DNA of 64,000 nucleotides. It comes from Altererythrobacter epoxidivorans. GTDB lineage: Bacteria > Pseudomonadota > Alphaproteobacteria > Sphingomonadales > Sphingomonadaceae. Under the pieces are notes generated by a model. That model searched no databases and was not told where the DNA came from. It worked only from the letters and a program-made list of their open reading frames with translations. The stretch spans positions 1,178,001-1,242,000 of the forward strand of contig NZ_CP012669.1 of assembly GCF_001281485.1 (NCBI RefSeq), given 5' to 3'. Made by a program: the position numbers and the translations under genes. Below are positions 1-64,000 of this stretch, piece by piece. Positions within the stretch are counted from its first letter, which is position 1, and the number at the start of each line of letters is the position of its first letter.

Positions 1-246
1 CTGCCGCACGCACCGATCGAGGCGATCAGGGGCGGCGACGCGGTCCACAATGCTGCCGCGCTCAAGGCCCTGCTCGAAGGGACGCCCGGCCCATATCGCG
101 ATGCCGTCCTGTTCAATGCGGCGGCAACCTTGCGCGTTGCAGGCAAGACGGAAACGCTGGGCGACCTTGCCGCTATGGCTGGCGAGGCGATCGATAGCGG
201 TGCGGCAAAGGGCCTGCTGGCCAACTGGATCGAGATGGCCCGATGA
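1..246 (+). CDS. trpD: Anthranilate phosphoribosyltransferase, C-terminal part (cut by window edge)
   Basis: The first 81 codons of the window are open in frame 1 and end in TGA. They match the C-terminal lobe of TrpD: a conserved [11 protein letters not shown] stretch near residue 11, then RDAVLFNAA, a helix and the ending NWIEMAR. TrpD joins anthranilate to PRPP in the second committed step of tryptophan synthesis, in the cytoplasm. The PRPP-binding N-terminal part lies outside the window. The stop codon overlaps the trpC start as ATGA, so the two genes are translationally coupled, as expected in a trpGDC operon. Confidence 0.9.
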
Positions 247-1028
247 ACAAGCTCGACGAGATTTGCGAGAACAAGCGCATCGAGGTCGCGCAGCGGCGGG
301 CCGAAAGGTCGATCACCGCGCTCGATCACGAGGCAGCCGGACAGTCGGCTCCACGCGGCTTCGAAGCAGCATTGCGAGCGGCCAGTGCGGACGGTTTCGG
401 CCTGATTGCGGAGATCAAGAAGGCATCGCCTTCGAAAGGCTTGATCCGCGCAGACTTCGACCCACCGGCTCACGCAGAGGCTTACGAGGCAGGCGGTGCG
501 GCGTGTCTCTCCGTCCTGACCGATGCCCCCTATTTCCAGGGTCACGAAGATTACCTCGTCGCGGCGCGGAATGCATGCGCACTCCCCGTTCTGCGCAAGG
601 ATTTCATGGTCGAACCATGGCAAGTCGCAGAAGCCCGCAGCATCGGTGCAGACGCGATCCTCATCATCGTCGCTGCGCTGGAAGACAGCGCAATGCAGGA
701 AATCGAGGCTGCTGCGCTGGAACGCGGGATGGACGTGCTCGTCGAGGTGCATGACGAGGCCGAAATGGAACGGGCATCGCGCCTGAAATCACGCCTGATC
801 GGGGTCAACAACCGAGACCTCAAGACGTTCAGGACAGACCTTGCGACGACCGAACGGCTGGCGGGACTTGCGCCTGAAGGGACCTTGCTGGTGGGCGAAA
901 GCGGGATCAACTCGCACCGGGATTGCCTGCGGCTGGCCAGCGCAGGCGTGCGAACCTTCCTTGTCGGGGAAAGCCTGATGCGCGAAGCTGATGTCGAGGC
1001 TGCAACTCGCAAGCTACTGCTCGGCTGA
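243..1028 (+). CDS. trpC: Indole-3-glycerol phosphate synthase
   Basis: A 261-residue TIM-barrel enzyme that closes CdRP to indole-3-glycerol phosphate. Family motifs are in order: [12 protein letters not shown] around residues 55-66 (catalytic Glu57 and Lys59 region), LRKDF 117-121, the EVH segment around 168, [10 protein letters not shown] 187-196 and GESGI 218-222. The length is that of the monofunctional enzyme, with no TrpF fusion. The ATG overlaps the trpD stop by four bases. The operon changes subject after this gene: about 170 bp downstream the molybdenum cofactor genes begin, with a repeat element in the gap. Confidence 0.97.
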
Positions 1029-1139
1029 CGCTATCCTACTGCCGCATTTTCTGGCAGGCACGGCGCATGTAGTCTTCGGGACATCCGGTTGAAATGCGCC
1101 AGGACAGCCTTGCGCCGACGCCCCAGTTTTCCTCTACAT

Positions 1140-1179
1140 GGACTGTGTTCCATGTGTTCCATCCAGTAGGATTTGCAGC
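1140..1179 (+). repeat. 40-bp intergenic element, copy 1 (before moaC)
   Basis: This 40-bp stretch matches positions 60716-60755 at 38 of 40 bases, in the same orientation relative to the downstream gene. It holds a tandem 9-bp direct repeat (TGTGTTCCA twice, 1144-1161) followed by TAGGATTTGCAGC. TAGGAT at 1167-1172 could be a -10 box, which would put the transcript start just before moaC. The two GTTC half-sites are only five bases apart, so this is not an alphaproteobacterial LexA box (N7). A shared promoter or operator is an inference. Confidence 0.75.
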
Positions 1180-1197
1180 GGAAGAATGAGCAAGCGG

Positions 1198-1677
1198 ATG
1201 AGCGATCTGACCCATCTCGGTGAAAGCGGCGAAGCGCGCATGGTCGATGTCGGTGCAAAGGCGGAAACGGTGCGCAAGGCTGTTGCAGGCGGTCGCATCA
1301 CGATGAAGCCGGAAACGCTTGCGGCGATCAGGGCTGGCGATGCTCCCAAAGGCGACGTTCTCGGCACCGCGCGGATTGCCGGGATCATGGCAGCGAAGAA
1401 GACGGCCGACCTGATCCCGCTTTGCCATCCACTCGGGCTCGAATCTGTCGAAGTGCAATTCGATTTCGAGGATTGCGCGATCCGCGTAACCGCAACCGCC
1501 GCACTCACCGGGAAAACCGGGGTGGAAATGGAGGCAATGGTCGCCGCATCCACAGCCTTGCTCACCATTTACGATATGGCGAAGGCGCTTGAAAAAGGCA
1601 TGGTCATCGAAGGGGTTCGTCTCCTGGAGAAGACCGGCGGCAAATCGGGTCACTGGCGGGCAGAAATCGCCGACTGA
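1198..1677 (+). CDS. moaC: Cyclic pyranopterin monophosphate synthase
   Basis: MoaC converts the MoaA product to cPMP in molybdenum cofactor synthesis. The 159-residue reading has the full family pattern: LTHL start, MVDV around 15-18, [14 protein letters not shown] with Lys67/68 and His77, YDMAKA with Asp126, and the C-terminal KSGHW (Lys149). I chose the ATG at 1198 because it gives the usual MSxLTH beginning; an ATG four codons upstream (1186) is possible but almost touches its GGAAG. The stop overlaps the moeA start (TGATG). The repeat element ends 18 bp before the chosen start. Confidence 0.93.
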
Positions 1678-2849
1678 TGGCTGCCTTGCTATCCCTCGAA
1701 GACGCACAGAGCCGTGTATTGGATCTCGTCGATCCGCGCCCTGTTATCACACTGCCGGTCGATCGATGTATCGGACGCTACCTCGCCGAAGACCTCAGGG
1801 CGAACCGCACCCAACCCCCGGCAGACCTCTCCGCAATGGATGGATACGCTTTAAACGGCGACGGACCGTGGCAACTGGTTGGCGAGAGCCGCGCAGGTCA
1901 CCCGTTCGCAGAACCGGTCGGTGCCGGTGAATGCGTGCGGATCTCTACTGGCGCCAGCATGCCCGAAGGCGCGGACCGAGTTCTCATCCAGGAGAATGCA
2001 GAGGTCGAAGGAGGTCTGGTCAAATGCACGCATGACCATCCGGATAGGGGCAAGCACGTTCGCCGCCGCGGCTTCGACTTTGCCAAAGGCGACCTCGTGC
2101 TGAAGGCGGGCGTGCGGATCGGACCTGCACAGCTCGCACTCGCCATCGGCTCGGGCCATGCGAAGCTGCCGGTAATGCAGCCCCTGCGGGTCGGCGTACT
2201 CGACAGCGGTGACGAGCTGTCCGCAAATCCCGAAGATTGCGGACCCGATCAGATACCTGCATCGAATGGCGCGATGATCTCCGCGATGCTCGCAGAGCTG
2301 GGCTGCGAAATCGTCAGGATCGGCCCTGTCGGCGACGATCCGGATGCCCTGGCAGAAGCCCTCGCGACAGCCGACGGCCTCGACATGCTCGTAACTTCTG
2401 GCGGCGCATCTGTCGGCGATCACGATTTGATGCGTCCTGCCCTCGAAAACTGGGGCGCTCACATCGACTTCTGGAAAGTGGCCATCAAGCCTGGCAAGCC
2501 GTTGATGGTGGCGCGGAGAGAGAAGACCGTGATCTTCGGGCTTCCCGGCAATCCTGTTTCCAGCTTCGTCACCTGCCTCCTTTTCGTCATGCCATATGCG
2601 AGAGCCGCGATGGGCGCGGCCGCTCCGATGCCATTCAGAGCCGTAGCGAAATTGGGTTGCGATCTGGCGCCGACCGGATCGCGACGGGAATTCCTGCGCG
2701 GATATTGGGACGGGACAACGGTTGTCACCTCGGACTCGCAAGATTCATCCGCGCTTGCAACGCTTGCTGCGTCGAACTGCCTTATTGATCGTCCGGCTGA
2801 AAGCACGGCGCTTGCGACTGGTTCACGGGTGGAGTGCATCTTGCTCTAA
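1677..2849 (+). CDS. moeA: Molybdopterin molybdotransferase
   Basis: MoeA inserts molybdate into adenylylated molybdopterin in the last step of molybdenum cofactor synthesis. At 390 residues it is close to the family norm. Visible motifs are SAMDGYA (52-58), the MoCF-domain TSGGASVGDHD loop, IKPGKPLM, and FGLPGNPVSSF. It overlaps moaC by one base (TGATG), so both are made from one message. No mogA or moaA lies in the window. The next gene, lexA, has its own promoter and operator. Confidence 0.95.
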   Translation: MAALLSLEDAQSRVLDLVDPRPVITLPVDRCIGRYLAEDLRANRTQPPADLSAMDGYALNGDGPWQLVGESRAGHPFAEPVGAGECVRISTGASMPEGADRVLIQENAEVEGGLVKCTHDHPDRGKHVRRRGFDFAKGDLVLKAGVRIGPAQLALAIGSGHAKLPVMQPLRVGVLDSGDELSANPEDCGPDQIPASNGAMISAMLAELGCEIVRIGPVGDDPDALAEALATADGLDMLVTSGGASVGDHDLMRPALENWGAHIDFWKVAIKPGKPLMVARREKTVIFGLPGNPVSSFVTCLLFVMPYARAAMGAAAPMPFRAVAKLGCDLAPTGSRREFLRGYWDGTTVVTSDSQDSSALATLAASNCLIDRPAESTALATGSRVECILL

Positions 2850-2861
2850 CAGCCTCGCAGC

Positions 2862-2890
2862 TTGACTTGGTGAAAACTGTTGCCTAATTG
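2862..2890 (+). promoter_or_regulatory. Likely lexA promoter
   Basis: TTGACT (2862-2867) is followed after exactly 17 bp by TAATTG (2885-2890). The -35 matches consensus at five of six bases; the -10 is weaker. The LexA operator begins at the last base of the -10, which fits autorepression. Confidence 0.55.
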
Positions 2891-2904
2891 TTCCTTATTC
2901 GTTC
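2890..2904 (+). promoter_or_regulatory. LexA operator (SOS box), GTTC-N7-GTTC
   Basis: GTTC-CTTATTC-GTTC is an exact match to the direct-repeat SOS box known for alphaproteobacterial LexA. It lies between the predicted -10 and the lexA ribosome binding site, 45 bp before the start codon. LexA bound here should block its own transcription until RecA-driven self-cleavage. Confidence 0.85.
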
Positions 2905-2949
2905 ACCTTATCGGTGCACGAGAACGGGCGACCAGAGGAGGTTTTCGCC

Positions 2950-3639
2950 ATGCTGACGGCAAAGCAGCACGAATTGATCCGCTTCATCCAGCAACGGCTT
3001 GAAGATACGGGAATTTCGCCATCCTTCGAAGAAATGAAGGAGGCGCTCGATCTCAAGAGCAAGTCGGGTGTCCATCGCCTGATCAGCGCGCTCGAGGAAC
3101 GCGGCTTTATTCGCCGGCTTCCCAATCGCGCCCGCGCACTTGAAGTCATCAAGCAGCCCGAAGATGCGACCCCTGCGGTCAAGCGTCCGGTTGCAGCCAA
3201 TGATCCTGTCACAATGTCGCGTGCAGCTGCGGCTCGTACGCCCGAACCGGCCAACGATATCATCGATGTTCCGCTTCATGGCCGGATTGCAGCCGGTGCC
3301 CCGATCGAGGCGATCGAAGGCCAGTCATCGATGCCGGTGCCTGCCGCCCTGCTCGGCCCTGGCGAGCACTATGCGCTCGAAGTCTCTGGCGACTCGATGA
3401 TCGAAGCGGGCATTTTCGATGGTGATTTCGCCCTCGTGCGCCGGACCGATTCCGTCCGTGACGGGGAAATCGTTGTCGCCCTGGTGCGGAACGAGGAAGC
3501 GACACTCAAGTATTTGCGCCGTGAGAACGGCAAGGTTCGGCTCGATCCGGCAAACGGAATGTACGATCCGCAGATTTACGATGCTCATGAAGTGGTTGTT
3601 CAGGGCAAGCTAGCCGGATTGCTCCGCCGCTATCACTGA
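2950..3639 (+). CDS. lexA: SOS response repressor / autoprotease LexA
   Basis: LexA represses DNA-damage genes and cleaves itself when RecA filaments form. The N-terminal winged helix ([13 protein letters not shown] through [14 protein letters not shown]) leads to a peptidase S24 domain. The cleavage bond is Ala115-Gly116 in RIAAGAP, the nucleophile is Ser149 in SGDSM, and the base is Lys187 in ATLKYL. I chose the ATG at 2950 (229 residues) because AGAGGAGG sits just upstream and MLTAKQ is the normal LexA start; a start 12 codons earlier would fall before that site. It is convergent with comEC. Confidence 0.96.
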
Positions 3640-3662
3640 AAATCCGGTTGATTGGCGAGCCG

Positions 3663-5843
3663 CTACTTCTCGGCGGCTTGCCACCAACCATGCTGCCCCT
3701 GCGCTGATGCCACTGTGGTGATCTCTCGCCCCTCAACGTCGATCGATAACCCGCCATTTTCCCTCAGATAGGCAGCGTCCGCTTTCAGCCAGAGCGGCCT
3801 GCAAGACGCCGGTAGCCAGCGATCTGCCACGACAATGTCGGAACGTTCGCAAGCGGCAGCGAGTGACCGCTCCTCTACCCTGACCCTGTTTCGCGCCATC
3901 AGCAACGACCACTTCCGTCCGTCGCGTTCGATATCAAGGACACAGAATTCGGGAGAACAATCGGCGCTTGGCCAAGTTTCGACCGGGACGGGCTCACTGC
4001 GGGTTCCCGCCAGTTCGATCATGTTGTCCCTTGCGTAATCCGATCTCGTATCGCGAAGGCTCAGCAATCTATTGTCCGGCATTGTGATGGCGACGTGTCG
4101 ACCATCGCTTGATATGAGCAGGTCAGGGACAGGCGTGCGCGCCAGCATGATGCATCCGATGGCAATCGGAACAGCAGAGAGCAGCCGGAACCTGCCACTC
4201 CACAAGGCAAGCCAAAGCCCGCCTGCGATGAAGAAACCGAACGTCGCGTATGTCATTTGCGGCATCAGTTTAACCGCGCCCGGCTGTGCTGCTGTAGTGT
4301 GAGCGATCTTCAGGAGAAGGTCGAGGCTCTGCTCCACGATCCACCACGCGGGAGCGCCAAGCCCAACCACGTCCAATGCCAGTGCGAACGCGATCAATGG
4401 CATGGAAACAAAGGTTACGAGCGGGATAGCGATCACGTTGGCAAGCGCGCCGTAAACGCCCGCCCTGTGAAAATGGAACAGGACAATCGGCATCAGCGCG
4501 ATCTCGATAACGAAGCCGGTTACTAACAGCATGAGTGTTCGCCGACCGAACCTTGCAAGCCAATTTTCATCCCTCGGCGAGAGAAACTCCCGCACGGGCC
4601 GCGAACCATGCAGTGCGATTATTGTTATGACGGCGGCGAAGCTCATCTGGAAACTCGGCCCGGCGATCGCCTCCGGCCACAACAGCAAAACCGTGAAGGC
4701 AGCTACCGCGACCAGTCTCAGCGACAGCGGCTCACGACCCAGCACCAGCGCTCCCAATACTAGCAAGGCGGCGACGCAGCTCCTGACAGTCGGCACTTCG
4801 GCTCCGGTCAGCAGGGTGTATCCAATCCCGGCGCCTGCTGCGACTGCGGCCGCAACGATCGGAAGCCGGGCGCGCAGGGCGATTGCCGGAAAGAGCGCGA
4901 GGAGCCTGATGGCGAGAAAATATGCACCGGCAATCAACGCGCTCACGTGAAGGCCGCTGATCGACAATAGGTGCGTCAGCCCGGCGTCGCGCATAGCCTC
5001 ATCGTCGGCAGGGGAGATCGCCCCCCTATCTCCGCTGGCGAATGCTGCAGCAATAGCTCCCGCGGAACCGTCCAGTTGGCTCCGAACATGGCTGGCAAGC
5101 CGCCGTTGGACATTGGCGAGACCGGATTGCGCTGGGTCGCCGTCGATGACTTCCACTTGCCCGATCGCGCTACCCGTGGCGGCCAAACCGTCGAACCACG
5201 CCCGCCTTGCAAAATTATAGCCGCCGGGAAACATGGGTGGCGCTGGTGGCATCAGGCGAGCACGAAGCTTGATGATCGAACCCTCACTCACCGAAGGGTA
5301 TAAATCATCCTCGTCGACATTGACGCGAACCTTCAACGCCGCGCCGCGATCCGCCTCCCTGATTGCCAGCGTCAACCGCGCGCGCTTTTGCGCTGGCTGA
5401 TTTTCCCGGTCGATCACATAACCCGACAAGGTCGTGACCATCGGCCTGTCGACAGGTGTCGCACCAACCATCTCGGAGCGCGTCCAGATTGTCGCGACAC
5501 CGAGTGCGAACATCACCGACAAGGCGATGACAGCCATTCGCAGATGCGATCTCGATCCGTCGTCGCGCCACACCGCCGCGGCGGACACGGCCACCAGAAC
5601 GCAAATGATGATAGATAAGGCCCATTGAAGCGGACCGGGCATCAGGAACCAGCTCGCGATGCCAGCGGAGAAAGCGACGACCAGCCATGGCGCACGATCG
5701 AACCCGGAACGGTCCAAATTCCGCTCCAGCAAGGACACGGCACTGGACAATTGAGCTGCACTAAGCCAATTGCGCTGCACTGCAGCATCCAAGCTGCCCT
5801 GACCGTCCCCCGTGGGCACCATCGGCGTGTGACGTGTCCCCAT
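3663..5843 (-). CDS. comEC: ComEC/Rec2-family DNA uptake channel
   Basis: A 726-residue polytopic inner-membrane protein. An N-terminal DUF4131-like segment with several membrane spans is followed by a soluble OB-like part, then the Competence domain with its hallmark HLLSISGLH and many more spans. The last 150 or so residues occupy the place of the metallo-beta-lactamase domain of longer ComECs, but I see no HxHxDH metal motif. ComEC normally carries single-stranded DNA across the inner membrane in transformation. The start at 5843 is one of two close ATGs (the other at 5822); in-frame codons further upstream run into divergent gltX. Confidence 0.88.
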
Positions 5844-5870
5844 GTGTTTATTGAAAGGATTGAGGCACTT

Positions 5871-7304
5871 ATGGCAAGCGAAAGCGGAGAAAAGACCGGC
5901 ACGGTCATCACTCGCTTTGCCCCTTCCCCCACAGGCTTCCTCCATATCGGCGGAGCCCGGACTGCCTTGTTCAACTGGCTCTTTTCCCGCCATCACGGTG
6001 GCAAGGCCCTGCTCCGCATCGAGGACACCGATCGCAAGCGCTCCACGCAAGAAGCGATCGATGCCATTCTCGACGGTCTGCAGTGGCTCGGGCTGGAATA
6101 TGACGAAGAGCCGGTGTTCCAGTCCGAACGCGGTTCACGCCATGTCGAGGTCGCTGAAAAGCTGCTGGAAGCGGGCTATGCCTACAAGTGCTTCGCCACT
6201 CCAGAAGAACTCGAGGAAATGCGCGCTGCCCAGCGAGCAGCGAAGGAGCCGATGCGTTACGACGGCCGGTGGCGACACCGGGATGCGAGTGAAGCGCCGC
6301 TCGGCGCTCCGTTCGTAGTCCGTCTGAAAACGCCGGAAGAAGGCGAAACCACCATCGAGGACCAGGTCCAGGGTAAGGTGACGGTCCGTAATGCCGAACT
6401 GGATGATTACATCATCCTGCGCGCAGATGGCACACCTACCTATATGCTGGCAGCAGTCGTGGATGACAGGGACATGGGCGTGACCCACGTGATCCGCGGG
6501 GACGACCATCTCAACAACGCATTCCGTCAGCTTCCGATCTATCACGCGATGGACAAGATCGAGGGCGACTGGGCGCAGCCCGTCTACGCGCACATCCCGC
6601 TGATCCACGGTGCCGACGGCGCCAAATTGTCGAAACGACATGGTGCCCTCGGCGTGGACTCTTATCGCGACGATATGGGCATCCTTTCAGAGGCCCTGTT
6701 CAATTACTTGCTGCGCCTTGGCTGGGGTCACGGCGACCGCGAGGAAATATCGCGCGAGGAGGCGATTGCCCTCTTCGACATCGATGGCGTCGGCAAGAGC
6801 CCCTCGCGCTTCGACCTCAAGAAACTCGAGAACCTCAACGGGCACTACATTCGCGAGGCAGACGACCACCGCCTGGCCCAACTGGTCGCCCCGCGAATTG
6901 GTCCGGAAGCCGATGTCGCGCTGCTGGCGCAGGCGATGCCAGTCCTCAAGACACGTGCGAAGAACCTCGACGAACTCGCTGAAGGTGCGGAGTTTTTGTT
7001 CAAGAAGCGTCCGCTCGAAATGACGGAAAAGGCCGCCGGCTTGCTGGACGATGACGCGAGGCAGCGCCTCTCCGTGATCGGAGAGCGGCTACGCGGTGAA
7101 AATGACTGGACAATCGAGGCACTCGAAGCCACTACCAAATCAATCGCCGAGGAGCTCGAACTGGGTCTCGGCAAGCTCGCGCAACCAATGCGCGCAGCCC
7201 TTACCGGAACGACGACGTCGCCCGGTATTTTCGATGTTCTGGTCCTTCTGGGACGGGAAGAAGCACTTGCGCGGATCGAAGCGCAGGCTGCAACAGCAGG
7301 CTGA
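5871..7304 (+). CDS. gltX: Glutamate--tRNA ligase
   Basis: A class I aminoacyl-tRNA synthetase of 477 residues. [15 protein letters not shown] carries the HIGH-type motif at 25-28, and the KMSKS-type motif reads KLSKRH at 252-257. The ATG at 5871 is preceded by TGAGG at good spacing and gives the usual short leader before the Rossmann fold; the open frame continues upstream but without family similarity. It is divergent from comEC with 27 bp between starts. gltA follows 30 bp downstream, probably on the same transcript. Confidence 0.95.
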
Positions 7305-7334
7305 GCGCGGGAAAACGTTTAAAGGAGAAGCATT

Positions 7335-8621
7335 TTGTCGGACAAACAGGCAAAACTCGAACTGGGTGGTCAGACTTACGAATTTCCTGTGCTGGAAGGC
7401 AGCACCGGGCCCGACGTGGTCGATATTCGCAAGCTGTACGGCCAGACCGGCGCCTTCACCTTCGATCCCGGATACAAGTCGACTGCCAGCTGCGAAAGCG
7501 CACTGACCTATATCGATGGTGACGAAGGTATCCTTCTCCATCGCGGTTATCCGATCGGTCAGCTGGCAGAAGAGTCCAGCTTCATGGAAGTCGCATACCT
7601 CCTGCTGAACGGCGAGCTGCCGCAACAGGAAACGCTGGACGACTTCACCTACACCATCACCCGCCACACCATGCTGCATGACCAGCTGCGCCAGTTCTAC
7701 CAGGGCTTCCGCCGCGACGCGCACCCAATGGCCATCATGTGCGGTGTCGTCGGTGCGCTGTCGGCCTTCTATCACGACAGCACCGATATTGCCGATCCCG
7801 AGCAGCGCAAGATCGCGAGCCACCGCCTGATCGCGAAGATGCCGACGATTGCTGCAATGGCCTACAAGTATTCGGTCGGCCAGCCCTTCATGCAGCCCGA
7901 CAATTCGCTCAGCTACACCGGCAATTTCCTGCGCATGACCTTCGGCGTTCCTGCCGAAGATTACGAAGTAATCCCGGCCGTTGAGAAGGCCATGGACCGC
8001 ATCTTCATCCTGCACGCAGACCACGAACAGAACGCGTCGACCTCGACCGTTCGACTTGCCGGTTCTTCGGGTGCCAACCCGTTTGCCTGTATCGCAGCGG
8101 GCATCGCCTGTCTGTGGGGCCCTGCCCATGGCGGCGCCAACGAAGCTGCGCTGAACATGCTGCGCGAGATCGGCACGCCGGATCGCATTCCGCACTATAT
8201 CGAGCGCGCCAAGGACAAGAACGATCCGTTCCGTCTCATGGGCTTCGGTCACCGCGTCTACAAGAATTACGATCCGCGCGCGACGGTCATGCAGAAGACC
8301 GTTCGTGAAGTCTTTGACGCGCTCAAGGTCAGCGACCCTGTCTTCGAAACCGCGCTGCGCCTTGAAGAAATGGCTCTCAACGACGATTACTTCAAGGAAA
8401 AGAAGCTCTTCCCCAACGTTGACTTCTACTCCGGCGTGATCCTCTCGGCCATCGGCTTCCCGACGACCATGTTCACCGCGCTCTTCGCCCTTGCCCGTAC
8501 CGTTGGCTGGGTCGCGCAGTGGAACGAGATGATTTCCGATCCAGGCCAGGTCATCGGTCGTCCGCGCCAGCTCTACACCGGTCCGACGCAGCGCGATTAC
8601 GTGCCGGTCGGCCAGCGTTAA
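7335..8621 (+). CDS. gltA: Citrate synthase (type II)
   Basis: Condenses oxaloacetate and acetyl-CoA at the entry to the TCA cycle. The 428 residues have the conserved HADHEQNAS block, the GPAHGGAN active-site His, [13 protein letters not shown] with the second His, and PNVDFYSG with the catalytic Asp. The length fits the hexameric proteobacterial type. The start is TTG, preceded by AAAGGAG at proper spacing; no ATG is available nearby in frame. It lies 30 bp after gltX and 8 bp before a small membrane-protein gene. Confidence 0.96.
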
Positions 8622-8629
8622 GCGCAGCA

Positions 8630-8839
8630 ATGGCTTTCTTGCGTTATCTCTTCCTGATCGCGGGCTTCGTGCTCGCGATCTTCGGAAGCTTCTTCGCACT
8701 GCAAGGTGCCGGCATCATTATGTGGCCGGCAGAAAGCTTCATGTTGGCGAACGGCGACTGGGTCACCTATGGCATCGCCATAGCCATCGTCGGTATTTTG
8801 CTGATTTTGCTATCGCGGCAGATCGCACGCCGCGGCTAA
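8630..8839 (+). CDS. Small membrane protein, 69 residues
   Basis: I do not recognise a named family. The protein has two hydrophobic helices (about residues 5-30 and 45-62) joined by a short loop, and ends in a basic SRQIARRG tail, which suggests a positive-inside cytoplasmic end. The ATG is 8 bp past the gltA stop and no clear Shine-Dalgarno is seen, so translation may depend on gltA. It is convergent with the histidine-kinase-like gene, with only 6 bp between stops. Confidence 0.7.
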   Translation: MAFLRYLFLIAGFVLAIFGSFFALQGAGIIMWPAESFMLANGDWVTYGIAIAIVGILLILLSRQIARRG

Positions 8840-8845
8840 AACCGG

Positions 8846-10225
8846 TCAGGCTCGGGGCAGGAAAAGGGTGAAAGTCGCCCCTGCCCCTTCCTCGCTCTCG
8901 ACTTGAAGCTCACCGCCCATGGCGTTTGCCAGGCGTTGGGATATGTACAGGCCCAGGCCTGATCCACCGTCGCCATCGCGCCCGAGTCTTTCGAACTTTT
9001 CGAACACACGCGCGCGTTGTTCTTCGGAAATTCCCGGCCCTTCGTCGGAGACACTGATCGTGACGCGTTGGGCGCCGATTTGTCCGACCGTAACCTCGAC
9101 ACGGCTGCCGGCAGGCGAATAGTTGATCGCGTTGCCGACAAGGTTGAGCAGGATCTGGAGGATACGGCGGAATTCGCCAATGGCCTCGATGTCCATACTA
9201 CCTTGCGGCAGCACCAGATTGATGTCCTTGTCACGCGCTCTCACGCCCAGGATGCCGCCTGCCCGGCGCGCGGCATCGGCAAGGTCGATACGATCCTTTG
9301 CAGCGGTAAAGTCCGGCGCTTCAACCACTTCAAGATCGGCCAGATCATCGAGCAGGCCTGCCAGGTGCTGCCCTGCGGCAGAGATATCGGCGGCGTAATC
9401 GCTGTATTCGGGGCGCAACGGACCTGCGAGACGTGCCCTGATTGTCTCTGCATTCGCAATTATGCGCGACACTGGCTGCCTCAACGCCGGCGCGAGCGCT
9501 TCTCCGATAAGGCTGCCGTCCCCGTTATCCTCAGCACCAGCGTCGTTATCTGCTTCGTCCATGAGCGGATGATCGGCAATCAGAAGCAGTTCGAACCCAT
9601 GGGGTTCCTGCGTGCTGCCACCGATCGGCATCAGGCGAGCGGTCCATCCGCGCTCCGAACCTTCGACAGTGCATCGCGATCCGTCGAGGAGGCGCCAGTG
9701 CAGTGGCTGACGGTGGGCAATGCCTTCCAAATGCACGTAGTCGTGCCAGCACTTGCCGGGTTCGCCGCGCATTGCACCTGCAAGCTGTAACAAGTCTGCG
9801 CCCTGCGTATCGATAGTCAGGACCCTTTGGCTTGCATCGAGCCGGGCGGTAAACTCGGCGCTGGCGCGGTCGATCGCGTCCTGCCGTGCGGCCATTTCCC
9901 GAGCGTCTTCCACCGGGCGGCTTTCCCTGTGCCAATTCTCAACCAGCAATTCGCAAACTGCTCCGTCGTCAGTCTCAAGCGGATTGATCCTGACGAAGCC
10001 GCTCACCTTGTCGACGCCGTCGAAAGCGCTGAATTCCCGCGCCAAACGTAACCCCATCTGCCGACCCTGCCGCACCAAGTCGAGAAGTTCAGGGATCGCC
10101 AGAGTTCCGGGTATCGATCCGCCGCAACGCTCCTGCAATTCTGCAAGCGGAGGATCCGCGCTCAACAGGCGATCTTCGCCATCGGTGATGCCCCGAGCGG
10201 CCAGCAAGTTTTCCGAACCGGCCAT
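8846..10225 (-). CDS. Histidine-kinase-like protein lacking the phospho-acceptor histidine
   Basis: 459 residues, apparently soluble. The C-terminal HATPase domain is intact: N box LLNLVGNAINYS (359-370), G1 DEGPGI (394-399), F box and G2 GSGLGLYI (421-428), ending in a sheet. The dimerisation helix is recognisable at 240-300, but where an H-box would read SHELRTPL this one reads APALRQPV (245-252), with Pro246 in the place of His. Residues 1-240 look like a PAS-like sensor region without membrane spans. ATP binding seems likely and autophosphorylation on His unlikely. It is the last gene of a minus-strand group of four. Confidence 0.8.
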   Translation of the reverse strand: MAGSENLLAARGITDGEDRLLSADPPLAELQERCGGSIPGTLAIPELLDLVRQGRQMGLRLAREFSAFDGVDKVSGFVRINPLETDDGAVCELLVENWHRESRPVEDAREMAARQDAIDRASAEFTARLDASQRVLTIDTQGADLLQLAGAMRGEPGKCWHDYVHLEGIAHRQPLHWRLLDGSRCTVEGSERGWTARLMPIGGSTQEPHGFELLLIADHPLMDEADNDAGAEDNGDGSLIGEALAPALRQPVSRIIANAETIRARLAGPLRPEYSDYAADISAAGQHLAGLLDDLADLEVVEAPDFTAAKDRIDLADAARRAGGILGVRARDKDINLVLPQGSMDIEAIGEFRRILQILLNLVGNAINYSPAGSRVEVTVGQIGAQRVTISVSDEGPGISEEQRARVFEKFERLGRDGDGGSGLGLYISQRLANAMGGELQVESEEGAGATFTLFLPRA

Positions 10226-10228
10226 GGC

Positions 10229-11191
10229 TTATCCGTCCACTCCGCTGCGCGATTCCTCGAGGAGCACCTGCGCCCTGTCAGCGGAGATATTCGCCACCTC
10301 TTGCGGCAGCTCAGCCCCGGGGTGCAGCAGGGCGACCTGTTCGATCACCCTTTCGGGGGAGAGGTCGGTCGACCTGAGTGCCAGCGCCAGCCTCGTTCCC
10401 TGCGTATCGTGGCACGAAAGCGCTGCCAGTTCTCGCGGCTGTTTGGAGAGAGCTGCAAGGCTCGTAACGAAAAGCGCCACACCCGCGTGATCGACTGCCA
10501 GCGCTGCCCGCGCAGCACCACCCAAAGCCCCTACAAGGCGGGTCAGGAGCGCGGTTCGCCCCAAACTTTCATCGTAATTTGCGCGAAGAAGCGCCTCACC
10601 CTTGGCCCGCGTGGCTGCGGCAGAGCTGCCCGCAATCTCGTTCCAGCTCGCCATCAGGCTGTGAAAAATATCGGCCGGCAGATCGTTCAGCGACAGCCCC
10701 ATACGCCTGCGCGCCTGCACAAACCGCGCTTGCGCGCTCATCGCTGCCATCGCGAGTTCCGCCAGCTTGGCATCTTTCGAGGCAATCAATTCCTGCATCA
10801 GGGGCGAGAGTACCTGATCGAGGCCGAGCCGGAGTTCGAGTTCCTCGCTCAGCTGCGCTTCCACCGCCACGGCGAAACAATGGCTCAGCAATCGCGTGTT
10901 GGCAGCCAGTTTGACCATCAGGCTGTCGTGCGACTGATCGTCGCCCCCGCTGAATGGGAAAGGGGCGGTCGCTTCTTCCTGTATGCGCAGAAGCTGTCCT
11001 GCAATGTCCGAGAGCATCCCGCGCATCCGGGCCAGGAGATCGTCCGAAATCAACGACTGGCCAGAACTTGCCAGCAGGTAGCTGAGCACCGGGGCAACCC
11101 CTGCCAGGGCGCGATCACTCTGGTCGAGGTCGCCGCGAAGCAGCGTCTCGACATCTGTCGCCAAGGGTATTTGAGCCGCTGGTTCGGTCAT
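10229..11191 (-). CDS. Uncharacterised alpha-helical protein, 320 residues
   Basis: I do not recognise this protein. It is rich in Ala and Leu and looks entirely helical, with no signal peptide or membrane span. A central part (around 145-200) reads like a heptad-containing helical bundle (QARRRMGLSLNDLPADIFHSL), and a conserved-looking segment near 240-285 includes the cysteine in AALSCHDTQ. The stop is 3 bp before the start of the histidine-kinase-like gene, so the two are almost certainly co-transcribed and may work together. A scaffold or sensor partner is only a guess. Confidence 0.65.
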   Translation of the reverse strand: MTEPAAQIPLATDVETLLRGDLDQSDRALAGVAPVLSYLLASSGQSLISDDLLARMRGMLSDIAGQLLRIQEEATAPFPFSGGDDQSHDSLMVKLAANTRLLSHCFAVAVEAQLSEELELRLGLDQVLSPLMQELIASKDAKLAELAMAAMSAQARFVQARRRMGLSLNDLPADIFHSLMASWNEIAGSSAAATRAKGEALLRANYDESLGRTALLTRLVGALGGAARAALAVDHAGVALFVTSLAALSKQPRELAALSCHDTQGTRLALALRSTDLSPERVIEQVALLHPGAELPQEVANISADRAQVLLEESRSGVDG

Positions 11192-11214
11192 GCCTAGATC
11201 TTACCCCGATAGGG

Positions 11215-12399
11215 TTAATCCCCTGTTATCCGCGACGGGCGAAGAACGAAAAGCGCTGCCGACAAAAACAGTAGGGCAACAAGGGCAAGCATTTCGTCGA
11301 GACGACCGATGGATGCAGCCGGTGCGAGCATAAGGGCAAGAAGCACTCGGTCGGATGCGAGACCCGAGAGCATCTTTCCCGCATCCCGCTGTGCCAGTCG
11401 GGCAAGGCCAATCGTGATCAAGGGCAGGAATATTTGGCTAGCGAGCATCGGAAGCGATGCTGGTAAAACAAGAATCGCGATCAGAACAATGTCCACCAAG
11501 GACTTGGTTATAATATTCTTTTTAACAGACTTGGCGGCCCCTCGCATCCGGCTGTCCATATCACTCAGCGCACTGCCAACCTGCCATGCAAGAAAAGCGA
11601 TTGCGGCAAGGATCAGGCCGACCCAAGTGTAGTCGACAACCGAACAGGCGATCCCTGCGCCCACAGTAACAACTGCAAGGGCCTTGGCGATTATCGGTCC
11701 TTTCTTGAGCGCTCGCGGCGCCAACCAGCGCGCAAATCGGCTCGAGATCGCAGAAGCCGGTGCGGTCCACGAACTGCGCGTCACTGCCTGATCGAGGAGT
11801 GCGACCTCCCTTTTAGCTATCGAAGTCTCGTCCGATGCCAGGATGAGTTCGCCTGAGGCCATCCGTTGACGATCGAGCAAGACGACCTGCGTCCCGGATT
11901 GCAGCGCCAACCGCAGAAGTAGCGAAACGGCATCTGCGTCTGCCGGCATATCGGCAAGGCGCTCCACGATGTTGCCACGAGCCACAATAAGCCCTGCCCA
12001 CGCCCTGTCAGCATCGATCCGCTCGAAACCGGCCGATACACCTTCATCGCCAGGAAGCGCCGCAATGCCGCGACAATTGCCGGCAATTTCGCCTGCAAGG
12101 GCCACATCCATTACCAGGCCATCTTCGATCACGACGATCTCGTTATCGGCGGACATGAGCCCGACGAGTTGCAGTGGGCCGCGTACCATCCGGAACTGAA
12201 GGCCCCTGCCCTCGACCTCTTTCTGCAATTCGATAAGTTCAGGTCGAGGTCCGGTCGCGAGGCAGATAATCCTTTCGCAACCGAGGCTTACGGCAAGATC
12301 CACCTGCCAGGCGATAACCGAACGACTGCCGATGGTCAGGAACGCCCTGAGCGTGCCCTGGTCGGTGAGTTCAACGGCAGATAGAAGTGCGACGCGCAA
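11215..12399 (-). CDS. Nucleotidyltransferase-like domain fused to a polytopic membrane domain, apparently degenerate
   Basis: 394 residues. The N-terminal 180 or so resemble a sugar-phosphate nucleotidyltransferase fold (GSRSVIAWQVDLAVSLGCER is like the GKPLIEWQIE segment), but the Gly-rich GxGTR loop and PK signature are missing. The C-terminal half has about five membrane helices. Between the second and third is DMDSRMRG, where CDP-alcohol phosphotransferases have DxxDGxxAR, then KSLVDIVL where they have DxxxD. This suggests a decayed two-domain enzyme of the kind that makes phospho-polyol lipids. The start is TTG, with its GGAGAG inside a hairpin. Function unknown. Confidence 0.6.
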   Translation of the reverse strand: MRVALLSAVELTDQGTLRAFLTIGSRSVIAWQVDLAVSLGCERIICLATGPRPELIELQKEVEGRGLQFRMVRGPLQLVGLMSADNEIVVIEDGLVMDVALAGEIAGNCRGIAALPGDEGVSAGFERIDADRAWAGLIVARGNIVERLADMPADADAVSLLLRLALQSGTQVVLLDRQRMASGELILASDETSIAKREVALLDQAVTRSSWTAPASAISSRFARWLAPRALKKGPIIAKALAVVTVGAGIACSVVDYTWVGLILAAIAFLAWQVGSALSDMDSRMRGAAKSVKKNIITKSLVDIVLIAILVLPASLPMLASQIFLPLITIGLARLAQRDAGKMLSGLASDRVLLALMLAPAASIGRLDEMLALVALLFLSAALFVLRPSRITGD

Positions 12400-12401
12400 G
12401 T

Positions 12402-12429
12402 GATTGTCTCTCCAGAAGGAGCGACAATC
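12402..12429 (-). promoter_or_regulatory. Hairpin that encloses a ribosome binding site
   Basis: On the minus strand GATTGTC pairs with GACAATC and, inside a G/A mismatch, CTCC pairs with GGAG around a TTCT loop. The GGAG is the only good Shine-Dalgarno for the TTG start at 12399, eight bases on. No T-run follows, so it is not an intrinsic terminator. It could hold translation off until melted or bound; that role is inferred. Confidence 0.5.
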
Positions 12430-12481
12430 TAGGCTTCAGGCGGGGCTACTGCCAAGCGCCGAAAAACCGATTTTCGCGAGC

Positions 12482-12790
12482 TTATGCCTGCTTAGGCGAA
12501 AAAACCTGGAGCACCTGCTCGATCTTGCGGACGACGGTGGGTTCTCCGGGCGCCGAAGTCAGCGCCTCTTCTGCAAGATCGTAGAGCTCACTCGCATGGA
12601 AACTGGCAGCCAGCCCTTTGAGCCGCATCGCAGCGACGTTCCAATTGCCATCGCAACGCGACCGTTTCAGCAGGTCGACCTGCTTGCGCGCGCTTTCCAC
12701 GAACGCGAGGCGCAGTTCGGCCATCAGCGCGCTGTCTTCGCCTGCTGCTGCCGCCAAAGTGGCGTCCAATGCTCCGCTTTCGTATGCCAT
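12482..12790 (-). CDS. Hpt-like phosphotransfer protein lacking the histidine
   Basis: A 102-residue, all-helical protein. The pattern AAMRLKGLAASFHASEL (53-69) lines up with the Hpt signature AHxLKGxAxxxGAxxL, but Met55 stands where the phosphorylated His should be. The rest of the helical-bundle spacing is kept, as is the Lys-Gly pair. It is therefore likely a binding version of an Hpt domain, not a phospho-carrier. I chose the ATG at 12790; the open frame runs further upstream into antisense of the next gene without similarity. It heads the minus-strand group and is divergent from the coiled-coil gene. Confidence 0.65.
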   Translation of the reverse strand: MAYESGALDATLAAAAGEDSALMAELRLAFVESARKQVDLLKRSRCDGNWNVAAMRLKGLAASFHASELYDLAEEALTSAPGEPTVVRKIEQVLQVFSPKQA

Positions 12791-12814
12791 AGGACACGGG
12801 AATACGACGGATAG

Positions 12815-12834
12815 GGTTAAAGCAGGGTTTAACC
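12815..12834 (+). promoter_or_regulatory. Inverted repeat GGTTAAA-N6-TTTAACC in a divergent promoter region
   Basis: A perfect 7-bp inverted repeat lies between the Hpt-like gene and the coiled-coil gene. It contains two TTAA half-sites eight bases apart; the CtrA consensus is TTAA-N7-TTAA, so it is close but not a match. A palindromic operator is equally possible. Confidence 0.35.
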
Positions 12835-12862
12835 TGCTCTGAAACGTGATAGATTCCATAAT

Positions 12863-15487
12863 ATGACCGGGGGATCGCATATCCGGGCCGTTGGCCCCGA
12901 AGCCGCGCAAGAAGCGCAGGATCACGCTGTCGAGCAGACAAGCGACGACACGCTTGCGCTCGAGGAAGAGTGGCAGGACGAGTGGGAAGAGCTCGAGGAA
13001 GAGCGTGCTGCACGCTCGTTCGCATGGATCGTCCCGGCCGCCGCGATATTCTCTGTCATCGCCTGGACCGCCTTTTTCGTTTGGACGTTCCGCGACGCGA
13101 TCCTGTCTGGCGGAACTCCGGAGCAGTGGATCGGCTGGGTGATCAACTGGTCGGTTCCTGTCCTTCTGATCGTGTCGCTCTGGCTCTTGGCCATGCGCAA
13201 CAGTCGCCGCGAATCCGTGCGCTTTGCCGATGCGGCAGCTGCCCTTGCACGCGAATCGCGCGAGCTCGAAAGCCGCCTCATCATCGTGAACCGCGAATTG
13301 AGCCTCGCACGCGAATTCCTCGGATCGCAATCGCGGGACCTTGAATCGCTTGGAAGGATCGCAGCGGAGCGCCTTTCGACGCATGCCGACCAGTTGCAGG
13401 GACTCATCCACAACAACAGCGCGCAGATCGATTCCATTTCTTCGGTGAGCACGACTGCGCTGGAAAACATGCAGAAACTGCGGGACGATCTGCCGGTTAT
13501 CGCGAATTCGGCAAAGGATGTGTCGAGCCAGGTCGGAAACGCCGGAAGAACCGCCCGGGAACAGCTGGACAAGCTGATCGCCGGGTTCGGCCGGTTGAAC
13601 GAGTTCGGCACAGCGAGCGGCAATCAGGTCGACGCACTAAGCGCGAAGGTGGCATCGACCATCGACGCCTTCGAACAGCAAGTGGATCGACTCGATGTGC
13701 TGGCCACCGAACGGTTCGAGGCGCTCGCGGCAAAGAGCGAGGAATTCAGGGTCGATCTCGACGGACGTGAAGTGGATGCTCTTGCCGCCATGCGCCACAG
13801 GGCGGACGAACTTCGGAATGGCCTCGTCGCCCTGCAAAGCGAGTTCACAGACGAGGAAGAACGCAGCCTCGATGCGCTGAAATCGCGAATCGAACTCGTA
13901 CGCGAAGAAGGCAGCGCCATCGGCGCCTCCATTCGCGAAGCCGAGGAGCTGGCATTCAAGAACCTTCGCAACGCCAAGGATCGACTTCACGATGAAGTCG
14001 CGGCCGTCATATCTGATCTCGACCAGCTTGATGCCAAGGCGCTTGAAGCCGCGCAGGCGCGGGTCAAGGCATTGCACGAGGAAGCAGGCCGTTTCGACGA
14101 TCTGCTCGCCGTTCGCGACGCGAAATTCAACGAGGAAATCGCCAACAGGCAGGACCAGTTCGAAACGCGTGAAACGCAGGCGAGCGAAGCCCTTGCTCAG
14201 CGACTTTCCGATCTCGACGACGCAATAGAAGAGCGTACGGAAGCCCAGCTTGCGCGGGCGGAACGGATGGTCGCGCACGGGCAGGAACTGGCTGCGAAGG
14301 TGAGCGAGATCAATTCGCTGTTTGAGCGGGTTTCCGAACATGCCAGCGGCGCATCGCAACAGCTGGACACCGGCCTGAGCGGTCTCGAAGACAAGCTTTC
14401 GAACAATCGCAGCAATTTGGAAGCGACAAACGCTGCCTTGGCTGAGGTGACGGAATCGAGCATTCGCTTGCTTGAAATCCTGCAGTCGGGTGCCCGCCAA
14501 AGCCGTGAGGATTTGCCGAAGGCAATCGAGACAGCGTCCGCCAAGCTCGAGAGGGTGGAAGAGCGTGCTGCGCTCCTGCGCGACACGATGAACGAGGCGA
14601 GCAATCGCGGCGACGCCTTGTCGAACTACCTGATTACTACGCAGGACAATATCGAACACACCGGCAAGAACATCGACGCGTTGCACATGCGCCTTAGGGC
14701 CCATTCGGACGATAATCTGGTGCGCTTGCAGTCCCTTCAGGCCCTTGTCAGTGACCTTGAAGGTAGCAGCGAGCGTCTGGCTAACCATGCCAGCGACAGT
14801 TTGCAGAATGCCATCAGCGAATTGCTGAAGGCTTCGAAGGAAGCATTCGCTACGCTCGAAAAAAGCGCCGAAGATGTCGTGAACAAGGCCGCAGATGGTG
14901 TCGCCGGTCTGGCGAGCAGTGCTGTGCAACGCTCGCTCCAGACGCACAGCCTCGATGCAATCGAGCAAATCGAACAGGTCGCGATCAAGGCCTCGCAGGC
15001 AGGCCGCGAGACGACGATCCAGCTGCGTGATCAATTGTCCAAGGTGAACGAACTCGCCGGCAATCTGGAACAGCGCGTCACGAGGGCGCGGGAAATCGCA
15101 CAGGAACAGGTCGACAATGATTTTGCGCGTCGCATGGCGCTCATCACCGACAGCCTCAATTCAAGCGCTATCGACATAAGCAAGGCCTTGGCAGAGGACG
15201 TTGCCGATACCTCCTGGGCTGCTTACCTTCGCGGCGACCGCGGTATCTTCACCCGCCGCGCGGTTCGCCTGATCGACAATTCCGAAGCTCGCGAAATCGT
15301 CGAGCTATACGAAACCGACGACGATTTCCGCGAGCACGTCAGCCGGTACATTCACGATTTCGAAGCGATGCTCCGCTCGTTGCTTTCAACGCGCGATGGC
15401 AATTCACTGGGCGTGACCGTACTGAGTTCGGATATGGGCAAGCTCTATGTCGCGCTCGCTCAGGCTATCGAGCGCCTGAGGAACTGA
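12863..15487 (+). CDS. Large membrane-anchored coiled-coil protein, 874 residues
   Basis: An acidic cytoplasmic-looking N-terminus (LEEEWQDEWEELEEER, 33-48) precedes two membrane helices (about 53-76 and 91-111). Then come some 650 residues of near-continuous heptad-like helix rich in Glu, Ala, Leu and Arg. A compact C-terminal domain (about 770-874) ends in YVALAQAIERLRN. It resembles filament-forming or division-associated coiled-coil proteins, but no named family is recognised. With both ends on the same side of the membrane it could reach 80-100 nm into the cytoplasm. It is divergent from the pseudo-kinase group by 72 bp. Confidence 0.75.
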   Translation: MTGGSHIRAVGPEAAQEAQDHAVEQTSDDTLALEEEWQDEWEELEEERAARSFAWIVPAAAIFSVIAWTAFFVWTFRDAILSGGTPEQWIGWVINWSVPVLLIVSLWLLAMRNSRRESVRFADAAAALARESRELESRLIIVNRELSLAREFLGSQSRDLESLGRIAAERLSTHADQLQGLIHNNSAQIDSISSVSTTALENMQKLRDDLPVIANSAKDVSSQVGNAGRTAREQLDKLIAGFGRLNEFGTASGNQVDALSAKVASTIDAFEQQVDRLDVLATERFEALAAKSEEFRVDLDGREVDALAAMRHRADELRNGLVALQSEFTDEEERSLDALKSRIELVREEGSAIGASIREAEELAFKNLRNAKDRLHDEVAAVISDLDQLDAKALEAAQARVKALHEEAGRFDDLLAVRDAKFNEEIANRQDQFETRETQASEALAQRLSDLDDAIEERTEAQLARAERMVAHGQELAAKVSEINSLFERVSEHASGASQQLDTGLSGLEDKLSNNRSNLEATNAALAEVTESSIRLLEILQSGARQSREDLPKAIETASAKLERVEERAALLRDTMNEASNRGDALSNYLITTQDNIEHTGKNIDALHMRLRAHSDDNLVRLQSLQALVSDLEGSSERLANHASDSLQNAISELLKASKEAFATLEKSAEDVVNKAADGVAGLASSAVQRSLQTHSLDAIEQIEQVAIKASQAGRETTIQLRDQLSKVNELAGNLEQRVTRAREIAQEQVDNDFARRMALITDSLNSSAIDISKALAEDVADTSWAAYLRGDRGIFTRRAVRLIDNSEAREIVELYETDDDFREHVSRYIHDFEAMLRSLLSTRDGNSLGVTVLSSDMGKLYVALAQAIERLRN

Positions 15488-15489
15488 GC

Positions 15490-15762
15490 CTAGCCGCGGA
15501 GAGCGGAGAGGAAATCCACGTCCTCGACCCCGATCCAGCCATAGATGAAATTGAGCACGTAAAGCGCGGTCAGCACGGCTGCGAGCACGAATGCACGCAG
15601 CACTAGCCTGCCCGGACGGAAATTGGCAGGCGCGCTATCGGCCTGCCCCGGCACCTTCTCTACGCCCAGTTCATCATGCGTTTTTACGCCGAACGGCAAG
15701 AGGACGAAGGCCGACATGACCCAGAACAGGGCGTAGATGGCGAGAATGGACGTCCATTTCAT
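15490..15762 (-). CDS. DUF1467 family small membrane protein
   Basis: 90 residues with two membrane helices (about 3-25 and 60-82) joined by a polar loop containing GVKTHDE. This matches the alphaproteobacterial DUF1467 family, typically found right after the RNase J gene. Its ATG overlaps the rnj stop as ATGA, so it is translated with rnj. Function unknown. It is convergent with the coiled-coil gene, with two bases between the stops, so there is no room for a separate terminator. Confidence 0.82.
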   Translation of the reverse strand: MKWTSILAIYALFWVMSAFVLLPFGVKTHDELGVEKVPGQADSAPANFRPGRLVLRAFVLAAVLTALYVLNFIYGWIGVEDVDFLSALRG

Positions 15763-17420
15763 CGATTGCTGCTCCCGGGTAGAATGATCACCTTGACCTG
15801 CGGCTTCTTGCCCGACCACCGCTGCGCAGCCCTGCGCGCAGCAAGCCGTGCCGCTTCGTGCACGTCATCGATGCTCCTGCCGCCGCGCCCTTTCAGCTTG
15901 CGGAGCGCATCGACGATGTCGCTCTGAGCTTCGGCGAGGAATTCTGGCAGGTCTTCGTCGAGCGGAAGACCTATCGCTTCGATGGTCGGCTGCAGGCTTT
16001 GGTCGAGCACGACCATCAACAGCCCGTCACGCGCCAGACGACGCCGCATGGTGATGGCATCGCCATCTGCAGGAGCGATGATATCCCCATCCAGGACGAG
16101 CCGCCCGGCGCGCACATCGGCCAACTTCCCAGCCTTGCCCGGAGCAAGGCGAACGATATCGCCATTCTGCTGGACAACAGCTTGGGGGATTCCGGTCGAG
16201 CGGCCGAATTTGGCCTGCTCCCGCATATGACGCATTTCGCCGTGGACCGGCACGAGGATTTCAGGTCGCAGCCAACCGTAAAGCGCTTCCAGATCGGGGC
16301 GTCCCGGGTGGCCGGACACGTGGATTTCGCTTTGCCGGTCGGTCACCATCGTGATGCCGCGAGACGCGAGCTGGTTCTGGACCCGGCCAATCGACAGTTC
16401 GTTTCCAGGGATCTGGCGCGACGAAAACAGGACGACATCGCCGCTAACGAGCTCGATGGGATGATTTCCTTCAGCAATCCGGGCGAGTGCCGCGCGCGGC
16501 TCACCCTGGCCGCCCGTTGCCAGAATCAGGACTTCGCCCCGCGGCAGCGACATGGCGGTGTCGAAATCGATCAGATCGGGCAGGTCCGTGAGATAACCAT
16601 TATCCTGCGCCACCTCGATAATGCGGTCGAGCGAGCGCCCGGCAACACACAATTGGCGGCCGGTTTCCTTGGCTACATCTCCCAGAGTTTGCAGCCTTGC
16701 GACGTTGGAGGCGAAAGTCGTGACCAGAACCCGCTTGCCCGGGTGCCTTGCGACTTCTTCCATCAGGCCGCGATAGACCGCGCCCTCGGACCCGCTCGAT
16801 GCCGTGTTGAAGACATTGGTGCTGTCGCAGACGAGCGCGAGAACCCCCTCGTCACCGATCTCGGTCAGCTCTTCTGCGGTTGTCGGTTCACCGATGATCG
16901 GCTCTTCGTCGAGTTTCCAGTCGCCCGTATGGAAGATGCGGCCATAGGGCGTCTCGATCAGCAGGGCGTTGCCCTCTGCAATCGAGTGCGCCAGCGGAAT
17001 ATAAGTGATGCCGAACGAGCCGAGCTCGAAAGAGCCGTGGTCGTCGGGAATTACGTTCAATTCGATCTCGCCAGCGATACCCGCTTCTTCCAGCTTCCGC
17101 AGGACGAGGTCGGCTGTAAACGGTGTGGCGTATAGCGGAACGCCGAGCTCGGCGGCGAAATAGGGCACTGCGCCGATGTGATCTTCGTGCGCATGCGTCA
17201 GGACGATGCCCAATAGATCATCAGCGCGCTCTTCGATGAATTCGAGGTCGGCAAACACCAGGTCGACACCCGGATACTCGTTGCCGGAAAATGTCATGCC
17301 GAGATCGACCATCAGCCATTTGCCGTCGCAACCATAGAGGTTGACGTTCATGCCGATCTCGCCCGAGCCACCGAGCGCGAGGAAAAGCAGTTCGTTTTCG
17401 GGAGTGCAGTCTTTCTTCAA
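15759..17420 (-). CDS. rnj: Ribonuclease J family exo/endonuclease
   Basis: 553 residues with the metallo-beta-lactamase and beta-CASP domains. The metal motif HAHEDHIGA is at 76-84, and GGSGEIGMN near 17-25 is typical of RNase J. Later motifs include HTGDWKLDE, a DSTN loop, ATGGQGEP, and VHGEMRHM. RNase J matures rRNA and degrades mRNA from the 5' end; here it coexists with RNase E at 51.7 kb, as in other alphaproteobacteria. The start is TTG overlapping the coaX stop (TTGA), with GGAGCG upstream. Confidence 0.93.
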
Positions 17421-18190
17421 GCCGAACGCTCCGCGAGCAATGCGAGCCCATTGAGCGTCAGGTCGGCATCGACCGCATCGAACAGATCTGTATGCTCATC
17501 GAACAGGATCGCGAGACCGCCGGTCGCCACAACCTTTGCCGGCCTGCCGATTTCCTTTTTCATACGCGTGATCAGACCTTCGATCAGGGCGACGTAGCCC
17601 CAGAAAACGCCGATCAGCATCTGATCCTCGGTGTTGCGGCCGATCACGCTGCTGGTCGCAGGCTTTTCGATAGCGATGCGGGGAAGCTTCGCCGTATTTC
17701 CGACCAGCGCATCGAGCGAGAGGTTGATGCCGGGGGCGATGATGCCGCCTTTGTAGCTACCGTTAAAGTCGACCACGTCGAAAGTGGTGGCAGTACCGAA
17801 ATCAACAACGATCAGATCGCCTTCGTATTTCGCGTGGGCGGCCAATGAGTTCAGCGCCCGGTCTGCACCGAGCGAACTGGGTTGTTCGATGTCGAGATCG
17901 AAACCCCATTGCGCATCGCCCTGCCCCGCGACCAGCGGCGTTACGCCAAGGTACTTCTCGGACAGCACGGTGAGGTTGTGGATCGCGCGCGGCACCACGG
18001 ATCCGATGATGACCTGATCGATGTCGTCCTTTGAAAATCCCTGGAATTCGGCAAGCTGGAGCAACCAGACCGCATATTCGTCCCCCGTGCGCCGGGGATC
18101 GGTCGCAATACGCCATCTCGCCTTGATCTCTCCGCCATCGAATACGGCGAATACGACATTGGTATTTCCCACGTCCGCGACAAGCAGCAT
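17417..18190 (-). CDS. coaX: Type III pantothenate kinase
   Basis: CoaX phosphorylates pantothenate in the first step of coenzyme A synthesis. The 257-residue protein begins with the phosphate-binding motif VADVGNTN (4-11), followed by LGADRALN and [13 protein letters not shown], the ASKHA-fold signatures of the CoaX family. It lies between birA and rnj, the usual alphaproteobacterial neighbourhood. The stop overlaps the rnj start, and birA ends 11 bp upstream. Confidence 0.95.
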
Positions 18191-18201
18191 GGCGATCTCC
18201 C

Positions 18202-18912
18202 TTAGGCGAGCGTTACGTCGCCCGCGTGGATGGCACGTATGGAGCCATCATCCAAGCGCAGCTCCAAATTTCCAAGCGCGTCGAGGCCGGAGTAGTCTCC
18301 CTCGACGAGCCTTCCGTCTGGCTCATGCACCTTCAACCGTGTGCCCTTCGGCGTTCCGGCAGCCGACCAACGGCGAATGACCGTCTCGAGCCCGAAAGTC
18401 CGCCAGCGTTCAATTTCGGTAGCAAAAGAAAGCGCAAGCGCTTTGCCGAAATCGGATGGAGCCGGCGCAGGCGTTACTTGGCCGAGAGCGATCGTATCAC
18501 GACCTTCGACCGAAGGCGCCACGGCCAGATTGACACCTATGCCCACGACCACGGTCGTATCCTGCCTCTCCAGCAGCATCCCGCACAGTTTTGCATGTTG
18601 CAGCAGGACATCGTTCGGCCACTTGAGTACGAGGGCGGAAGGATCCGGCAACAAGGGAACTAATGCCTCGTAAACCGCCAGGCCCGCTACGAGCGCGAGC
18701 GTGTAAGCCGGCGGATCATTCGGCCCGAGGGCTACGACCGTGGACCCCATGAAATTGCCATGACCGTCGAACCACTCGCGGCCCTGGCGACCCCTTCCCG
18801 CATTCTGCCGTTCGGCAACAAGCCAGTCGCCTTCGGCCACCCTCTCCCCGCTAGCGAGGCGGATGAGCAGATCGGCGTTGGTCGATCCCGTTTCCGCGAC
18901 TGTTTCGATCAA
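18202..18912 (-). CDS. birA: Biotin--[acetyl-CoA-carboxylase] ligase, monofunctional
   Basis: 236 residues forming the catalytic domain and a short C-terminal domain only. ETGSTNADL (7-15), GRGRQGREW (39-47, the biotinyl-adenylate loop) and LKWPNDVLL are clear. There is no N-terminal helix-turn-helix, so unlike E. coli BirA it should not be a repressor. The start read here is TTG at 18912, 25 bp after nuoN; no ATG is available in frame before the conserved ETGSTN. Confidence 0.92.
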
Positions 18913-18937
18913 TGCGGCAATCCCGGACGGTGTCCGA

Positions 18938-20401
18938 TCAAAGTGCGAGGAAAAGCGCCGAAGCGGCCTTGTCCGCCAGATCGGTCAGCGACGGTGTCAG
19001 CAGATATCCCACAGGCGAGATGATGGCAGCGCAAATCAGCAGGACGATCCAGTGGCTGCGCTCGCTCTTGCCAGTCACGACATCGGCAGGCTCATCGAAG
19101 AACATGACCTTGACGAATTTGATATAATAGAACGCACCGATCACGCTCGCCGCGATGCCGATGGCACCGAGCCATACGAGACCGGCCTCGACCGTCGCTT
19201 GGAACACGACGAATTTGCCGTAGAAACCAAGCATCGGCGGGATGCCAGCGAGGCTGAACATCAGCAGCAGCAAGCTCCAGGCAAGGAGCGGACGAGTGGT
19301 CGATAGCCCGCTGATGTCGGCGAAGCGTTCATACAGATTGCCCTCTTCATCACGGAGCATGAGCAAGGCAACGAAACTGCCGAGCGACATTACGACATAG
19401 ACGAACAGGTAAATGAGCATCGAACGGGCGCCAGCATTGGTCGCGACGGCCAGGCCGAGCAGGATGAAGCCGACGTTGTTGATCGAGCTGTAGGCGAGCA
19501 GGCGCTTGAGGTTTTCCTGTCCGATCGCGCCGAGCGCACCGACGACGATCGATGCCAGAGCCGCAAAGATGACGATCTGGCGCCATGCATCCGCCTGACC
19601 ACCGAAGACTTCGAGCGCGACACGGGCGGTCAGCGCAATCCCTGCGACCTTGGGCGCGGTTGCGAAGAACGCAGTAACGGGCGTAGGCGCACCTTCGTAC
19701 ACATCCGGCGTCCACATGTGGAACGGCACTGCCGACACCTTGAATGCGAGACCCGCGAGGACGAAAATCAGGCCGAACAGTGCCCCGGTCGAAAGCTCAC
19801 CCGACAAGGCGACTTGTACCTGTGCGAAGCTGGTGGATCCCGTGAACCCGTAAAGCAGGCTCATACCGTAAAGAAGAATGCCCGAAGCGAGGCCGCCGAG
19901 CACGAAGTACTTCAGGCCCGCCTCCGCCGATTTGCCATCGCTGCGCAGGATTGCCGCGAGGACGTAGGCAGCAAGGCTGTTCAGTTCCAGGCCGACATAC
20001 AGCGTCAGGAAATTGCTCGCCGACACCATGATGCTCATGCCGAGCGCCGCAAACAGGATCAGCACCGGATATTCGGCGCGCATGGCCTTGAAGCGTTCGA
20101 AATAAGGCGGCGCGACGACCAGACATCCGATCGAAGCGAGGTAAATCATCGCCTTTGCGAATGCAGCAAATGCATCCGCGCGGAACAGGTCGCCAAAGGC
20201 AAAAGTCTCGGCCCCGACCAAACCGTCATGCAGTGTCGGAACCAGCTGGAAACCGGCGGCGAACAGCGCCGTCACTGCAAGGATTGCGATGAGGCGTGCA
20301 GCCTTGTCGCCGCCCCATGCGGCAATCAGCAGCAGGACCAGGCCAGCGATGCTGAGCGTGATTTCAGGCGCAATGAGCGCGAGGGAGGTTGCGTAATCCA
20401 T
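18938..20401 (-). CDS. nuoN: NADH-quinone oxidoreductase subunit N
   Basis: A 487-residue antiporter-like proton-pumping subunit of complex I, with about 14 membrane helices. The Proton_antipo_M core is recognisable: LRSDGKSAEAGLKYFVLGG, FHMWTPDVYEGAPTP and ENLKRLLAYSSINNVG carry the conserved lysines and Glu. It is the last nuo gene; its ATG overlaps the nuoM stop (TGATG). Transcription then probably continues into birA, coaX and rnj. Confidence 0.96.
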   Translation of the reverse strand: MDYATSLALIAPEITLSIAGLVLLLIAAWGGDKAARLIAILAVTALFAAGFQLVPTLHDGLVGAETFAFGDLFRADAFAAFAKAMIYLASIGCLVVAPPYFERFKAMRAEYPVLILFAALGMSIMVSASNFLTLYVGLELNSLAAYVLAAILRSDGKSAEAGLKYFVLGGLASGILLYGMSLLYGFTGSTSFAQVQVALSGELSTGALFGLIFVLAGLAFKVSAVPFHMWTPDVYEGAPTPVTAFFATAPKVAGIALTARVALEVFGGQADAWRQIVIFAALASIVVGALGAIGQENLKRLLAYSSINNVGFILLGLAVATNAGARSMLIYLFVYVVMSLGSFVALLMLRDEEGNLYERFADISGLSTTRPLLAWSLLLLMFSLAGIPPMLGFYGKFVVFQATVEAGLVWLGAIGIAASVIGAFYYIKFVKVMFFDEPADVVTGKSERSHWIVLLICAAIISPVGYLLTPSLTDLADKAASALFLAL

Positions 20402-21951
20402 CAGTGGGCCCCCTCGCCCGCATTTTCATGGTGTTGGATCTCGTTGGCAAAATGGCCGGTTGGCTCGCCTACCACGAGAGCCGGATCGGCTGCGATGGCA
20501 ACCCGGGCAAGCCTTGCATCAAGTGCGGCGATATCCGCACGCATCGGCGCAAGGAAACTTTCCGGATAGACACCCATCCACAGGACCGCCGCAGCCAATG
20601 GCGCCAGCATTGTCCATTCGCGGACATTGAGATCGGGCATCGCGGCCGCATCGGCGTTCTTCTGCTCACCGAATGCGACGCGGCGATAGAGGTAAAGCAT
20701 GTATGCAGCGCCAAGGATGATCCCGGTCGTGCACACCAGCGCGACAAGGGTCGATACCTTGTAGATGCCTGCCAGCGACAGAAATTCGCCGATGAAGTTG
20801 CTGGTACCCGGCAAGCCGACGCTCGCCATGGTGAACAGCAGGAAGAAGGTGGCGTAGCGGGGCATGTTGATCGACAGGCCGCCGTAACGACTGATCTCGC
20901 GCGTATGCAGGCGGTCGTAGATCACGCCCACGCACAGGAACAATGCGCCCGATACGAGCCCGTGCCCGAGCATCACCATCATCGCACCCTCAAGGCCTTG
21001 CACGTTAAAGGCGAACAGGCCGACCGTCACGATCGCCATATGGGCGACCGATGAATAGGCGATCAGCTTCTTCATGTCGTGCTGGACGAGCGCGATGAGC
21101 GAAGTGACGACCACCGCAATCATCGAGAGGATGAAGACGAACCAGGCAAACTGCGCCGAAGCATCGGGGAACATCGGCAGGCTGAAACGGATGAAGCCAT
21201 AGCCACCCATTTTCAGCAGGACGCCTGCAAGGATGACCGAACCGGCAGTTGGCGCCTGAACGTGAGCATCGGGAAGCCATGTATGCACGGGCCACATCGG
21301 CATCTTGACCGCAAAACTAGCGAAGAACGCTAGCCACAGCCAAGTCTGGGCCCCAACAGGGAAATCATACTGCATTAGCGTTGGGATGTCGGTCGTGCCC
21401 GCTTCCGCAACCATCCAGAACATCGCGATCAGCATCAGCACCGAGCCGAGCAGCGTGTAGAGGAAGAACTTGTAGCTGGCGTAAATGCGGTTATCGCCGC
21501 CCCAGACACCGATGATCAGGTACATCGGGATCAGACCTGCTTCGAAGAAGATGTAGAACAGGAACAGGTCCTGCGCCGCAAATACGCCGATCATGAGCAT
21601 TTCCATGATCAGGAATGCCGCCATGTATTCGCCGACGCGCTTCTTGATGCCTTCCCAGCTCGCAAGGATGCAAATGGGCATCAGGAAAACCGACAGGACG
21701 ATCAGCATCAGCGCGATACCGTCAATGCCGAGGGCATAGCTGAAACCGGCAAACAGATCGGCGCGTTCGGTGAACTGCCATTGCGCCCCGCCAATGTCGT
21801 AGTTCAGCCACAGCAGGATGCCGAGGCCCAGATTGACCAGCGTTGCGATCAGCGCAGTCATGCGAGCAGCGGTCGCTTCGAGGAAGAAGCAAGCGATACC
21901 CGCTGCCAGCGGAACGAGCAGCATCAGCGAGAGGATCGGAAACCCGTCCAT
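20401..21951 (-). CDS. nuoM: NADH-quinone oxidoreductase subunit M
   Basis: An antiporter-like membrane subunit of 516 residues. Key segments are YASYKFFLYTLLGS, MWPVHTWLPDAHVQAPT, LLKMGGYGFIRF and QHDMKKLIAYSSVAHM, with the conserved pumping lysines and the Glu of the fifth helix region. I chose the ATG at 21951, which overlaps the nuoL stop as TGATG like its neighbours; an alternative start five codons upstream (21966) would overlap nuoL by 16 bp. Confidence 0.95.
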   Translation of the reverse strand: MDGFPILSLMLLVPLAAGIACFFLEATAARMTALIATLVNLGLGILLWLNYDIGGAQWQFTERADLFAGFSYALGIDGIALMLIVLSVFLMPICILASWEGIKKRVGEYMAAFLIMEMLMIGVFAAQDLFLFYIFFEAGLIPMYLIIGVWGGDNRIYASYKFFLYTLLGSVLMLIAMFWMVAEAGTTDIPTLMQYDFPVGAQTWLWLAFFASFAVKMPMWPVHTWLPDAHVQAPTAGSVILAGVLLKMGGYGFIRFSLPMFPDASAQFAWFVFILSMIAVVVTSLIALVQHDMKKLIAYSSVAHMAIVTVGLFAFNVQGLEGAMMVMLGHGLVSGALFLCVGVIYDRLHTREISRYGGLSINMPRYATFFLLFTMASVGLPGTSNFIGEFLSLAGIYKVSTLVALVCTTGIILGAAYMLYLYRRVAFGEQKNADAAAMPDLNVREWTMLAPLAAAVLWMGVYPESFLAPMRADIAALDARLARVAIAADPALVVGEPTGHFANEIQHHENAGEGAH

Positions 21952-23942
21952 CAGAAAAGAACCCACGTGATCGCGGCGACCAAGCCCAGGAGCATGATCA
22001 ACGCATAGCTATAGAGGTAACCGGACTGCACTTTCTTCGCGACAAGTGCGCCGCGTTGCACGACCCAGGCTGCGCCGTTCGGGCCGAAGCGGTCGATCAG
22101 GCCGACGTCGCCGCGCTGCCAGAACTGGCGGCCAAGCCAGAAGGCCGGCTTCACGAACAGGACGTTGTACAGCTCGTCGAAGTACCACTTGTTGTACACG
22201 AAGCGGTGCACAATGCTGAACTGCTCTACGAATTTGCCCGGGATCGAGGTGTTGCGGATGTAGGCGAACCAGGCCGTGACAAGTCCGAGGACCATCACGA
22301 TGAAGGCTGCGTATTTCACCGAGTACGGAACTGCATGCATCGCGTGGACCAGCGGCTCGTTGTAGAACAGCGAACCGTTCCAGAATTCCGCGCTATCGAG
22401 GAAATACGGAGCGAAAACCTGTCCGGCAGCAATGGCGCCAACCGACAGCACACCCAAAGGAATGAGCATCGTCAGCGGGCTTTCGTGCGGGTGATAGCCA
22501 CCCGTCTTGTCCTCGCCAGCTTGTTCCGGGGTCTTATGAACGCTGTGCTGGATGTGCTCGCTTTCGATCCAGCGCGGCTTGCCCCAGAAGGTCAGGAACA
22601 TCAGTCGCCAGCTGTAGAAGCTCGTCAGCAGTGCTGCGAAAACACCCATCCAGAAAGCGAAGGTCGCAACGGTCGTGCCGCGTGCAAACGCGACTTCTAT
22701 GATCGCATCCTTCGACCAGAAGCCTGCGAAACCAAGATGCAGGTTATAGATACCGACACCGGTAATCGCGAGCGTTCCGAACATCATCGCCCAGAAGGTC
22801 AGCGGGATTTCCTTACGCAAGCCGCCGTAATAGCGCATGTCCTGTTCGTGGTGCATCGCATGAATGACCGAACCTGCGCCGAGGAACAGAAGAGCCTTGA
22901 AGAAGGCGTGCGTGAAGAGGTGGAACATGGCGGCGTTATATGCACCGACACCTGCTGCGAAGAACATGTAGCCAAGCTGCGAGCAGGTCGAATAAGCGAT
23001 GACGCGCTTGATGTCCCACTGCGTCGTCCCGATCGTAGCTGCGAAGATACAAGTTGCAGCCCCGATGAAGACCACGAAACCCAGCGCAATCGGCGCGGTT
23101 TCGAACATCGGTGACAGGCGGCAGACCATGAACACGCCAGCAGTCACCATGGTTGCGGCGTGGATCAGTGCCGAAACGGGCGTCGGGCCTTCCATTGCGT
23201 CGGGAAGCCAGGTGTGAAGCCCGAGCTGTGCCGACTTGCCCATCGCGCCGATGAACAGCAGGATGCAGAGCAGGTCCATGGTGTGGACGCGGTAACCCAG
23301 GAAACCGATCGACGAGCCGCTCATGCCGGGCGCGGCAGCAAGGATTTCAGGGATCGAAGTCGTCTGGAACACCAGGTAAGTACCAAAGATGCCCATCATG
23401 AAGCCAAGGTCTCCGACGCGATTGACCACGAAAGCCTTGATCGCAGCGGCATTGGCGCTTGGCTTGCGGAACCAGAACCCGATCAGCAGATAGGATGCGA
23501 GCCCGACGCCTTCCCATCCGAAGAACATCTGGACGAGGTTGTCGGCAGTCACCAGCATCAGCATGGCGAAGGTGAAGAGCGACAGATAGGCGAAGAAGCG
23601 CGGCTGGTCCGGATCTTCCTCCATATAGCCCCAGCTATACAGGTGGACGAGCGCCGAAACGGTGGTGATCACCACCAGCATGACGGCCGTCAGCGTGTCG
23701 ACGCGCAAGGCCCAATCGAAGGTAAGCGTGCCGGACTGGACCCAGGTCAGCACATTCACGACGGTCGCTTCGTTGGCGCCGGTCAGAAATCCGATGAAGA
23801 TCGGCCAGCTGAGCAGGCAGCTAATGAACAGCGCACCGGTCGTGATCGACTTGGTGAAGACAGCCGGAGCCGCCTTGTTCGTCAAACCGCCGACAATGGC
23901 CGCAAGTAGCGGCAGGAAAACGATGAGAAGGATAGATTGCAC
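21951..23942 (-). CDS. nuoL: NADH-quinone oxidoreductase subunit L
   Basis: The largest antiporter-like subunit (663 residues), with the long lateral helix at its C-terminus that couples the pumping modules. Motifs include [51 protein letters not shown] (read in parts) and [20 protein letters not shown]. The start is GTG, 7 bp after nuoK. The terminal region ITWVLF ends where nuoM begins. Confidence 0.96.
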
Positions 23943-23949
23943 GGGTAGC

Positions 23950-24255
23950 TTATCCCTTCATCCGATTGGCATCTTCGACCGCGATCGTTCCGCGGTTACG
24001 GAAGTAGATCACGAGGATCGCGAGCCCGATTGCGGCCTCTGCCGCCGCAACGGTCAGCACCAGCATGGCGAAGACTTGGCCGGTCAAATCACCCAGAAAG
24101 GCGCTGAAAGCGACCAGATTGATGTTCACGCTGAGCAGGATCAGTTCGATCGCCATCAGGATGACGATGATGTTCTTGCGGTTGAGGAAGATGCCCAGAA
24201 CGCCGAGCACGAACAGCACCGCGCTAACCAGGACATAATGTTCGATGCCGATCAC
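23950..24255 (-). CDS. nuoK: NADH-quinone oxidoreductase subunit K
   Basis: 101 residues with three membrane helices. It carries the two conserved buried glutamates, in [12 protein letters not shown] and in [10 protein letters not shown], that take part in proton transfer in the membrane arm. The start is GTG and overlaps the nuoJ stop (GTGA); the beginning [11 protein letters not shown] is typical. Confidence 0.96.
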
Positions 24256-24875
24256 AGCTCGACCCCCTTGCCCACTTCGGGGCTCTTCATGACCGTTGCC
24301 TCTTCCGGACGACGGCTGACCTGCTTGGCGATGTTCTGGCTGCCACGTGCACCGTCGGGACGACGGCGATGGGTCAGGACGATCGCACCGATCATCGCGA
24401 CCAGAAGGATGATACCGGCGATTTCGAACAGCAGCACGTACTTGCCGTAAAGCATGGCGCCGATGCCTTCGAGATTGCTCGCACCGATCGGCGTCGCTGC
24501 CGAACCATCCGGCGTACCAAGAGCGATCGTGCCAGCGCGATATGCGCCCACACCGAACACGAGTTCAGCCAGCAGGATGATCGCAACCAGCAGGCCGAGC
24601 GGGAAATTCTTGATGAAGCCAGCGCGCATTTCCGCAAAATCGATGTCGAGCATCATGACGACGAACAGGAACAGCACCGCGACGGCACCGACATAGACGA
24701 TCACCAGCAGCATCGCGATGAATTCAGCGCCGACCAGGACCATAAGGCCGGCCGCGTTGAAAAATGCGAGGATCAGCCAGAGCACCGAGTGCACCGGATT
24801 GCGTGACATGATGACCAGGATCGCGCTGGCAATCATGAGGATCGAAAACATGTAGAAGGCAAGCGTCTGGATCAT
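24252..24875 (-). CDS. nuoJ: NADH-quinone oxidoreductase subunit J
   Basis: 207 residues with five membrane helices, including the conserved segment [20 protein letters not shown] (pi-bulge helix) read at about 55-75. The C-terminal tail (about 165-207) is polar and longer than in E. coli, which is common in alphaproteobacteria. The gene begins 12 bp after nuoI and overlaps nuoK. Confidence 0.95.
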
Positions 24876-24887
24876 TTCGCGGGCCCC

Positions 24888-25373
24888 CTATCGATACGGC
24901 GCATCGGCTTCAAGGTTCGCGGCAATCGCACGCTCCCACTTGTCCCCGTTGGCCAGCAGTTTCGCCTTGTCATAGAGCAGTTCTTCGCGCGTTTCGGTCG
25001 CGTATTCGAAGTTCGGCCCTTCGACGATCGCATCCACCGGGCAGGCTTCCTGGCAGAAACCGCAATAGATGCACTTGGTCATGTCGATGTCGTAACGCGT
25101 GGTGCGGCGGCTGCCGTCCTCGCGCGGTTCGCTCTCGATCGTGATCGCCTGCGCCGGGCAGATCGCCTCGCACAGCTTGCAGGCAATGCAGCGTTCTTCG
25201 CCATTGGGATAACGGCGCAGCGCATGCTCACCGCGAAAACGCGGGCTAAGCGGGTTCTTCTCGAACGGGTAGTTGATCGTCACCTTGGGTTTGAAGAAAT
25301 ACTTCAGCGTGAGGGCATGCGCCTTCACGAACTCCCACAGGGTGAAGCTCTTTATGAGCTGGCCGACGGTCAT
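24888..25373 (-). CDS. nuoI: NADH-quinone oxidoreductase subunit I
   Basis: The 161-residue ferredoxin-like subunit that holds clusters N6a and N6b. The two motifs [12 protein letters not shown] and [12 protein letters not shown] are intact. The open frame extends much further upstream, but the MTVGQLIKS start at 25373 gives the family length and overlaps the nuoH stop (ATGA). It passes electrons from the peripheral arm towards NuoB. Confidence 0.96.
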
Positions 25374-26425
25374 GCGGTCGCTCCAAAATGTCCGGTGGCC
25401 ATCAGGTAACCACTGATTACGCAAACGAAGAGGAGGCTGATCGGAAGGAACACCTTCCAGCCAAGCCGCATCAGCTGGTCGTAACGGTAACGCGGAACGG
25501 TCGCCATGACCCAGCTGAACATGAAGAAGAAGAAAAACGCCTTGACCAGCAGCCATACGATGCCGGGCACGTAATACAGCGGCGCCCAGTCGATCGGCGG
25601 CAGCCAGCCACCGAAGAACAGCAGCGCGTTCAGCATGCACATCAGCAGGATGTTGGCATACTCGCCCAGCCAGAACAGGGCGAAGCTCATCGAGCTGTAC
25701 TCGGTCTGGTAGCCGGCGACGAGTTCGCTCTCTGCCTCGGTAAGGTCGAACGGAACGCGAGCCGTTTCCGCGAGCGAGCTGATGAAGAACATCACCCACA
25801 TCGGGAAGAGCAGGATATTGAAGAAATATCCGTTCACGATGCCGAAGCCGTGTCCACGCTGCGCTTCTACGATTTCGCTCAGGTTGAAGGTGCCGGCCCA
25901 CAGGACAACGCAGATGAGGATGAAGCCGATGGAAACTTCATAGCTGATCATCTGCGCGGCGGCGCGCATGGCGGAGAAGAAGGGGTATTTCGAGTTGGAC
26001 GCCCAACCCGCCATCACCACGCCGTAAACCGACAGCGAGCTGATCGCGAGGATGTAGAGCAAACCGACATTGATGTCGGCCAGCACGACACCGGCGTCGA
26101 AGGGGACGACCGCCCATGCAGCGAGCGCAACCGTGAAGGTCACGATCGGCGCGAGGATGAAAATTCCCTTGTTCGCTGCGCTCGGGATGATGGTTTCTTG
26201 CAGGAAAACCTTCAGACCATCAGCAAAAGACTGGAGCAAGCCGAACGGGCCGACCACATTGGGGCCGCGACGCAGGTTGATAGCCGCCCACACCTTGCGA
26301 TCGACATAGATGATCATCGCGACGGCGAGCATCAGCGGCAGCGCAATGAGCAGGATGCCGCTGATCGTGGCGGTGAACCACGCCCATTCGTAATTCATGC
26401 CGAGGGACTGGAAGAACTCGGTCAT
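25370..26425 (-). CDS. nuoH: NADH-quinone oxidoreductase subunit H
   Basis: A 351-residue membrane subunit with eight to nine helices forming part of the quinone chamber. Signature segments are [24 protein letters not shown], the Glu-rich EVSIGFILI helix and [21 protein letters not shown] (read in parts). The gene overlaps both nuoG (ATGA) and nuoI (ATGA). Confidence 0.96.
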
Positions 26426-28437
26426 TCTGCAGCCTCCTTCAGCTCATCACCGTGGAGCAATTCTGCCGAACACTGCTGCATCACTTCGCTCGCGCGTGCG
26501 ATGGGATTGGTCAGATAGAAGTCCTTGATCGGATAGGCATCGATCGTGCCTTCCGCCTTGGCTTTCGCATCGGCCTTGGGCAGCGCGCCGTAGTCGGCAA
26601 GGCCCTCTTCACCAAGAGCAGGGACAGCCTTGATCATGGCCGCCTGGAGTTCGACAAAGCTGTCGAAACCGACTTCGACCTTCAGCGCATCGGCCAGCGC
26701 CCGCAGGATCGTCCAGTCCTCACGCGCATCGCCCGGTGCGAATACGGCCTTCTCGGCAAACTGCACACGGCCTTCGGTGTTGACGTAAGTCCCGTCCTTT
26801 TCGGCATAGGACGCGGCGGGCAGGATAATGTCCGCCTGATGCGCGCCCTTGTCGCCGTGGTGGCCGATATAGACCTTGAGGCTATCCGCGTAGGGTTCGA
26901 AATCCATCTCGTCCGCGCCGAGCGCCAGCAGAACCTTCGGAGCGGCCTTGGCAATGTCGGCCATGCCGTTCTTCTGCGCAAAGCCGAGCATGAGCGAACC
27001 CATGCGAGCTGCCGAGAAATGGAGGGCGTTGAAGCCGTTCCAGCCATCCTTGACGAGGCCGAGCGTGTCGACGAGGCCGAGGCATGCCGCCAGCGCACCC
27101 TTGCCCAGTGCCGCGCCGCCCAGGATCAGCGCAGGGCGATCCGCGCCCTTGAAGGCATCGACCAGTTCACCCGGAAGGTTCGCCAGGACCGAGAGATCGC
27201 TACCGAGGAAGGTCGCAGGATAGGTCGGATCCCATTCCGGACCGACGACATAGACTTTGGCACCGCGCTTCACCGCCTTGCGCAGGCGGACGTTCAGCAG
27301 CGGGGCTTCCCAGCGGATGTGGCTGCCGACGATCAGGATCGCATCGGCAGTTTCGATACCCGGCAAGGTCGAATTGAAGTTCACCGCAGCAAGGTTCGAA
27401 ACATCATATGTGATGCCGGTCTGCCGCGCTTCGACCAGCGAAGAGCCGCATGCCTTGAGCAAGGTCTTGGCTGCGAACATCGTCTCGCAATCGACCATGT
27501 CGCCGGCGACAGCTGCGATGGAGGACTTGTCGGACTTAAGCGCCTTGGCAATTTCCCTGAACGCCTCGTCCCAGGTCGCAGCCTGCAGGCCGCCACGCTT
27601 GCGCATGAAGACCTTGTCGAGGCGGCGCCTCGACAGGCCATCGACCTGGTAACGTGCCTTGTCGCTGATCCATTCCTCGTTCACGTCGTCATTGATGCGC
27701 GGAACCGCGCGCATGACTTCCCGGCCCTTGGAATGAAGCTGGATATTGGCGCCGATCGCGTCGGACACGTCGATCGACATCGTCCGCTTGAGCTCCCACG
27801 GGCGCGCTTCGAAAGCGTAAGGACGCGAGGTGAGTGCGCCGACGGGGCACAGGTCGATCACATTGGCCGACAACTCGTGCTCTGCAGCCTGTTCGAGATA
27901 GGTCGTGATCTGCATGTCTTCGCCGCGGTAAAGCGCGCCGATTTCGTCCACACCGGCGATTTCTTCCGAAAACCGCACGCAGCGGGTGCAATGGATGCAG
28001 CGGGTCATGATCGTCTTGATCAGCGGGCCCATGTACTTCTCGGTCACTGCACGCTTGTTCTCGTGGTAGCGCGAACCGCCACGGCCGTAAGCAACGGCCT
28101 GGTCCTGGAGATCGCACTCGCCGCCCTGGTCACAGATCGGGCAATCGAGCGGGTGATTGATCAGGAGGAATTCCATCACGCCTTCGCGAGCGGTCTTGAC
28201 CATTTCGCTGTCGGTGCGGATTTCCTGACCTTCGGTCGCCGGAAGGGCGCAGCTTGCCTGCGGCTTCGGCGGGCCAGGCTTCACCTCGACGAGGCACATG
28301 CGACAGTTACCGGCAATCGAGAGCCGTTCGTGGTAACAGAAGCGCGGAATTTCCTTACCCGCAAGCTCGCATGCCTGCAGAACGGTCGCGCCGTCCGGGA
28401 CCTCGATTTCCTGTCCGTCAACTGTGACTTTGGGCAT
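26422..28437 (-). CDS. nuoG: NADH-quinone oxidoreductase subunit G
   Basis: The 671-residue iron-sulfur subunit. An N-terminal 2Fe-2S ferredoxin domain (CYHE, CRMC) is followed by the His-Cys3 cluster region ([18 protein letters not shown]) and 4Fe-4S motifs (CIHCTRC), then a molybdopterin-oxidoreductase-like domain without an evident cofactor. I chose the ATG at 28437: it gives [13 protein letters not shown], the normal start, with AAAGG upstream. Unlike the rest of the operon it is separated from the upstream nuo gene, by a secreted-protein gene and long gaps, so it may have its own promoter. Confidence 0.96.
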
Positions 28438-28499
28438 TAGCGAACCTTTGAATCGCTCTTGCCGCAACCCGGTCCGGCCAATTCTCGTGAATCGGTCGG

Positions 28500-28541
28500 A
28501 AGAGGGACTCTGGCGGCTTTAATAAACACGCCGCCCCTCTT
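28500..28541 (-). other. Hairpin between the secreted-protein gene and nuoG
   Basis: AAGAGG and GGCGGC (28500-28517) pair with GCCGCC and CCTCTT (28530-28541), with a one-sided bulge and an AT-rich loop. It lies in the 262-bp gap that would be the nuoG leader. There is no T-run; it may be an RNA-processing or stabilising structure. No gene is seen in this gap. Confidence 0.4.
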
Positions 28542-28699
28542 GCCGATGAAGCCATCAATTACAAGGGCGTTCCTGCCTCAATCGGCATCAGAATCCACTG
28601 TATCTCGGAAACATCGCCGATCCGGCGGACGCGAATGCATCAGCCAGACGGAGCGGGACCAGTGCCAACCGCCATCCGTGCGCTGCAAAACACCGGTTT

Positions 28700-29443
28700 T
28701 CAGCCCCCGTGGGCGGCATTCCAGTCGTGAAGGCCAAATGCGATCGCGGCCCGCTGAAGCACATTGGGGACGCTCGCAGGACGTGCACTCAAACCGCACT
28801 CTGGCGTCGATTTGTACAGCTTGTCGAGCGCTTGTTCTTCGGCCGGGCTACCCACCTCGGCCTTGAGTACGTCGACGGAGAGGCCTGGGGAATAGACCGC
28901 GACGCAGCGACCGATATGATCGACGGTCGCCGAACCATTCTTCGGCGTGTAGAACGCTTCTGCCTCATCGGAATTGAGCGACATGGCGCGGGGCTCGTAT
29001 GTGCCTTCGTGGCCAAGCACCTGAAGCTCGGCGATCGAGGCGCCGACCAGCATCTGCAATGCCGCCGGATTCGGTTTGATGCATTTGTCGGCACTCTTGC
29101 GCAGGCGTTTCGACAACAATTTGTACTTGGGATCTTCGCTAAGCGGGCCGCCTACATAGGGTGAAAGCGGGCCTTCTTCGATCGATGCAAGGCAACCGGC
29201 GACGGATTTCGAGTCCCGATAAGCAATGGCAATATCGGGCGAACTGAAGTCGATCTTGCGGCGATCGAATTCCCTCTCGAAATAATTACCATTGGGATAG
29301 CGATCCACCCGGCTTGGCGACGGAATTGGTTGGGGCTGAGTTTGGGGCGGATTCTGGTTGCCGCCTTGCGCCTGCGCAAACGCTGGCGCGGCGACGCCTA
29401 CGCAAAGAACGATGGCTGCAGAGGCTTTCAAAACGTTTTTCAT
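28700..29443 (-). CDS. Secreted protein of unknown function inside the nuo cluster
   Basis: 247 residues with a clear Sec signal peptide ending AAPAFAQAQ (about 1-25), then a Gln/Pro-rich linker. The mature part has four cysteines (AGCLAS, DKCIKP, GRCVAV, PECGLS), which could form two disulfides in the periplasm. I do not recognise the family. It lies between nuoF and nuoG with gaps of 215 and 262 bp, the only long gaps in the operon, so it looks like an insertion with its own expression. Confidence 0.75.
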   Translation of the reverse strand: MKNVLKASAAIVLCVGVAAPAFAQAQGGNQNPPQTQPQPIPSPSRVDRYPNGNYFEREFDRRKIDFSSPDIAIAYRDSKSVAGCLASIEEGPLSPYVGGPLSEDPKYKLLSKRLRKSADKCIKPNPAALQMLVGASIAELQVLGHEGTYEPRAMSLNSDEAEAFYTPKNGSATVDHIGRCVAVYSPGLSVDVLKAEVGSPAEEQALDKLYKSTPECGLSARPASVPNVLQRAAIAFGLHDWNAAHGG

Positions 29444-29658
29444 AGATGTTCCCCAAAACTCGGGCGCAAACGAGTCGCCACGCGAAACGCCGAAAATCTA
29501 CCTTTGGGGTCGAAAGTCAAGCCAACAGAGCCGTTCACCGCGTGCCAAAACCGCGGCGACTCAGGAAGTTATCCGGGATGCCGGTCGCGCGTGAGCAGTT
29601 ACTTGCAAAACGTCGGATACTCGTCAGTCAGCGCGGGCTGACCGATCAGAAACCGCGC

Positions 29659-30951
29659 TTATTCGGCTGCTTCGGCGAACTTCGCGTTGTGCTCTTCGAT
29701 CCGGCGCTCAAGCTCCGGACGGAAGTGACGAATAAGGCCTTGGATCGGCCAGGCCGCCGCATCGCCGAGCGCGCAGATGGTGTGGCCTTCGACCTGCTTG
29801 GTAACCTGCTGCAGCATGTCGATTTCCTCGATCGCCGCATCGCCGGTGCGCAGGCGTTCCATCATGCGCCACATCCAGCCCGTGCCTTCGCGGCAGGGCG
29901 TGCACTGGCCGCAGCTTTCGTGCTTGTAGAAATAGCTGAGGCGGCTGATCGCGCGGACGATATCGGTCGACTTGTCCATCACGATGACGCCTGCCGTGCC
30001 GAGGCCCGAGCCGAGCTCCTTGAGGCCGTCAAAATCCATCGGCGCGTCCCAGATCTGCTCTGCCGGAACCAGCGGGACCGACGATCCGCCCGGGATCACC
30101 GCGAGAAGGTTATCCTTGCCGCCGCGGATACCGCCACAGTGCTTCTCGATCAGCTCGCTGAACGGTATGGAAAGCGCTTCCTCGACCACGCAGGGCTTGT
30201 TCACATGCCCGCTGATCTGGAAGAGCTTGGTGCCCTTGTTGTTCTCGCGCCCGAAACTGCTGAACCAGCTCGCGCCGCGGCGCAGAATGGTCGGCACAAC
30301 AGCAATCGATTCCACGTTGTTGACCGTGGTCGGGCAGCCATAAAGACCTGCACCGGCCGGGAACGGCGGCTTGAGGCGCGGCTGGCCCTTCTTGCCTTCG
30401 AGGCTTTCGATCATCGCGGTTTCTTCACCGCAGATGTAAGCGCCTGCGCCACGGTGCATGAAGACATCGAAATCGTAACCCGACTTCGCTGCGTTCTTGC
30501 CGAGAAGGCCGGCATCATAAGCCTCGTCGATGGCTGCCTGGAGCGTTTCCGCCTCGCGGATGTATTCGCCGCGAATGTAGATGTAGGCCGCCCTTGCCCG
30601 CATGGCGAAACCGGCGACCAGCGCGCCTTCGATCAGCTTGTGCGGATCGTGACGGATGATCTCGCGGTCCTTGCACGAACCGGGTTCGGATTCGTCTGCA
30701 TTGATGACGAGAAAACTAGGACGTCCGTCCTTTGATTCCTTCGGCATGAACGACCATTTCAGGCCGGTGGGGAAGCCCGCGCCACCGCGGCCGCGAAGGC
30801 CCGAGGCCTTGACCTCTTCGATGATCGAATCCTGGCCGCGCGCGATCAGCGCCTTTGTATCGTCCCAATCGCCGCGCTTCTGCGCCGCCTTGAGGCCCCA
30901 GTCCTGGAAGCCATACAGATTGGTGAAGATGCGGTCCTTATCAGCCAGCAT
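29659..30951 (-). CDS. nuoF: NADH-quinone oxidoreductase subunit F
   Basis: The 430-residue NADH- and FMN-binding subunit. [13 protein letters not shown] binds [19 protein letters not shown] is the second nucleotide motif, and [12 protein letters not shown] with a later Cys ligates the N3 cluster. I chose the ATG at 30951 (MLADKDRIF), which overlaps the small membrane-protein gene by 11 bp. NADH oxidation starts here and electrons pass to NuoE and NuoG. Confidence 0.96.
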
Positions 30952-31138
30952 CGCTATCTCCAGTGGGAGTCTGTGCAAGAAGGATAGCGCCGAGAATGAA
31001 CAGGACGATGCCTGCAATCAGGACGCCATCGCCAAAATTCATTTCGCCATGAACCATGATCCCGGTGCCGGCGATAATCGCCACGGCCCCGAGCGCCATG
31101 AACTGGCGTGCGCGAGAACGAAGATTGAGAAGGTCCAT
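30941..31138 (-). CDS. Small membrane protein between nuoE and nuoF, 65 residues
   Basis: A short basic N-terminus (LRSRARQ) is followed by two hydrophobic helices (about 14-29 and 36-54) with a charged turn between, and a polar tail. The ATG overlaps the nuoE stop (TAATG) and the 3' end overlaps nuoF by 11 bp, which is strong evidence that it is translated as part of the operon. It is not a standard complex I subunit. An assembly factor or accessory subunit is possible but unproven. Confidence 0.75.
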
Positions 31139-31806
31139 TACCAGTCACCCCGATAATCGTGGTTCTCTGTGACCATTTCCTTCAGCGTCGTCGGGCCGCC
31201 TTCGGGTTCGCTGGTCCGCTTCCCGTCAATCTGGGTGCCGGTTTTCGGCTGCTCGCCCTTGGCCAGCGCATCGAGGATCGCATCGAGCCGCTCGGGCGAC
31301 AGGTCCTCGTAATTATCGTCGTTGATCTGGACCATCGGCGCCGTGGCGCAATTGCCCATGCATTCGACTTCGGTGAGGGTCCAGAGGCCGTCTTCCGACA
31401 CATGCCCCTTGCTCATCCCGCGCTTCTTGCAGGTTTCGAACAATCCGTCCGAACCGCGCAGCATGCAGGGCGTCGTGCCGCAGACCTGCACGTGGTACTT
31501 ACCCACCGGCTTCATGTTGTACATGAAGTAGAAGGTCGCGACCTCGAGCACGCGGATCACGGGCATGTCGAGATAGTCGGCAACATATTCGATCACGGGC
31601 AGCGGCAGCCACCCCTGCGTATCGGTTTCCTCGCCAACCTGGCGCTGGGCGAAGTCGAGCAGAGCCATCACCGCCGATTTCTGTCGGCCTTCGGGATACT
31701 TCGCGATCGCCTTGTCGGCCTTCGCCTTCCACGCATCGGTGAATGCGAAATTGCCCCAGCGCTCGCGCAGCTCGGGAGTATCGGGTGCGGGGGAACGGTC
31801 AGCCAT
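31138..31806 (-). CDS. nuoE: NADH-quinone oxidoreductase subunit E
   Basis: A 222-residue thioredoxin-like 2Fe-2S subunit (cluster N1a). Cluster ligands are in VCGTTPCML and ECMGNCATAP. The last 45 or so residues, starting after DALAKGEQPK, form a polar extension usual in alphaproteobacteria and mitochondria. It overlaps nuoD upstream (TAATG) and the small membrane-protein gene downstream. Confidence 0.96.
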   Translation of the reverse strand: MADRSPAPDTPELRERWGNFAFTDAWKAKADKAIAKYPEGRQKSAVMALLDFAQRQVGEETDTQGWLPLPVIEYVADYLDMPVIRVLEVATFYFMYNMKPVGKYHVQVCGTTPCMLRGSDGLFETCKKRGMSKGHVSEDGLWTLTEVECMGNCATAPMVQINDDNYEDLSPERLDAILDALAKGEQPKTGTQIDGKRTSEPEGGPTTLKEMVTENHDYRGDW

Positions 31807-33017
31807 TAGCGGTCACACTCCCCGAACACGACGTCGATGGCGCCGAGAATTGCGGTGGCGTCAGGCAGCATATGTCCCTTGCACATCATATCCATAGCCT
31901 GAAGGTGGCTGAAAGCGGTCGGACGGATCTTGCAGCGATATGGCTTGTTGGTGCCGTCGCTGACCAGATAGACGCCGAATTCACCCTTGGGGCTTTCGGT
32001 CGCGACGTAAACTTCGCCAGCGGGAACGTGGAAGCCCTCGGTATAAAGCTTGAAGTGATGGATCAGGCTTTCCATCGAGCTCTTCATTTCGCCGCGCTTG
32101 GGAGGGGAAACCTTGCCATCGGTGCTCGCGATCGGGCCCGAAGGCATCTCGGCAAGACACTGCTTGATGATCTTGGCGCTCTCGTAAACTTCCTTCACGC
32201 GAACGACGAAACGGTCATAGCAATCCGAGTTCGTGCCGACCGGGATTTCGAAATCCATGCGGTCGTACACGTCGTAAGGCTGCGCCTTGCGCAGGTCCCA
32301 CGGGATGCCCGCCGCGCGGATCATTGGCCCCGAGAAACCCCATGCCACCGCGTCATCACGGCTCACGACCGCGATATCGACGTTGCGCTGCTTGAAGATG
32401 CGGTTGTCGAGCACAAGGCTCATCGCGTCGCCGAACAGTTCGGGCAGGCGCGTATCGAGCCATTCGCCGATATCGACCAGCAGTTTTTCCGGCACATCCT
32501 GGTGAACGCCGCCGGGGCGGAACCAGGCGCTGTGCATGCGCGCACCCGATGCGCGCTCGAAGAAGTTCATGCAGTCTTCGCGCAGCTCGAACACCCAGAG
32601 GTTCGGGGTCATCGCACCGACGTCCATCACGTGGCTGCCGATGTTGAGCATGTGGTTGCAGATGCGGGTCAGCTCGGCGAACAGCACGCGCAGGTACTGC
32701 GCACGTTCGGGCACCTCGATATTGAGCAGCTTTTCGATCGCGAGGACATAGCTGTGCTCCATGCACAGCGGGCTGCAGTAATCGAGCCGGTCAAAATAGG
32801 GCAGTGCCTGCAGATAGGTCTTGTGCTCGATCAGCTTCTCGGTGCCGCGGTGAAGCAGGCCGACGTGCGGATCGACGCGCTCGATGATCTCGCCGTCGAG
32901 CTCCATGACCATGCGCAGCACGCCGTGCGCCGCAGGGTGCTGGGGACCGAAGTTGATCGTGTAGTTGGTGATGACCTCGTCGCCGGTGGTCGGCGACTCT
33001 TCAAGCTGGATGCTCAT
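31806..33017 (-). CDS. nuoD: NADH-quinone oxidoreductase subunit D
   Basis: The 49-kDa-type subunit (403 residues) that forms the quinone site with Nuo[29 protein letters not shown] and the C-terminal DVVFGECDR are diagnostic; the quinone-facing His and Tyr lie in the first motif and in the [13 protein letters not shown] region. NuoC and NuoD are separate proteins here. The ATG overlaps the nuoC stop (ATGA). Confidence 0.97.
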
Positions 33018-33868
33018 GCGTCGTCTTTCCCGTCTTCGGGTTCGGTCGCAGCGGGCGTATCCTTCGCACCGCCTTCGCGTTCGGGCCGGTCGGGACGATC
33101 CTCGGTCGGCTCAGGCGCGTCATTGTCGATTGCCGTATCTTCTTCAGCAGGCGAACCCGCGCTGACCTTTTCCTCGGCCTTTTCGTCGGTCTTGGCACCG
33201 GCGCCGGTCTGCTTCGGGCTTTCGGTCGTCTTGGGTTCATTGACCGGCGGCGTCGCCGCCTTCTCGTCACCCGGCAGAACGTAGTCGGCACCTTCCCACG
33301 GGCTCAGGAAGTCGAACTGGCGCAGGTCCTGCGCAAGCTCGACCGGCTCGTAAACTACGCGCTTTTCGTCTTCGGAATAGCGCAACTCGACGTAGCCGGT
33401 GAGCGGGAAATCCTTGCGGAAGGGATGCCCTTCAAAGCCATAGTCCGTCAGGATACGGCGGAGATCGGTGTTGCCGGCGAACTTCACGCCGTAGAGGTCG
33501 AAAACCTCGCGCTCAAGCCATCCGGCATTCGGCCACAGCGTCGTGATGGTCGGAACCGGCGTGTTCTCGTCGGTCGAGACCTTGACGAGGATCCGATGGT
33601 TCCTGGTCAGGGAAAGCAGCATGTAGACGACTTCGAAACGCTCGGCGCGCTGCGGGAAGTCGACCCCTGCGATTTCCATCATCTGCTGGTATTCGTGCTC
33701 GTCACGCAGCAGGCGAAGGGCATCCTCGATGCCTTCGCGCTTGATGGTGAGCACGATTTCGCCGTGCTCCTCGCGGCCGCTGACGAGCAGATTGCCTAGC
33801 GTCGACGAAAGTGCGTCAAGGACGCCGTCGTTGGAAGTGATACGCGGTGCGGAATGAAGAACCGTCAT
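33014..33868 (-). CDS. nuoC: NADH-quinone oxidoreductase subunit C with an acidic tail
   Basis: The 30-kDa-type subunit. The conserved core ends with [32 protein letters not shown] and the following strand, complete by about residue 203. Some 80 further residues are rich in Glu, Asp, Pro, Thr and Lys with no predicted fold. E. coli and mitochondrial counterparts lack such a long tail. It lies 9 bp after nuoB and overlaps nuoD. Confidence 0.94.
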
Positions 33869-33877
33869 GATCGCCGA

Positions 33878-34441
33878 TTACCTCTCGATCGTACCGCTGC
33901 GGCGGATCTTCCGCTGCAACTGCATCACGCCATAGAGAAGCGCTTCCGCCGTCGGAGGGCATCCGGGCACATAGATATCGACCGGAACGATCCGGTCGCA
34001 GCCACGCACCACCGAATAGCTATAGTGGTAATATCCGCCGCCATTGGCACAGCTGCCCATCGAGATCACGTATTTCGGATCCGACATCTGGTCGTAAACC
34101 TTGCGCAGCGCCGGAGCCATCTTGTTGCAGAGCGTGCCCGCGACAATCATCACGTCCGACTGGCGCGGGGATGCGCGCGGAGCAACGCCGAAACGCTCCA
34201 TGTCGTAACGCGGCATGTTGACGTGGATCATTTCCACCGCACAGCAAGCGAGACCGAAAGTCATCCACCACAGCGAGCCGGTACGCGCCCACTGGAACAG
34301 GTCCTCTGTCGAAGTGACGAGGAAACCCTTGTCATTCACTTCGGTCTGAAGCGCGTTGAAATAATCGGCATCGGGCTGACGAACTTCGCCAGCCTGCGCT
34401 GCCTGGGGCAAACCGGTAGGAGGGGTGATAATAGTGCTCAT
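33878..34441 (-). CDS. nuoB: NADH-quinone oxidoreductase subunit B
   Basis: The 187-residue subunit that carries the terminal N2 cluster. Ligands lie in [19 protein letters not shown] and [12 protein letters not shown] chose the ATG at 34441, which overlaps the nuoA stop (ATGA) and gives the alphaproteobacterial length; the open frame goes nine codons further without support. Confidence 0.96.
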
Positions 34442-34812
34442 TCCCAATCCAATGCCCCAACTTTCCATGCATAGGCGAGGCCGATCGCCAGTTCACCGAG
34501 GAAGACCATCATGGTCGCCCAGCCAGCCCAGCCCGTGAGGTCGAGGCTGACCGCCCAAGGGAACAGGAAGGCCGCTTCGAGATCGAAAATGATGAAAAGG
34601 ATCGCCACCAGATAGAAGCGCACGTCGAACTGGCTGCGCGGGTCTTCGAACGCGGGGAAGCCGCATTCATATTCGCTGAGCTTTTCCGCATCGGGATTAT
34701 GCGTCCCGGTGAGATAGGACACACCCATCGGCAGAAACACGAAAGCGGCGCTTAGACCGGCCGCGATGATCAGAAAGATCAAGATCGGCAGATATTGGCT
34801 GAGGTCGATCAC
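34438..34812 (-). CDS. nuoA: NADH-quinone oxidoreductase subunit A
   Basis: The first gene of the operon: 124 residues with three membrane helices. [21 protein letters not shown] (read in two parts) is the conserved first loop and [12 protein letters not shown] the second helix. The start is GTG at 34812, giving the usual IDLSQYLP beginning; longer frames upstream lack similarity. The leader just upstream contains two hairpins. Confidence 0.94.
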
Positions 34813-34823
34813 AAATTCATCCC

Positions 34824-34857
34824 AGGGGCTAGAATCTGCCGCAGCCTCTAGGCCCCT
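34824..34857 (-). promoter_or_regulatory. Hairpin 1 in the nuo operon leader
   Basis: AGGGGC-TAGA (34824-34833) pairs with TCTAGGCCCCT (34847-34857) apart from one bulged base. On the minus-strand message it ends 11 bases before the GTG start of nuoA, with GGGA directly after the stem. It could control ribosome access or RNA stability. Confidence 0.45.
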
Positions 34858-34858
34858 C

Positions 34859-34877
34859 GCCCTTGGTTCGCAAGGGC
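34859..34877 (-). promoter_or_regulatory. Hairpin 2 in the nuo operon leader
   Basis: GCCCTTG (34859-34865) and CAAGGGC (34871-34877) form a perfect 7-bp stem with a 5-base loop, immediately before hairpin 1 on the minus-strand message. No promoter was convincing by eye in the rest of this gap. Confidence 0.4.
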
Positions 34878-34961
34878 ACGAATCGTGAATTCCCTGCACC
34901 CAACAATGCATTGCCGCGAATTTGGCCCAAAGGCTTATCTTTACCTAGCATCGACATGCAG

Positions 34962-34995
34962 CGGGCACTCGGCTCGCGAGGAGCCGAAATGCCCG
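34962..34995 (-). terminator. Strong hairpin after the aldehyde dehydrogenase gene
   Basis: On the minus strand CGGGCA and TCGGCTC pair with GAGCCGA and TGCCCG around a short loop, 10 bp after the dehydrogenase stop. No T-run follows, so it may act as a stabilising or factor-assisted end rather than a classical intrinsic terminator. Confidence 0.5.
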
Positions 34996-35004
34996 CGGCA
35001 AGCC

Positions 35005-36435
35005 TCATTTCATCATCGTCGAAACGGCTTTCTTCGTCGAGCTGCCGTAGGGCGGTTTGAACCCGCCGAGCTTGGCGATGTCGATCTTGGGCTGGTGATA
35101 GACGCTGCGCGCATGGCTGAATTCGCGGAAACCCTCGATCGCGTGATAGCTGCCCATGCCGGACGGTCCGACACCGCCAAACGGCAAGTCCTCCATCGAG
35201 ACGTGGAAGATCACGTCGTTGGTCGTGACCCCGCCGGAAATCGTCTTGCTAAGCACGTGCTGCTGCTCGTCGGTATCCTGACCGAAATAATACAGGCCAA
35301 GCGGCCGGTCGTGCTCGTTCACGTAATCGATCGCCTGGTCGATATTCTTGTAGCTCATGACCGGCAGTACAGGTCCGAAGATCTCCTCCTGCATCACCTT
35401 CATATCGTCGTTGACGTTACGGATGATGTTCAGTGGCATCTTTCGCATGTTCGCGTTCGAGAAATCCTCGCCGCCCGGATTGACTTCGATAACCTCGGCG
35501 CCCTTCTCACGCGCGTCCTCCACCAATCCCTGGAGCCGCTCGAAATGGCGGTCGCTGACGATGGAGGCATAGTCGTCGTTTTCGAGGAGCGTCGGATACA
35601 TGTTCGTGACACCCTGGGTGACCCCGGCGATAGCCTCGTCCATCTTGTCTTCCGGGACGTACATATAATCGGGCGCGAGGCAGATCTGCCCGGCATTCAT
35701 CATCTTGCCCAGAGCGATGCGCTCACCCGCTTTCGCGAAATCGGCACTGCGACCCATGAAGACAGGGCTCTTGCCACCGAGTTCGAGGGTCACCGGCACC
35801 AGGTTGGCAGACGCAGCCTCCATCACCCGGCGACCGGTCGCCGTTGAACCAGTAAAGACGAGGTGATCGAATGGCAGGGAAGAAAACGCCGCGGCGACCT
35901 CGGGCCCGCCAGTAATCACGGCCAGTTCGTCCGGCGTGAAATATTCCTCGACAAGCTCGCGCATCAACAAAGAGGTTCGCTCGGTGAACTCGCTCGGCTT
36001 GATCATCGCTCGGTTGCCCGCTGCAAAAACCTGCATGAGAGGCGAAAATGCCAGGTTCACCGGAAAATTCCACGGGCTGAGAATGCCGATCACGCCCTTG
36101 GGTTCATAGCGCAGCTCTGCCTTCGCCCCGAGCAAGCCGAGCGGAAACTGGACCTTGCGCTTTTCGGTTTTAGCCCAACCGTCCATCCGCTTGAGCGCGT
36201 CTTTCCCTGCGCTGACCGTGCCGGCGATGTCGGTGATCATCGACTGCATGATGCTGCGGTTGCCGAAATCGGCGCTCATCGCCTTGCAGAGGTTTTCCCC
36301 GTGATCCTTGAGCAGCGCCATCGCACGCTTGATCCGGTCCTTGCGCATCGACATCGGCTCGGGCCTCGAAGCGGTAAACGCACTGCGTTGCAAGCGAAGG
36401 ATTCGCTCCATTTCGTCACGCTTGTCGTCAGCCAT
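35005..36435 (-). CDS. Aldehyde dehydrogenase, coniferyl-aldehyde-dehydrogenase-like
   Basis: A 476-residue NAD(P)-dependent ALDH. Motifs are LSPWNFPVNL, the TGSTATGRRVM nucleotide loop, LELGGKSP with the general-base Glu, and NAGQICLAPDY with the catalytic Cys, then EEIFGPVLPV. The short N-terminus and C-terminal hydrophobic region (GGFKPPYGS) resemble the coniferyl aldehyde dehydrogenase group, which also oxidises medium-chain and aromatic aldehydes. I chose the ATG at 36435 because of the GGGAGAGAG just upstream. It is divergent from the thiolase gene across 174 bp. Confidence 0.88.
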   Translation of the reverse strand: MADDKRDEMERILRLQRSAFTASRPEPMSMRKDRIKRAMALLKDHGENLCKAMSADFGNRSIMQSMITDIAGTVSAGKDALKRMDGWAKTEKRKVQFPLGLLGAKAELRYEPKGVIGILSPWNFPVNLAFSPLMQVFAAGNRAMIKPSEFTERTSLLMRELVEEYFTPDELAVITGGPEVAAAFSSLPFDHLVFTGSTATGRRVMEAASANLVPVTLELGGKSPVFMGRSADFAKAGERIALGKMMNAGQICLAPDYMYVPEDKMDEAIAGVTQGVTNMYPTLLENDDYASIVSDRHFERLQGLVEDAREKGAEVIEVNPGGEDFSNANMRKMPLNIIRNVNDDMKVMQEEIFGPVLPVMSYKNIDQAIDYVNEHDRPLGLYYFGQDTDEQQHVLSKTISGGVTTNDVIFHVSMEDLPFGGVGPSGMGSYHAIEGFREFSHARSVYHQPKIDIAKLGGFKPPYGSSTKKAVSTMMK

Positions 36436-36609
36436 CACTCTCTCCCTTGGGTTTCGATTTGATATCGTTTTCGCGCAAGCTGCTGGCAATGACAAGCGGG
36501 GCATGCGACGAATTGACGACAATGCGAGCTGGCTATTCGATTTGCCTTTGCCGCACTGCAACATTAGAGCCACGCTGAAACCAGTCTCACAAGCCAACAG
36601 GAACGCCTC

Positions 36610-37809
36610 ATGTCCCAGTTCTCAGCCAACGATCCGATCGTCATCCTTTCCTATGCGCGTACCCCGATGGGCGGCATGCAAGGCGCCCTTTCCGATGTAT
36701 CGGCAACCGACCTTGGCGCAACGGCAGTTGGTGCTGCGGTAGAACGGTCAGGCGTTGACGGAAGCGACTTCGAACGAATCTACATGGGCTGTGTCCTTCC
36801 AGCTGGCCTCGGCCAGGCCCCTGCCCGCCAGGCTGCACTGAAGGCCGGTCTGCCGAAATCGGTCCAGGCAACGACCGTCAACAAAGTTTGCGGCTCGGGC
36901 ATGCAGACCGTGATCATGGGCGCAGAAGCACTCGCCAGCGGGACTGTCGACATGGTGATCGCAGGCGGCATGGAAAGCATGACCAATGCGCCATACCTCC
37001 TCAAGAAGCACCGTTCCGGTGCGCGCATCGGGCATGACATGGCCTATGACCACATGTTTCTCGACGGGCTTGAAGATGCCTACGACGCGGGCCGCGCGAT
37101 GGGGACTTTCGCGCAGGACACCGCCGACGAATACCAGCTGACCCGCGAGGACATGGACGGATATTCGATCGAGTCGCTGCGCCGCGCAAATGCGGCGATC
37201 GAAAGCGGCGCATTCGCGGACGAGCTTGTGGCGGTTACCTATTCGACCCGCGCTGGCGAACAGACCGTCGACACCGACGAACAGCCGGGTCGCGGCCGTC
37301 CGGACAAGATCCCGACGCTGCGCCCTGCATTCGCCAAGGACGGCACGATCACTGCGGCAACGTCCAGCTCGATCTCTGACGGCGCAGCCGCCGTCACCCT
37401 CACCCGCGCCAGCGTTGCTGCCGACAAGGGGGTCAAACCTGTTGCCAAGATCGTCGCAATGGCAGCGCATGCCCGCGAGCCTAAGGACTTCACCGTTGCA
37501 CCTGTCGGCGCAATCGAGAAGTGCCTCGAAAAGGCTGGCTGGAGCGTCGATGATGTCGACCTGTGGGAAGTCAACGAAGCTTTTGCCTGCGTCGCCATGT
37601 TCGCAATGCGCGACATCGGCATCGACCATGCGAAGATCAACGTGAATGGCGGCGCGACCGCGCTCGGCCATCCCATCGGCGCCAGCGGCACCCGCATCAT
37701 CGTGACGCTGATCAATGCGCTCAAGCACAACGGCAAGAAGCGCGGTGTCGCCAGCCTTTGCATCGGCGGCGGCGAAGCAACCGCAATTGCCGTAGAACTG
37801 CTCGACTGA
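36610..37809 (+). CDS. Acetyl-CoA acetyltransferase (thiolase)
   Basis: A 399-residue thiolase. NKVCGSGMQTV holds the nucleophilic Cys; the C-terminal motifs NVNGGATALGHPIGASGTR (in parts) and CIGGGEATAIAVE carry the catalytic His and Cys positions. The tight match to biosynthetic acetoacetyl-CoA thiolases suggests a role in ketone-body or polyhydroxyalkanoate-type metabolism, but beta-oxidation cannot be excluded as no partner gene lies beside it. An intrinsic terminator follows. Confidence 0.92.
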   Translation: MSQFSANDPIVILSYARTPMGGMQGALSDVSATDLGATAVGAAVERSGVDGSDFERIYMGCVLPAGLGQAPARQAALKAGLPKSVQATTVNKVCGSGMQTVIMGAEALASGTVDMVIAGGMESMTNAPYLLKKHRSGARIGHDMAYDHMFLDGLEDAYDAGRAMGTFAQDTADEYQLTREDMDGYSIESLRRANAAIESGAFADELVAVTYSTRAGEQTVDTDEQPGRGRPDKIPTLRPAFAKDGTITAATSSSISDGAAAVTLTRASVAADKGVKPVAKIVAMAAHAREPKDFTVAPVGAIEKCLEKAGWSVDDVDLWEVNEAFACVAMFAMRDIGIDHAKINVNGGATALGHPIGASGTRIIVTLINALKHNGKKRGVASLCIGGGEATAIAVELLD

Positions 37810-37844
37810 GCCAGATTTCGCCAATTGGCGCAAACGTGTTAGGT

Positions 37845-37877
37845 CCCCTCCTGCATTTCCTGCGGGAGGGGGTTTTT
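37845..37877 (+). terminator. Intrinsic terminator after the thiolase gene
   Basis: CCCCTCCTGC (37845-37854) pairs fully with GCGGGAGGGG (37862-37871, one G-U), with a 7-base loop and a run of five T. The same 3' arm supplies the Shine-Dalgarno, and the T-run part of the TTG start, of the next gene. Confidence 0.85.
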
Positions 37878-38250
37878 GCGTTTAGCAGCTGGATTTACCC
37901 TGATTTTACTGGCTGCCGCTTGCAGCGGTGAAACTGCGCCCGACGGGCCGAAAGCAGGCGATCCCGGCACCTATACCCGCATGATGCCCGACGGGGCGCG
38001 CAACCTCACCATCATTCGCAGCGACGGAACCTACGAAACGCAAATCGGCAAGAGCCGAAGCGTGGGCAAGGTGCGCAGCGATGGCGACCAGACCTGCTTC
38101 AAAGGATCGTCGGAAGGCGCAGTCGAAACCTGCTGGACCAATGGCCCGATCCGTCCTGGCGGGACCTTCGAAAGCACCGATCTGGACGGGCAGACCTACA
38201 CCATCACCTATTCGCCGGACGTTCCGGTGGACGAGATAAGAGCCGAATAA
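37876..38250 (+). CDS. Lipoprotein of unknown function (paralogue 1)
   Basis: 124 residues with a lipoprotein signal ending LLAAAC (Cys at 16). The mature part has repeated DGxY elements, a QTCF and an ETCW cysteine, and NGPIRPGGTF. It shares this layout with the next gene, so the two are tandem paralogues. The start has to be the TTG at 37876, as nothing else preserves the signal peptide; its ribosome site GGAGG lies in the thiolase terminator stem. Anchoring in the outer membrane is inferred. Confidence 0.7.
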   Translation: MRLAAGFTLILLAAACSGETAPDGPKAGDPGTYTRMMPDGARNLTIIRSDGTYETQIGKSRSVGKVRSDGDQTCFKGSSEGAVETCWTNGPIRPGGTFESTDLDGQTYTITYSPDVPVDEIRAE

Positions 38251-38293
38251 CGGCCGACCACTCGGGTTGCCAACCTAAGGAAGGGGAAGTGAT

Positions 38294-38698
38294 ATGAAGA
38301 AATTGATTGGATTGGCATCGGTACTCGTTCTTGCCGCGTGTTCGCAGGCGGAAGCGCCAGCAGCCGAAGATACCACAGCCGACACCGAAAGCGTCGAAGC
38401 TGCGGTCGTCGCCGGTGGTTCGGGTGTTTACGAAGTCGCGACGGAAGACGGTCGCATGGCGCAAACCATCATGCTCGAAGACGGAACCTACACCGACAAG
38501 GATCCAGACGGGAATGTGGTCGAAACCGGCACCTACACCACAGCCGACAGCAAGACCTGTTTCGATCCAGAAGGCGATGAAGAAGCCTATTGTTACATCA
38601 ACGGCGAAATCGGACCCGATGGTTCGTTCAGCACGACCCGCGAAGGCGAGGAAGAAAGCATAACGGTGAAACGCGTCGGAGATGCTCCGGCCGAATAA
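38294..38698 (+). CDS. Lipoprotein of unknown function (paralogue 2)
   Basis: 134 residues with signal sequence MKKLIGLASVLVLAAC (lipobox LAAC, Cys at 16) followed by a very acidic, Ala-rich linker. The folded part has LEDGTYTD, SKTCF, AYCYINGEIGPDGSF and ends in a short strand. It is similar in plan to the gene just upstream. The ribosome site AAGGAAGGGG is strong, in contrast to that of its paralogue, so the two are probably expressed at different levels. Followed by a terminator. Confidence 0.85.
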   Translation: MKKLIGLASVLVLAACSQAEAPAAEDTTADTESVEAAVVAGGSGVYEVATEDGRMAQTIMLEDGTYTDKDPDGNVVETGTYTTADSKTCFDPEGDEEAYCYINGEIGPDGSFSTTREGEEESITVKRVGDAPAE

Positions 38699-38721
38699 CG
38701 CCCGAATGCCAGATTAGCGAG

Positions 38722-38747
38722 AGGCGGCTCCGATGGGGCCGCCTTTT
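38722..38747 (+). terminator. Intrinsic terminator after the second lipoprotein gene
   Basis: AGGCGGCTCC pairs with GGGGCCGCCT around GAT, followed by TTTT, 23 bp after the stop codon. It sits just before the convergent SH3-protein gene and could serve both strands. Confidence 0.8.
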
Positions 38748-38752
38748 GCCTG

Positions 38753-39223
38753 TCAGGGCTCGCCCGAGCCCCACAAGCGGTCCTGTGGAGCCCATCCAGC
38801 GTGTCCACCAGCGTTGAACTCGCACCAACCGTCCTCGCATTTGCCCAAGGTGCCCACGACACCGGGCTCCGCATTCCATTTCAATCTTGCAGAACTGCCG
38901 GCGGCATCGCGAATAGGCATCAGCCCCTCGCCGATGACGATCGCGCCACGCTCCGGCGTCAGGAGTCTCGCGACGACCCATCCGCGAGCGCCGTCGGGGT
39001 CCTCGATCAGACGCCAGCCCTCCATTACCCGCACGACCTTCACCGGCAGGCCCTTGCGCTGGTAAACCCAGTCTATACGGTACTCGGCACTTGGACCGAC
39101 CCGCATGTTGACCTTCTCTGCGCGCATGGATGCCCAATACGGGACATCGCGGTTTTGCGCCCACGCCCCTGCAAAGGGAGTGATGACGAGGAGAAGCAAT
39201 GCGAGTGGCAGCAGGCGTTTCAT
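38753..39223 (-). CDS. Secreted SH3-domain protein
   Basis: 156 residues with a Sec signal peptide (MKRLLPLALLLLVITPFAGAWA) and two bacterial SH3-like repeats: VNMRVGPSAEYRIDWVY with GWRLIEDPDG, then a second unit with KCEDGWCEFN and GWAPQDRLWG. Such proteins bind cell-wall peptides in the periplasm. The pair of cysteines in the second repeat could form a disulfide. I chose the ATG at 39223; the frame goes further upstream over the divergent gene. Confidence 0.85.
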   Translation of the reverse strand: MKRLLPLALLLLVITPFAGAWAQNRDVPYWASMRAEKVNMRVGPSAEYRIDWVYQRKGLPVKVVRVMEGWRLIEDPDGARGWVVARLLTPERGAIVIGEGLMPIRDAAGSSARLKWNAEPGVVGTLGKCEDGWCEFNAGGHAGWAPQDRLWGSGEP

Positions 39224-39316
39224 GATCGCCGCCTGATAGCGTCTATCCCCTCTTCTCATCAAGCGGACTTCGCACGCAGCTTGACCGCGAGGGGTGATGC
39301 AGCCTAGCGCCCGGAA

Positions 39317-40333
39317 ATGGTTACGAGCGCAGCACCGAGTGGCAAACGGTTCGAAGGCACCCCGAAGGTTGCCGTGACACGGCATCTCGTCCCCGAAGTC
39401 GAAGCCCGGATGACCGAGCTTTTCGACGTAACGTTGAACCGGGCCGACCAGCCTCTCTCTCGGGAAGAGCTGAAAGCTCTCATGCAAAGCGCACATGTCC
39501 TTGTGCCGACGGTTACGGACAAGATCGACGCTGCATTGATCGCCGAGGCGGGCGACCAGCTGAAGCTCATTGCGAATTACGGTGCCGGCACCGAGCATAT
39601 CGACCTGAAAGCGGCTGCGGCGCGCAAGATCATGGTCACCAACACGCCAGGCGTGTTTACCGACGACACGGCCGACATTGCGATGTGCGGGATCATCGGC
39701 GTGCCCCGCCGTATCCGCGAGGGCGTCGAACTCGTTCGTTCTGGGGCGTGGACCGGCTGGGCACCGTCCGGCATGCTGGGCCGCAAGCTCGGTGGCAAGG
39801 TCCTAGGTATCGTCGGCATGGGCCGCATCGGTCAGGCGGTCGCGCACCGGGCCAAGGCGTTCGGCCTCGAAATCGCCTATCACAATCGCAAGCCCCTTCC
39901 CGAAGCGATCGAGCGAATGCTCGGTGCGCGATATGTCGAAAGCCTCGACGAGCTGCTGGCGCAGGCTGATATCGTGACCCTGCACAGCCCTCTCACGGAA
40001 GAAACGCGTGGCATGCTCGATGCGCGCAGGATCGCGCTGATGAAACCGGGCGCATCGATCATCAACACCGCTCGGGGCGAGCTGATCGACCAGGAAGCAT
40101 TGATCGACGCGCTGCAGTCGGGGCACCTCGCCGGTGCGGGGCTCGACGTCTATCCAGATGAACCTAACGTCGATCACCGCCTGATCGAACATCCCAACGT
40201 CATGACACTGCCCCATATCGGCAGCGCGACGACCGAGGGGCGCGAGGCTTCTGGCGAAAAAGTTATCGCCAATATCCGCTTCTGGATGGATGGCCATCGT
40301 CCACCTGACCAGGTGCTCGAAGGTTTGGTTTGA
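39317..40333 (+). CDS. 2-hydroxyacid dehydrogenase (glyoxylate/hydroxypyruvate reductase type)
   Basis: A 338-residue D-isomer-specific NAD(P)-dependent dehydrogenase. The nucleotide loop is GIVGMGRIGQ, the substrate Arg lies in INTARGELID, Glu in the YPDEP loop and the catalytic His in LPHIGSAT. The GAGTEHID segment is usual for the glyoxylate reductase group. The exact substrate cannot be fixed from sequence. The ribosome site is poor (CGGAA directly before ATG), so the start is a little uncertain. Confidence 0.88.
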   Translation: MVTSAAPSGKRFEGTPKVAVTRHLVPEVEARMTELFDVTLNRADQPLSREELKALMQSAHVLVPTVTDKIDAALIAEAGDQLKLIANYGAGTEHIDLKAAAARKIMVTNTPGVFTDDTADIAMCGIIGVPRRIREGVELVRSGAWTGWAPSGMLGRKLGGKVLGIVGMGRIGQAVAHRAKAFGLEIAYHNRKPLPEAIERMLGARYVESLDELLAQADIVTLHSPLTEETRGMLDARRIALMKPGASIINTARGELIDQEALIDALQSGHLAGAGLDVYPDEPNVDHRLIEHPNVMTLPHIGSATTEGREASGEKVIANIRFWMDGHRPPDQVLEGLV

Positions 40334-40451
40334 CAATTTCATCAAAAGCTTTGTGAACGATCGTTTCGTTCGCACTTGAACGCGCCTCATGAAATGTCCT
40401 AACGGGCACGCCACACGGTCGCGGCGTTTCCCGGCCAAGGGGAGGTTCTTC

Positions 40452-41753
40452 ATGAAGCGTTTGGCGGGGCTGCTGGTAGCTTCCTTCATCATGCCTGCTG
40501 CAGCGATTGCGAAGGATCCCTCGATGATCGCTAGCAGCGACAGTGGCGACACTGCGTGGATCCTGACTGCGTCAGCCCTCGTCCTGTTCATGACCCTGCC
40601 CGGCCTCGGCCTGTTCTACGGCGGTCTCGTCCGCCAGAAGAACGTCCTGTCGGTGCTGGTCCAGTGCGGCGCCGTGGCCGCCATCGCATCGGTCCTGTGG
40701 GTTGTCATAGGTTACACGCTGGCCTTCGGAAATGTCACGTCGGGCTGGCTTGGCTCCGGCAATGCCTGGATGCTGATCGATCTTGGCACCCTGCGTATCG
40801 GGACGACCATGCCTGAAAGCACCTTCGTCCTGTTCCAGATGACTTTCGCGGTCATCACTCCTGCGCTCATGATCGGCGCCTGGGTCGACCGCGCACGGTT
40901 CGGCTGGGTGATGGGCTTCTGCGCCCTGTGGGGTCTCGCCGTCTATGCACCGGTCGCACACTGGGTCTGGGGCGGTGGCTGGCTCGCAGCGCAGTTCGGC
41001 GTCCTCGATTTCGCTGGCGGAATCACGGTCCACACCACCGCCGGCGTTTCTGCCCTTGTGATCGCCCTGTTGATCGGCAAGCGGGACGGCTTTCCGCAAA
41101 AGCTGATGCTGCCACATGCACCGGTGCTGACGATGATGGGCGCGGCAATGCTCTGGGTCGGCTGGTTCGGCTTCAATGGCGGTTCCGCATTCGCAGCAAC
41201 CGACGATGCATCGAGCGCGATCATCAACACCCATGTCGCCGCAGCAACCGCCTCGCTCGTCTGGCTGCTGGTTGAGAAATTCGCTGTGGGCAAGCCGACC
41301 AGCATCGGCTGGGCAACAGGGGCAATCGCTGGTCTTGCCACCGTGACTCCTGCCGCCGGGTTCATCTCGCCGGGAGCCGCCATCCTGTTCGGCGCCGCTG
41401 CCGGTGTCATCTGTTACGGCGCCATCCAGCTGGTGAAGTTCCGCCTCAAGATCGACGATTCGCTGGATGTGTTCGCCGTCCACGGCGTTGGCGGCATTCT
41501 CGGCTCTTTGCTGCTCGGCATCTTCCTCTCCACCGGCCTCGGCGGCACAGGCTACGCCGAAGGGATGTCGATGGGAGACCAGTTCATCGCTCAGGCCTTC
41601 GCCGTCGCTGTTGTCGCGATATACAGCGCGATAGTCAGCGCGATCCTCGCCGTGATGGTCAGCGTCGTGTTTCCGATGCGCGTTTCGAAGGACGAGGAAA
41701 CCGAAGGTCTCGACATCACCAGCCACGGCGAACGCGGCTGGGAAATGGATTGA
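40452..41753 (+). CDS. amt: Ammonium transporter
   Basis: A 433-residue Amt/MEP channel with a cleaved-type signal (MKRLAGLLVASFIMPAAAIA) and eleven membrane helices. GLGLFYGGLVRQKNVLS, the Trp and Phe gate region, the pore histidines in ITVHTTAG and DVFAVHGVGGILG, and WVGWFGFNGGSAFAA are all present. The ATG at 40452 has AGGGGAGG upstream. No glnK lies beside it, which is unusual, as amt is normally paired with a PII gene. No sigma-54 site was found in the leader. Confidence 0.94.
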   Translation: MKRLAGLLVASFIMPAAAIAKDPSMIASSDSGDTAWILTASALVLFMTLPGLGLFYGGLVRQKNVLSVLVQCGAVAAIASVLWVVIGYTLAFGNVTSGWLGSGNAWMLIDLGTLRIGTTMPESTFVLFQMTFAVITPALMIGAWVDRARFGWVMGFCALWGLAVYAPVAHWVWGGGWLAAQFGVLDFAGGITVHTTAGVSALVIALLIGKRDGFPQKLMLPHAPVLTMMGAAMLWVGWFGFNGGSAFAATDDASSAIINTHVAAATASLVWLLVEKFAVGKPTSIGWATGAIAGLATVTPAAGFISPGAAILFGAAAGVICYGAIQLVKFRLKIDDSLDVFAVHGVGGILGSLLLGIFLSTGLGGTGYAEGMSMGDQFIAQAFAVAVVAIYSAIVSAILAVMVSVVFPMRVSKDEETEGLDITSHGERGWEMD

Positions 41754-41756
41754 GGA

Positions 41757-43328
41757 TTACAGCTTCAGGTCGGCCAGCGCCCTGACGATCACCTCGCGTG
41801 CCGGACCTTCAGCAAAGGGGAAGGCGCGCAGGAACTCCTCGCTGCTCGGTTCAGCCACCGACCGTGATCGTGCAAGCCACATCGCGGCCTTCTCGCGATC
41901 ACCTGTCAGGTGGGCGCCGATCGCTGCAATCAACATGATGTGCCTGTGTGCACCCGGTGTGTTGGCGGCCTGATCAGCATAGATCGAGCCCTGTTCGACA
42001 TCGCCGCTGGTTAGATGGGCGAAAGCGCGCGTGCCAACCATGGCAAATCGCATCGGGTCGAGCGGGCTTAGTTCGAGTGCGAGAACCGCATCGCCATCGC
42101 CGCCTGCGCTATCCCCGGCAAGCGTGCGCGCCCATGCCTTGGCATAGACTCCTTGAGCATAGTTGGGGCTCAACATGGTCGAATGCTCGAAGGAACCGAG
42201 GCTGGCGGTAACGTCCCCCTCGAGCCAATGGGTACGTCCGACATTGAAATGCGCGAACGGATCCAGCGCATCGCACCGCACAGCCTGTTCCGCCTTTTCC
42301 TTGGCCGCGTCTATCTGCGCTTCGCGGTCGCTTGCCCCATAGAGAAATGCATTCTGGAAATGGGTGAATGACAATCCCCCATAGGCACGCGCGAAATGGG
42401 GGTCCTGCGCGACGGCCCGGGCGAACAGTTCGGCAGCCCGTCGATTATCCTGATGGTTGAACCGGAACATGTGGTCGAGCCCGAGGTGATAGGCCGCCCA
42501 GGCATCGAGCTGCGTTTCCGGCATGCGGCGTGCGCGCGTAGCTTCGTGCATCGGAATCCGCCGCTCGATATTGGCAAGCACACCGGCAACGATCGTTTCG
42601 CGCAGGTCTCCAATTTCGGAGGCTGCACCGCGATAACGCTCGTTCCAGATGACGCCTGCCGTCCGTGCATCGGACAGCTCGACCCGTATGACTACCTCGG
42701 CACCGATGCTCTCGACGCTTCCTGTAATCAGATAGCCCACTTTCAGCGCCTGCCCGATGGCAACCACATCGGCGCTTTCGCTGCTGAAGCGGAACGAGGA
42801 GCCTCGAGCGATCACGAACAGATATCTTAACCGGGCAAGGTCGGTGATCAGTTCACCCGGAAGAGCCTGGGCCACGAAATCCATCTGGCCCTGCTCACCG
42901 ACGACCCTGAAAGGCAGGACCGCAATGGATGGTCGTTTGGGGGCAGCGACCACCTGTTCGGTCAAATCCGCAGTCTGAACCGCAGCGGGGGCAAGCCGGC
43001 GCACTTCGGTTTCGACGTGTCCGACAAAGCGTAATCCGCGCCCGTGAACCGTCTTTATGAAACGCTGCGCTTTGCCGTCGTCGCCCAGCACCTGCCTGGC
43101 CGACTTGATACGGGAGGTTATCGCGGTTTCCGAAATGACGCGCCCGTCCCAGACCTTTTCGATGATCTCGTCCTTGTCGATCATTCTTTCGGAGTTCGCG
43201 ACGAGGAGCAGGATCAGCGAAAGCACCTGCGGTTCCACCGCAACCGCAACGCCATCGGCGCGCAATTCGAAGCGCGCAGGATCGAGCTCGAAACGATCAA
43301 AACGGTAAAGAACGACGTCCGACTGCAT
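41757..43328 (-). CDS. CadC-like winged-helix regulator with TolB-like and TPR domains
   Basis: 523 residues. Residues 1-115 form an OmpR-type DNA-binding domain (YRFDRFELDPARFEL, then ERMIDKDEIIEKVWDGRVISE and HGRGLRFVG). Residues 135-235 resemble the TolB amino-terminal domain found in such regulators (IAVLPFRV, GYLITGSVE), and the rest is TPR repeats. Unlike CadC there is no membrane helix, so it should act in the cytoplasm. It is divergent from the tautomerase gene, which is its most likely target. Confidence 0.85.
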   Translation of the reverse strand: MQSDVVLYRFDRFELDPARFELRADGVAVAVEPQVLSLILLLVANSERMIDKDEIIEKVWDGRVISETAITSRIKSARQVLGDDGKAQRFIKTVHGRGLRFVGHVETEVRRLAPAAVQTADLTEQVVAAPKRPSIAVLPFRVVGEQGQMDFVAQALPGELITDLARLRYLFVIARGSSFRFSSESADVVAIGQALKVGYLITGSVESIGAEVVIRVELSDARTAGVIWNERYRGAASEIGDLRETIVAGVLANIERRIPMHEATRARRMPETQLDAWAAYHLGLDHMFRFNHQDNRRAAELFARAVAQDPHFARAYGGLSFTHFQNAFLYGASDREAQIDAAKEKAEQAVRCDALDPFAHFNVGRTHWLEGDVTASLGSFEHSTMLSPNYAQGVYAKAWARTLAGDSAGGDGDAVLALELSPLDPMRFAMVGTRAFAHLTSGDVEQGSIYADQAANTPGAHRHIMLIAAIGAHLTGDREKAAMWLARSRSVAEPSSEEFLRAFPFAEGPAREVIVRALADLKL

Positions 43329-43330
43329 TT

Positions 43331-43347
43331 ATGGAGGCAATCTCCAT
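43331..43347. promoter_or_regulatory. Inverted repeat ATGGAG-N5-CTCCAT in the divergent promoter region
   Basis: Perfect 6-bp arms just before the regulator start codon. It could be an operator, or a hairpin in the regulator message that involves its GGAG ribosome site. Confidence 0.35.
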
Positions 43348-43404
43348 GAAATCTCCAGACCCTCTCCAAGCATCGCCAGATCGACACGAATATCAAGAGG
43401 GCAT

Positions 43405-43422
43405 CGGATCAATAGCGATCCG
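43405..43422. promoter_or_regulatory. Inverted repeat CGGATC-N6-GATCCG before the tautomerase gene
   Basis: Perfect 6-bp arms, 29 bp before the tautomerase start, in the divergent promoter region shared with the regulator. A candidate regulator binding site. Confidence 0.4.
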
Positions 43423-43450
43423 GACCAAACTCTAAATGAAGGAAATTGAA

Positions 43451-43666
43451 ATGCCGCTCGTAACTATCGATGTCATCAAGGACGTATTCACCGCCGAAGA
43501 AAAGGCCGAACTGATCGAAAACGTCACCGAAGCCATGATCAAGGTCGAGGGTGAAGGCATGCGCCAGGTCACCTGGGTCCGCATCATGGAAGTCGAACAG
43601 GGCGACTGGGCAATCGGTGGCAACCGATTGGGTGCCGGCGACGTGCAGTCACTCAAGGCTGCCTGA
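43451..43666 (+). CDS. 4-oxalocrotonate tautomerase family protein
   Basis: A 71-residue member of the smallest tautomerase fold. The ATG at 43451 leaves Pro as the first residue after Met removal (MPLVTIDVI), the catalytic base of this family; the AAGGAAA ribosome site supports this start over an ATG five codons earlier. The C-terminal part (VRIMEVEQGDWAIGG) fits the family strand that pairs in the hexamer. The enzyme should interconvert keto and enol forms of a small acid; the substrate is unknown. Controlled, probably, by the divergent regulator. Confidence 0.85.
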   Translation: MPLVTIDVIKDVFTAEEKAELIENVTEAMIKVEGEGMRQVTWVRIMEVEQGDWAIGGNRLGAGDVQSLKAA

Positions 43667-43695
43667 CGCCTGTCAGATTATCTGGAACGGTTGCA

Positions 43696-43717
43696 CCGGG
43701 GGGACAAATCCCTCCGG
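43696..43717. terminator. Hairpin between convergent tautomerase and flavin oxidoreductase genes
   Basis: CCGGGGGG and CCCTCCGG form an 8-bp stem (one G-U) with a 6-base loop, between two converging stop codons. There is no T-run on either side, so it is a candidate two-way terminator only. Confidence 0.45.
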
Positions 43718-43737
43718 CGCATCTGTTCGTGCGAGGC

Positions 43738-45156
43738 TCAATCGCCGGTCAGGATCCGATCGACCAGTTCCTTCACCGTCGGGGTGAAGTTGTTCGAATA
43801 GAACGGGTCCTGCTTGAACCGGTATGCCGCGTGGCCGGCGAATGCGAGGTTTTCGTCCGGGTCGCCGCCATGGGCGATATCCTGCAGCGTCTTCTGGATG
43901 CAGAAGCTGCGCGGATCGGCAAGTCGACCGGTCGTGTGGTCGTCATGGTCCTTCCAGCTCGAGAACTGGCAATGCGACAGGCATCCCATGCAACCCTGCT
44001 GGTCGGCGCGGATCTGCTCTGCGCTGTCGGGCGTCACGAAAACGACCGTGCCATCGGGAGTCTTCAGGGCTTCCGTGAACCCTTCGTGCATCCACGCCTG
44101 TGCCTTGCGCTGATCGCCGGGGTGGACGAAGAAGTATTTCGCCTTGCCGTGATCGGCCAGCGGAACGGTGCCCTCTTCCTCGTCGCGCTTGAAAATCGGG
44201 ATCTGGCGCTCCGAACGGTGCATCAGGTCATAGAGGAACGGGGTTTTCACCGCGCTGGAATAAAAGCCGGTGGGGCTGAACTTGTGAAGCAGGACGTCGC
44301 CCGGCTCGACCGTGCGGAGCATATCCTTCCAGACCTGCGGGATCGGGCTTTCCTGCGTCAGCAGCGGACGCGTGCCGAACTGGAACAGGACTTTGCCGAG
44401 CTCGGGATTGTCGATCCAGTTCTCCCATTCGCGCAGGAACCAGACACCGCCGGCCATGACGATTCCGGTTTCTTCCGAAACGCCTTCCTTGCGCATGGTG
44501 TCGCGCAATTCCTTGACCCGCGGATACGGGTCTTGCGGAACGCGCGGATCTTCCGCGTTGGAAAGGCCGTTATGTCCGCCTGCGAGCCACGGGTCCTCGT
44601 AAACGACCGCGGCCATCAGTTCGGGAACCTTGGAATAGCTGCGCTTCCAAAGTGCACGGAATGCTCGGGCCGAGCTGATGATCGGAAGATAGTGTACGTT
44701 GTATTTCGCCGCGATCTCGGCAAGCTTGTAGGGCATACCTGCACCGCAAGTGACGCCGGTGATCATGCCCGGACAGTTTTCGAGCACGCCTTCCAGCACC
44801 TGCTGCGCGCCGCCCATTTCCCAGAGCACGTTGATATTGATCGCGCCCTTGCCGTCAGCAATCTCATAGGCGCGCTTGACCTGCTCGGTCGCGCCATCGA
44901 TGCCGTAGCGGACGAGCTGTTCAAAACGCTCCTTGCGCGTCGCCTGCGGGTAAACCTGGGGAATGGGGTTGCCGTCTTCGTCGTAACTGTCGGCATTGAC
45001 CGCGCTGACGGTACCGATGCCGCCGGCTGCGGCCCACGCACCGCTCGATGCATGATTGGTCGCGGAAACACCCTTGCCGCCTTCGACCAGCGGCCAAACT
45101 TCTCGCCCGCCATAATTGATGGGCTTAAGTCCTTTAAACAATGATTGGCTCCCCAT
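43738..45156 (-). CDS. Nitronate monooxygenase / NAD(P)H-dependent flavin oxidoreductase family protein
   Basis: 472 residues, larger than most 2-nitropropane dioxygenases. The TIM-barrel FMN-binding pattern is visible in SATNHASSGAWAAAGGIGT and TGVTCGAGMPYKLAEIAAKY (in parts), then the glycine-rich IVMAGGVW phosphate loop. A C-terminal segment QGCMGCLSHCQF holds three closely spaced cysteines not found in the classical enzyme, perhaps a metal or cluster site. It has an extra N-terminal extension, YGGREVWPLVEGG. The exact substrate is unknown. Confidence 0.75.
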   Translation of the reverse strand: MGSQSLFKGLKPINYGGREVWPLVEGGKGVSATNHASSGAWAAAGGIGTVSAVNADSYDEDGNPIPQVYPQATRKERFEQLVRYGIDGATEQVKRAYEIADGKGAININVLWEMGGAQQVLEGVLENCPGMITGVTCGAGMPYKLAEIAAKYNVHYLPIISSARAFRALWKRSYSKVPELMAAVVYEDPWLAGGHNGLSNAEDPRVPQDPYPRVKELRDTMRKEGVSEETGIVMAGGVWFLREWENWIDNPELGKVLFQFGTRPLLTQESPIPQVWKDMLRTVEPGDVLLHKFSPTGFYSSAVKTPFLYDLMHRSERQIPIFKRDEEEGTVPLADHGKAKYFFVHPGDQRKAQAWMHEGFTEALKTPDGTVVFVTPDSAEQIRADQQGCMGCLSHCQFSSWKDHDDHTTGRLADPRSFCIQKTLQDIAHGGDPDENLAFAGHAAYRFKQDPFYSNNFTPTVKELVDRILTGD

Positions 45157-45259
45157 TGGGGGCGCGGTACACGCCGCGCCGATGTATCCTGTCCGCCCTA
45201 GACCACATTCACTCCGAATGCGTAGGGTTTTCTAACCGCAAGCTGTGGAAGGGCGCAAT

Positions 45260-45976
45260 TCAGGCAGGCTGGACGCTGCAGGGCGCGATTTCCGAAGGGG
45301 ACTTACGCGTGTCGCCGCGCTCGAACCGGGCGAAGTATCCACGGATGTCCGGTTTCTCGACAAATTCGATCAGGCGGTAGCCGATGGCTTCGAATTCGCA
45401 CGACAACAGCAAGGGTGGAATGCCGTGCTGGTCGGTTGGCCTGTCGCTATCGACGACAATCACCTGCCCCCCTTCGGCAAGCGCAGGCCACATCCGCCAC
45501 AGGAAGGCATATGGCTCGCTTACCTCGTGGTACATGTGGACGAGGAAGATGCGGTCGAAACTGTCCGAGGGCAGCTGCGGATCGTCTTCGGTCCCAAGCT
45601 TGATCGAGACGTTTTCGATCCGCTCGCGCTCCACCCGCTGGCCCAGGCGATCGAGCGCCTGCCGGTCGATATCCTGTGCCAGGACCCGCCCGCCATTACC
45701 GACCCGTTCCGCCAGGCGAACGGTGTAGTACCCCTCGCCCGCACCAATGTCGGCAACGGTCATTCCAGGGCGTATATCGGCAAGCTCCATCACCTTCTGC
45801 GCCTCGCCGCGGCTGTCGCGGACATCTTCGGTCGAGAAGTTCGTCGCGCCGAGGTCAGAAACAGGGCGATCGGGCCGAGGGAATTCCGCGGAAGTCTCCG
45901 GACGTGCCGGATCATCCGTAGCCGGTTTGCAGGCCACGAGCAGTGCCAAGAGGCACAGTCCGGGCCAGCGCAACAC
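45260..45976 (-). CDS. SAM-dependent methyltransferase with a lipoprotein signal
   Basis: 238 residues. The N-terminus MLRWPGLCLLALLVAC is a lipoprotein signal with lipobox LVAC (Cys16). A class I methyltransferase fold follows: motif I VADIGAGEGYYT, acidic loop AQDIDRQ, and the FDRIFLVHMYHEV and GGQVIVVD strands. It resembles the predicted-methyltransferase group COG4798, several members of which also carry signals. S-adenosylmethionine is not known in the periplasm, so the active location is puzzling. The GTG start overlaps the prfB stop (TAGTG). Confidence 0.8.
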   Translation of the reverse strand: MLRWPGLCLLALLVACKPATDDPARPETSAEFPRPDRPVSDLGATNFSTEDVRDSRGEAQKVMELADIRPGMTVADIGAGEGYYTVRLAERVGNGGRVLAQDIDRQALDRLGQRVERERIENVSIKLGTEDDPQLPSDSFDRIFLVHMYHEVSEPYAFLWRMWPALAEGGQVIVVDSDRPTDQHGIPPLLLSCEFEAIGYRLIEFVEKPDIRGYFARFERGDTRKSPSEIAPCSVQPA

Positions 45977-47103
45977 TATTCCACGTCCTCTACGTCGACT
46001 GCCTCGCCCGTTACGCGCTGGGCCAATGCCGCGGAAATGAAGTCATCGATGGCACCGTCGAGCACCGCATCGGGCGAAGTCGAGGTCACGCCTGTGCGGA
46101 GGTCCTTCACCATCTGGTACGGCTGGAGGACGTAGCTGCGGATCTGGTGGCCCCAGCCAATCTCGCTCTTTTCCTGGTACTCGCCGCTGGCAGCCGCCTC
46201 ACGCTCGGCCATTTCGCGCTCGAACAGGCGCGCCTTCAGCATGTTCATCGCAGTGGCACGGTTCTTGTGCTGGCTGCGGTCGTTCTGGCTGGCGACGACG
46301 ATCCCGGTCGGTTGGTGAGTGATGCGAACCGCGGAGTCGGTCGTGTTGACGTGCTGGCCGCCAGCGCCCGACGCGCGGTAGGTGTCGATCTTCAGGTCGC
46401 TCTCGTTGATCTGGATGTCGATATCGTCATCGATCACCGGATAGACCCAGACCGAACTGAAGCTGGTGTGGCGACGCGCCGAACTGTCATAGGGACTGAT
46501 ACGGACGAGGCGGTGCACACCGCTTTCCGTCTTGGCATAGCCGTAGGCATTCTCGCCCTTGATCAGCAAGGTCGCCGACTTGATCCCGGCCGCTTCGCCA
46601 GCCTGGTATTCGACGGTCTCGACCTTGAAGCCTTTTCGCTCCGCCCAACGGGCATACATGCGCAGCAGCATTTCGGCCCAATCCTGGCTTTCCGTGCCGC
46701 CCGCGCCTGCGTGGATTTCGAGATAGGTATCGTTGCCATCCGCTTCGCCGGACAGCAGTGCCTGGACCTTGTCGGCGTCAGCGCGATCGGCAAGCCGCTT
46801 GAGCGAGCTCAGCCCCTCGTTGACGACATCGTCATCACCCTCGGCTTCGCCCATTTCGACGAATTCGATCGCATCGGACATTTCGCTCGAAATCTCGTTC
46901 ACCGTGTTGATCGAGGTTTCGAGCTGTTTCTGTTCGCGGCTGATCGCCTGCGCTTCCTTGGGATTGTCCCACAGGGTCGGGTCCTGGACGCGGGCGTTGA
47001 GTTCGTCGAGACGGCGCAGCGCACGCTCCCAGTCGAGCGACTGGCGCACTAGGTCGAGTGCTGCCTCGATCCGGTCGATATTGGCCTGCCCTTCGGCACG
47101 CAT
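45976..47103 (-). CDS. prfB: Peptide chain release factor 2
   Basis: 375 residues. RF2 reads UGA and UAA and releases the peptide with its GGQ loop, here GAGGQHVNTTDSAVR. The codon-recognition tripeptide region reads SPYDSSARRHTSF, where E. coli RF2 has SPF. The reading frame is continuous at the N-terminus, so the programmed +1 frameshift that autoregulates prfB in many bacteria is absent. The downstream methyltransferase gene overlaps its stop. Confidence 0.95.
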   Translation of the reverse strand: MRAEGQANIDRIEAALDLVRQSLDWERALRRLDELNARVQDPTLWDNPKEAQAISREQKQLETSINTVNEISSEMSDAIEFVEMGEAEGDDDVVNEGLSSLKRLADRADADKVQALLSGEADGNDTYLEIHAGAGGTESQDWAEMLLRMYARWAERKGFKVETVEYQAGEAAGIKSATLLIKGENAYGYAKTESGVHRLVRISPYDSSARRHTSFSSVWVYPVIDDDIDIQINESDLKIDTYRASGAGGQHVNTTDSAVRITHQPTGIVVASQNDRSQHKNRATAMNMLKARLFEREMAEREAAASGEYQEKSEIGWGHQIRSYVLQPYQMVKDLRTGVTSTSPDAVLDGAIDDFISAALAQRVTGEAVDVEDVE

Positions 47104-47172
47104 GGGAATTCCTTCAAGGTTCGGTTTCTGCGAGCGAGCGCGCTAGGTGCCACTGCCCGGGTTGTAAAGTTT

Positions 47173-47186
47173 CGCGGGTGTCCGCG
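47173..47186 (-). terminator. Short hairpin after the peroxiredoxin gene
   Basis: CGCGG and CCGCG pair around a four-base loop a few bases after the peroxiredoxin stop on the minus strand, then AAACTTT. A weak terminator candidate. Confidence 0.3.
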
Positions 47187-47190
47187 TTTC

Positions 47191-47739
47191 CTATTTCTTC
47201 TTGAGCTTGCGCACCGTGTCGAGGGTCAGGCGCACATGTTCGCGATAGTCCATGTCGTCATGGACCATTGCGATCTTGCCATCGGAGGCGATGACATAGC
47301 TCGTCCGGCTGGTAACGCCGGTATCCTTGCCATCGCGGACGAGAGCCACGTCATAGGCATTGATGATCTTGTCGCTGGCAACACCGACGGGAAAGGCATC
47401 GCGGCATTCCTCGCGGCTGAAGCGCTTCAGTGTTCCGATATCGTCATTGGACATGCCGATAACGGTCGCACCCGCAGCTTCGAACTTCGCCATATTGTCG
47501 GCAAAGGCATTGGCTTCGAGTGTGCAGCCCTTAGTGAACGCCTTGGGATAGAAGTAAAGCACGACCGGCCCCTTCGCGAGCGCGGTGCGGAGAATGAAAC
47601 CGAACTCCTCGCCGGCAAGAGCGGCGCGGGTCGAGAACGCCGGCGCCTTGTCACCCTTGTTCAAATGCGCGGCAGCCGGGCTGGCCACGAGTGCCGCACA
47701 GGCAGTGGCCAGCAGGCCGAGCTTCATTTTCCCAAACAT
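47191..47739 (-). CDS. Exported peroxiredoxin (BCP/AhpC-TSA type)
   Basis: 182 residues with a Sec signal peptide ending ASPAAAH (about 1-24). The thioredoxin-like fold follows, with the peroxidatic Cys72 in FTKGCTLEA; a further Cys at about 112 (EECRDAF) could resolve it. In place of the usual PxxxTxxC the loop reads PKAFTKGC, with Thr69 and Cys72 kept at normal spacing. It should reduce peroxides in the periplasm. A second ATG at residue 5 is also possible. It lies 30 bp after the PBP1A gene. Confidence 0.86.
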   Translation of the reverse strand: MFGKMKLGLLATACAALVASPAAAHLNKGDKAPAFSTRAALAGEEFGFILRTALAKGPVVLYFYPKAFTKGCTLEANAFADNMAKFEAAGATVIGMSNDDIGTLKRFSREECRDAFPVGVASDKIINAYDVALVRDGKDTGVTSRTSYVIASDGKIAMVHDDMDYREHVRLTLDTVRKLKKK

Positions 47740-47769
47740 CTCAAATCCTTCCCATCGAGCCGATTGGAC

Positions 47770-50283
47770 TCAATAAATGCCGCCCTGGTCCTCGACGAAA
47801 TCGGCCGGTTGCCCCTCGCCGTCCGTGACGACGGTCTGCTGTTCCCCGCCGCCCCGACCACGGCGGATCAGTTCCAAGATTTCCTTGCGCTTCGCGGCGA
47901 TCTCGTCCTGCCGGGTCGATCGAGCAGGTTCCGTATCGGGCTTGAAAGCTTCCCAGATCACCGACGCCTTCGGATCATCGGTCGGCCATGCATCGAATAC
48001 ACGCTTGCCCGAGATACGGTCGATCCTGACCATCCGGATGCCTGCAGGTGCCACCGGCGGCTCATCCTTCCAGCGATCCTTGGTCTTTTGCACGAATTCC
48101 TTGAAGATCGGAGCGGCAGTGTTTCCGCCCTGTACCCATCCGCCAAGGTTCCGAGGCTGGTCGAACCCGACATAGACGCCAGCGACAACCTCAGGCGAAC
48201 CGCCGACGAACCAGGCGTTGGTCGGACCCGAGGTCGTACCTGTCTTGCCGAACAGCGGCAGGTTCAGGTCACGCAGGCGGACAGCAGTACCACGCGTCAC
48301 GACGCCTTCGAGCATGTGAACCACCTGGTATGCGGTACGCGGATCGATCACTTCCTTGCCCTGCAATCCGAAGCGCGGCATCGCCTTGCCATCCCATTCG
48401 GGCATGTTGCAGTTGGTGCACTTCCGCTTGTCGGCGCGCCAGATCACCTTGCCGTGACGATCCTGGACATAGTCGATCAGTGTCGATTCATGCAGGCGGC
48501 CATGATTCGCAAGGGCGGCATAGGCGTTGACCATCTTCTGGACAGTCGTGTCACCAGCACCCAGCGCGAAGGCAGGATAGGGTTCATAGGAACCGATCTT
48601 CATGTTCTCGAACGTCTTGATAACCTGCGGCATGCCCGCTTCCATCGCGATGTGGACCGTCATCAAGTTGCGCGATTGTTCAAGGCCCCAGCGCATGGTG
48701 TGGACACCGCCACCGCCACCGCCGAAGTTGCGGAAACATTTCTCGCCGAGGTTCGCGCCCTGGTAGAAACAGAAAGTCTGGTCGGGGACCTCTGACGCCG
48801 GCGTCATGCCATTATCGAGGCCGGTCGCGTAAACGAACGGCTTGATCGTCGATCCCGGCTGACGGAGAGCCTGCGTCGCACGGTTGAAGTCAGACAGGCG
48901 ATTGTCGAAACCGCCCTGCATGGCAAGCACGCGGCCGGTCTGGACCTGTTCGGCTATGAACCCGCCCGAAACCTCGGGGATGGTCCTCACGCGGTAACCG
49001 GAACCGCTCGGTGATGCGGCGATGACATCGCCAGCCTTCAGCTTGTCCGGCAGTCCTGTAAGCGGAACTTCGCTGCCATCGGAAAACCCGATCTTAGCGC
49101 TCGAACCGCTGCGCTGGGTGACGACGCCGACCCGCCAGTCTTCATAGCGAACGGAAAGGTAGGAACTCGCAAGTTGGCTCGCCCAGTTCCCTTCGCTGAC
49201 GTCGAGCGTCGCGATCGGACCGGTCCAGCCCCGACTGCCGTGATAGCGCAGCAGCCCGGCGCGCAGCGCGTCCCTTGCCGCGATCTGCATTTCAGGATCG
49301 AGCGATGTACGCACCCACAGGCCGCCCGCATAGACGCTGTTGCTGCTCGTTTCGGCCGTCTCGCCGAATTGCTCGATTAGCGAACGGCGCACTTCCTCGA
49401 GAAAGTATCCGGCATCGACCGAACGCTCGCTGCGCTGGGTAACCAGGCCAAGCGGCTTGGCCTGCGCCTCGCGCATCTCCGCTGCGGTGATGAAGCCGTT
49501 TTCCTCCATCTTGCGCAGCACGAAATTGCGCCGGTCGATGGCCATGCTCTCGTTCGCCTTGCGGCCATAGCGCTCGGGCGCCTTGGGCAGGATCGACAGG
49601 AACGCCATTTCATGGAGGTCGAGGTCGCCCACGTCCTTGTCGAAATAGGCGCGGCTTGCCGCCTGCACACCGAAGCTGCGGCGACCGAGGGGAATTTCAT
49701 TGAGATAGAGCTCGAGGATTTCCTGCTTGCTCAAAACGCCTTCGATACGGCGAGCGAGGATCATTTCCTTGAGCTTGCGCGTGACCGAATATTCGTCACC
49801 CAGCAGAAGGTTCTTTGCGACCTGCTGCGTAATGGTCGAACCACCTACCGCGCGTTCTCCCGACCCGTACTTCACCGCATAATCGAATACGGCGTTAGCA
49901 GTACCGGTCAGATCGACCCCGCCGTGGCTGAAGAAGGTCTTGTCCTCTGCCGAAAGATACGCCTCGATCATCCTTTGCGGGAAATCGACATATTGTAGCT
50001 GCACGCGGCGTTCGCGGGCATAGGAATGGACGATCTCGCCGTCGATGCCGCGCACCACGGTCGGCAAGGGAGTCTCGTAATCGAGCAGGGTTTCTGCATC
50101 CGGCAGATCGCGGGCCAGCCAGAACCATGCAACGATCGTTAGCAGCACGAATGCCCCGATGGCAGCGGCCGCCCAACGGAACAGGCGACGCTCTCGCCAA
50201 TTCCGGCGAAACCATTCCAGCACGGCGTTGCTGTCGCGCCGCAAGCGGAAGCGGGCATATTCTACGGTGGTTTGTTCTTCCAT
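47770..50283 (-). CDS. mrcA: Penicillin-binding protein 1A (bifunctional transglycosylase/transpeptidase)
   Basis: 837 residues. A basic cytoplasmic tail and one membrane helix (about 37-60) anchor it. The GT51 domain has the catalytic Glu in YLSAEDKTFFSHGG and the GGSTITQQ motif. The transpeptidase domain has RQPGSTIKPF (Ser nucleophile, SxxK), EQSRNLMT (SxN) and FGKTGTTSG (KTG). I chose the ATG at 50283; a GTG seven codons earlier is possible. It makes and cross-links glycan strands. The amidase gene lies upstream in the same direction. Confidence 0.94.
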   Translation of the reverse strand: MEEQTTVEYARFRLRRDSNAVLEWFRRNWRERRLFRWAAAAIGAFVLLTIVAWFWLARDLPDAETLLDYETPLPTVVRGIDGEIVHSYARERRVQLQYVDFPQRMIEAYLSAEDKTFFSHGGVDLTGTANAVFDYAVKYGSGERAVGGSTITQQVAKNLLLGDEYSVTRKLKEMILARRIEGVLSKQEILELYLNEIPLGRRSFGVQAASRAYFDKDVGDLDLHEMAFLSILPKAPERYGRKANESMAIDRRNFVLRKMEENGFITAAEMREAQAKPLGLVTQRSERSVDAGYFLEEVRRSLIEQFGETAETSSNSVYAGGLWVRTSLDPEMQIAARDALRAGLLRYHGSRGWTGPIATLDVSEGNWASQLASSYLSVRYEDWRVGVVTQRSGSSAKIGFSDGSEVPLTGLPDKLKAGDVIAASPSGSGYRVRTIPEVSGGFIAEQVQTGRVLAMQGGFDNRLSDFNRATQALRQPGSTIKPFVYATGLDNGMTPASEVPDQTFCFYQGANLGEKCFRNFGGGGGGVHTMRWGLEQSRNLMTVHIAMEAGMPQVIKTFENMKIGSYEPYPAFALGAGDTTVQKMVNAYAALANHGRLHESTLIDYVQDRHGKVIWRADKRKCTNCNMPEWDGKAMPRFGLQGKEVIDPRTAYQVVHMLEGVVTRGTAVRLRDLNLPLFGKTGTTSGPTNAWFVGGSPEVVAGVYVGFDQPRNLGGWVQGGNTAAPIFKEFVQKTKDRWKDEPPVAPAGIRMVRIDRISGKRVFDAWPTDDPKASVIWEAFKPDTEPARSTRQDEIAAKRKEILELIRRGRGGGEQQTVVTDGEGQPADFVEDQGGIY

Positions 50284-50362
50284 GACTTGTCCCGCCCTTA
50301 GCACGTAGAATTCGCGGTAGGCTACCGGATTTGCGCGCAGATGAACGCCTTATGCGCCAGCT

Positions 50363-51247
50363 TCACGATACCGGTGCCGGCGTCCCCGCCTGCCGGGCGA
50401 AATATATGCGGATCGCACGTGCCATTACCTCGGCAAATTGCTTGCGTCCTTGATCGGAAAGCAGGCGCTGCGCCTCCTCGGGGTTCGTAACGAAGCCGCT
50501 TTCGTAGAGCACCGAGGGGACGTCAGGCGCACGCAGTACGGCGAGCGCCGCCGAACGCTTGGGTCGGGGATGGAACAGCAACTTGCCCTCTCCTGCACGT
50601 GTCACAAGACCAGCGAAAACATTCGAATCCTCTTGCGTCCGCCTTTGTGAAAGTTCGACGAGGATCGCACTGACTTCCTCGCTCTGTCCTTCGATCTCGA
50701 CGCCATTGAGGCGGTCGGCATCGTTTTCGCGTGCGGCAAAGCGCGCAGCCGCATCGGAAGATGCCTCGTTCGACAAAGTGTAGATGCTTGCTCCGGTGAC
50801 AGGCGCTTTCTCTCCTGCAGAATCGGCATGGATCGAAATGAAGAGATCCGCCTCCATCCGCCGAGCAATCTCTGGGCGCTCACCCAAGGTCAGCAGGCGA
50901 TCGTCATCGCGGGTCATGGCTACGCGAACCCCGCCCTGGCTGACCAGCTCGTCGCGCAAGGCAAGCGCGAGGCCGAGAACAATGTCCTTTTCGCGCACAT
51001 CGCCGCCAACAGCTCCGGGGTCCCGCCCCCCGTGTCCCGCGTCGATCACGACCAGCGGATCGTTCGGATCGTCCGAGCCGAGAATATCGGGAAGCTCGGT
51101 TTCCGCCCCCTCTCCAGGCAAGAGGAAACGCAAAACGTATTCCCTGCCGAACTCGGGAATCGGAACCCGCACCCCGCTCACAAACAGTGCCGCGCCAACC
51201 GCGACGGGCAGGAGGACGATCGCCGCCAGGTGATAACGGAGCATCAT
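50363..51247 (-). CDS. amiC: N-acetylmuramoyl-L-alanine amidase (Amidase_3)
   Basis: 294 residues with an N-terminal signal anchor (about 5-27). The zinc amidase domain has VVIDAGHGGRDPGAVGG (His), the Glu in VREKDIVL, FISIHADS (second His) and the late ILVELSQRR and LYESGFVTNPEEA with the catalytic Glu. It cuts the stem peptide from MurNAc, mostly at division. The regulatory AMIN domain is lacking. With mrcA next to it in the same direction this is a small cell-wall operon. Two ATGs in succession begin the gene. Confidence 0.93.
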   Translation of the reverse strand: MMLRYHLAAIVLLPVAVGAALFVSGVRVPIPEFGREYVLRFLLPGEGAETELPDILGSDDPNDPLVVIDAGHGGRDPGAVGGDVREKDIVLGLALALRDELVSQGGVRVAMTRDDDRLLTLGERPEIARRMEADLFISIHADSAGEKAPVTGASIYTLSNEASSDAAARFAARENDADRLNGVEIEGQSEEVSAILVELSQRRTQEDSNVFAGLVTRAGEGKLLFHPRPKRSAALAVLRAPDVPSVLYESGFVTNPEEAQRLLSDQGRKQFAEVMARAIRIYFARQAGTPAPVS

Positions 51248-51674
51248 GGTGTGACACCGTTAGGGCTTTGCCAATGCTTTGCGCAATATAGTTGCGGGGC
51301 GTAATGCACGGTGCTAGCACCCGATTACCGGAAGAGGACTGCCCAAGGCATTTGATTTTCGCATGCCCGGCGCCATTCCGATATCTTCGCGGAGCTTCTC
51401 CGCAAGATCGCAATACAGGTTGACGCAGTGACACGATTCCCCTCCCCGACCATCTTGCAAACGCGTTCATCGCGTCCTGCAATCTGTTCGGGCCGGGCCG
51501 CACCGTTCGAGTGCGATCGGAGCATTGCAGACACGAAGCTTCCGCCCCGCTGGAACTCAACCCGGGGTCGATTGAACACAACCGGAGAGGTGTCGAACAC
51601 CGCCGGTTTCCCTACATTTGCGCGCAACCTGGCCCGGTCACTGGCCCCGCCCGGCTGCGCCTGGAGAATTCATA
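51248..51674 (+). other. 427-bp gap holding the likely long RNase E leader
   Basis: Between divergent amidase and rne genes. No convincing gene is seen. It contains one strong hairpin (51383-51408), listed separately. RNase E of many bacteria controls its own level through a long 5' leader, and this gap is about the right size; the role is inferred. Confidence 0.5.
51383..51408 (+). promoter_or_regulatory. Hairpin in the putative rne leader
   Basis: ATCTT and GCGGAG pair with CTCCGC and AAGAT around a CTT loop with one bulged C: 11 bp of stem. It lies about 270 bases before the rne start. A candidate element for feedback control by RNase E. Confidence 0.45.
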
Positions 51675-54467
51675 ATGGCAACGCGCATGCTCATCGACGC
51701 GCGCCACCCGGAAGAAACGCGGGTGGCGGTGCTCAAAGGCAACCGGATCGAAGAATTTGATTTCGAATCGTCCGAACACAAACAGATCAAGGGCAACATC
51801 TACCTTGCCAAGGTAACCCGGGTAGAACCTTCGCTTCAGGCGGCATTCGTCGATTTCGGCGGCAACCGTCACGGCTTCCTCGCTTTCAGCGAAATCCACC
51901 CCGACTACTATCAGATCCCGCAGTCCGATCGTGACGCGCTTCTGGCCGAAGAGGCCGAGGCTGCCGAAGAAGAGGCTCGCCTCCGCGCCGAAGAGGAAGA
52001 GCGCGGCGAAATGCCGGGCGACGAATACGACGCCGAAAGCGAAGAATCGGCCGAAGCACTGGTCGAAGACCTCGCCGAAGACGGGCTCGAGGAAATCGAC
52101 ACCTCTGAAAAGGACCGGGTCGCCACCATCGAAGACGGTCACGTCGACGGCAATGGTGACGACGAGGATGAAGACGAAGACGATTCCGACGAAGAAAACG
52201 GCGATGACAGCCGCAAGTCGGGACGTGGCCGTCGCGGTCGTGGTCGCCGCCAGGGCCGCGGCAAGTCGCGCGCCAAGGAAGTGGACGAGGTCCGCGCCCG
52301 TCGCCTGGCCCTGCGCCGTCGCTACAAGATCCAAGACGTCATCCATCGCCGCCAGGTATTGCTGGTACAGGTGGTCAAGGAAGAACGCGGCAACAAGGGC
52401 GCCGCGCTGACGACCTACCTCAGCCTCGCTGGCCGATACACCGTCCTGATGCCGAACTCGTCGCATGGCGGCGGGATCAGCCGCAAGATCAGCTCTGCAT
52501 CAGATCGCAAGCGCCTCAAGCAGATCGTTGGCGACCTCAGCCTGCCCAAGACCATGGGCCTGATCGTCCGCACTGCAGGCCTCAGCCGCACCAAGACGGA
52601 GATCAAGCGCGACTTCGATTACCTTGCACGTCTGTGGGACGGTATACGGGAGAAAACGCTGGCTTCGGCTGCACCGACGCTGATCCATTCGGATTCGGAC
52701 CTGATCAAACGCGCGATCCGCGACATCTACAACCGCGATATCGAGGAAGTCGTGGTCGAGGGTGAAGAAGGCTACAAATCGGCCAAGCAGTTCATGAAGC
52801 TGCTGATGCCGAGCCACGCCCGCCGCGTGAAACCCTATTCCGACCCCATGCCGCTGTTCCAGCGCTATGGCGCCGAGGACCAGCTGCGTGCGATGTACGA
52901 TCCTGTCGTGCAGCTCAAATCGGGTGGCTATCTCGTCATCAACCCGACCGAAGCGCTGGTTTCGATCGACATCAACTCCGGTCGTTCGACCAAGGAGCAC
53001 GGCATCGAACAGACCGCCGTTGCGACCAACGTCGAAGCGGCGAAGGAAATCGCCCGCCAGCTGCGCCTGCGCGACATGGCCGGTCTGGTCGTCATCGACT
53101 TCATCGACATGGAATACAATTCCAACACGCGCAAAGTCGAAAAGGCGATGAAGGATGCGCTGAAGCACGATCGTGCGCGTATTCAGGTCGGACGCATTTC
53201 GGGCTTCGGCCTGATGGAAATGAGCCGCCAGCGCCTTCGCACCGGCGTGCTCGAAGCAACGACCCGCGACTGCCCGCATTGCGATGGAACGGGCCTCGTT
53301 CGCACCGCAAGTTCCGCCGGTCTTTCGGCTCTCCGCCTGATCGAAGACGAAGCTGCCAAGGGCAAGGGAACGATCATCCGCCTCGGCGCAAGTACCGAAG
53401 CTGCGATCTATCTCCTCAATTCGAAGCGCGCCGACCTCGCCGAAATCGAGGATCGTTACAATGTGACGGTCGAAGTAGTGCCGGAAGGCGAAGACGAAGG
53501 CGCGAAAATGACGGTTACGAGCATGGGCCCTCGCCCGTCTTCGGCACCGAAATTCGAACCGATCGTCGAAGACGACGACGATGACGACGACATCATCGAC
53601 GATGAAACCGACGAGGATGATCGCGAAGAGCGCGAAGATCGCGATGATGACGATGACGGTTCGAAGAAGAAGCGCCGTCGCCGCCGCCGTGGTGGTCGCG
53701 GGCGAAACAAGAACCGCGGTGAGGACCAGGGCGACGAATCGTCGAATGACGATGCCGACGAAGAGCAGGATGAATCCCGTTCGAATGGCGACTCCGACAC
53801 CGATGAAGATGGCGCACCGAAGAAGAAGCGCCGCCGGAGCCGTGGTGGACGCCGCCGTCGCAAGAACCGCGAGGATGGCGAAACCGCCGATAACGCCGAG
53901 ACGGTCGAAGATGCGGTAGAAGCCTCTGCGGACAAGGCGGAAGACATCGCGGAGAAGGTAACGGACGATATCGCCGTCGTCGGTGCCGCATCTGATGACG
54001 CCGAAGCGACCGACGAGAAGCCCAAACGCAAGCGCGCGCCCCGCAAGAAGAAAGCGGCGGACGAAAGCGAAGCGGTACAGGCTGAACCGGCCGAAACTGG
54101 CGAGGCCTCCGAGGAACCGGCTGAAAAGCCGAAGCGCAAACGTGCACCTCGCAAAAGGAAGGTCGAAGAAGCAGCTGAAGAGGTGAAGGAACAGCTGACC
54201 GACGACATCTCCGTCACCGCAACTACCGAAGCCCCTTCGGACACCGGAGACGAAGCAGAAGCTGCGCCGAAGAAGAAGCCAGCGCGCAAACGCGCACCGG
54301 CCAAGTCCAAGGCAAAAGCCGCCGATGGTAGCGAGGAAAAAGCCGAAGCATCCGACGCCCCCAAGGTCAAACCGGCGGCAAAATCGGAGACGCCAACTGA
54401 CGGAGGCGATGGCTCCGACGACGGCAAGCCGCGTCGCGGTTGGTGGCAGCGCACCTTCGGGGAGTAA
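51675..54467 (+). CDS. rne: Ribonuclease E
   Basis: 930 residues. The S1 domain opens the protein (KGNIYLAKVTRVEPS) and is split by an acidic then basic insert of about 120 residues (about 85-205). The catalytic core has SIDINSG with Asp432 and VIDFIDME with Asp475/478, and the zinc link CPHC at 533-536. The C-terminal third is disordered: Asp/Glu runs, Arg-rich patches and repeats of KPKRKRAPRK, a degradosome scaffold by analogy. ATG at 51675 has GGAG upstream; the open frame begins earlier without support. RNase E starts mRNA decay. Confidence 0.96.
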   Translation: MATRMLIDARHPEETRVAVLKGNRIEEFDFESSEHKQIKGNIYLAKVTRVEPSLQAAFVDFGGNRHGFLAFSEIHPDYYQIPQSDRDALLAEEAEAAEEEARLRAEEEERGEMPGDEYDAESEESAEALVEDLAEDGLEEIDTSEKDRVATIEDGHVDGNGDDEDEDEDDSDEENGDDSRKSGRGRRGRGRRQGRGKSRAKEVDEVRARRLALRRRYKIQDVIHRRQVLLVQVVKEERGNKGAALTTYLSLAGRYTVLMPNSSHGGGISRKISSASDRKRLKQIVGDLSLPKTMGLIVRTAGLSRTKTEIKRDFDYLARLWDGIREKTLASAAPTLIHSDSDLIKRAIRDIYNRDIEEVVVEGEEGYKSAKQFMKLLMPSHARRVKPYSDPMPLFQRYGAEDQLRAMYDPVVQLKSGGYLVINPTEALVSIDINSGRSTKEHGIEQTAVATNVEAAKEIARQLRLRDMAGLVVIDFIDMEYNSNTRKVEKAMKDALKHDRARIQVGRISGFGLMEMSRQRLRTGVLEATTRDCPHCDGTGLVRTASSAGLSALRLIEDEAAKGKGTIIRLGASTEAAIYLLNSKRADLAEIEDRYNVTVEVVPEGEDEGAKMTVTSMGPRPSSAPKFEPIVEDDDDDDDIIDDETDEDDREEREDRDDDDDGSKKKRRRRRRGGRGRNKNRGEDQGDESSNDDADEEQDESRSNGDSDTDEDGAPKKKRRRSRGGRRRRKNREDGETADNAETVEDAVEASADKAEDIAEKVTDDIAVVGAASDDAEATDEKPKRKRAPRKKKAADESEAVQAEPAETGEASEEPAEKPKRKRAPRKRKVEEAAEEVKEQLTDDISVTATTEAPSDTGDEAEAAPKKKPARKRAPAKSKAKAADGSEEKAEASDAPKVKPAAKSETPTDGGDGSDDGKPRRGWWQRTFGE

Positions 54468-54484
54468 TCCCGGTTGAGAAAATC

Positions 54485-54518
54485 AGAGGGCGCGGGGCGA
54501 AAGCTTCGCGCCCTCTTT
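54485..54518. terminator. Two-way terminator between rne and the methyltransferase gene
   Basis: AGAGGGCGCG (54485-54494) and CGCGCCCTCT (54507-54516) form a 10-bp perfect stem followed by TT on the plus strand; on the minus strand a TGATTTT stretch follows. It separates two converging genes. Confidence 0.75.
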
Positions 54519-54523
54519 CACGC

Positions 54524-55159
54524 CTACACGCCTGCCTTGCGCGCTATGCCCCACTCGTTCCAACCCGCAAAACGGGGCGACTTGGGCAGATAGCCCTGCC
54601 CCAAGGGTTCGACCTCGAAGCCCGATCCGCGAAGGGCCGATCCGATCGGACGGGTCAGGTGACACCCCCCGGCCAGACGCTTCCAGGTCGGCTCGATCCG
54701 CTCCTGCCATTTCACGACTTCCGCATCGGGCGCCCGCCCATGCTCGAGAAAGAGGAGCCTGCCGCCGGGTTTCAGGATGCGCCGCATCTCGCTCATCACG
54801 CGTGCGGGATCTTCCACGGTGCAAAGGGTAAAGGTGCACACAACGGTGTCGAAACTGCCGGAAGTGAAGGGGATTTCTTCGCCCCGCCCTTCGCGGATAT
54901 CGACTTCCCAGCCCTTGGCCCTCGCCTGGCTGCGCGCTTCGTCCAGCATCATCCCATGCGGATCGATGCCGGAAAAACTGGTGACGGCATTGGTATCGTA
55001 AAATTGCTGGTTCAGCCCGCCGCCGCAGCCGAGCTCGAACACGTCACCTGTGGCGAGCGGGACCAGCCCGGACCTGCGCTTCATGATCTGACCCTGGCTG
55101 CAGGCATAGCCCACCAGTCGCGGCATCAGATGTTGATCGTACCAGCTCTGCAATCCCAC
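54524..55159 (-). CDS. Class I SAM-dependent methyltransferase
   Basis: A 211-residue methyltransferase of the UbiE/Methyltransf_11 type. The SAM motif is VFELGCGGGLNQ, followed by the acidic SGIDPHG, SFDTVVCTFTLCTVEDP and LKPGGRLLFLEHG. The C-terminal part WKRLAGGCHLTR recalls phospholipid methyltransferase-like relatives, but the substrate is not clear. I chose the GTG at 55159 with GGAGGGG before it; a TTG 16 codons upstream is possible. Confidence 0.82.
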   Translation of the reverse strand: MGLQSWYDQHLMPRLVGYACSQGQIMKRRSGLVPLATGDVFELGCGGGLNQQFYDTNAVTSFSGIDPHGMMLDEARSQARAKGWEVDIREGRGEEIPFTSGSFDTVVCTFTLCTVEDPARVMSEMRRILKPGGRLLFLEHGRAPDAEVVKWQERIEPTWKRLAGGCHLTRPIGSALRGSGFEVEPLGQGYLPKSPRFAGWNEWGIARKAGV

Positions 55160-55247
55160 CGCGCGTCCCCTCCCAAGGTCACGTCGCACCGAGACTAACC
55201 GTTTCAATCGATTTGCAAATAGGAAAACGTCATCACCGCCAAGGCGG

Positions 55248-56015
55248 TTACCGTCCCTCTGCCATTAGCGCGCGGACCAGTTCGAGATCCTGCGGCTTGT
55301 CGACATCGACCGCTGCAAGCCCGTCACGCGCTGCCACTAGCTCGCTGCGAATGCCGATGCGCTGGCCGATCCGCCTGATCGCGTCTGCCATGCTCAACCG
55401 GCCGAAGAGATATGCCAGCAACATTCCCGGCCCGATCTTCGCGACCATGCGCCATGGCTTCTTGCGGTCCTGTTCGATCCGCATCCACAGCCGGATGGCC
55501 TCGCGGGACCGAGGCGTCTTGAGGTAAAACAGGTTGCAGCCCGACCACTCGCCATCGCCGAGCTTGAGGTAGGTGCGCTTGTTGCCCGGCAGTGCCTCCT
55601 CGACCGCACGACGCGGAGCCAGCATGACGCCAAGGTCCGCCGCCTCGGGCGTATCGTCGATGCATTGCCGTATCCAGTCGGGCCGGAGCAGCGCGTGGTC
55701 GCTTGTCGTCACGAGCATGGGCGCGCCGAAGGCTTCGAGGGCATTATGAACGCTCTGGCTGGGACCGGTAGCAGGCACCATGCATTCGGCGCCCCTGGCT
55801 TCCGCAATCGCGACGACCGCTGCATCATCGGCCAGCACGACGATCCTTTCCGGTCCTGCGCCCCGCACGGCATCGATAACGCGGTCGAGAACGGTCCGCC
55901 CTCCGACATCTAGCAGTGCCTTGTGCGAAACACCCTCTGCCGATGCCAGGGGATCGCCACCGGGACGAGTCCCGGCAAGGATCAGGGCTGTCACGCGTTC
56001 ATTGGCGGTGGTCAT
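55248..56015 (-). CDS. MobA-like NTP transferase domain protein
   Basis: 255 residues with a nucleotidyltransferase fold: ALILAGTRPGGDPLA (variant glycine loop), KALLDVGGRTVLDRVIDAV, LVTTSDHALLRP (metal-binding Asp) and a C-terminal VDVDKPQDLELV. It is probably an enzyme that activates a phospho-compound with a nucleotide, or the lone partner domain of the CDP-alcohol transferase encoded next to it on the opposite strand (starts 115 bp apart). Known two-domain polyol-phosphate enzymes have just this pair fused. The substrate is unknown. Confidence 0.78.
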   Translation of the reverse strand: MTTANERVTALILAGTRPGGDPLASAEGVSHKALLDVGGRTVLDRVIDAVRGAGPERIVVLADDAAVVAIAEARGAECMVPATGPSQSVHNALEAFGAPMLVTTSDHALLRPDWIRQCIDDTPEAADLGVMLAPRRAVEEALPGNKRTYLKLGDGEWSGCNLFYLKTPRSREAIRLWMRIEQDRKKPWRMVAKIGPGMLLAYLFGRLSMADAIRRIGQRIGIRSELVAARDGLAAVDVDKPQDLELVRALMAEGR

Positions 56016-56130
56016 AGGGTGCCCATAATCAACGCAGAAGCCATCGCACAGCCCCTCGTATGGGTTTTGCCTGTCAGTATCGCCTGCCTAAGGCATTGCC
56101 CAGCTTCACCGGGCCGCCTAATCCCGCGCC

Positions 56131-57267
56131 ATGACCAGCAACAATTCCATGCCTGCCATCGAAAGCATCGGACAGAACCCGACCAAGCTTTGGGGCCTGA
56201 CAATGCAGGAGCGCACGCGCCGCCTCGGGGCAACGCTCGGTCTCGATGGCAGCGACTCCTCATCCGCAATTCTCGTGAACGCGCAATACACTGCCGATCC
56301 TGCCTGGGTGCGACATGTGGTGGCGCATCCAGGTTATGTGCTGACGGTGGATGGAGTGCCTGCCCTCGCCCATGCGCGAACCCCGGAAGAGGCGCAATCC
56401 ATCCGCAACGCGATAAACGCGGCCACGGGTATCGCCGACACGGGTGCGCTCAATATCGTCCGTTTCGAGGACGGCCCCACGATCGAGAACAAGCAGTTGA
56501 GGAAGCGCGAGACCCCGTTCCTCATGAAGCTTGAGCCGGCCTCCGTTCGCACCATCGAGCGTGCCAGCTATTTCGGCGCCTACAAGGGCGTCACGGACAT
56601 TCTGACCAAGTATCTCTGGCCGGAATGGGCCCTCGTCCTGACACGGATGGCCGCCAAGGTCGGCATGACGCCGAACATGGTCACGGCCATCGGCGCGATC
56701 CTGTGCGTCGCTGCGACATTCGCCTTTGCCTACGGTCATTACTGGGCCGGCATGGCGATGGGCCTCGTTTTCATGGTGCTCGACACGGTCGACGGCAAGC
56801 TCGCTCGTTGCACCATCACTTCGAGTTGGTGGGGCAATATCTTCGACCATGGGATCGACCTCGTCCACCCGCCTTTCTGGTGGTGGTTCTGGGCAACCGG
56901 CCTCGTTTACTGGGGCCTAGAACTCGACGACCGGACGTTCTGGCTGGTCCAGGCGGCCATCCAGGGGGGCTACCTCGTCCAGCGCCTGATCGAAGGCGTG
57001 TTCATGCGCCGTAACGGGATGATGCACATCCATGTCTGGCGGCGGTTCGACAGCCAGTTCCGCCTGATCACGGCGCGTCGTAACCCCAACATGGTGATCC
57101 TGTTCGTTTCGATGCTGTTCGGCCGGCCCGACCTCGGCATCATCGCCGTCGCCTGGTGGACCGTCGCATCGCTCGCCGTGCATGTGGTACAGCTGGTCCA
57201 GGCGGAAATCGCCCGCGCCAGGAAGGGTGCGCAGCTCACGAGCTGGCTCGCAGGAGACGATGCATGA
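56131..57267 (+). CDS. CDP-alcohol phosphatidyltransferase family protein
   Basis: 378 residues. The C-terminal 240 form the membrane enzyme domain with the exact signature DxxDGxxAR-x8-GxxxDxxxD, seen as DTVDGKLAR at about 216-224, then GNIFDHGID. The preceding segment (TIERASYFGAYKGVTDILTKY) is like the linker in inositol-phosphate transferases. The N-terminal 130 residues look like part of a nucleotidyltransferase without its loop. It should join a CDP-activated alcohol to another alcohol or lipid. The HIT gene overlaps its stop (ATGA). Confidence 0.85.
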   Translation: MTSNNSMPAIESIGQNPTKLWGLTMQERTRRLGATLGLDGSDSSSAILVNAQYTADPAWVRHVVAHPGYVLTVDGVPALAHARTPEEAQSIRNAINAATGIADTGALNIVRFEDGPTIENKQLRKRETPFLMKLEPASVRTIERASYFGAYKGVTDILTKYLWPEWALVLTRMAAKVGMTPNMVTAIGAILCVAATFAFAYGHYWAGMAMGLVFMVLDTVDGKLARCTITSSWWGNIFDHGIDLVHPPFWWWFWATGLVYWGLELDDRTFWLVQAAIQGGYLVQRLIEGVFMRRNGMMHIHVWRRFDSQFRLITARRNPNMVILFVSMLFGRPDLGIIAVAWWTVASLAVHVVQLVQAEIARARKGAQLTSWLAGDDA

Positions 57268-57692
57268 ACGAGACGATCGAGAAATTCGGCTATCCCGGAA
57301 CGCTGCTCGCAGAATTCGAGCATTGGGTCATCCTGCTACGACCCGCCCAGCCTACTCTGGGCAGCCTCGTCCTTGCGGCCAAGTCCGATGCGACCGAGTT
57401 TTCGGCTTTGCCGGCAGAAGCGCACGCCGAACTGGCGACGGTGACGAAAGCCATCGAAAGCGCACTGCGGGCCTTCGTCGATTACGCCAAGATCAACTAT
57501 CTGATGCTGATGATGGTTGACCCCAACGTCCATTTCCACGTCATCCCCCGCTACGAGGGGTCACGCGAATGGAACGATGTCGAATTCGTCGACGTGGGTT
57601 GGCCGAAGCTACCCGACCTCGGTCATGCCGTCGCACTCGACGCCAGCCAGATCGACGCGCTCAAGGAAAAACTCGCGCCTTTACTCGGCTAG
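57264..57692 (+). CDS. HIT family nucleotide-binding protein
   Basis: 142 residues with the histidine-triad-like motif in NVHFHVIPRY and the family FEHWVILLRP strand and helix. HIT proteins hydrolyse or transfer nucleotides from NMP-linked compounds. The gene overlaps the CDP-alcohol transferase gene by four bases, so a role with CDP-linked intermediates is likely, for instance removal of side products; that is inference. The convergent nucleotidyltransferase gene starts its stop at the very next base. Confidence 0.85.
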   Translation: MNETIEKFGYPGTLLAEFEHWVILLRPAQPTLGSLVLAAKSDATEFSALPAEAHAELATVTKAIESALRAFVDYAKINYLMLMMVDPNVHFHVIPRYEGSREWNDVEFVDVGWPKLPDLGHAVALDASQIDALKEKLAPLLG

Positions 57693-58439
57693 TCAGCCCT
57701 CGGCGACCCAGCGTTCGGTCAAGGCCGTCGCAGTCTCGATATCGTTGAGGAAATCGACCTCGGCCCAGTCCATCCCCTCGATCGACTTCGTGCCGACCTT
57801 GCCGCTGTCGGCGATCATGTCGATGACTTTCAGGTACCAGTGATTGACGCCGTCAGCGGTGCGCATTGTCTGCCGCACGGTTTCCCGGAACAGTTCCGCG
57901 CCTTCACCGCGGAATGCGAGGAAGCCGATTGATTCCGAATTGCTGACTTCGGCCGTCAGGGTCTTGCCGATCCGGGCCAGACGCCCGTTCTCGCCGCGGC
58001 TGACCTTCATGTCGTCGCTGTCGTAGGAATCCTTCACATCGACCGTGACCGCGATCGGCCAGTCCGATCCTTCCTGTACACGGCGCACGATGTCTTCCGA
58101 CACCAGCGTATCGCCGTTGAGGATGAGGAAATCTCCCTTCATCTGTTCGCGAACGATCCAGCAGGAGCCGAGATTGTCGGCAACCTTGAAGAACGGATTG
58201 AAATGACAGGTGATTTCCACACGCGGATCACGGATCTCCGCAAGCCTCGCTTCCACCATGTCGGTCATGAAGCCGGTCACGACATCGATGCGCTTTACAC
58301 CGCCACGGGCGAGCATCTCGATCTGCCATTCGATCAAGGTCTTGCCCGAAAAATCGATCAGGCACTTCGGACGTTCGGCAGTCAGCGGCAATAGTCGCGA
58401 GCCTTGGCCCGCGCTCAGGAGAATAGCATGTTCGATCAT
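57693..58439 (-). CDS. Sugar/polyol-phosphate nucleotidyltransferase (phosphocholine or inositol cytidylyltransferase-like)
   Basis: A 248-residue nucleotidyltransferase with a full active-site set: LLSAGQGSRLLPLT, RPKCLIDFSGKTLIEWQIE, FLILNGDTLVS (Asp metal ligand) and a later VNHWYLKVIDM with the second metal site. The ERPKCLI pattern is nearest to LicC- or IPCT-like enzymes that make CDP-choline or CDP-inositol. I chose the ATG at 58439. It probably supplies the CDP-alcohol used by the transferase at 56.1 kb. Confidence 0.82.
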   Translation of the reverse strand: MIEHAILLSAGQGSRLLPLTAERPKCLIDFSGKTLIEWQIEMLARGGVKRIDVVTGFMTDMVEARLAEIRDPRVEITCHFNPFFKVADNLGSCWIVREQMKGDFLILNGDTLVSEDIVRRVQEGSDWPIAVTVDVKDSYDSDDMKVSRGENGRLARIGKTLTAEVSNSESIGFLAFRGEGAELFRETVRQTMRTADGVNHWYLKVIDMIADSGKVGTKSIEGMDWAEVDFLNDIETATALTERWVAEG

Positions 58440-58550
58440 GGTGCAGCCCTTTAGGCGCACAGTGTGCGACTAGCAACGGCCCGAAGGAATGTGGCTATTG
58501 CAAGCGAGGTGCTTGCGCGTTGAGACGCGCTCGTCCAATGCGCAAAATCC

Positions 58551-59903
58551 ATGCAGGACAATGCCCAAGCCACCCGTGAACCGCGTTCGTTGATGTCGCG
58601 AATGCTCACAAACGTCGCCTGGCTGGTGGGCGGCAAGGGTTTCGGCGCGGTTTGTTCGCTGATTTACCTCGCGATCCTGACCCGTTCGCTCGGTCTCAAG
58701 GACTTCGGCCACTTCTCGCTGATCTTCGGTACCGCGCAGGCGCTTATCGCCATTGCCGGGTTCCAGACCTGGCGCACGGTAGTCCGTTTCGGTGTCCAGC
58801 ACATCCATGACGGGGACTGGGACGGTTTCGGCCGCCTCAGCATGATGGCCTTCATCCTCGACGTCGTCGGTGCGCTGATCGGTTGTGCGATCGCCTATGT
58901 CGTTTTCTATCATTTTGCAGCCGAGTTGAGCCTCAATCCTCGCCTCATCGACACGGCATTCTGGTTCAACGTGGCGGCGCTGTGGGCCCTCGTTTCTGCG
59001 CCTACCGGCATCGTGCGTGCCCTCGATCGCTTCGACATCGCCGTTTATGTCGAGGCTATCGTCCCGGCAGGGCGCCTGATTGCTGCTGCCGTCATTGCCC
59101 TTACCGGACCCAGCCTTGCACGTTTCCTCATCGCATGGGCAATCATCGACCTCTTCGAAGCGGCGATATACTGGATCGTCGCCCGGCGCCTCAGTCCGCA
59201 ATCGATCCGGTTCAAATTCCTCGGCAGTGCTTTCCAGGCTCGCCATGAAAATCCGGGCCTGATCCGCTTTTTCGGGATCACCTACCTCAGCGCAACATTG
59301 GAAGCCGTTTTCCGACACGGGCCTTTGCTCGCAGTCGGATACTTCGTCGGAACGAGCGCAGCCGGCATATACCGCCTCGCTCACCAGCTGGCTCAGGGCC
59401 TGTCGAAACTTTCTGGCCTGCTCAGCCGCGCAGCCTATGCCGAAATCGCCCGTGCAAGGGTGGCTTCGGCAGCGCAGGAGTTCCGCCGGCTGGCATGGCA
59501 GACGACACGCCTCGCCGGTGTGGGCGGCGCCTTGGTCGTGATTTTCGTTTCCGCAGTCGGCGGCCATATCCTCGCGCTTCTCGGCGGGGAGGAATTCCGC
59601 ATGGGCTATACAATCCTGATCCCGCTGACGGTGGTTTCGAGTATCGAACTCGCCAGTGTCGCGTTCGAACCCGTCCTGCATTCGACCGGCCGCGCGCGCC
59701 TGTCGCTCCTTGCCCGCTTCTTCACCGTGTTAACGGCAGGTATCGCCCTCGTTATCCTCGTTCAGCATTACCAGGAACAAGGCGTCGCATGGGCGCTCGT
59801 GATCGGCGCAGCCGTTGGCTATGTCGTAATGGGATTGATGGCTTACCTCACTTTGAAGCGGGACCTCGGCAAGGTCGATCTTGCCAGCGGGGAAACCATC
59901 TAG
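58551..59903 (+). CDS. Polysaccharide biosynthesis flippase (Wzx/MOP family)
   Basis: 450 residues with twelve to fourteen predicted membrane helices. The start MLTNVAWLVGGKGFGAVCSLIY and the segment LTRSLGLKDFGHF are typical of O-antigen or exopolysaccharide lipid flippases. It moves lipid-linked glycans across the inner membrane. It stands alone here, with no glycosyltransferases beside it, so the cargo is unclear; the CDP-alcohol genes next door may provide it. It overlaps the convergent reductase gene by four bases. Confidence 0.85.
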   Translation: MQDNAQATREPRSLMSRMLTNVAWLVGGKGFGAVCSLIYLAILTRSLGLKDFGHFSLIFGTAQALIAIAGFQTWRTVVRFGVQHIHDGDWDGFGRLSMMAFILDVVGALIGCAIAYVVFYHFAAELSLNPRLIDTAFWFNVAALWALVSAPTGIVRALDRFDIAVYVEAIVPAGRLIAAAVIALTGPSLARFLIAWAIIDLFEAAIYWIVARRLSPQSIRFKFLGSAFQARHENPGLIRFFGITYLSATLEAVFRHGPLLAVGYFVGTSAAGIYRLAHQLAQGLSKLSGLLSRAAYAEIARARVASAAQEFRRLAWQTTRLAGVGGALVVIFVSAVGGHILALLGGEEFRMGYTILIPLTVVSSIELASVAFEPVLHSTGRARLSLLARFFTVLTAGIALVILVQHYQEQGVAWALVIGAAVGYVVMGLMAYLTLKRDLGKVDLASGETI

Positions 59904-60634
59904 GCGGGGATCTCCCTTCCCTGCCAATCGAAGACGTTACCGCTATTGTGCGGTTCGAGCTTGCCGATGACTGCCAGCAAGTTGCAAGCCGCATCGTCCG
60001 GGTCGGTCAGTTGTCCGGCAGGAAGGTTCGCCTGGAACGGTTTCGAAAGGTTCGAATTGACCGTCCCCGGATGCATACCGACAATGATCGCATGCTCATG
60101 CGTGCGTCGCATTTCGATGGCGAAATTCCGGATCAGCATATTGAGCGCTGTCTTGCTCGCCCGGTAACTGTGCCATCCGCCTAACCTGTTGTCGGAAATC
60201 GATCCGACGCGCGCCGATAGTGCTGCAAAGACACTGCGCCTGTCGCGCGGCATGATGGGCAGGAAATGCTTCGCAATCATAGCCGGGCCGATGGTGTTGA
60301 GCGCGAATGCCTGCGCCATGGCATCGGGCGATAATTGCTTGAGCGACTTTTCCGGTCCGGTTCCTTCGGGCAACGTCAGCGATCCGGTCGCCACGATCAC
60401 ACAATCGGGCGGCACCTCTTTCAATTCTGCCGCAATCGACGCAATGGAACCTTCATCCATGAGGTCGAACCGGAATCCTGTCGCGCCTCCGATAGCGGTG
60501 CCCGAACGCGATCCGGCCATGACCGTCGCACCGCCTTCCACCAATTGCCTGCAGAGCGCGCCGCCTATTGCGCCGGATGCGCCGAAAACCACCGCACGCT
60601 GCGGCCACGGTGCCTGCTGTCCTACATCGTCCAT
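59900..60634 (-). CDS. Short-chain dehydrogenase/reductase
   Basis: 244 residues in the SDR fold. The nucleotide loop is VFGASGAIGGALC, the active-site Tyr and Lys lie in YRASKTAL, and the Ser in FAALSARVGS. PGTVNSNLSKPF is the usual post-active-site loop. It could make or reduce a sugar or polyol for the neighbouring CDP-alcohol genes, but no substrate can be named. The ATG at 60634 follows the gap with the repeat element. Confidence 0.87.
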   Translation of the reverse strand: MDDVGQQAPWPQRAVVFGASGAIGGALCRQLVEGGATVMAGSRSGTAIGGATGFRFDLMDEGSIASIAAELKEVPPDCVIVATGSLTLPEGTGPEKSLKQLSPDAMAQAFALNTIGPAMIAKHFLPIMPRDRRSVFAALSARVGSISDNRLGGWHSYRASKTALNMLIRNFAIEMRRTHEHAIIVGMHPGTVNSNLSKPFQANLPAGQLTDPDDAACNLLAVIGKLEPHNSGNVFDWQGREIPA

Positions 60635-60715
60635 AATGCTTAAACAGGCCGGATGATCATCGAGTTCCTAGCTACGCCCACCCTGTGCCGTTGCCGCGGT
60701 AATTTTCTACCCTCA

Positions 60716-60755
60716 GGACTGTGTTCCATGTGTTCCATCGCGTAGGATTTGCAGC
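60716..60755 (+). repeat. 40-bp intergenic element, copy 2 (before sdhB)
   Basis: 38 of 40 bases match 1140-1179, with the same tandem TGTGTTCCA units and TAGGATTTGCAGC. It ends 118 bp before the sdhB start. The two differing bases lie together between the direct repeat and TAGGAT, in the part expected to vary if each end is bound by a protein. Confidence 0.75.
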
Positions 60756-60873
60756 CAGCCACCGACATTGAAAAAAGCTGCAACAGTCATACAAAATCTC
60801 TCAACATGCGGCGGCTTGCTCTCGCTGGCGAAGGCGCTAGAGAGGTTTCGAAAAGCAACAGGATTCATCGGTC

Positions 60874-61656
60874 ATGGCCACTTTCACCCTCCCCAAGAAC
60901 TCGAAGATCACGGGCAAAACCCGTGAGCACAAGGCTGAGGGCGGCTCGCGCATCCAGAAATTCAAGGTCTATCGTTACGATCCGGACAGCGGCGAAAACC
61001 CGCGATACGACACGTTCGAAATCGACCTCGACAACTGCGGCCCGATGGTTCTCGACGCCCTGCTCAAGATCAAGAACGAGGTCGACCCGACGCTCACCTT
61101 CCGCCGCTCGTGCCGCGAGGGGATTTGCGGATCGTGCGCCATGAACCTCAACGGCAAGAACGGCCTCGCCTGCACGACCGCGATCGAGGACCTGAAGGGC
61201 GAAATCCGCATCACACCGCTGCCGCACATGGATGTGATCAAGGACCTTGTGCCCGATTTCACCCATTTCTACGCGCAATACGCATCGATCCGTCCCTGGC
61301 TGCAGACCGTCAGCCCGACGCCGAGCGGCAAGGAGCGCCTTCAGTCGCCCGAACAGCGCGAGAAGCTCGACGGGCTTTACGAGTGCATCCTGTGCGCATG
61401 CTGCTCCACTTCGTGCCCCAGCTACTGGTGGAATTCGGACAAGTTTCTCGGACCGGCAATCCTGCTTCAGGCATATCGCTGGCTGGCCGACAGCCGTGAC
61501 GAGATGACCGGCGAGCGCCTCGACCAGCTGGAAGATCCGTTCCGCCTGTATCGTTGCCACACCATCATGAACTGCGCGAACGTCTGCCCCAAGGGTCTCT
61601 CGCCCGCGAAGGCGATCGCCGAAACCAAGAAGATGATGGCCGAACGGGCAATCTGA
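60874..61656 (+). CDS. sdhB: Succinate dehydrogenase iron-sulfur subunit
   Basis: 260 residues. The N-terminal ferredoxin domain has [14 protein letters not shown] for the 2Fe-2S cluster, and the C-terminal domain has [16 protein letters not shown] and [17 protein letters not shown] for the 4Fe-4S and 3Fe-4S clusters. It passes electrons from FAD in SdhA to quinone in complex II. Its usual neighbours sdhC, sdhD and sdhA are not beside it; upstream lies an unrelated reductase. AGGA precedes the ATG. Confidence 0.96.
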
Positions 61657-61661
61657 GCCGC

Positions 61662-62117
61662 ATGGCTTTCAAGGACGACGTTTTCGAGCACGGGCCCGAT
61701 CCCGAAAATCCGGGCTGGTATCATTGGAACCTGAAGGATGACACGCTGTTCAACGGCGCGGTCATGGGCAGGCTCATCACTCGCAAGGAAGGCGACAAGT
61801 GCCGCTTGCGGATGTTTCCTGAACGCAAGCACGAGAACCTGCAGGGAATCATCCACGGCGCGATCACCCTGTCGCTGATCGACATTTCGCTGTTCACGAC
61901 GATGCATGTCGTCGGCAGCGGCAATGCCGGCCCATCTGTCACGCTCGAGCTTTCGACGCAGTTTATCGGTGGCGGTGACCCCAAGCGTCCGCTCGATGCA
62001 GTAACGGAAATCATGCGCGAGACGGGCAAACTCGTATTCGTTCGCGGCGAGGTCGTCCAGGAAGACGACACCGTCGCGGCCTATAGCGGCATCATCCGCA
62101 AGTTTCCGCCCCGATGA
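61662..62117 (+). CDS. PaaI-type thioesterase (hotdog fold)
   Basis: 151 residues forming a single hotdog domain. The conserved pattern is NLQGIIHGAITLSLIDISLF, with the Asp/Gly active-site helix, and SVTLELSTQFIGG. Such enzymes hydrolyse acyl- or aryl-CoA. I chose the ATG at 61662, 5 bp after sdhB; the frame open upstream overlaps sdhB. The stop overlaps the zapE start (ATGA), so sdhB, this gene and zapE form one operon. Confidence 0.85.
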   Translation: MAFKDDVFEHGPDPENPGWYHWNLKDDTLFNGAVMGRLITRKEGDKCRLRMFPERKHENLQGIIHGAITLSLIDISLFTTMHVVGSGNAGPSVTLELSTQFIGGGDPKRPLDAVTEIMRETGKLVFVRGEVVQEDDTVAAYSGIIRKFPPR

Positions 62118-63229
62118 GCGGAATGCTCGCCAACTACGAGAAGCTCGTGGCATCCGGCGAATTGCGCCCCGATCCCGACCAGCGAAAGGCGGCCGAGCGA
62201 CTGAGCGCGCTGCAGAAGGAGCTCGAGTCAGAAACTTCGGGCGGCCTGCTTTCGCAACTGTTCGCACGAAAACAGAACCAGCCCCGCGGCGTTTACATGT
62301 GGGGTGGCGTAGGCCGCGGCAAATCCATGCTCATGGACCTCTTTGTCGAAAGCCTCGGGATCATGCGGAAGCGCCGGGTTCACTTCCACGAATTCATGCT
62401 GGAAGTGGATGCCCGTATCAGGGAGGAGCGCCGCAAGGAATCGGGCGATCCCATTGCTCCTGTCGCGCGCAAGCTGGCACAGGATGTTCGCTGCCTCGCC
62501 TTCGACGAGATGGTGGTCAACAACACCGCCGATGCCGCGATCATGAGCCGGCTTTTCACGGCGCTGATCCGCGACGAGGCGGTCACGGTGGTCACAACGA
62601 GCAACCGGCCGCCGCGCGACCTCTACAAGGACGGGCTCAACCGCTCGCTGTTCCTTCCGTTTATTGATCTCGTGCAGGAAGAACTCGACGTCCTGGCGCT
62701 CGATGGGCCGGTGGATTATCGCCTCGACAGGCTGGGCGATCTCGACACATGGCACACGCCGCTTGGCGAGGCTGCAACGGCACAGGTCCGCGAGGCGTTC
62801 TTCCGCCTCACCGACTACAAGCCCGAGGATGCTGAACATGTGCCGTCCGCCGAACTCGATCTAGGCGGAGGGAGAAAGCTCCACGTTCCCAAGAGCCTGA
62901 AGGGCGTCGCCGTCTTCAGCTTCAAACGGTTGTGCAGCGAAAATCGCGGCGCGTCCGATTATCTCGCCATCGCCCGCGCCTATCACACAGTGATCGTCGT
63001 CGGCATTCCGCAAATGGGGCCGGACAAACGCAATGAGGCCATACGTTTCACGAAACTGGTCGATGCGCTTTACGAACAGCGCGTCAAATTGTTCGTGACC
63101 GCAGATGCCTCTCCGGAAGAGCTTTACCAGGCAGGCGACGGCAGCTTCGAGTTCGAGCGGACCGTCAGCCGCCTGAAGGAAATGCAGAGCACGGACTACA
63201 TGGCCCTTGGCCATGGCGAGGATTCTTGA
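62114..63229 (+). CDS. zapE: Cell division protein ZapE (AFG1-like ATPase)
   Basis: 371 residues of the AFG1 ATPase family. Walker A is GGVGRGKSMLMD, Walker B is CLAFDEMVV, and RGVYMWGG, TTSNRPPRDLYKDGLNR and FKRLCSENRGASDY are family-specific. In E. coli ZapE acts at the Z ring in late division under low oxygen; in mitochondria its relative handles misassembled respiratory subunits. Overlap with the gene before it puts it in the sdhB operon, as in other alphaproteobacteria. Confidence 0.93.
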   Translation: MSGMLANYEKLVASGELRPDPDQRKAAERLSALQKELESETSGGLLSQLFARKQNQPRGVYMWGGVGRGKSMLMDLFVESLGIMRKRRVHFHEFMLEVDARIREERRKESGDPIAPVARKLAQDVRCLAFDEMVVNNTADAAIMSRLFTALIRDEAVTVVTTSNRPPRDLYKDGLNRSLFLPFIDLVQEELDVLALDGPVDYRLDRLGDLDTWHTPLGEAATAQVREAFFRLTDYKPEDAEHVPSAELDLGGGRKLHVPKSLKGVAVFSFKRLCSENRGASDYLAIARAYHTVIVVGIPQMGPDKRNEAIRFTKLVDALYEQRVKLFVTADASPEELYQAGDGSFEFERTVSRLKEMQSTDYMALGHGEDS

Positions 63230-63302
63230 ACGCACGCCGCACGTACCCATATCGTTCCCGTTCCGGCGGACAGAACATACCCCGCCGATGGGGAATAGCC
63301 AG

Positions 63303-64000
63303 ATGATCGACATTCGACCTTTCGCTTCGCTCGGCGCAGCCAACCACGGCTGGCTCGATGCAAGACACCATTTCAGCTTCGCCAATTACTACGACCCCGC
63401 ACGCATGGGCTGGGGTTCGATCCGCGTTTGGAACGACGATACGATTGCGCCGAAGTCAGGATTCCCGCCGCATCCGCATAGCGACATGGAAATCGTGACC
63501 TTCGTTCGCTCGGGCGCAATCACCCACAAGGACAGCCTGGGCAATGCAGGCCGTACTGCGGCAGGCGACGTTCAGGTCATGAGCGCGGGAACGGGGATCA
63601 CGCACGCCGAATACAATCTGGAGGACGAGGCGACTACGTTATTCCAGATCTGGATCGAACCCGACCGCCGCGGCGAAAAGCCCGGTTGGGGGCAGCGCGA
63701 GTTCCCAAGTGCCTCGCGCGCCGGCGGTTTCGAGATTCTCGCAAGCGGCGATCCCGAAGGCGATGGCACTCTGGGCATCAGGACCGACGCCAGGGTTGCT
63801 GCTGCAAACTTGCTGGCTGGGCAGAAGGCGGTGTGGGAAACGGGTGCCGATCGTCACCAGTATCTCGTCGCACCGAAGGGACGCATTCGCGTGAACGGCA
63901 TCGAAGCCCAGCCAAGGGACGGGATTGCGGTGACTGGCGAGACCCGGATCGAGGTCGAAGCAATCGACGATGCTGAGATCGTGCTGGTCGACGCTCGCTA
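63303..64000 (+). CDS. Pirin family protein (runs to the window edge)
   Basis: 232 codons plus TA are seen before the window ends. The next base probably makes a TAA or TAG stop, since VLVDAR is a usual pirin ending. The N-terminal cupin has the iron ligands in FPPHPHSDMEIVT and GITHAEYN; the second cupin is degenerate. It starts MIDIRPFASLG with GGGGA upstream (an ATG at 63288 is also in frame). Pirins act as quercetinases or as redox-sensing regulators. Confidence 0.88.
   Translation, partial: MIDIRPFASLGAANHGWLDARHHFSFANYYDPARMGWGSIRVWNDDTIAPKSGFPPHPHSDMEIVTFVRSGAITHKDSLGNAGRTAAGDVQVMSAGTGITHAEYNLEDEATTLFQIWIEPDRRGEKPGWGQREFPSASRAGGFEILASGDPEGDGTLGIRTDARVAAANLLAGQKAVWETGADRHQYLVAPKGRIRVNGIEAQPRDGIAVTGETRIEVEAIDDAEIVLVDAR

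Follow-up and report, generated by a model that had tools for sequence, protein, structure and literature searches.

What does a short stretch of an Altererythrobacter epoxidivorans chromosome make, when it places two nucleotidyltransferases, a CDP-alcohol phosphotransferase, a HIT-family protein, a flippase and a reductase side by side? Sphingolipids replace LPS in sphingomonads, the group to which this bacterium belongs, and a sequence-only reading of the locus had suggested an undescribed pathway that makes and exports an uncommon phospho-alcohol head group, with choline or inositol as candidate alcohols. We analyzed a 64,000-nucleotide window (positions 1178001-1242000 of the 2.79 Mb single-contig genome) in which six genes, each an open frame, occupy positions 55248-60634. 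Pfam scores, given in brackets, were judged against curated cut-offs:

55248-56015, minus strand: NTP3, a CofC-like nucleotidyltransferase (PF12804, 56.2 bits, cut-off 27)
56131-57267, plus strand: CDP-alcohol phosphotransferase (PF01066, 33.6 bits, cut-off 22)
57264-57692, plus strand: HIT-family protein (PF01230, 27.1 bits, cut-off 21.5)
57693-58460, minus strand: LicC-like nucleotidyltransferase (PF00483, 51.0 bits, cut-off 21.2)
58551-59903, plus strand: Wzx-type flippase (PF01943, 34.8 bits, cut-off 28.2)
59900-60634, minus strand: SDR reductase (PF00106, 54.6 bits, cut-off 26.6)

The gene set, including an intact CDP-alcohol phosphotransferase and its overlap with the HIT gene, is thus confirmed as first read. 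The NTP3 and transferase genes are divergent, with 115 bp between them; the transferase and HIT genes share 4 bp (ATGA); the HIT and LicC-like genes abut tail to tail; the LicC-like and flippase genes are again divergent, separated by 90 bp; and the flippase and SDR genes share 4 bp. The earlier description as a neighbourhood and not one operon is right, with translational coupling apparent only for the transferase and HIT genes. Elsewhere in the window (51618-54467), a gene resembling ribonuclease E/G contains long repetitive stretches of high charge; the big antisense frames overlapping it are probably composition artefacts.

The transferase was scanned against 84,980 species genomes, yielding 222 relatives, the best 80 of which were kept as loci; all those with a genus in the title belong to Sphingomonadales, at 56-82% identity. 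Among these best 80 of 222, the HIT gene is found in 72 loci, NTP3 in 69 (68 on a rerun with other queries that left the other counts equal), the LicC-like gene in 67, and the flippase in 49, 21 of them within an undivided block, leaving 31 loci from which it is missing. A methyltransferase occurs in three. The SDR reductase, counted as a cluster member at first, is present in only seven of the 80 loci, in six of them placed elsewhere, between rng and NTP3, and is therefore a neighbour and not a member. The other five genes recur jointly in Sphingomonadales beyond chance and do not come apart in other genomes in the way that would have spoken against a common function. A HAD-type phosphatase (L077:15440-16129 and its cluster, c22) is near the cluster in 10 of the 80 loci; in Qipengyuania and Croceicoccus it stands between the flippase and sdhB.

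More distant genomes reveal which pathway the five genes resemble. There, the transferase lies beside CpgB and CpgC, in stretches that also hold an AMP ligase, an epimerase, an acyl carrier protein (ACP), serine palmitoyltransferase, a metallophosphoesterase, LptF, LptG, a fatty-acid hydroxylase, a GNAT protein, NTP3 and LicC. One such stretch (L125) runs AMP ligase, epimerase, ACP, serine palmitoyltransferase, CpgC, CpgB, transferase, phosphoesterase, HIT, LptF, LptG, hydroxylase, GNAT (in the CerS position), NTP3 and LicC, which, the additional hydroxylase aside, is the order printed for CC_1165 to CC_1152 of Caulobacter crescentus (PMC11324152). The pathway is thus not undescribed: it matches that of ceramide-diphosphoglycerate (CPG2), recently elucidated in Caulobacter (PMC11324152, PMC12275187, PMC10331486 and PMC13228409). 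According to PMC11324152, CC_1160 is the ceramide kinase, CpgB phosphorylating ceramide; CC_1161, CC_1159 and CC_1153 contain, respectively, a CDP-DAG-synthase-like, a CDP-alcohol and a CofC-like domain; and CPG2, with its second phosphoglycerate, depends on CC_1152, CC_1153 and CC_1159, whereas CPG does not. CpgD, the product of CC_1152, is a CTP:phosphoglycerate cytidylyltransferase that makes CDP-glycerate (PMC12275187). The authors of the Caulobacter work report that Sphingomonas wittichii has its orthologues scattered across six regions, and the presence of CPG2 genes in sphingomonads is therefore already published. What is new here is the two-module distribution of the genes, the tight link of the HIT protein to CpgD-type active sites, and a relic domain in the transferase.

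Where, then, are CpgB and CpgC in this genome? In 21 of the best 80 of 222 loci the block is undivided, with one order and the same strands: RPE, DUF2141, NTP3, CpgC, CpgB, transferase, HIT, LicC, flippase and M20 amidohydrolase. By tblastn, the A. epoxidivorans genome keeps RPE (75% to Novosphingobium L041), DUF2141 (60%), CpgC (65%), CpgB (48%) and M20 (62%) together at 2.42 Mb, so that the CpgB and CpgC homologues, about 1.19 Mb from the window genes, have the same flanking genes as the ten-gene block:

G000:C1:2425262-2426218: CpgB-like kinase (49%; DAGK_cat, 46.7 bits)
G000:C1:2424369-2425352: CpgC-like protein (60%; no Pfam match)

These two genes overlap by 4 bp. The window carries exactly the missing five, NTP3, transferase, HIT, LicC and flippase, in the same order and on the same strands, which argues that the block was divided within this genome or lineage; the five genes would formerly have stood in a single unit with CpgC and CpgB and then been relocated inside the genome. 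Serine palmitoyltransferase lies at 2.70 Mb (NF047603, 800.7 bits, cut-off 670), with an ACP gene beside it in the 12 kb of surroundings viewed, and the pathway genes are spread over at least three places.

The likeness to Caulobacter extends to the families of the CofC-like nucleotidyltransferase, CDP-alcohol transferase and LicC-like cytidylyltransferase, to the lipid kinase and serine palmitoyltransferase, to gene order in undivided relatives, to the active-site residues of CpgD and, by position, to a gene in the CC_1157 slot. The differences are that the genes are split, that a Wzx-type flippase adjoins them, that the HIT gene is joined to the transferase in one transcript, and that the window block has no CC_1158-type phosphoesterase. 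We consider it probable, on this comparative evidence, that NTP3, the transferase, the HIT protein, the LicC-like enzyme and the flippase form that half of a CPG2-type phosphosphingolipid pathway which extends the head group, with substrate and lipid both predicted. What these genes build is most likely the outer portion of an anionic sphingolipid head group.

The LicC-like enzyme carries the evidence for phosphoglycerate. Its closest sequence in the PDB is LicC (1jyk), and the CpgD structures were not among its PDB sequence matches. PMC13228409 names 13 active-site residues of CpgD; placed on the window enzyme by spacing (offsets 4 to 7), 11 of the 13 are identical (G12, R16, K26, N90, N110, G111, D112, M147, K161, S170 and W201), T93 is conservatively replaced by Ser, and T88, a backbone contact, by Ala. 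Among LicC sequences of this kind, which we call type A, 68 or 69 of 69 agree at the 11 residues. The genome has one further LicC-like match, at 30%; a paralogue in the same genome keeps five of the 13 residues. In a second kind found in Sphingomonadales, type B, N90 is replaced by Ser and W201 by Phe or Tyr in 9/9 rows, of which eight are independent because L142 and L058 represent one contig. Since the published residues fit, the enzyme points to phosphoglycerate, and from gene families, order and residues we propose it as the counterpart of CpgD; choline and inositol, the alcohols first considered, are not borne out.

Could the same sphingolipid pathway carry another alcohol, such that the LicC-like enzyme activates, for example, phosphoglycerol or phosphocholine? 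The COG1213 family accepts several phospho-alcohols (PMC12275187), and the type-B substitutions make a change of substrate within the family plausible; the window enzyme and the other type-A rows nevertheless keep the glycerate-contacting residues N90, N110, S170, M147 and K161, and we regard this alternative as unlikely. LicC-type choline activation that decorates a surface glycan exported by the flippase is a considerably poorer account. It would suit the adjacent Wzx-type flippase, and LicC, a CTP:phosphocholine cytidylyltransferase, shares the COG1213-type fold and sequence and, among solved structures, is nearest in sequence; the match spans the first half only, however, LicC has no N-G-D motif there in the alignment, the active-site residues follow CpgD, the partner genes differ, and the genes are nested in genomes that carry CpgB and CpgC. 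A CDP-inositol route of the IPCT-DIPPS kind, leading to a phospho-polyol solute or inositol lipid, is the least probable of the three, given NF041135 scores of 24.3 bits (transferase) and 48.0 bits (LicC-like enzyme) against a cut-off of 580, a short transferase N-terminal domain in which no glycine-rich loop can be read, and a genomic context of sphingolipid synthesis.

The N-terminal domain of the transferase deserves separate description. The signature D-xx-D-G-xx-A-R...G...D...D (D218, D221, G222, A225, R226, G235, D239 and D243) is identical in 99/99 aligned rows. Ahead of it, some 140 residues make up a reduced domain that folds like a shrunken nucleotidyltransferase and looks inactive, a relic. 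AF2299 and IPCT-DIPPS of Archaeoglobus likewise place an extramembrane nucleotidyltransferase-like domain before the membrane transferase; the window differs in the small size and seeming inactivity of this domain and in having two complete nucleotidyltransferases as separate genes. The closest structural matches were not phosphatidylglycerol- or phosphatidylserine-type enzymes, the identities that the sequence-only reading had named as telling against it. Families, order and residues lead us to propose this intact CpgA-type enzyme as the counterpart of CpgA (CC_1159). The genome holds three PF01066 genes in total. Several Alphaproteobacteria (L117, L122, L126 and L128) also carry a second CDP-alcohol transferase, a paralogue (31-36%) located beside LptG and the hydroxylase.

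Co-occurrence across 99 genomes (94 genera) of the host's family separates the pathway into two modules. Serine palmitoyltransferase-like sequences occur in 99/99 genomes, 97 of them at E < 1e-120. CpgC is found in 75; CpgB in 73 and NTP3 in 75, counts that take in distant paralogues at 26-33%; the transferase in 30, LicC in 30 and HIT in 27. The transferase and LicC sets are identical (30/30, with 0/69 in the others), a strongly positive outcome of the co-occurrence test suggested earlier for Sphingomonadales, even though in nine of the 30 the two genes are separated by more than 6 kb or lie on different contigs; kinship among genomes inflates the Fisher values of such co-occurrence. CpgB accompanies the transferase in 29 of its 30 genomes, CpgC in 28 and NTP3 in 29. 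One transferase genome without a CpgC match, G244, is a fragmented assembly. A raw tally of 31 included G284, which was left out with a match of 1.1e-22 over residues 110-345 only, at 32%. These counts indicate a common module {CpgB, CpgC, NTP3} and a module {transferase, LicC, HIT} nested within it. The exception is G206 (L143), where transferase, HIT and LicC lie no more than about 10 kb from serine palmitoyltransferase and no CpgB, CpgC or NTP3 match was found at the thresholds used. Beyond the family, the transferase occurs at 40-49% in 12 of 190 sampled Alphaproteobacteria; the class survey counted 13 full or near full-length matches (E < 1e-60) among 42 genomes with any. Transferase and LicC-like gene together, present in 30 of the 99 family genomes, form a marker set that predicts an extended head group as opposed to an earlier stop.

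The distribution also offers an explanation for the presence of two nucleotidyltransferases: each follows a different module. NTP3 tracks CpgC and not the transferase: NTP3 and CpgC occur together in 74 of the 76 genomes that have at least one of them, and each is found once without the other. NTP3 belongs to PF12804 and in distant clusters occupies the corresponding position next to CerS, and families, order and residues make it a proposed counterpart of CC_1153. Mutants of CC_1153 still produce CPG (PMC11324152), in contrast to the tie of NTP3 to CpgC, a point against the reading favored here. CofC, 2-phospho-L-lactate guanylyltransferase (TIGR03552), was the best model for NTP3 and was rejected at 31.3 bits against a cut-off of 105.

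The HIT protein is the least expected component. Its family membership is clear from its score and from the middle and third histidines of the triad (H90 and H92), kept in 80/80 rows; the first is Asn88 in the window. HIT structures 2oik, 3i4s and 3ohe match weakly over the triad region (E 1.5e-5, 0.0023 and 0.021), and the window protein differs from them in a conserved NYLMLMMVD stretch and in its coupling to a CDP-alcohol transferase. Where both genes were extracted, they overlap by 4 bp in 23 of 77 loci and lie less than 20 bp apart in 65 of 77. All 27 family genomes with HIT have the transferase (27/30, with 0/69 in the others), although the two are apart in six of the 27. HIT is missing from three transferase genomes (G217, G231 and G255), the same ones in which LicC is divergent (33-37%), and in the best 80 of 222 loci HIT accompanies type-A LicC in 61/61 and type-B in 0/6; two more loci without HIT (L054 and L059) had no LicC found in reach. 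In five other Alphaproteobacteria families HIT directly adjoins LptF, and in three of these it stands between the phosphoesterase and LptF, the slot of CC_1157. In PMC11324152, CC_1157 is called probably unrelated, no high cofitness is reported for its mutants, and Zymomonas is reported to have neither CC_1157 nor CC_1159.

Several observations temper a dedicated role. Among the 190 Alphaproteobacteria, 14 have HIT, nine with the transferase and five without (G025, G056, G157, G178 and G184), and these five count against it; no other pathway gene was near HIT in the stretches fetched for G025, G157, G184 and G056. Conversely, four of the 13 transferase genomes have no HIT (G027, G037, G165 and G186), one of them, G186, with a type-A LicC. 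The HIT family extends to other Proteobacteria. A literature search found no paper that connects HIT (histidine triad) proteins to sphingolipids in Caulobacter, and "HIT family" and "histidine triad" are both missing from the main text of PMC11324152. We give an even chance to the joint reading that the HIT protein is an unrecognized, dedicated CPG2-type enzyme acting on a nucleotide conjugate made by the CpgD-type enzyme, coupled to the transferase and lost or replaced when CpgD is swapped, and that the pathway has two modules, CpgB, CpgC and the CofC-like enzyme versus CpgA, CpgD and HIT, the second being an optional head-group extension. A HIT protein whose possible Caulobacter counterpart was set aside is thereby nominated as a pathway component.

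In the CPG2-type pathway that we favor, the LicC-like enzyme would make CDP-glycerate from CTP and phosphoglycerate, and the transferase would move phosphoglycerate from it onto ceramide-phosphoglycerate, made with CpgB and CpgC, freeing CMP. We infer the remaining steps: NTP3 may activate a further phospho-compound of the same pathway, HIT may cleave or recycle a nucleotide adduct arising from the CpgD-type reaction, and the flippase, proposed as the exporter, may move the lipid outward. Of the original idea, the CDP-alcohol pathway for an uncommon head group stands as conserved in Sphingomonadales by co-occurrence, and export is probable.

A protein of about 400 residues (L056:13292-14608 and relatives, cluster c16), with no Pfam and no PDB sequence match, occurs in 40 of the 99 family genomes and may be an alternative transferase. 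Twenty-three genomes carry both it and NTP3 and lack the CDP-alcohol transferase; in 17 of these the two genes are less than 6 kb apart. It also adjoins type-B LicC in G217, G231 and G255.
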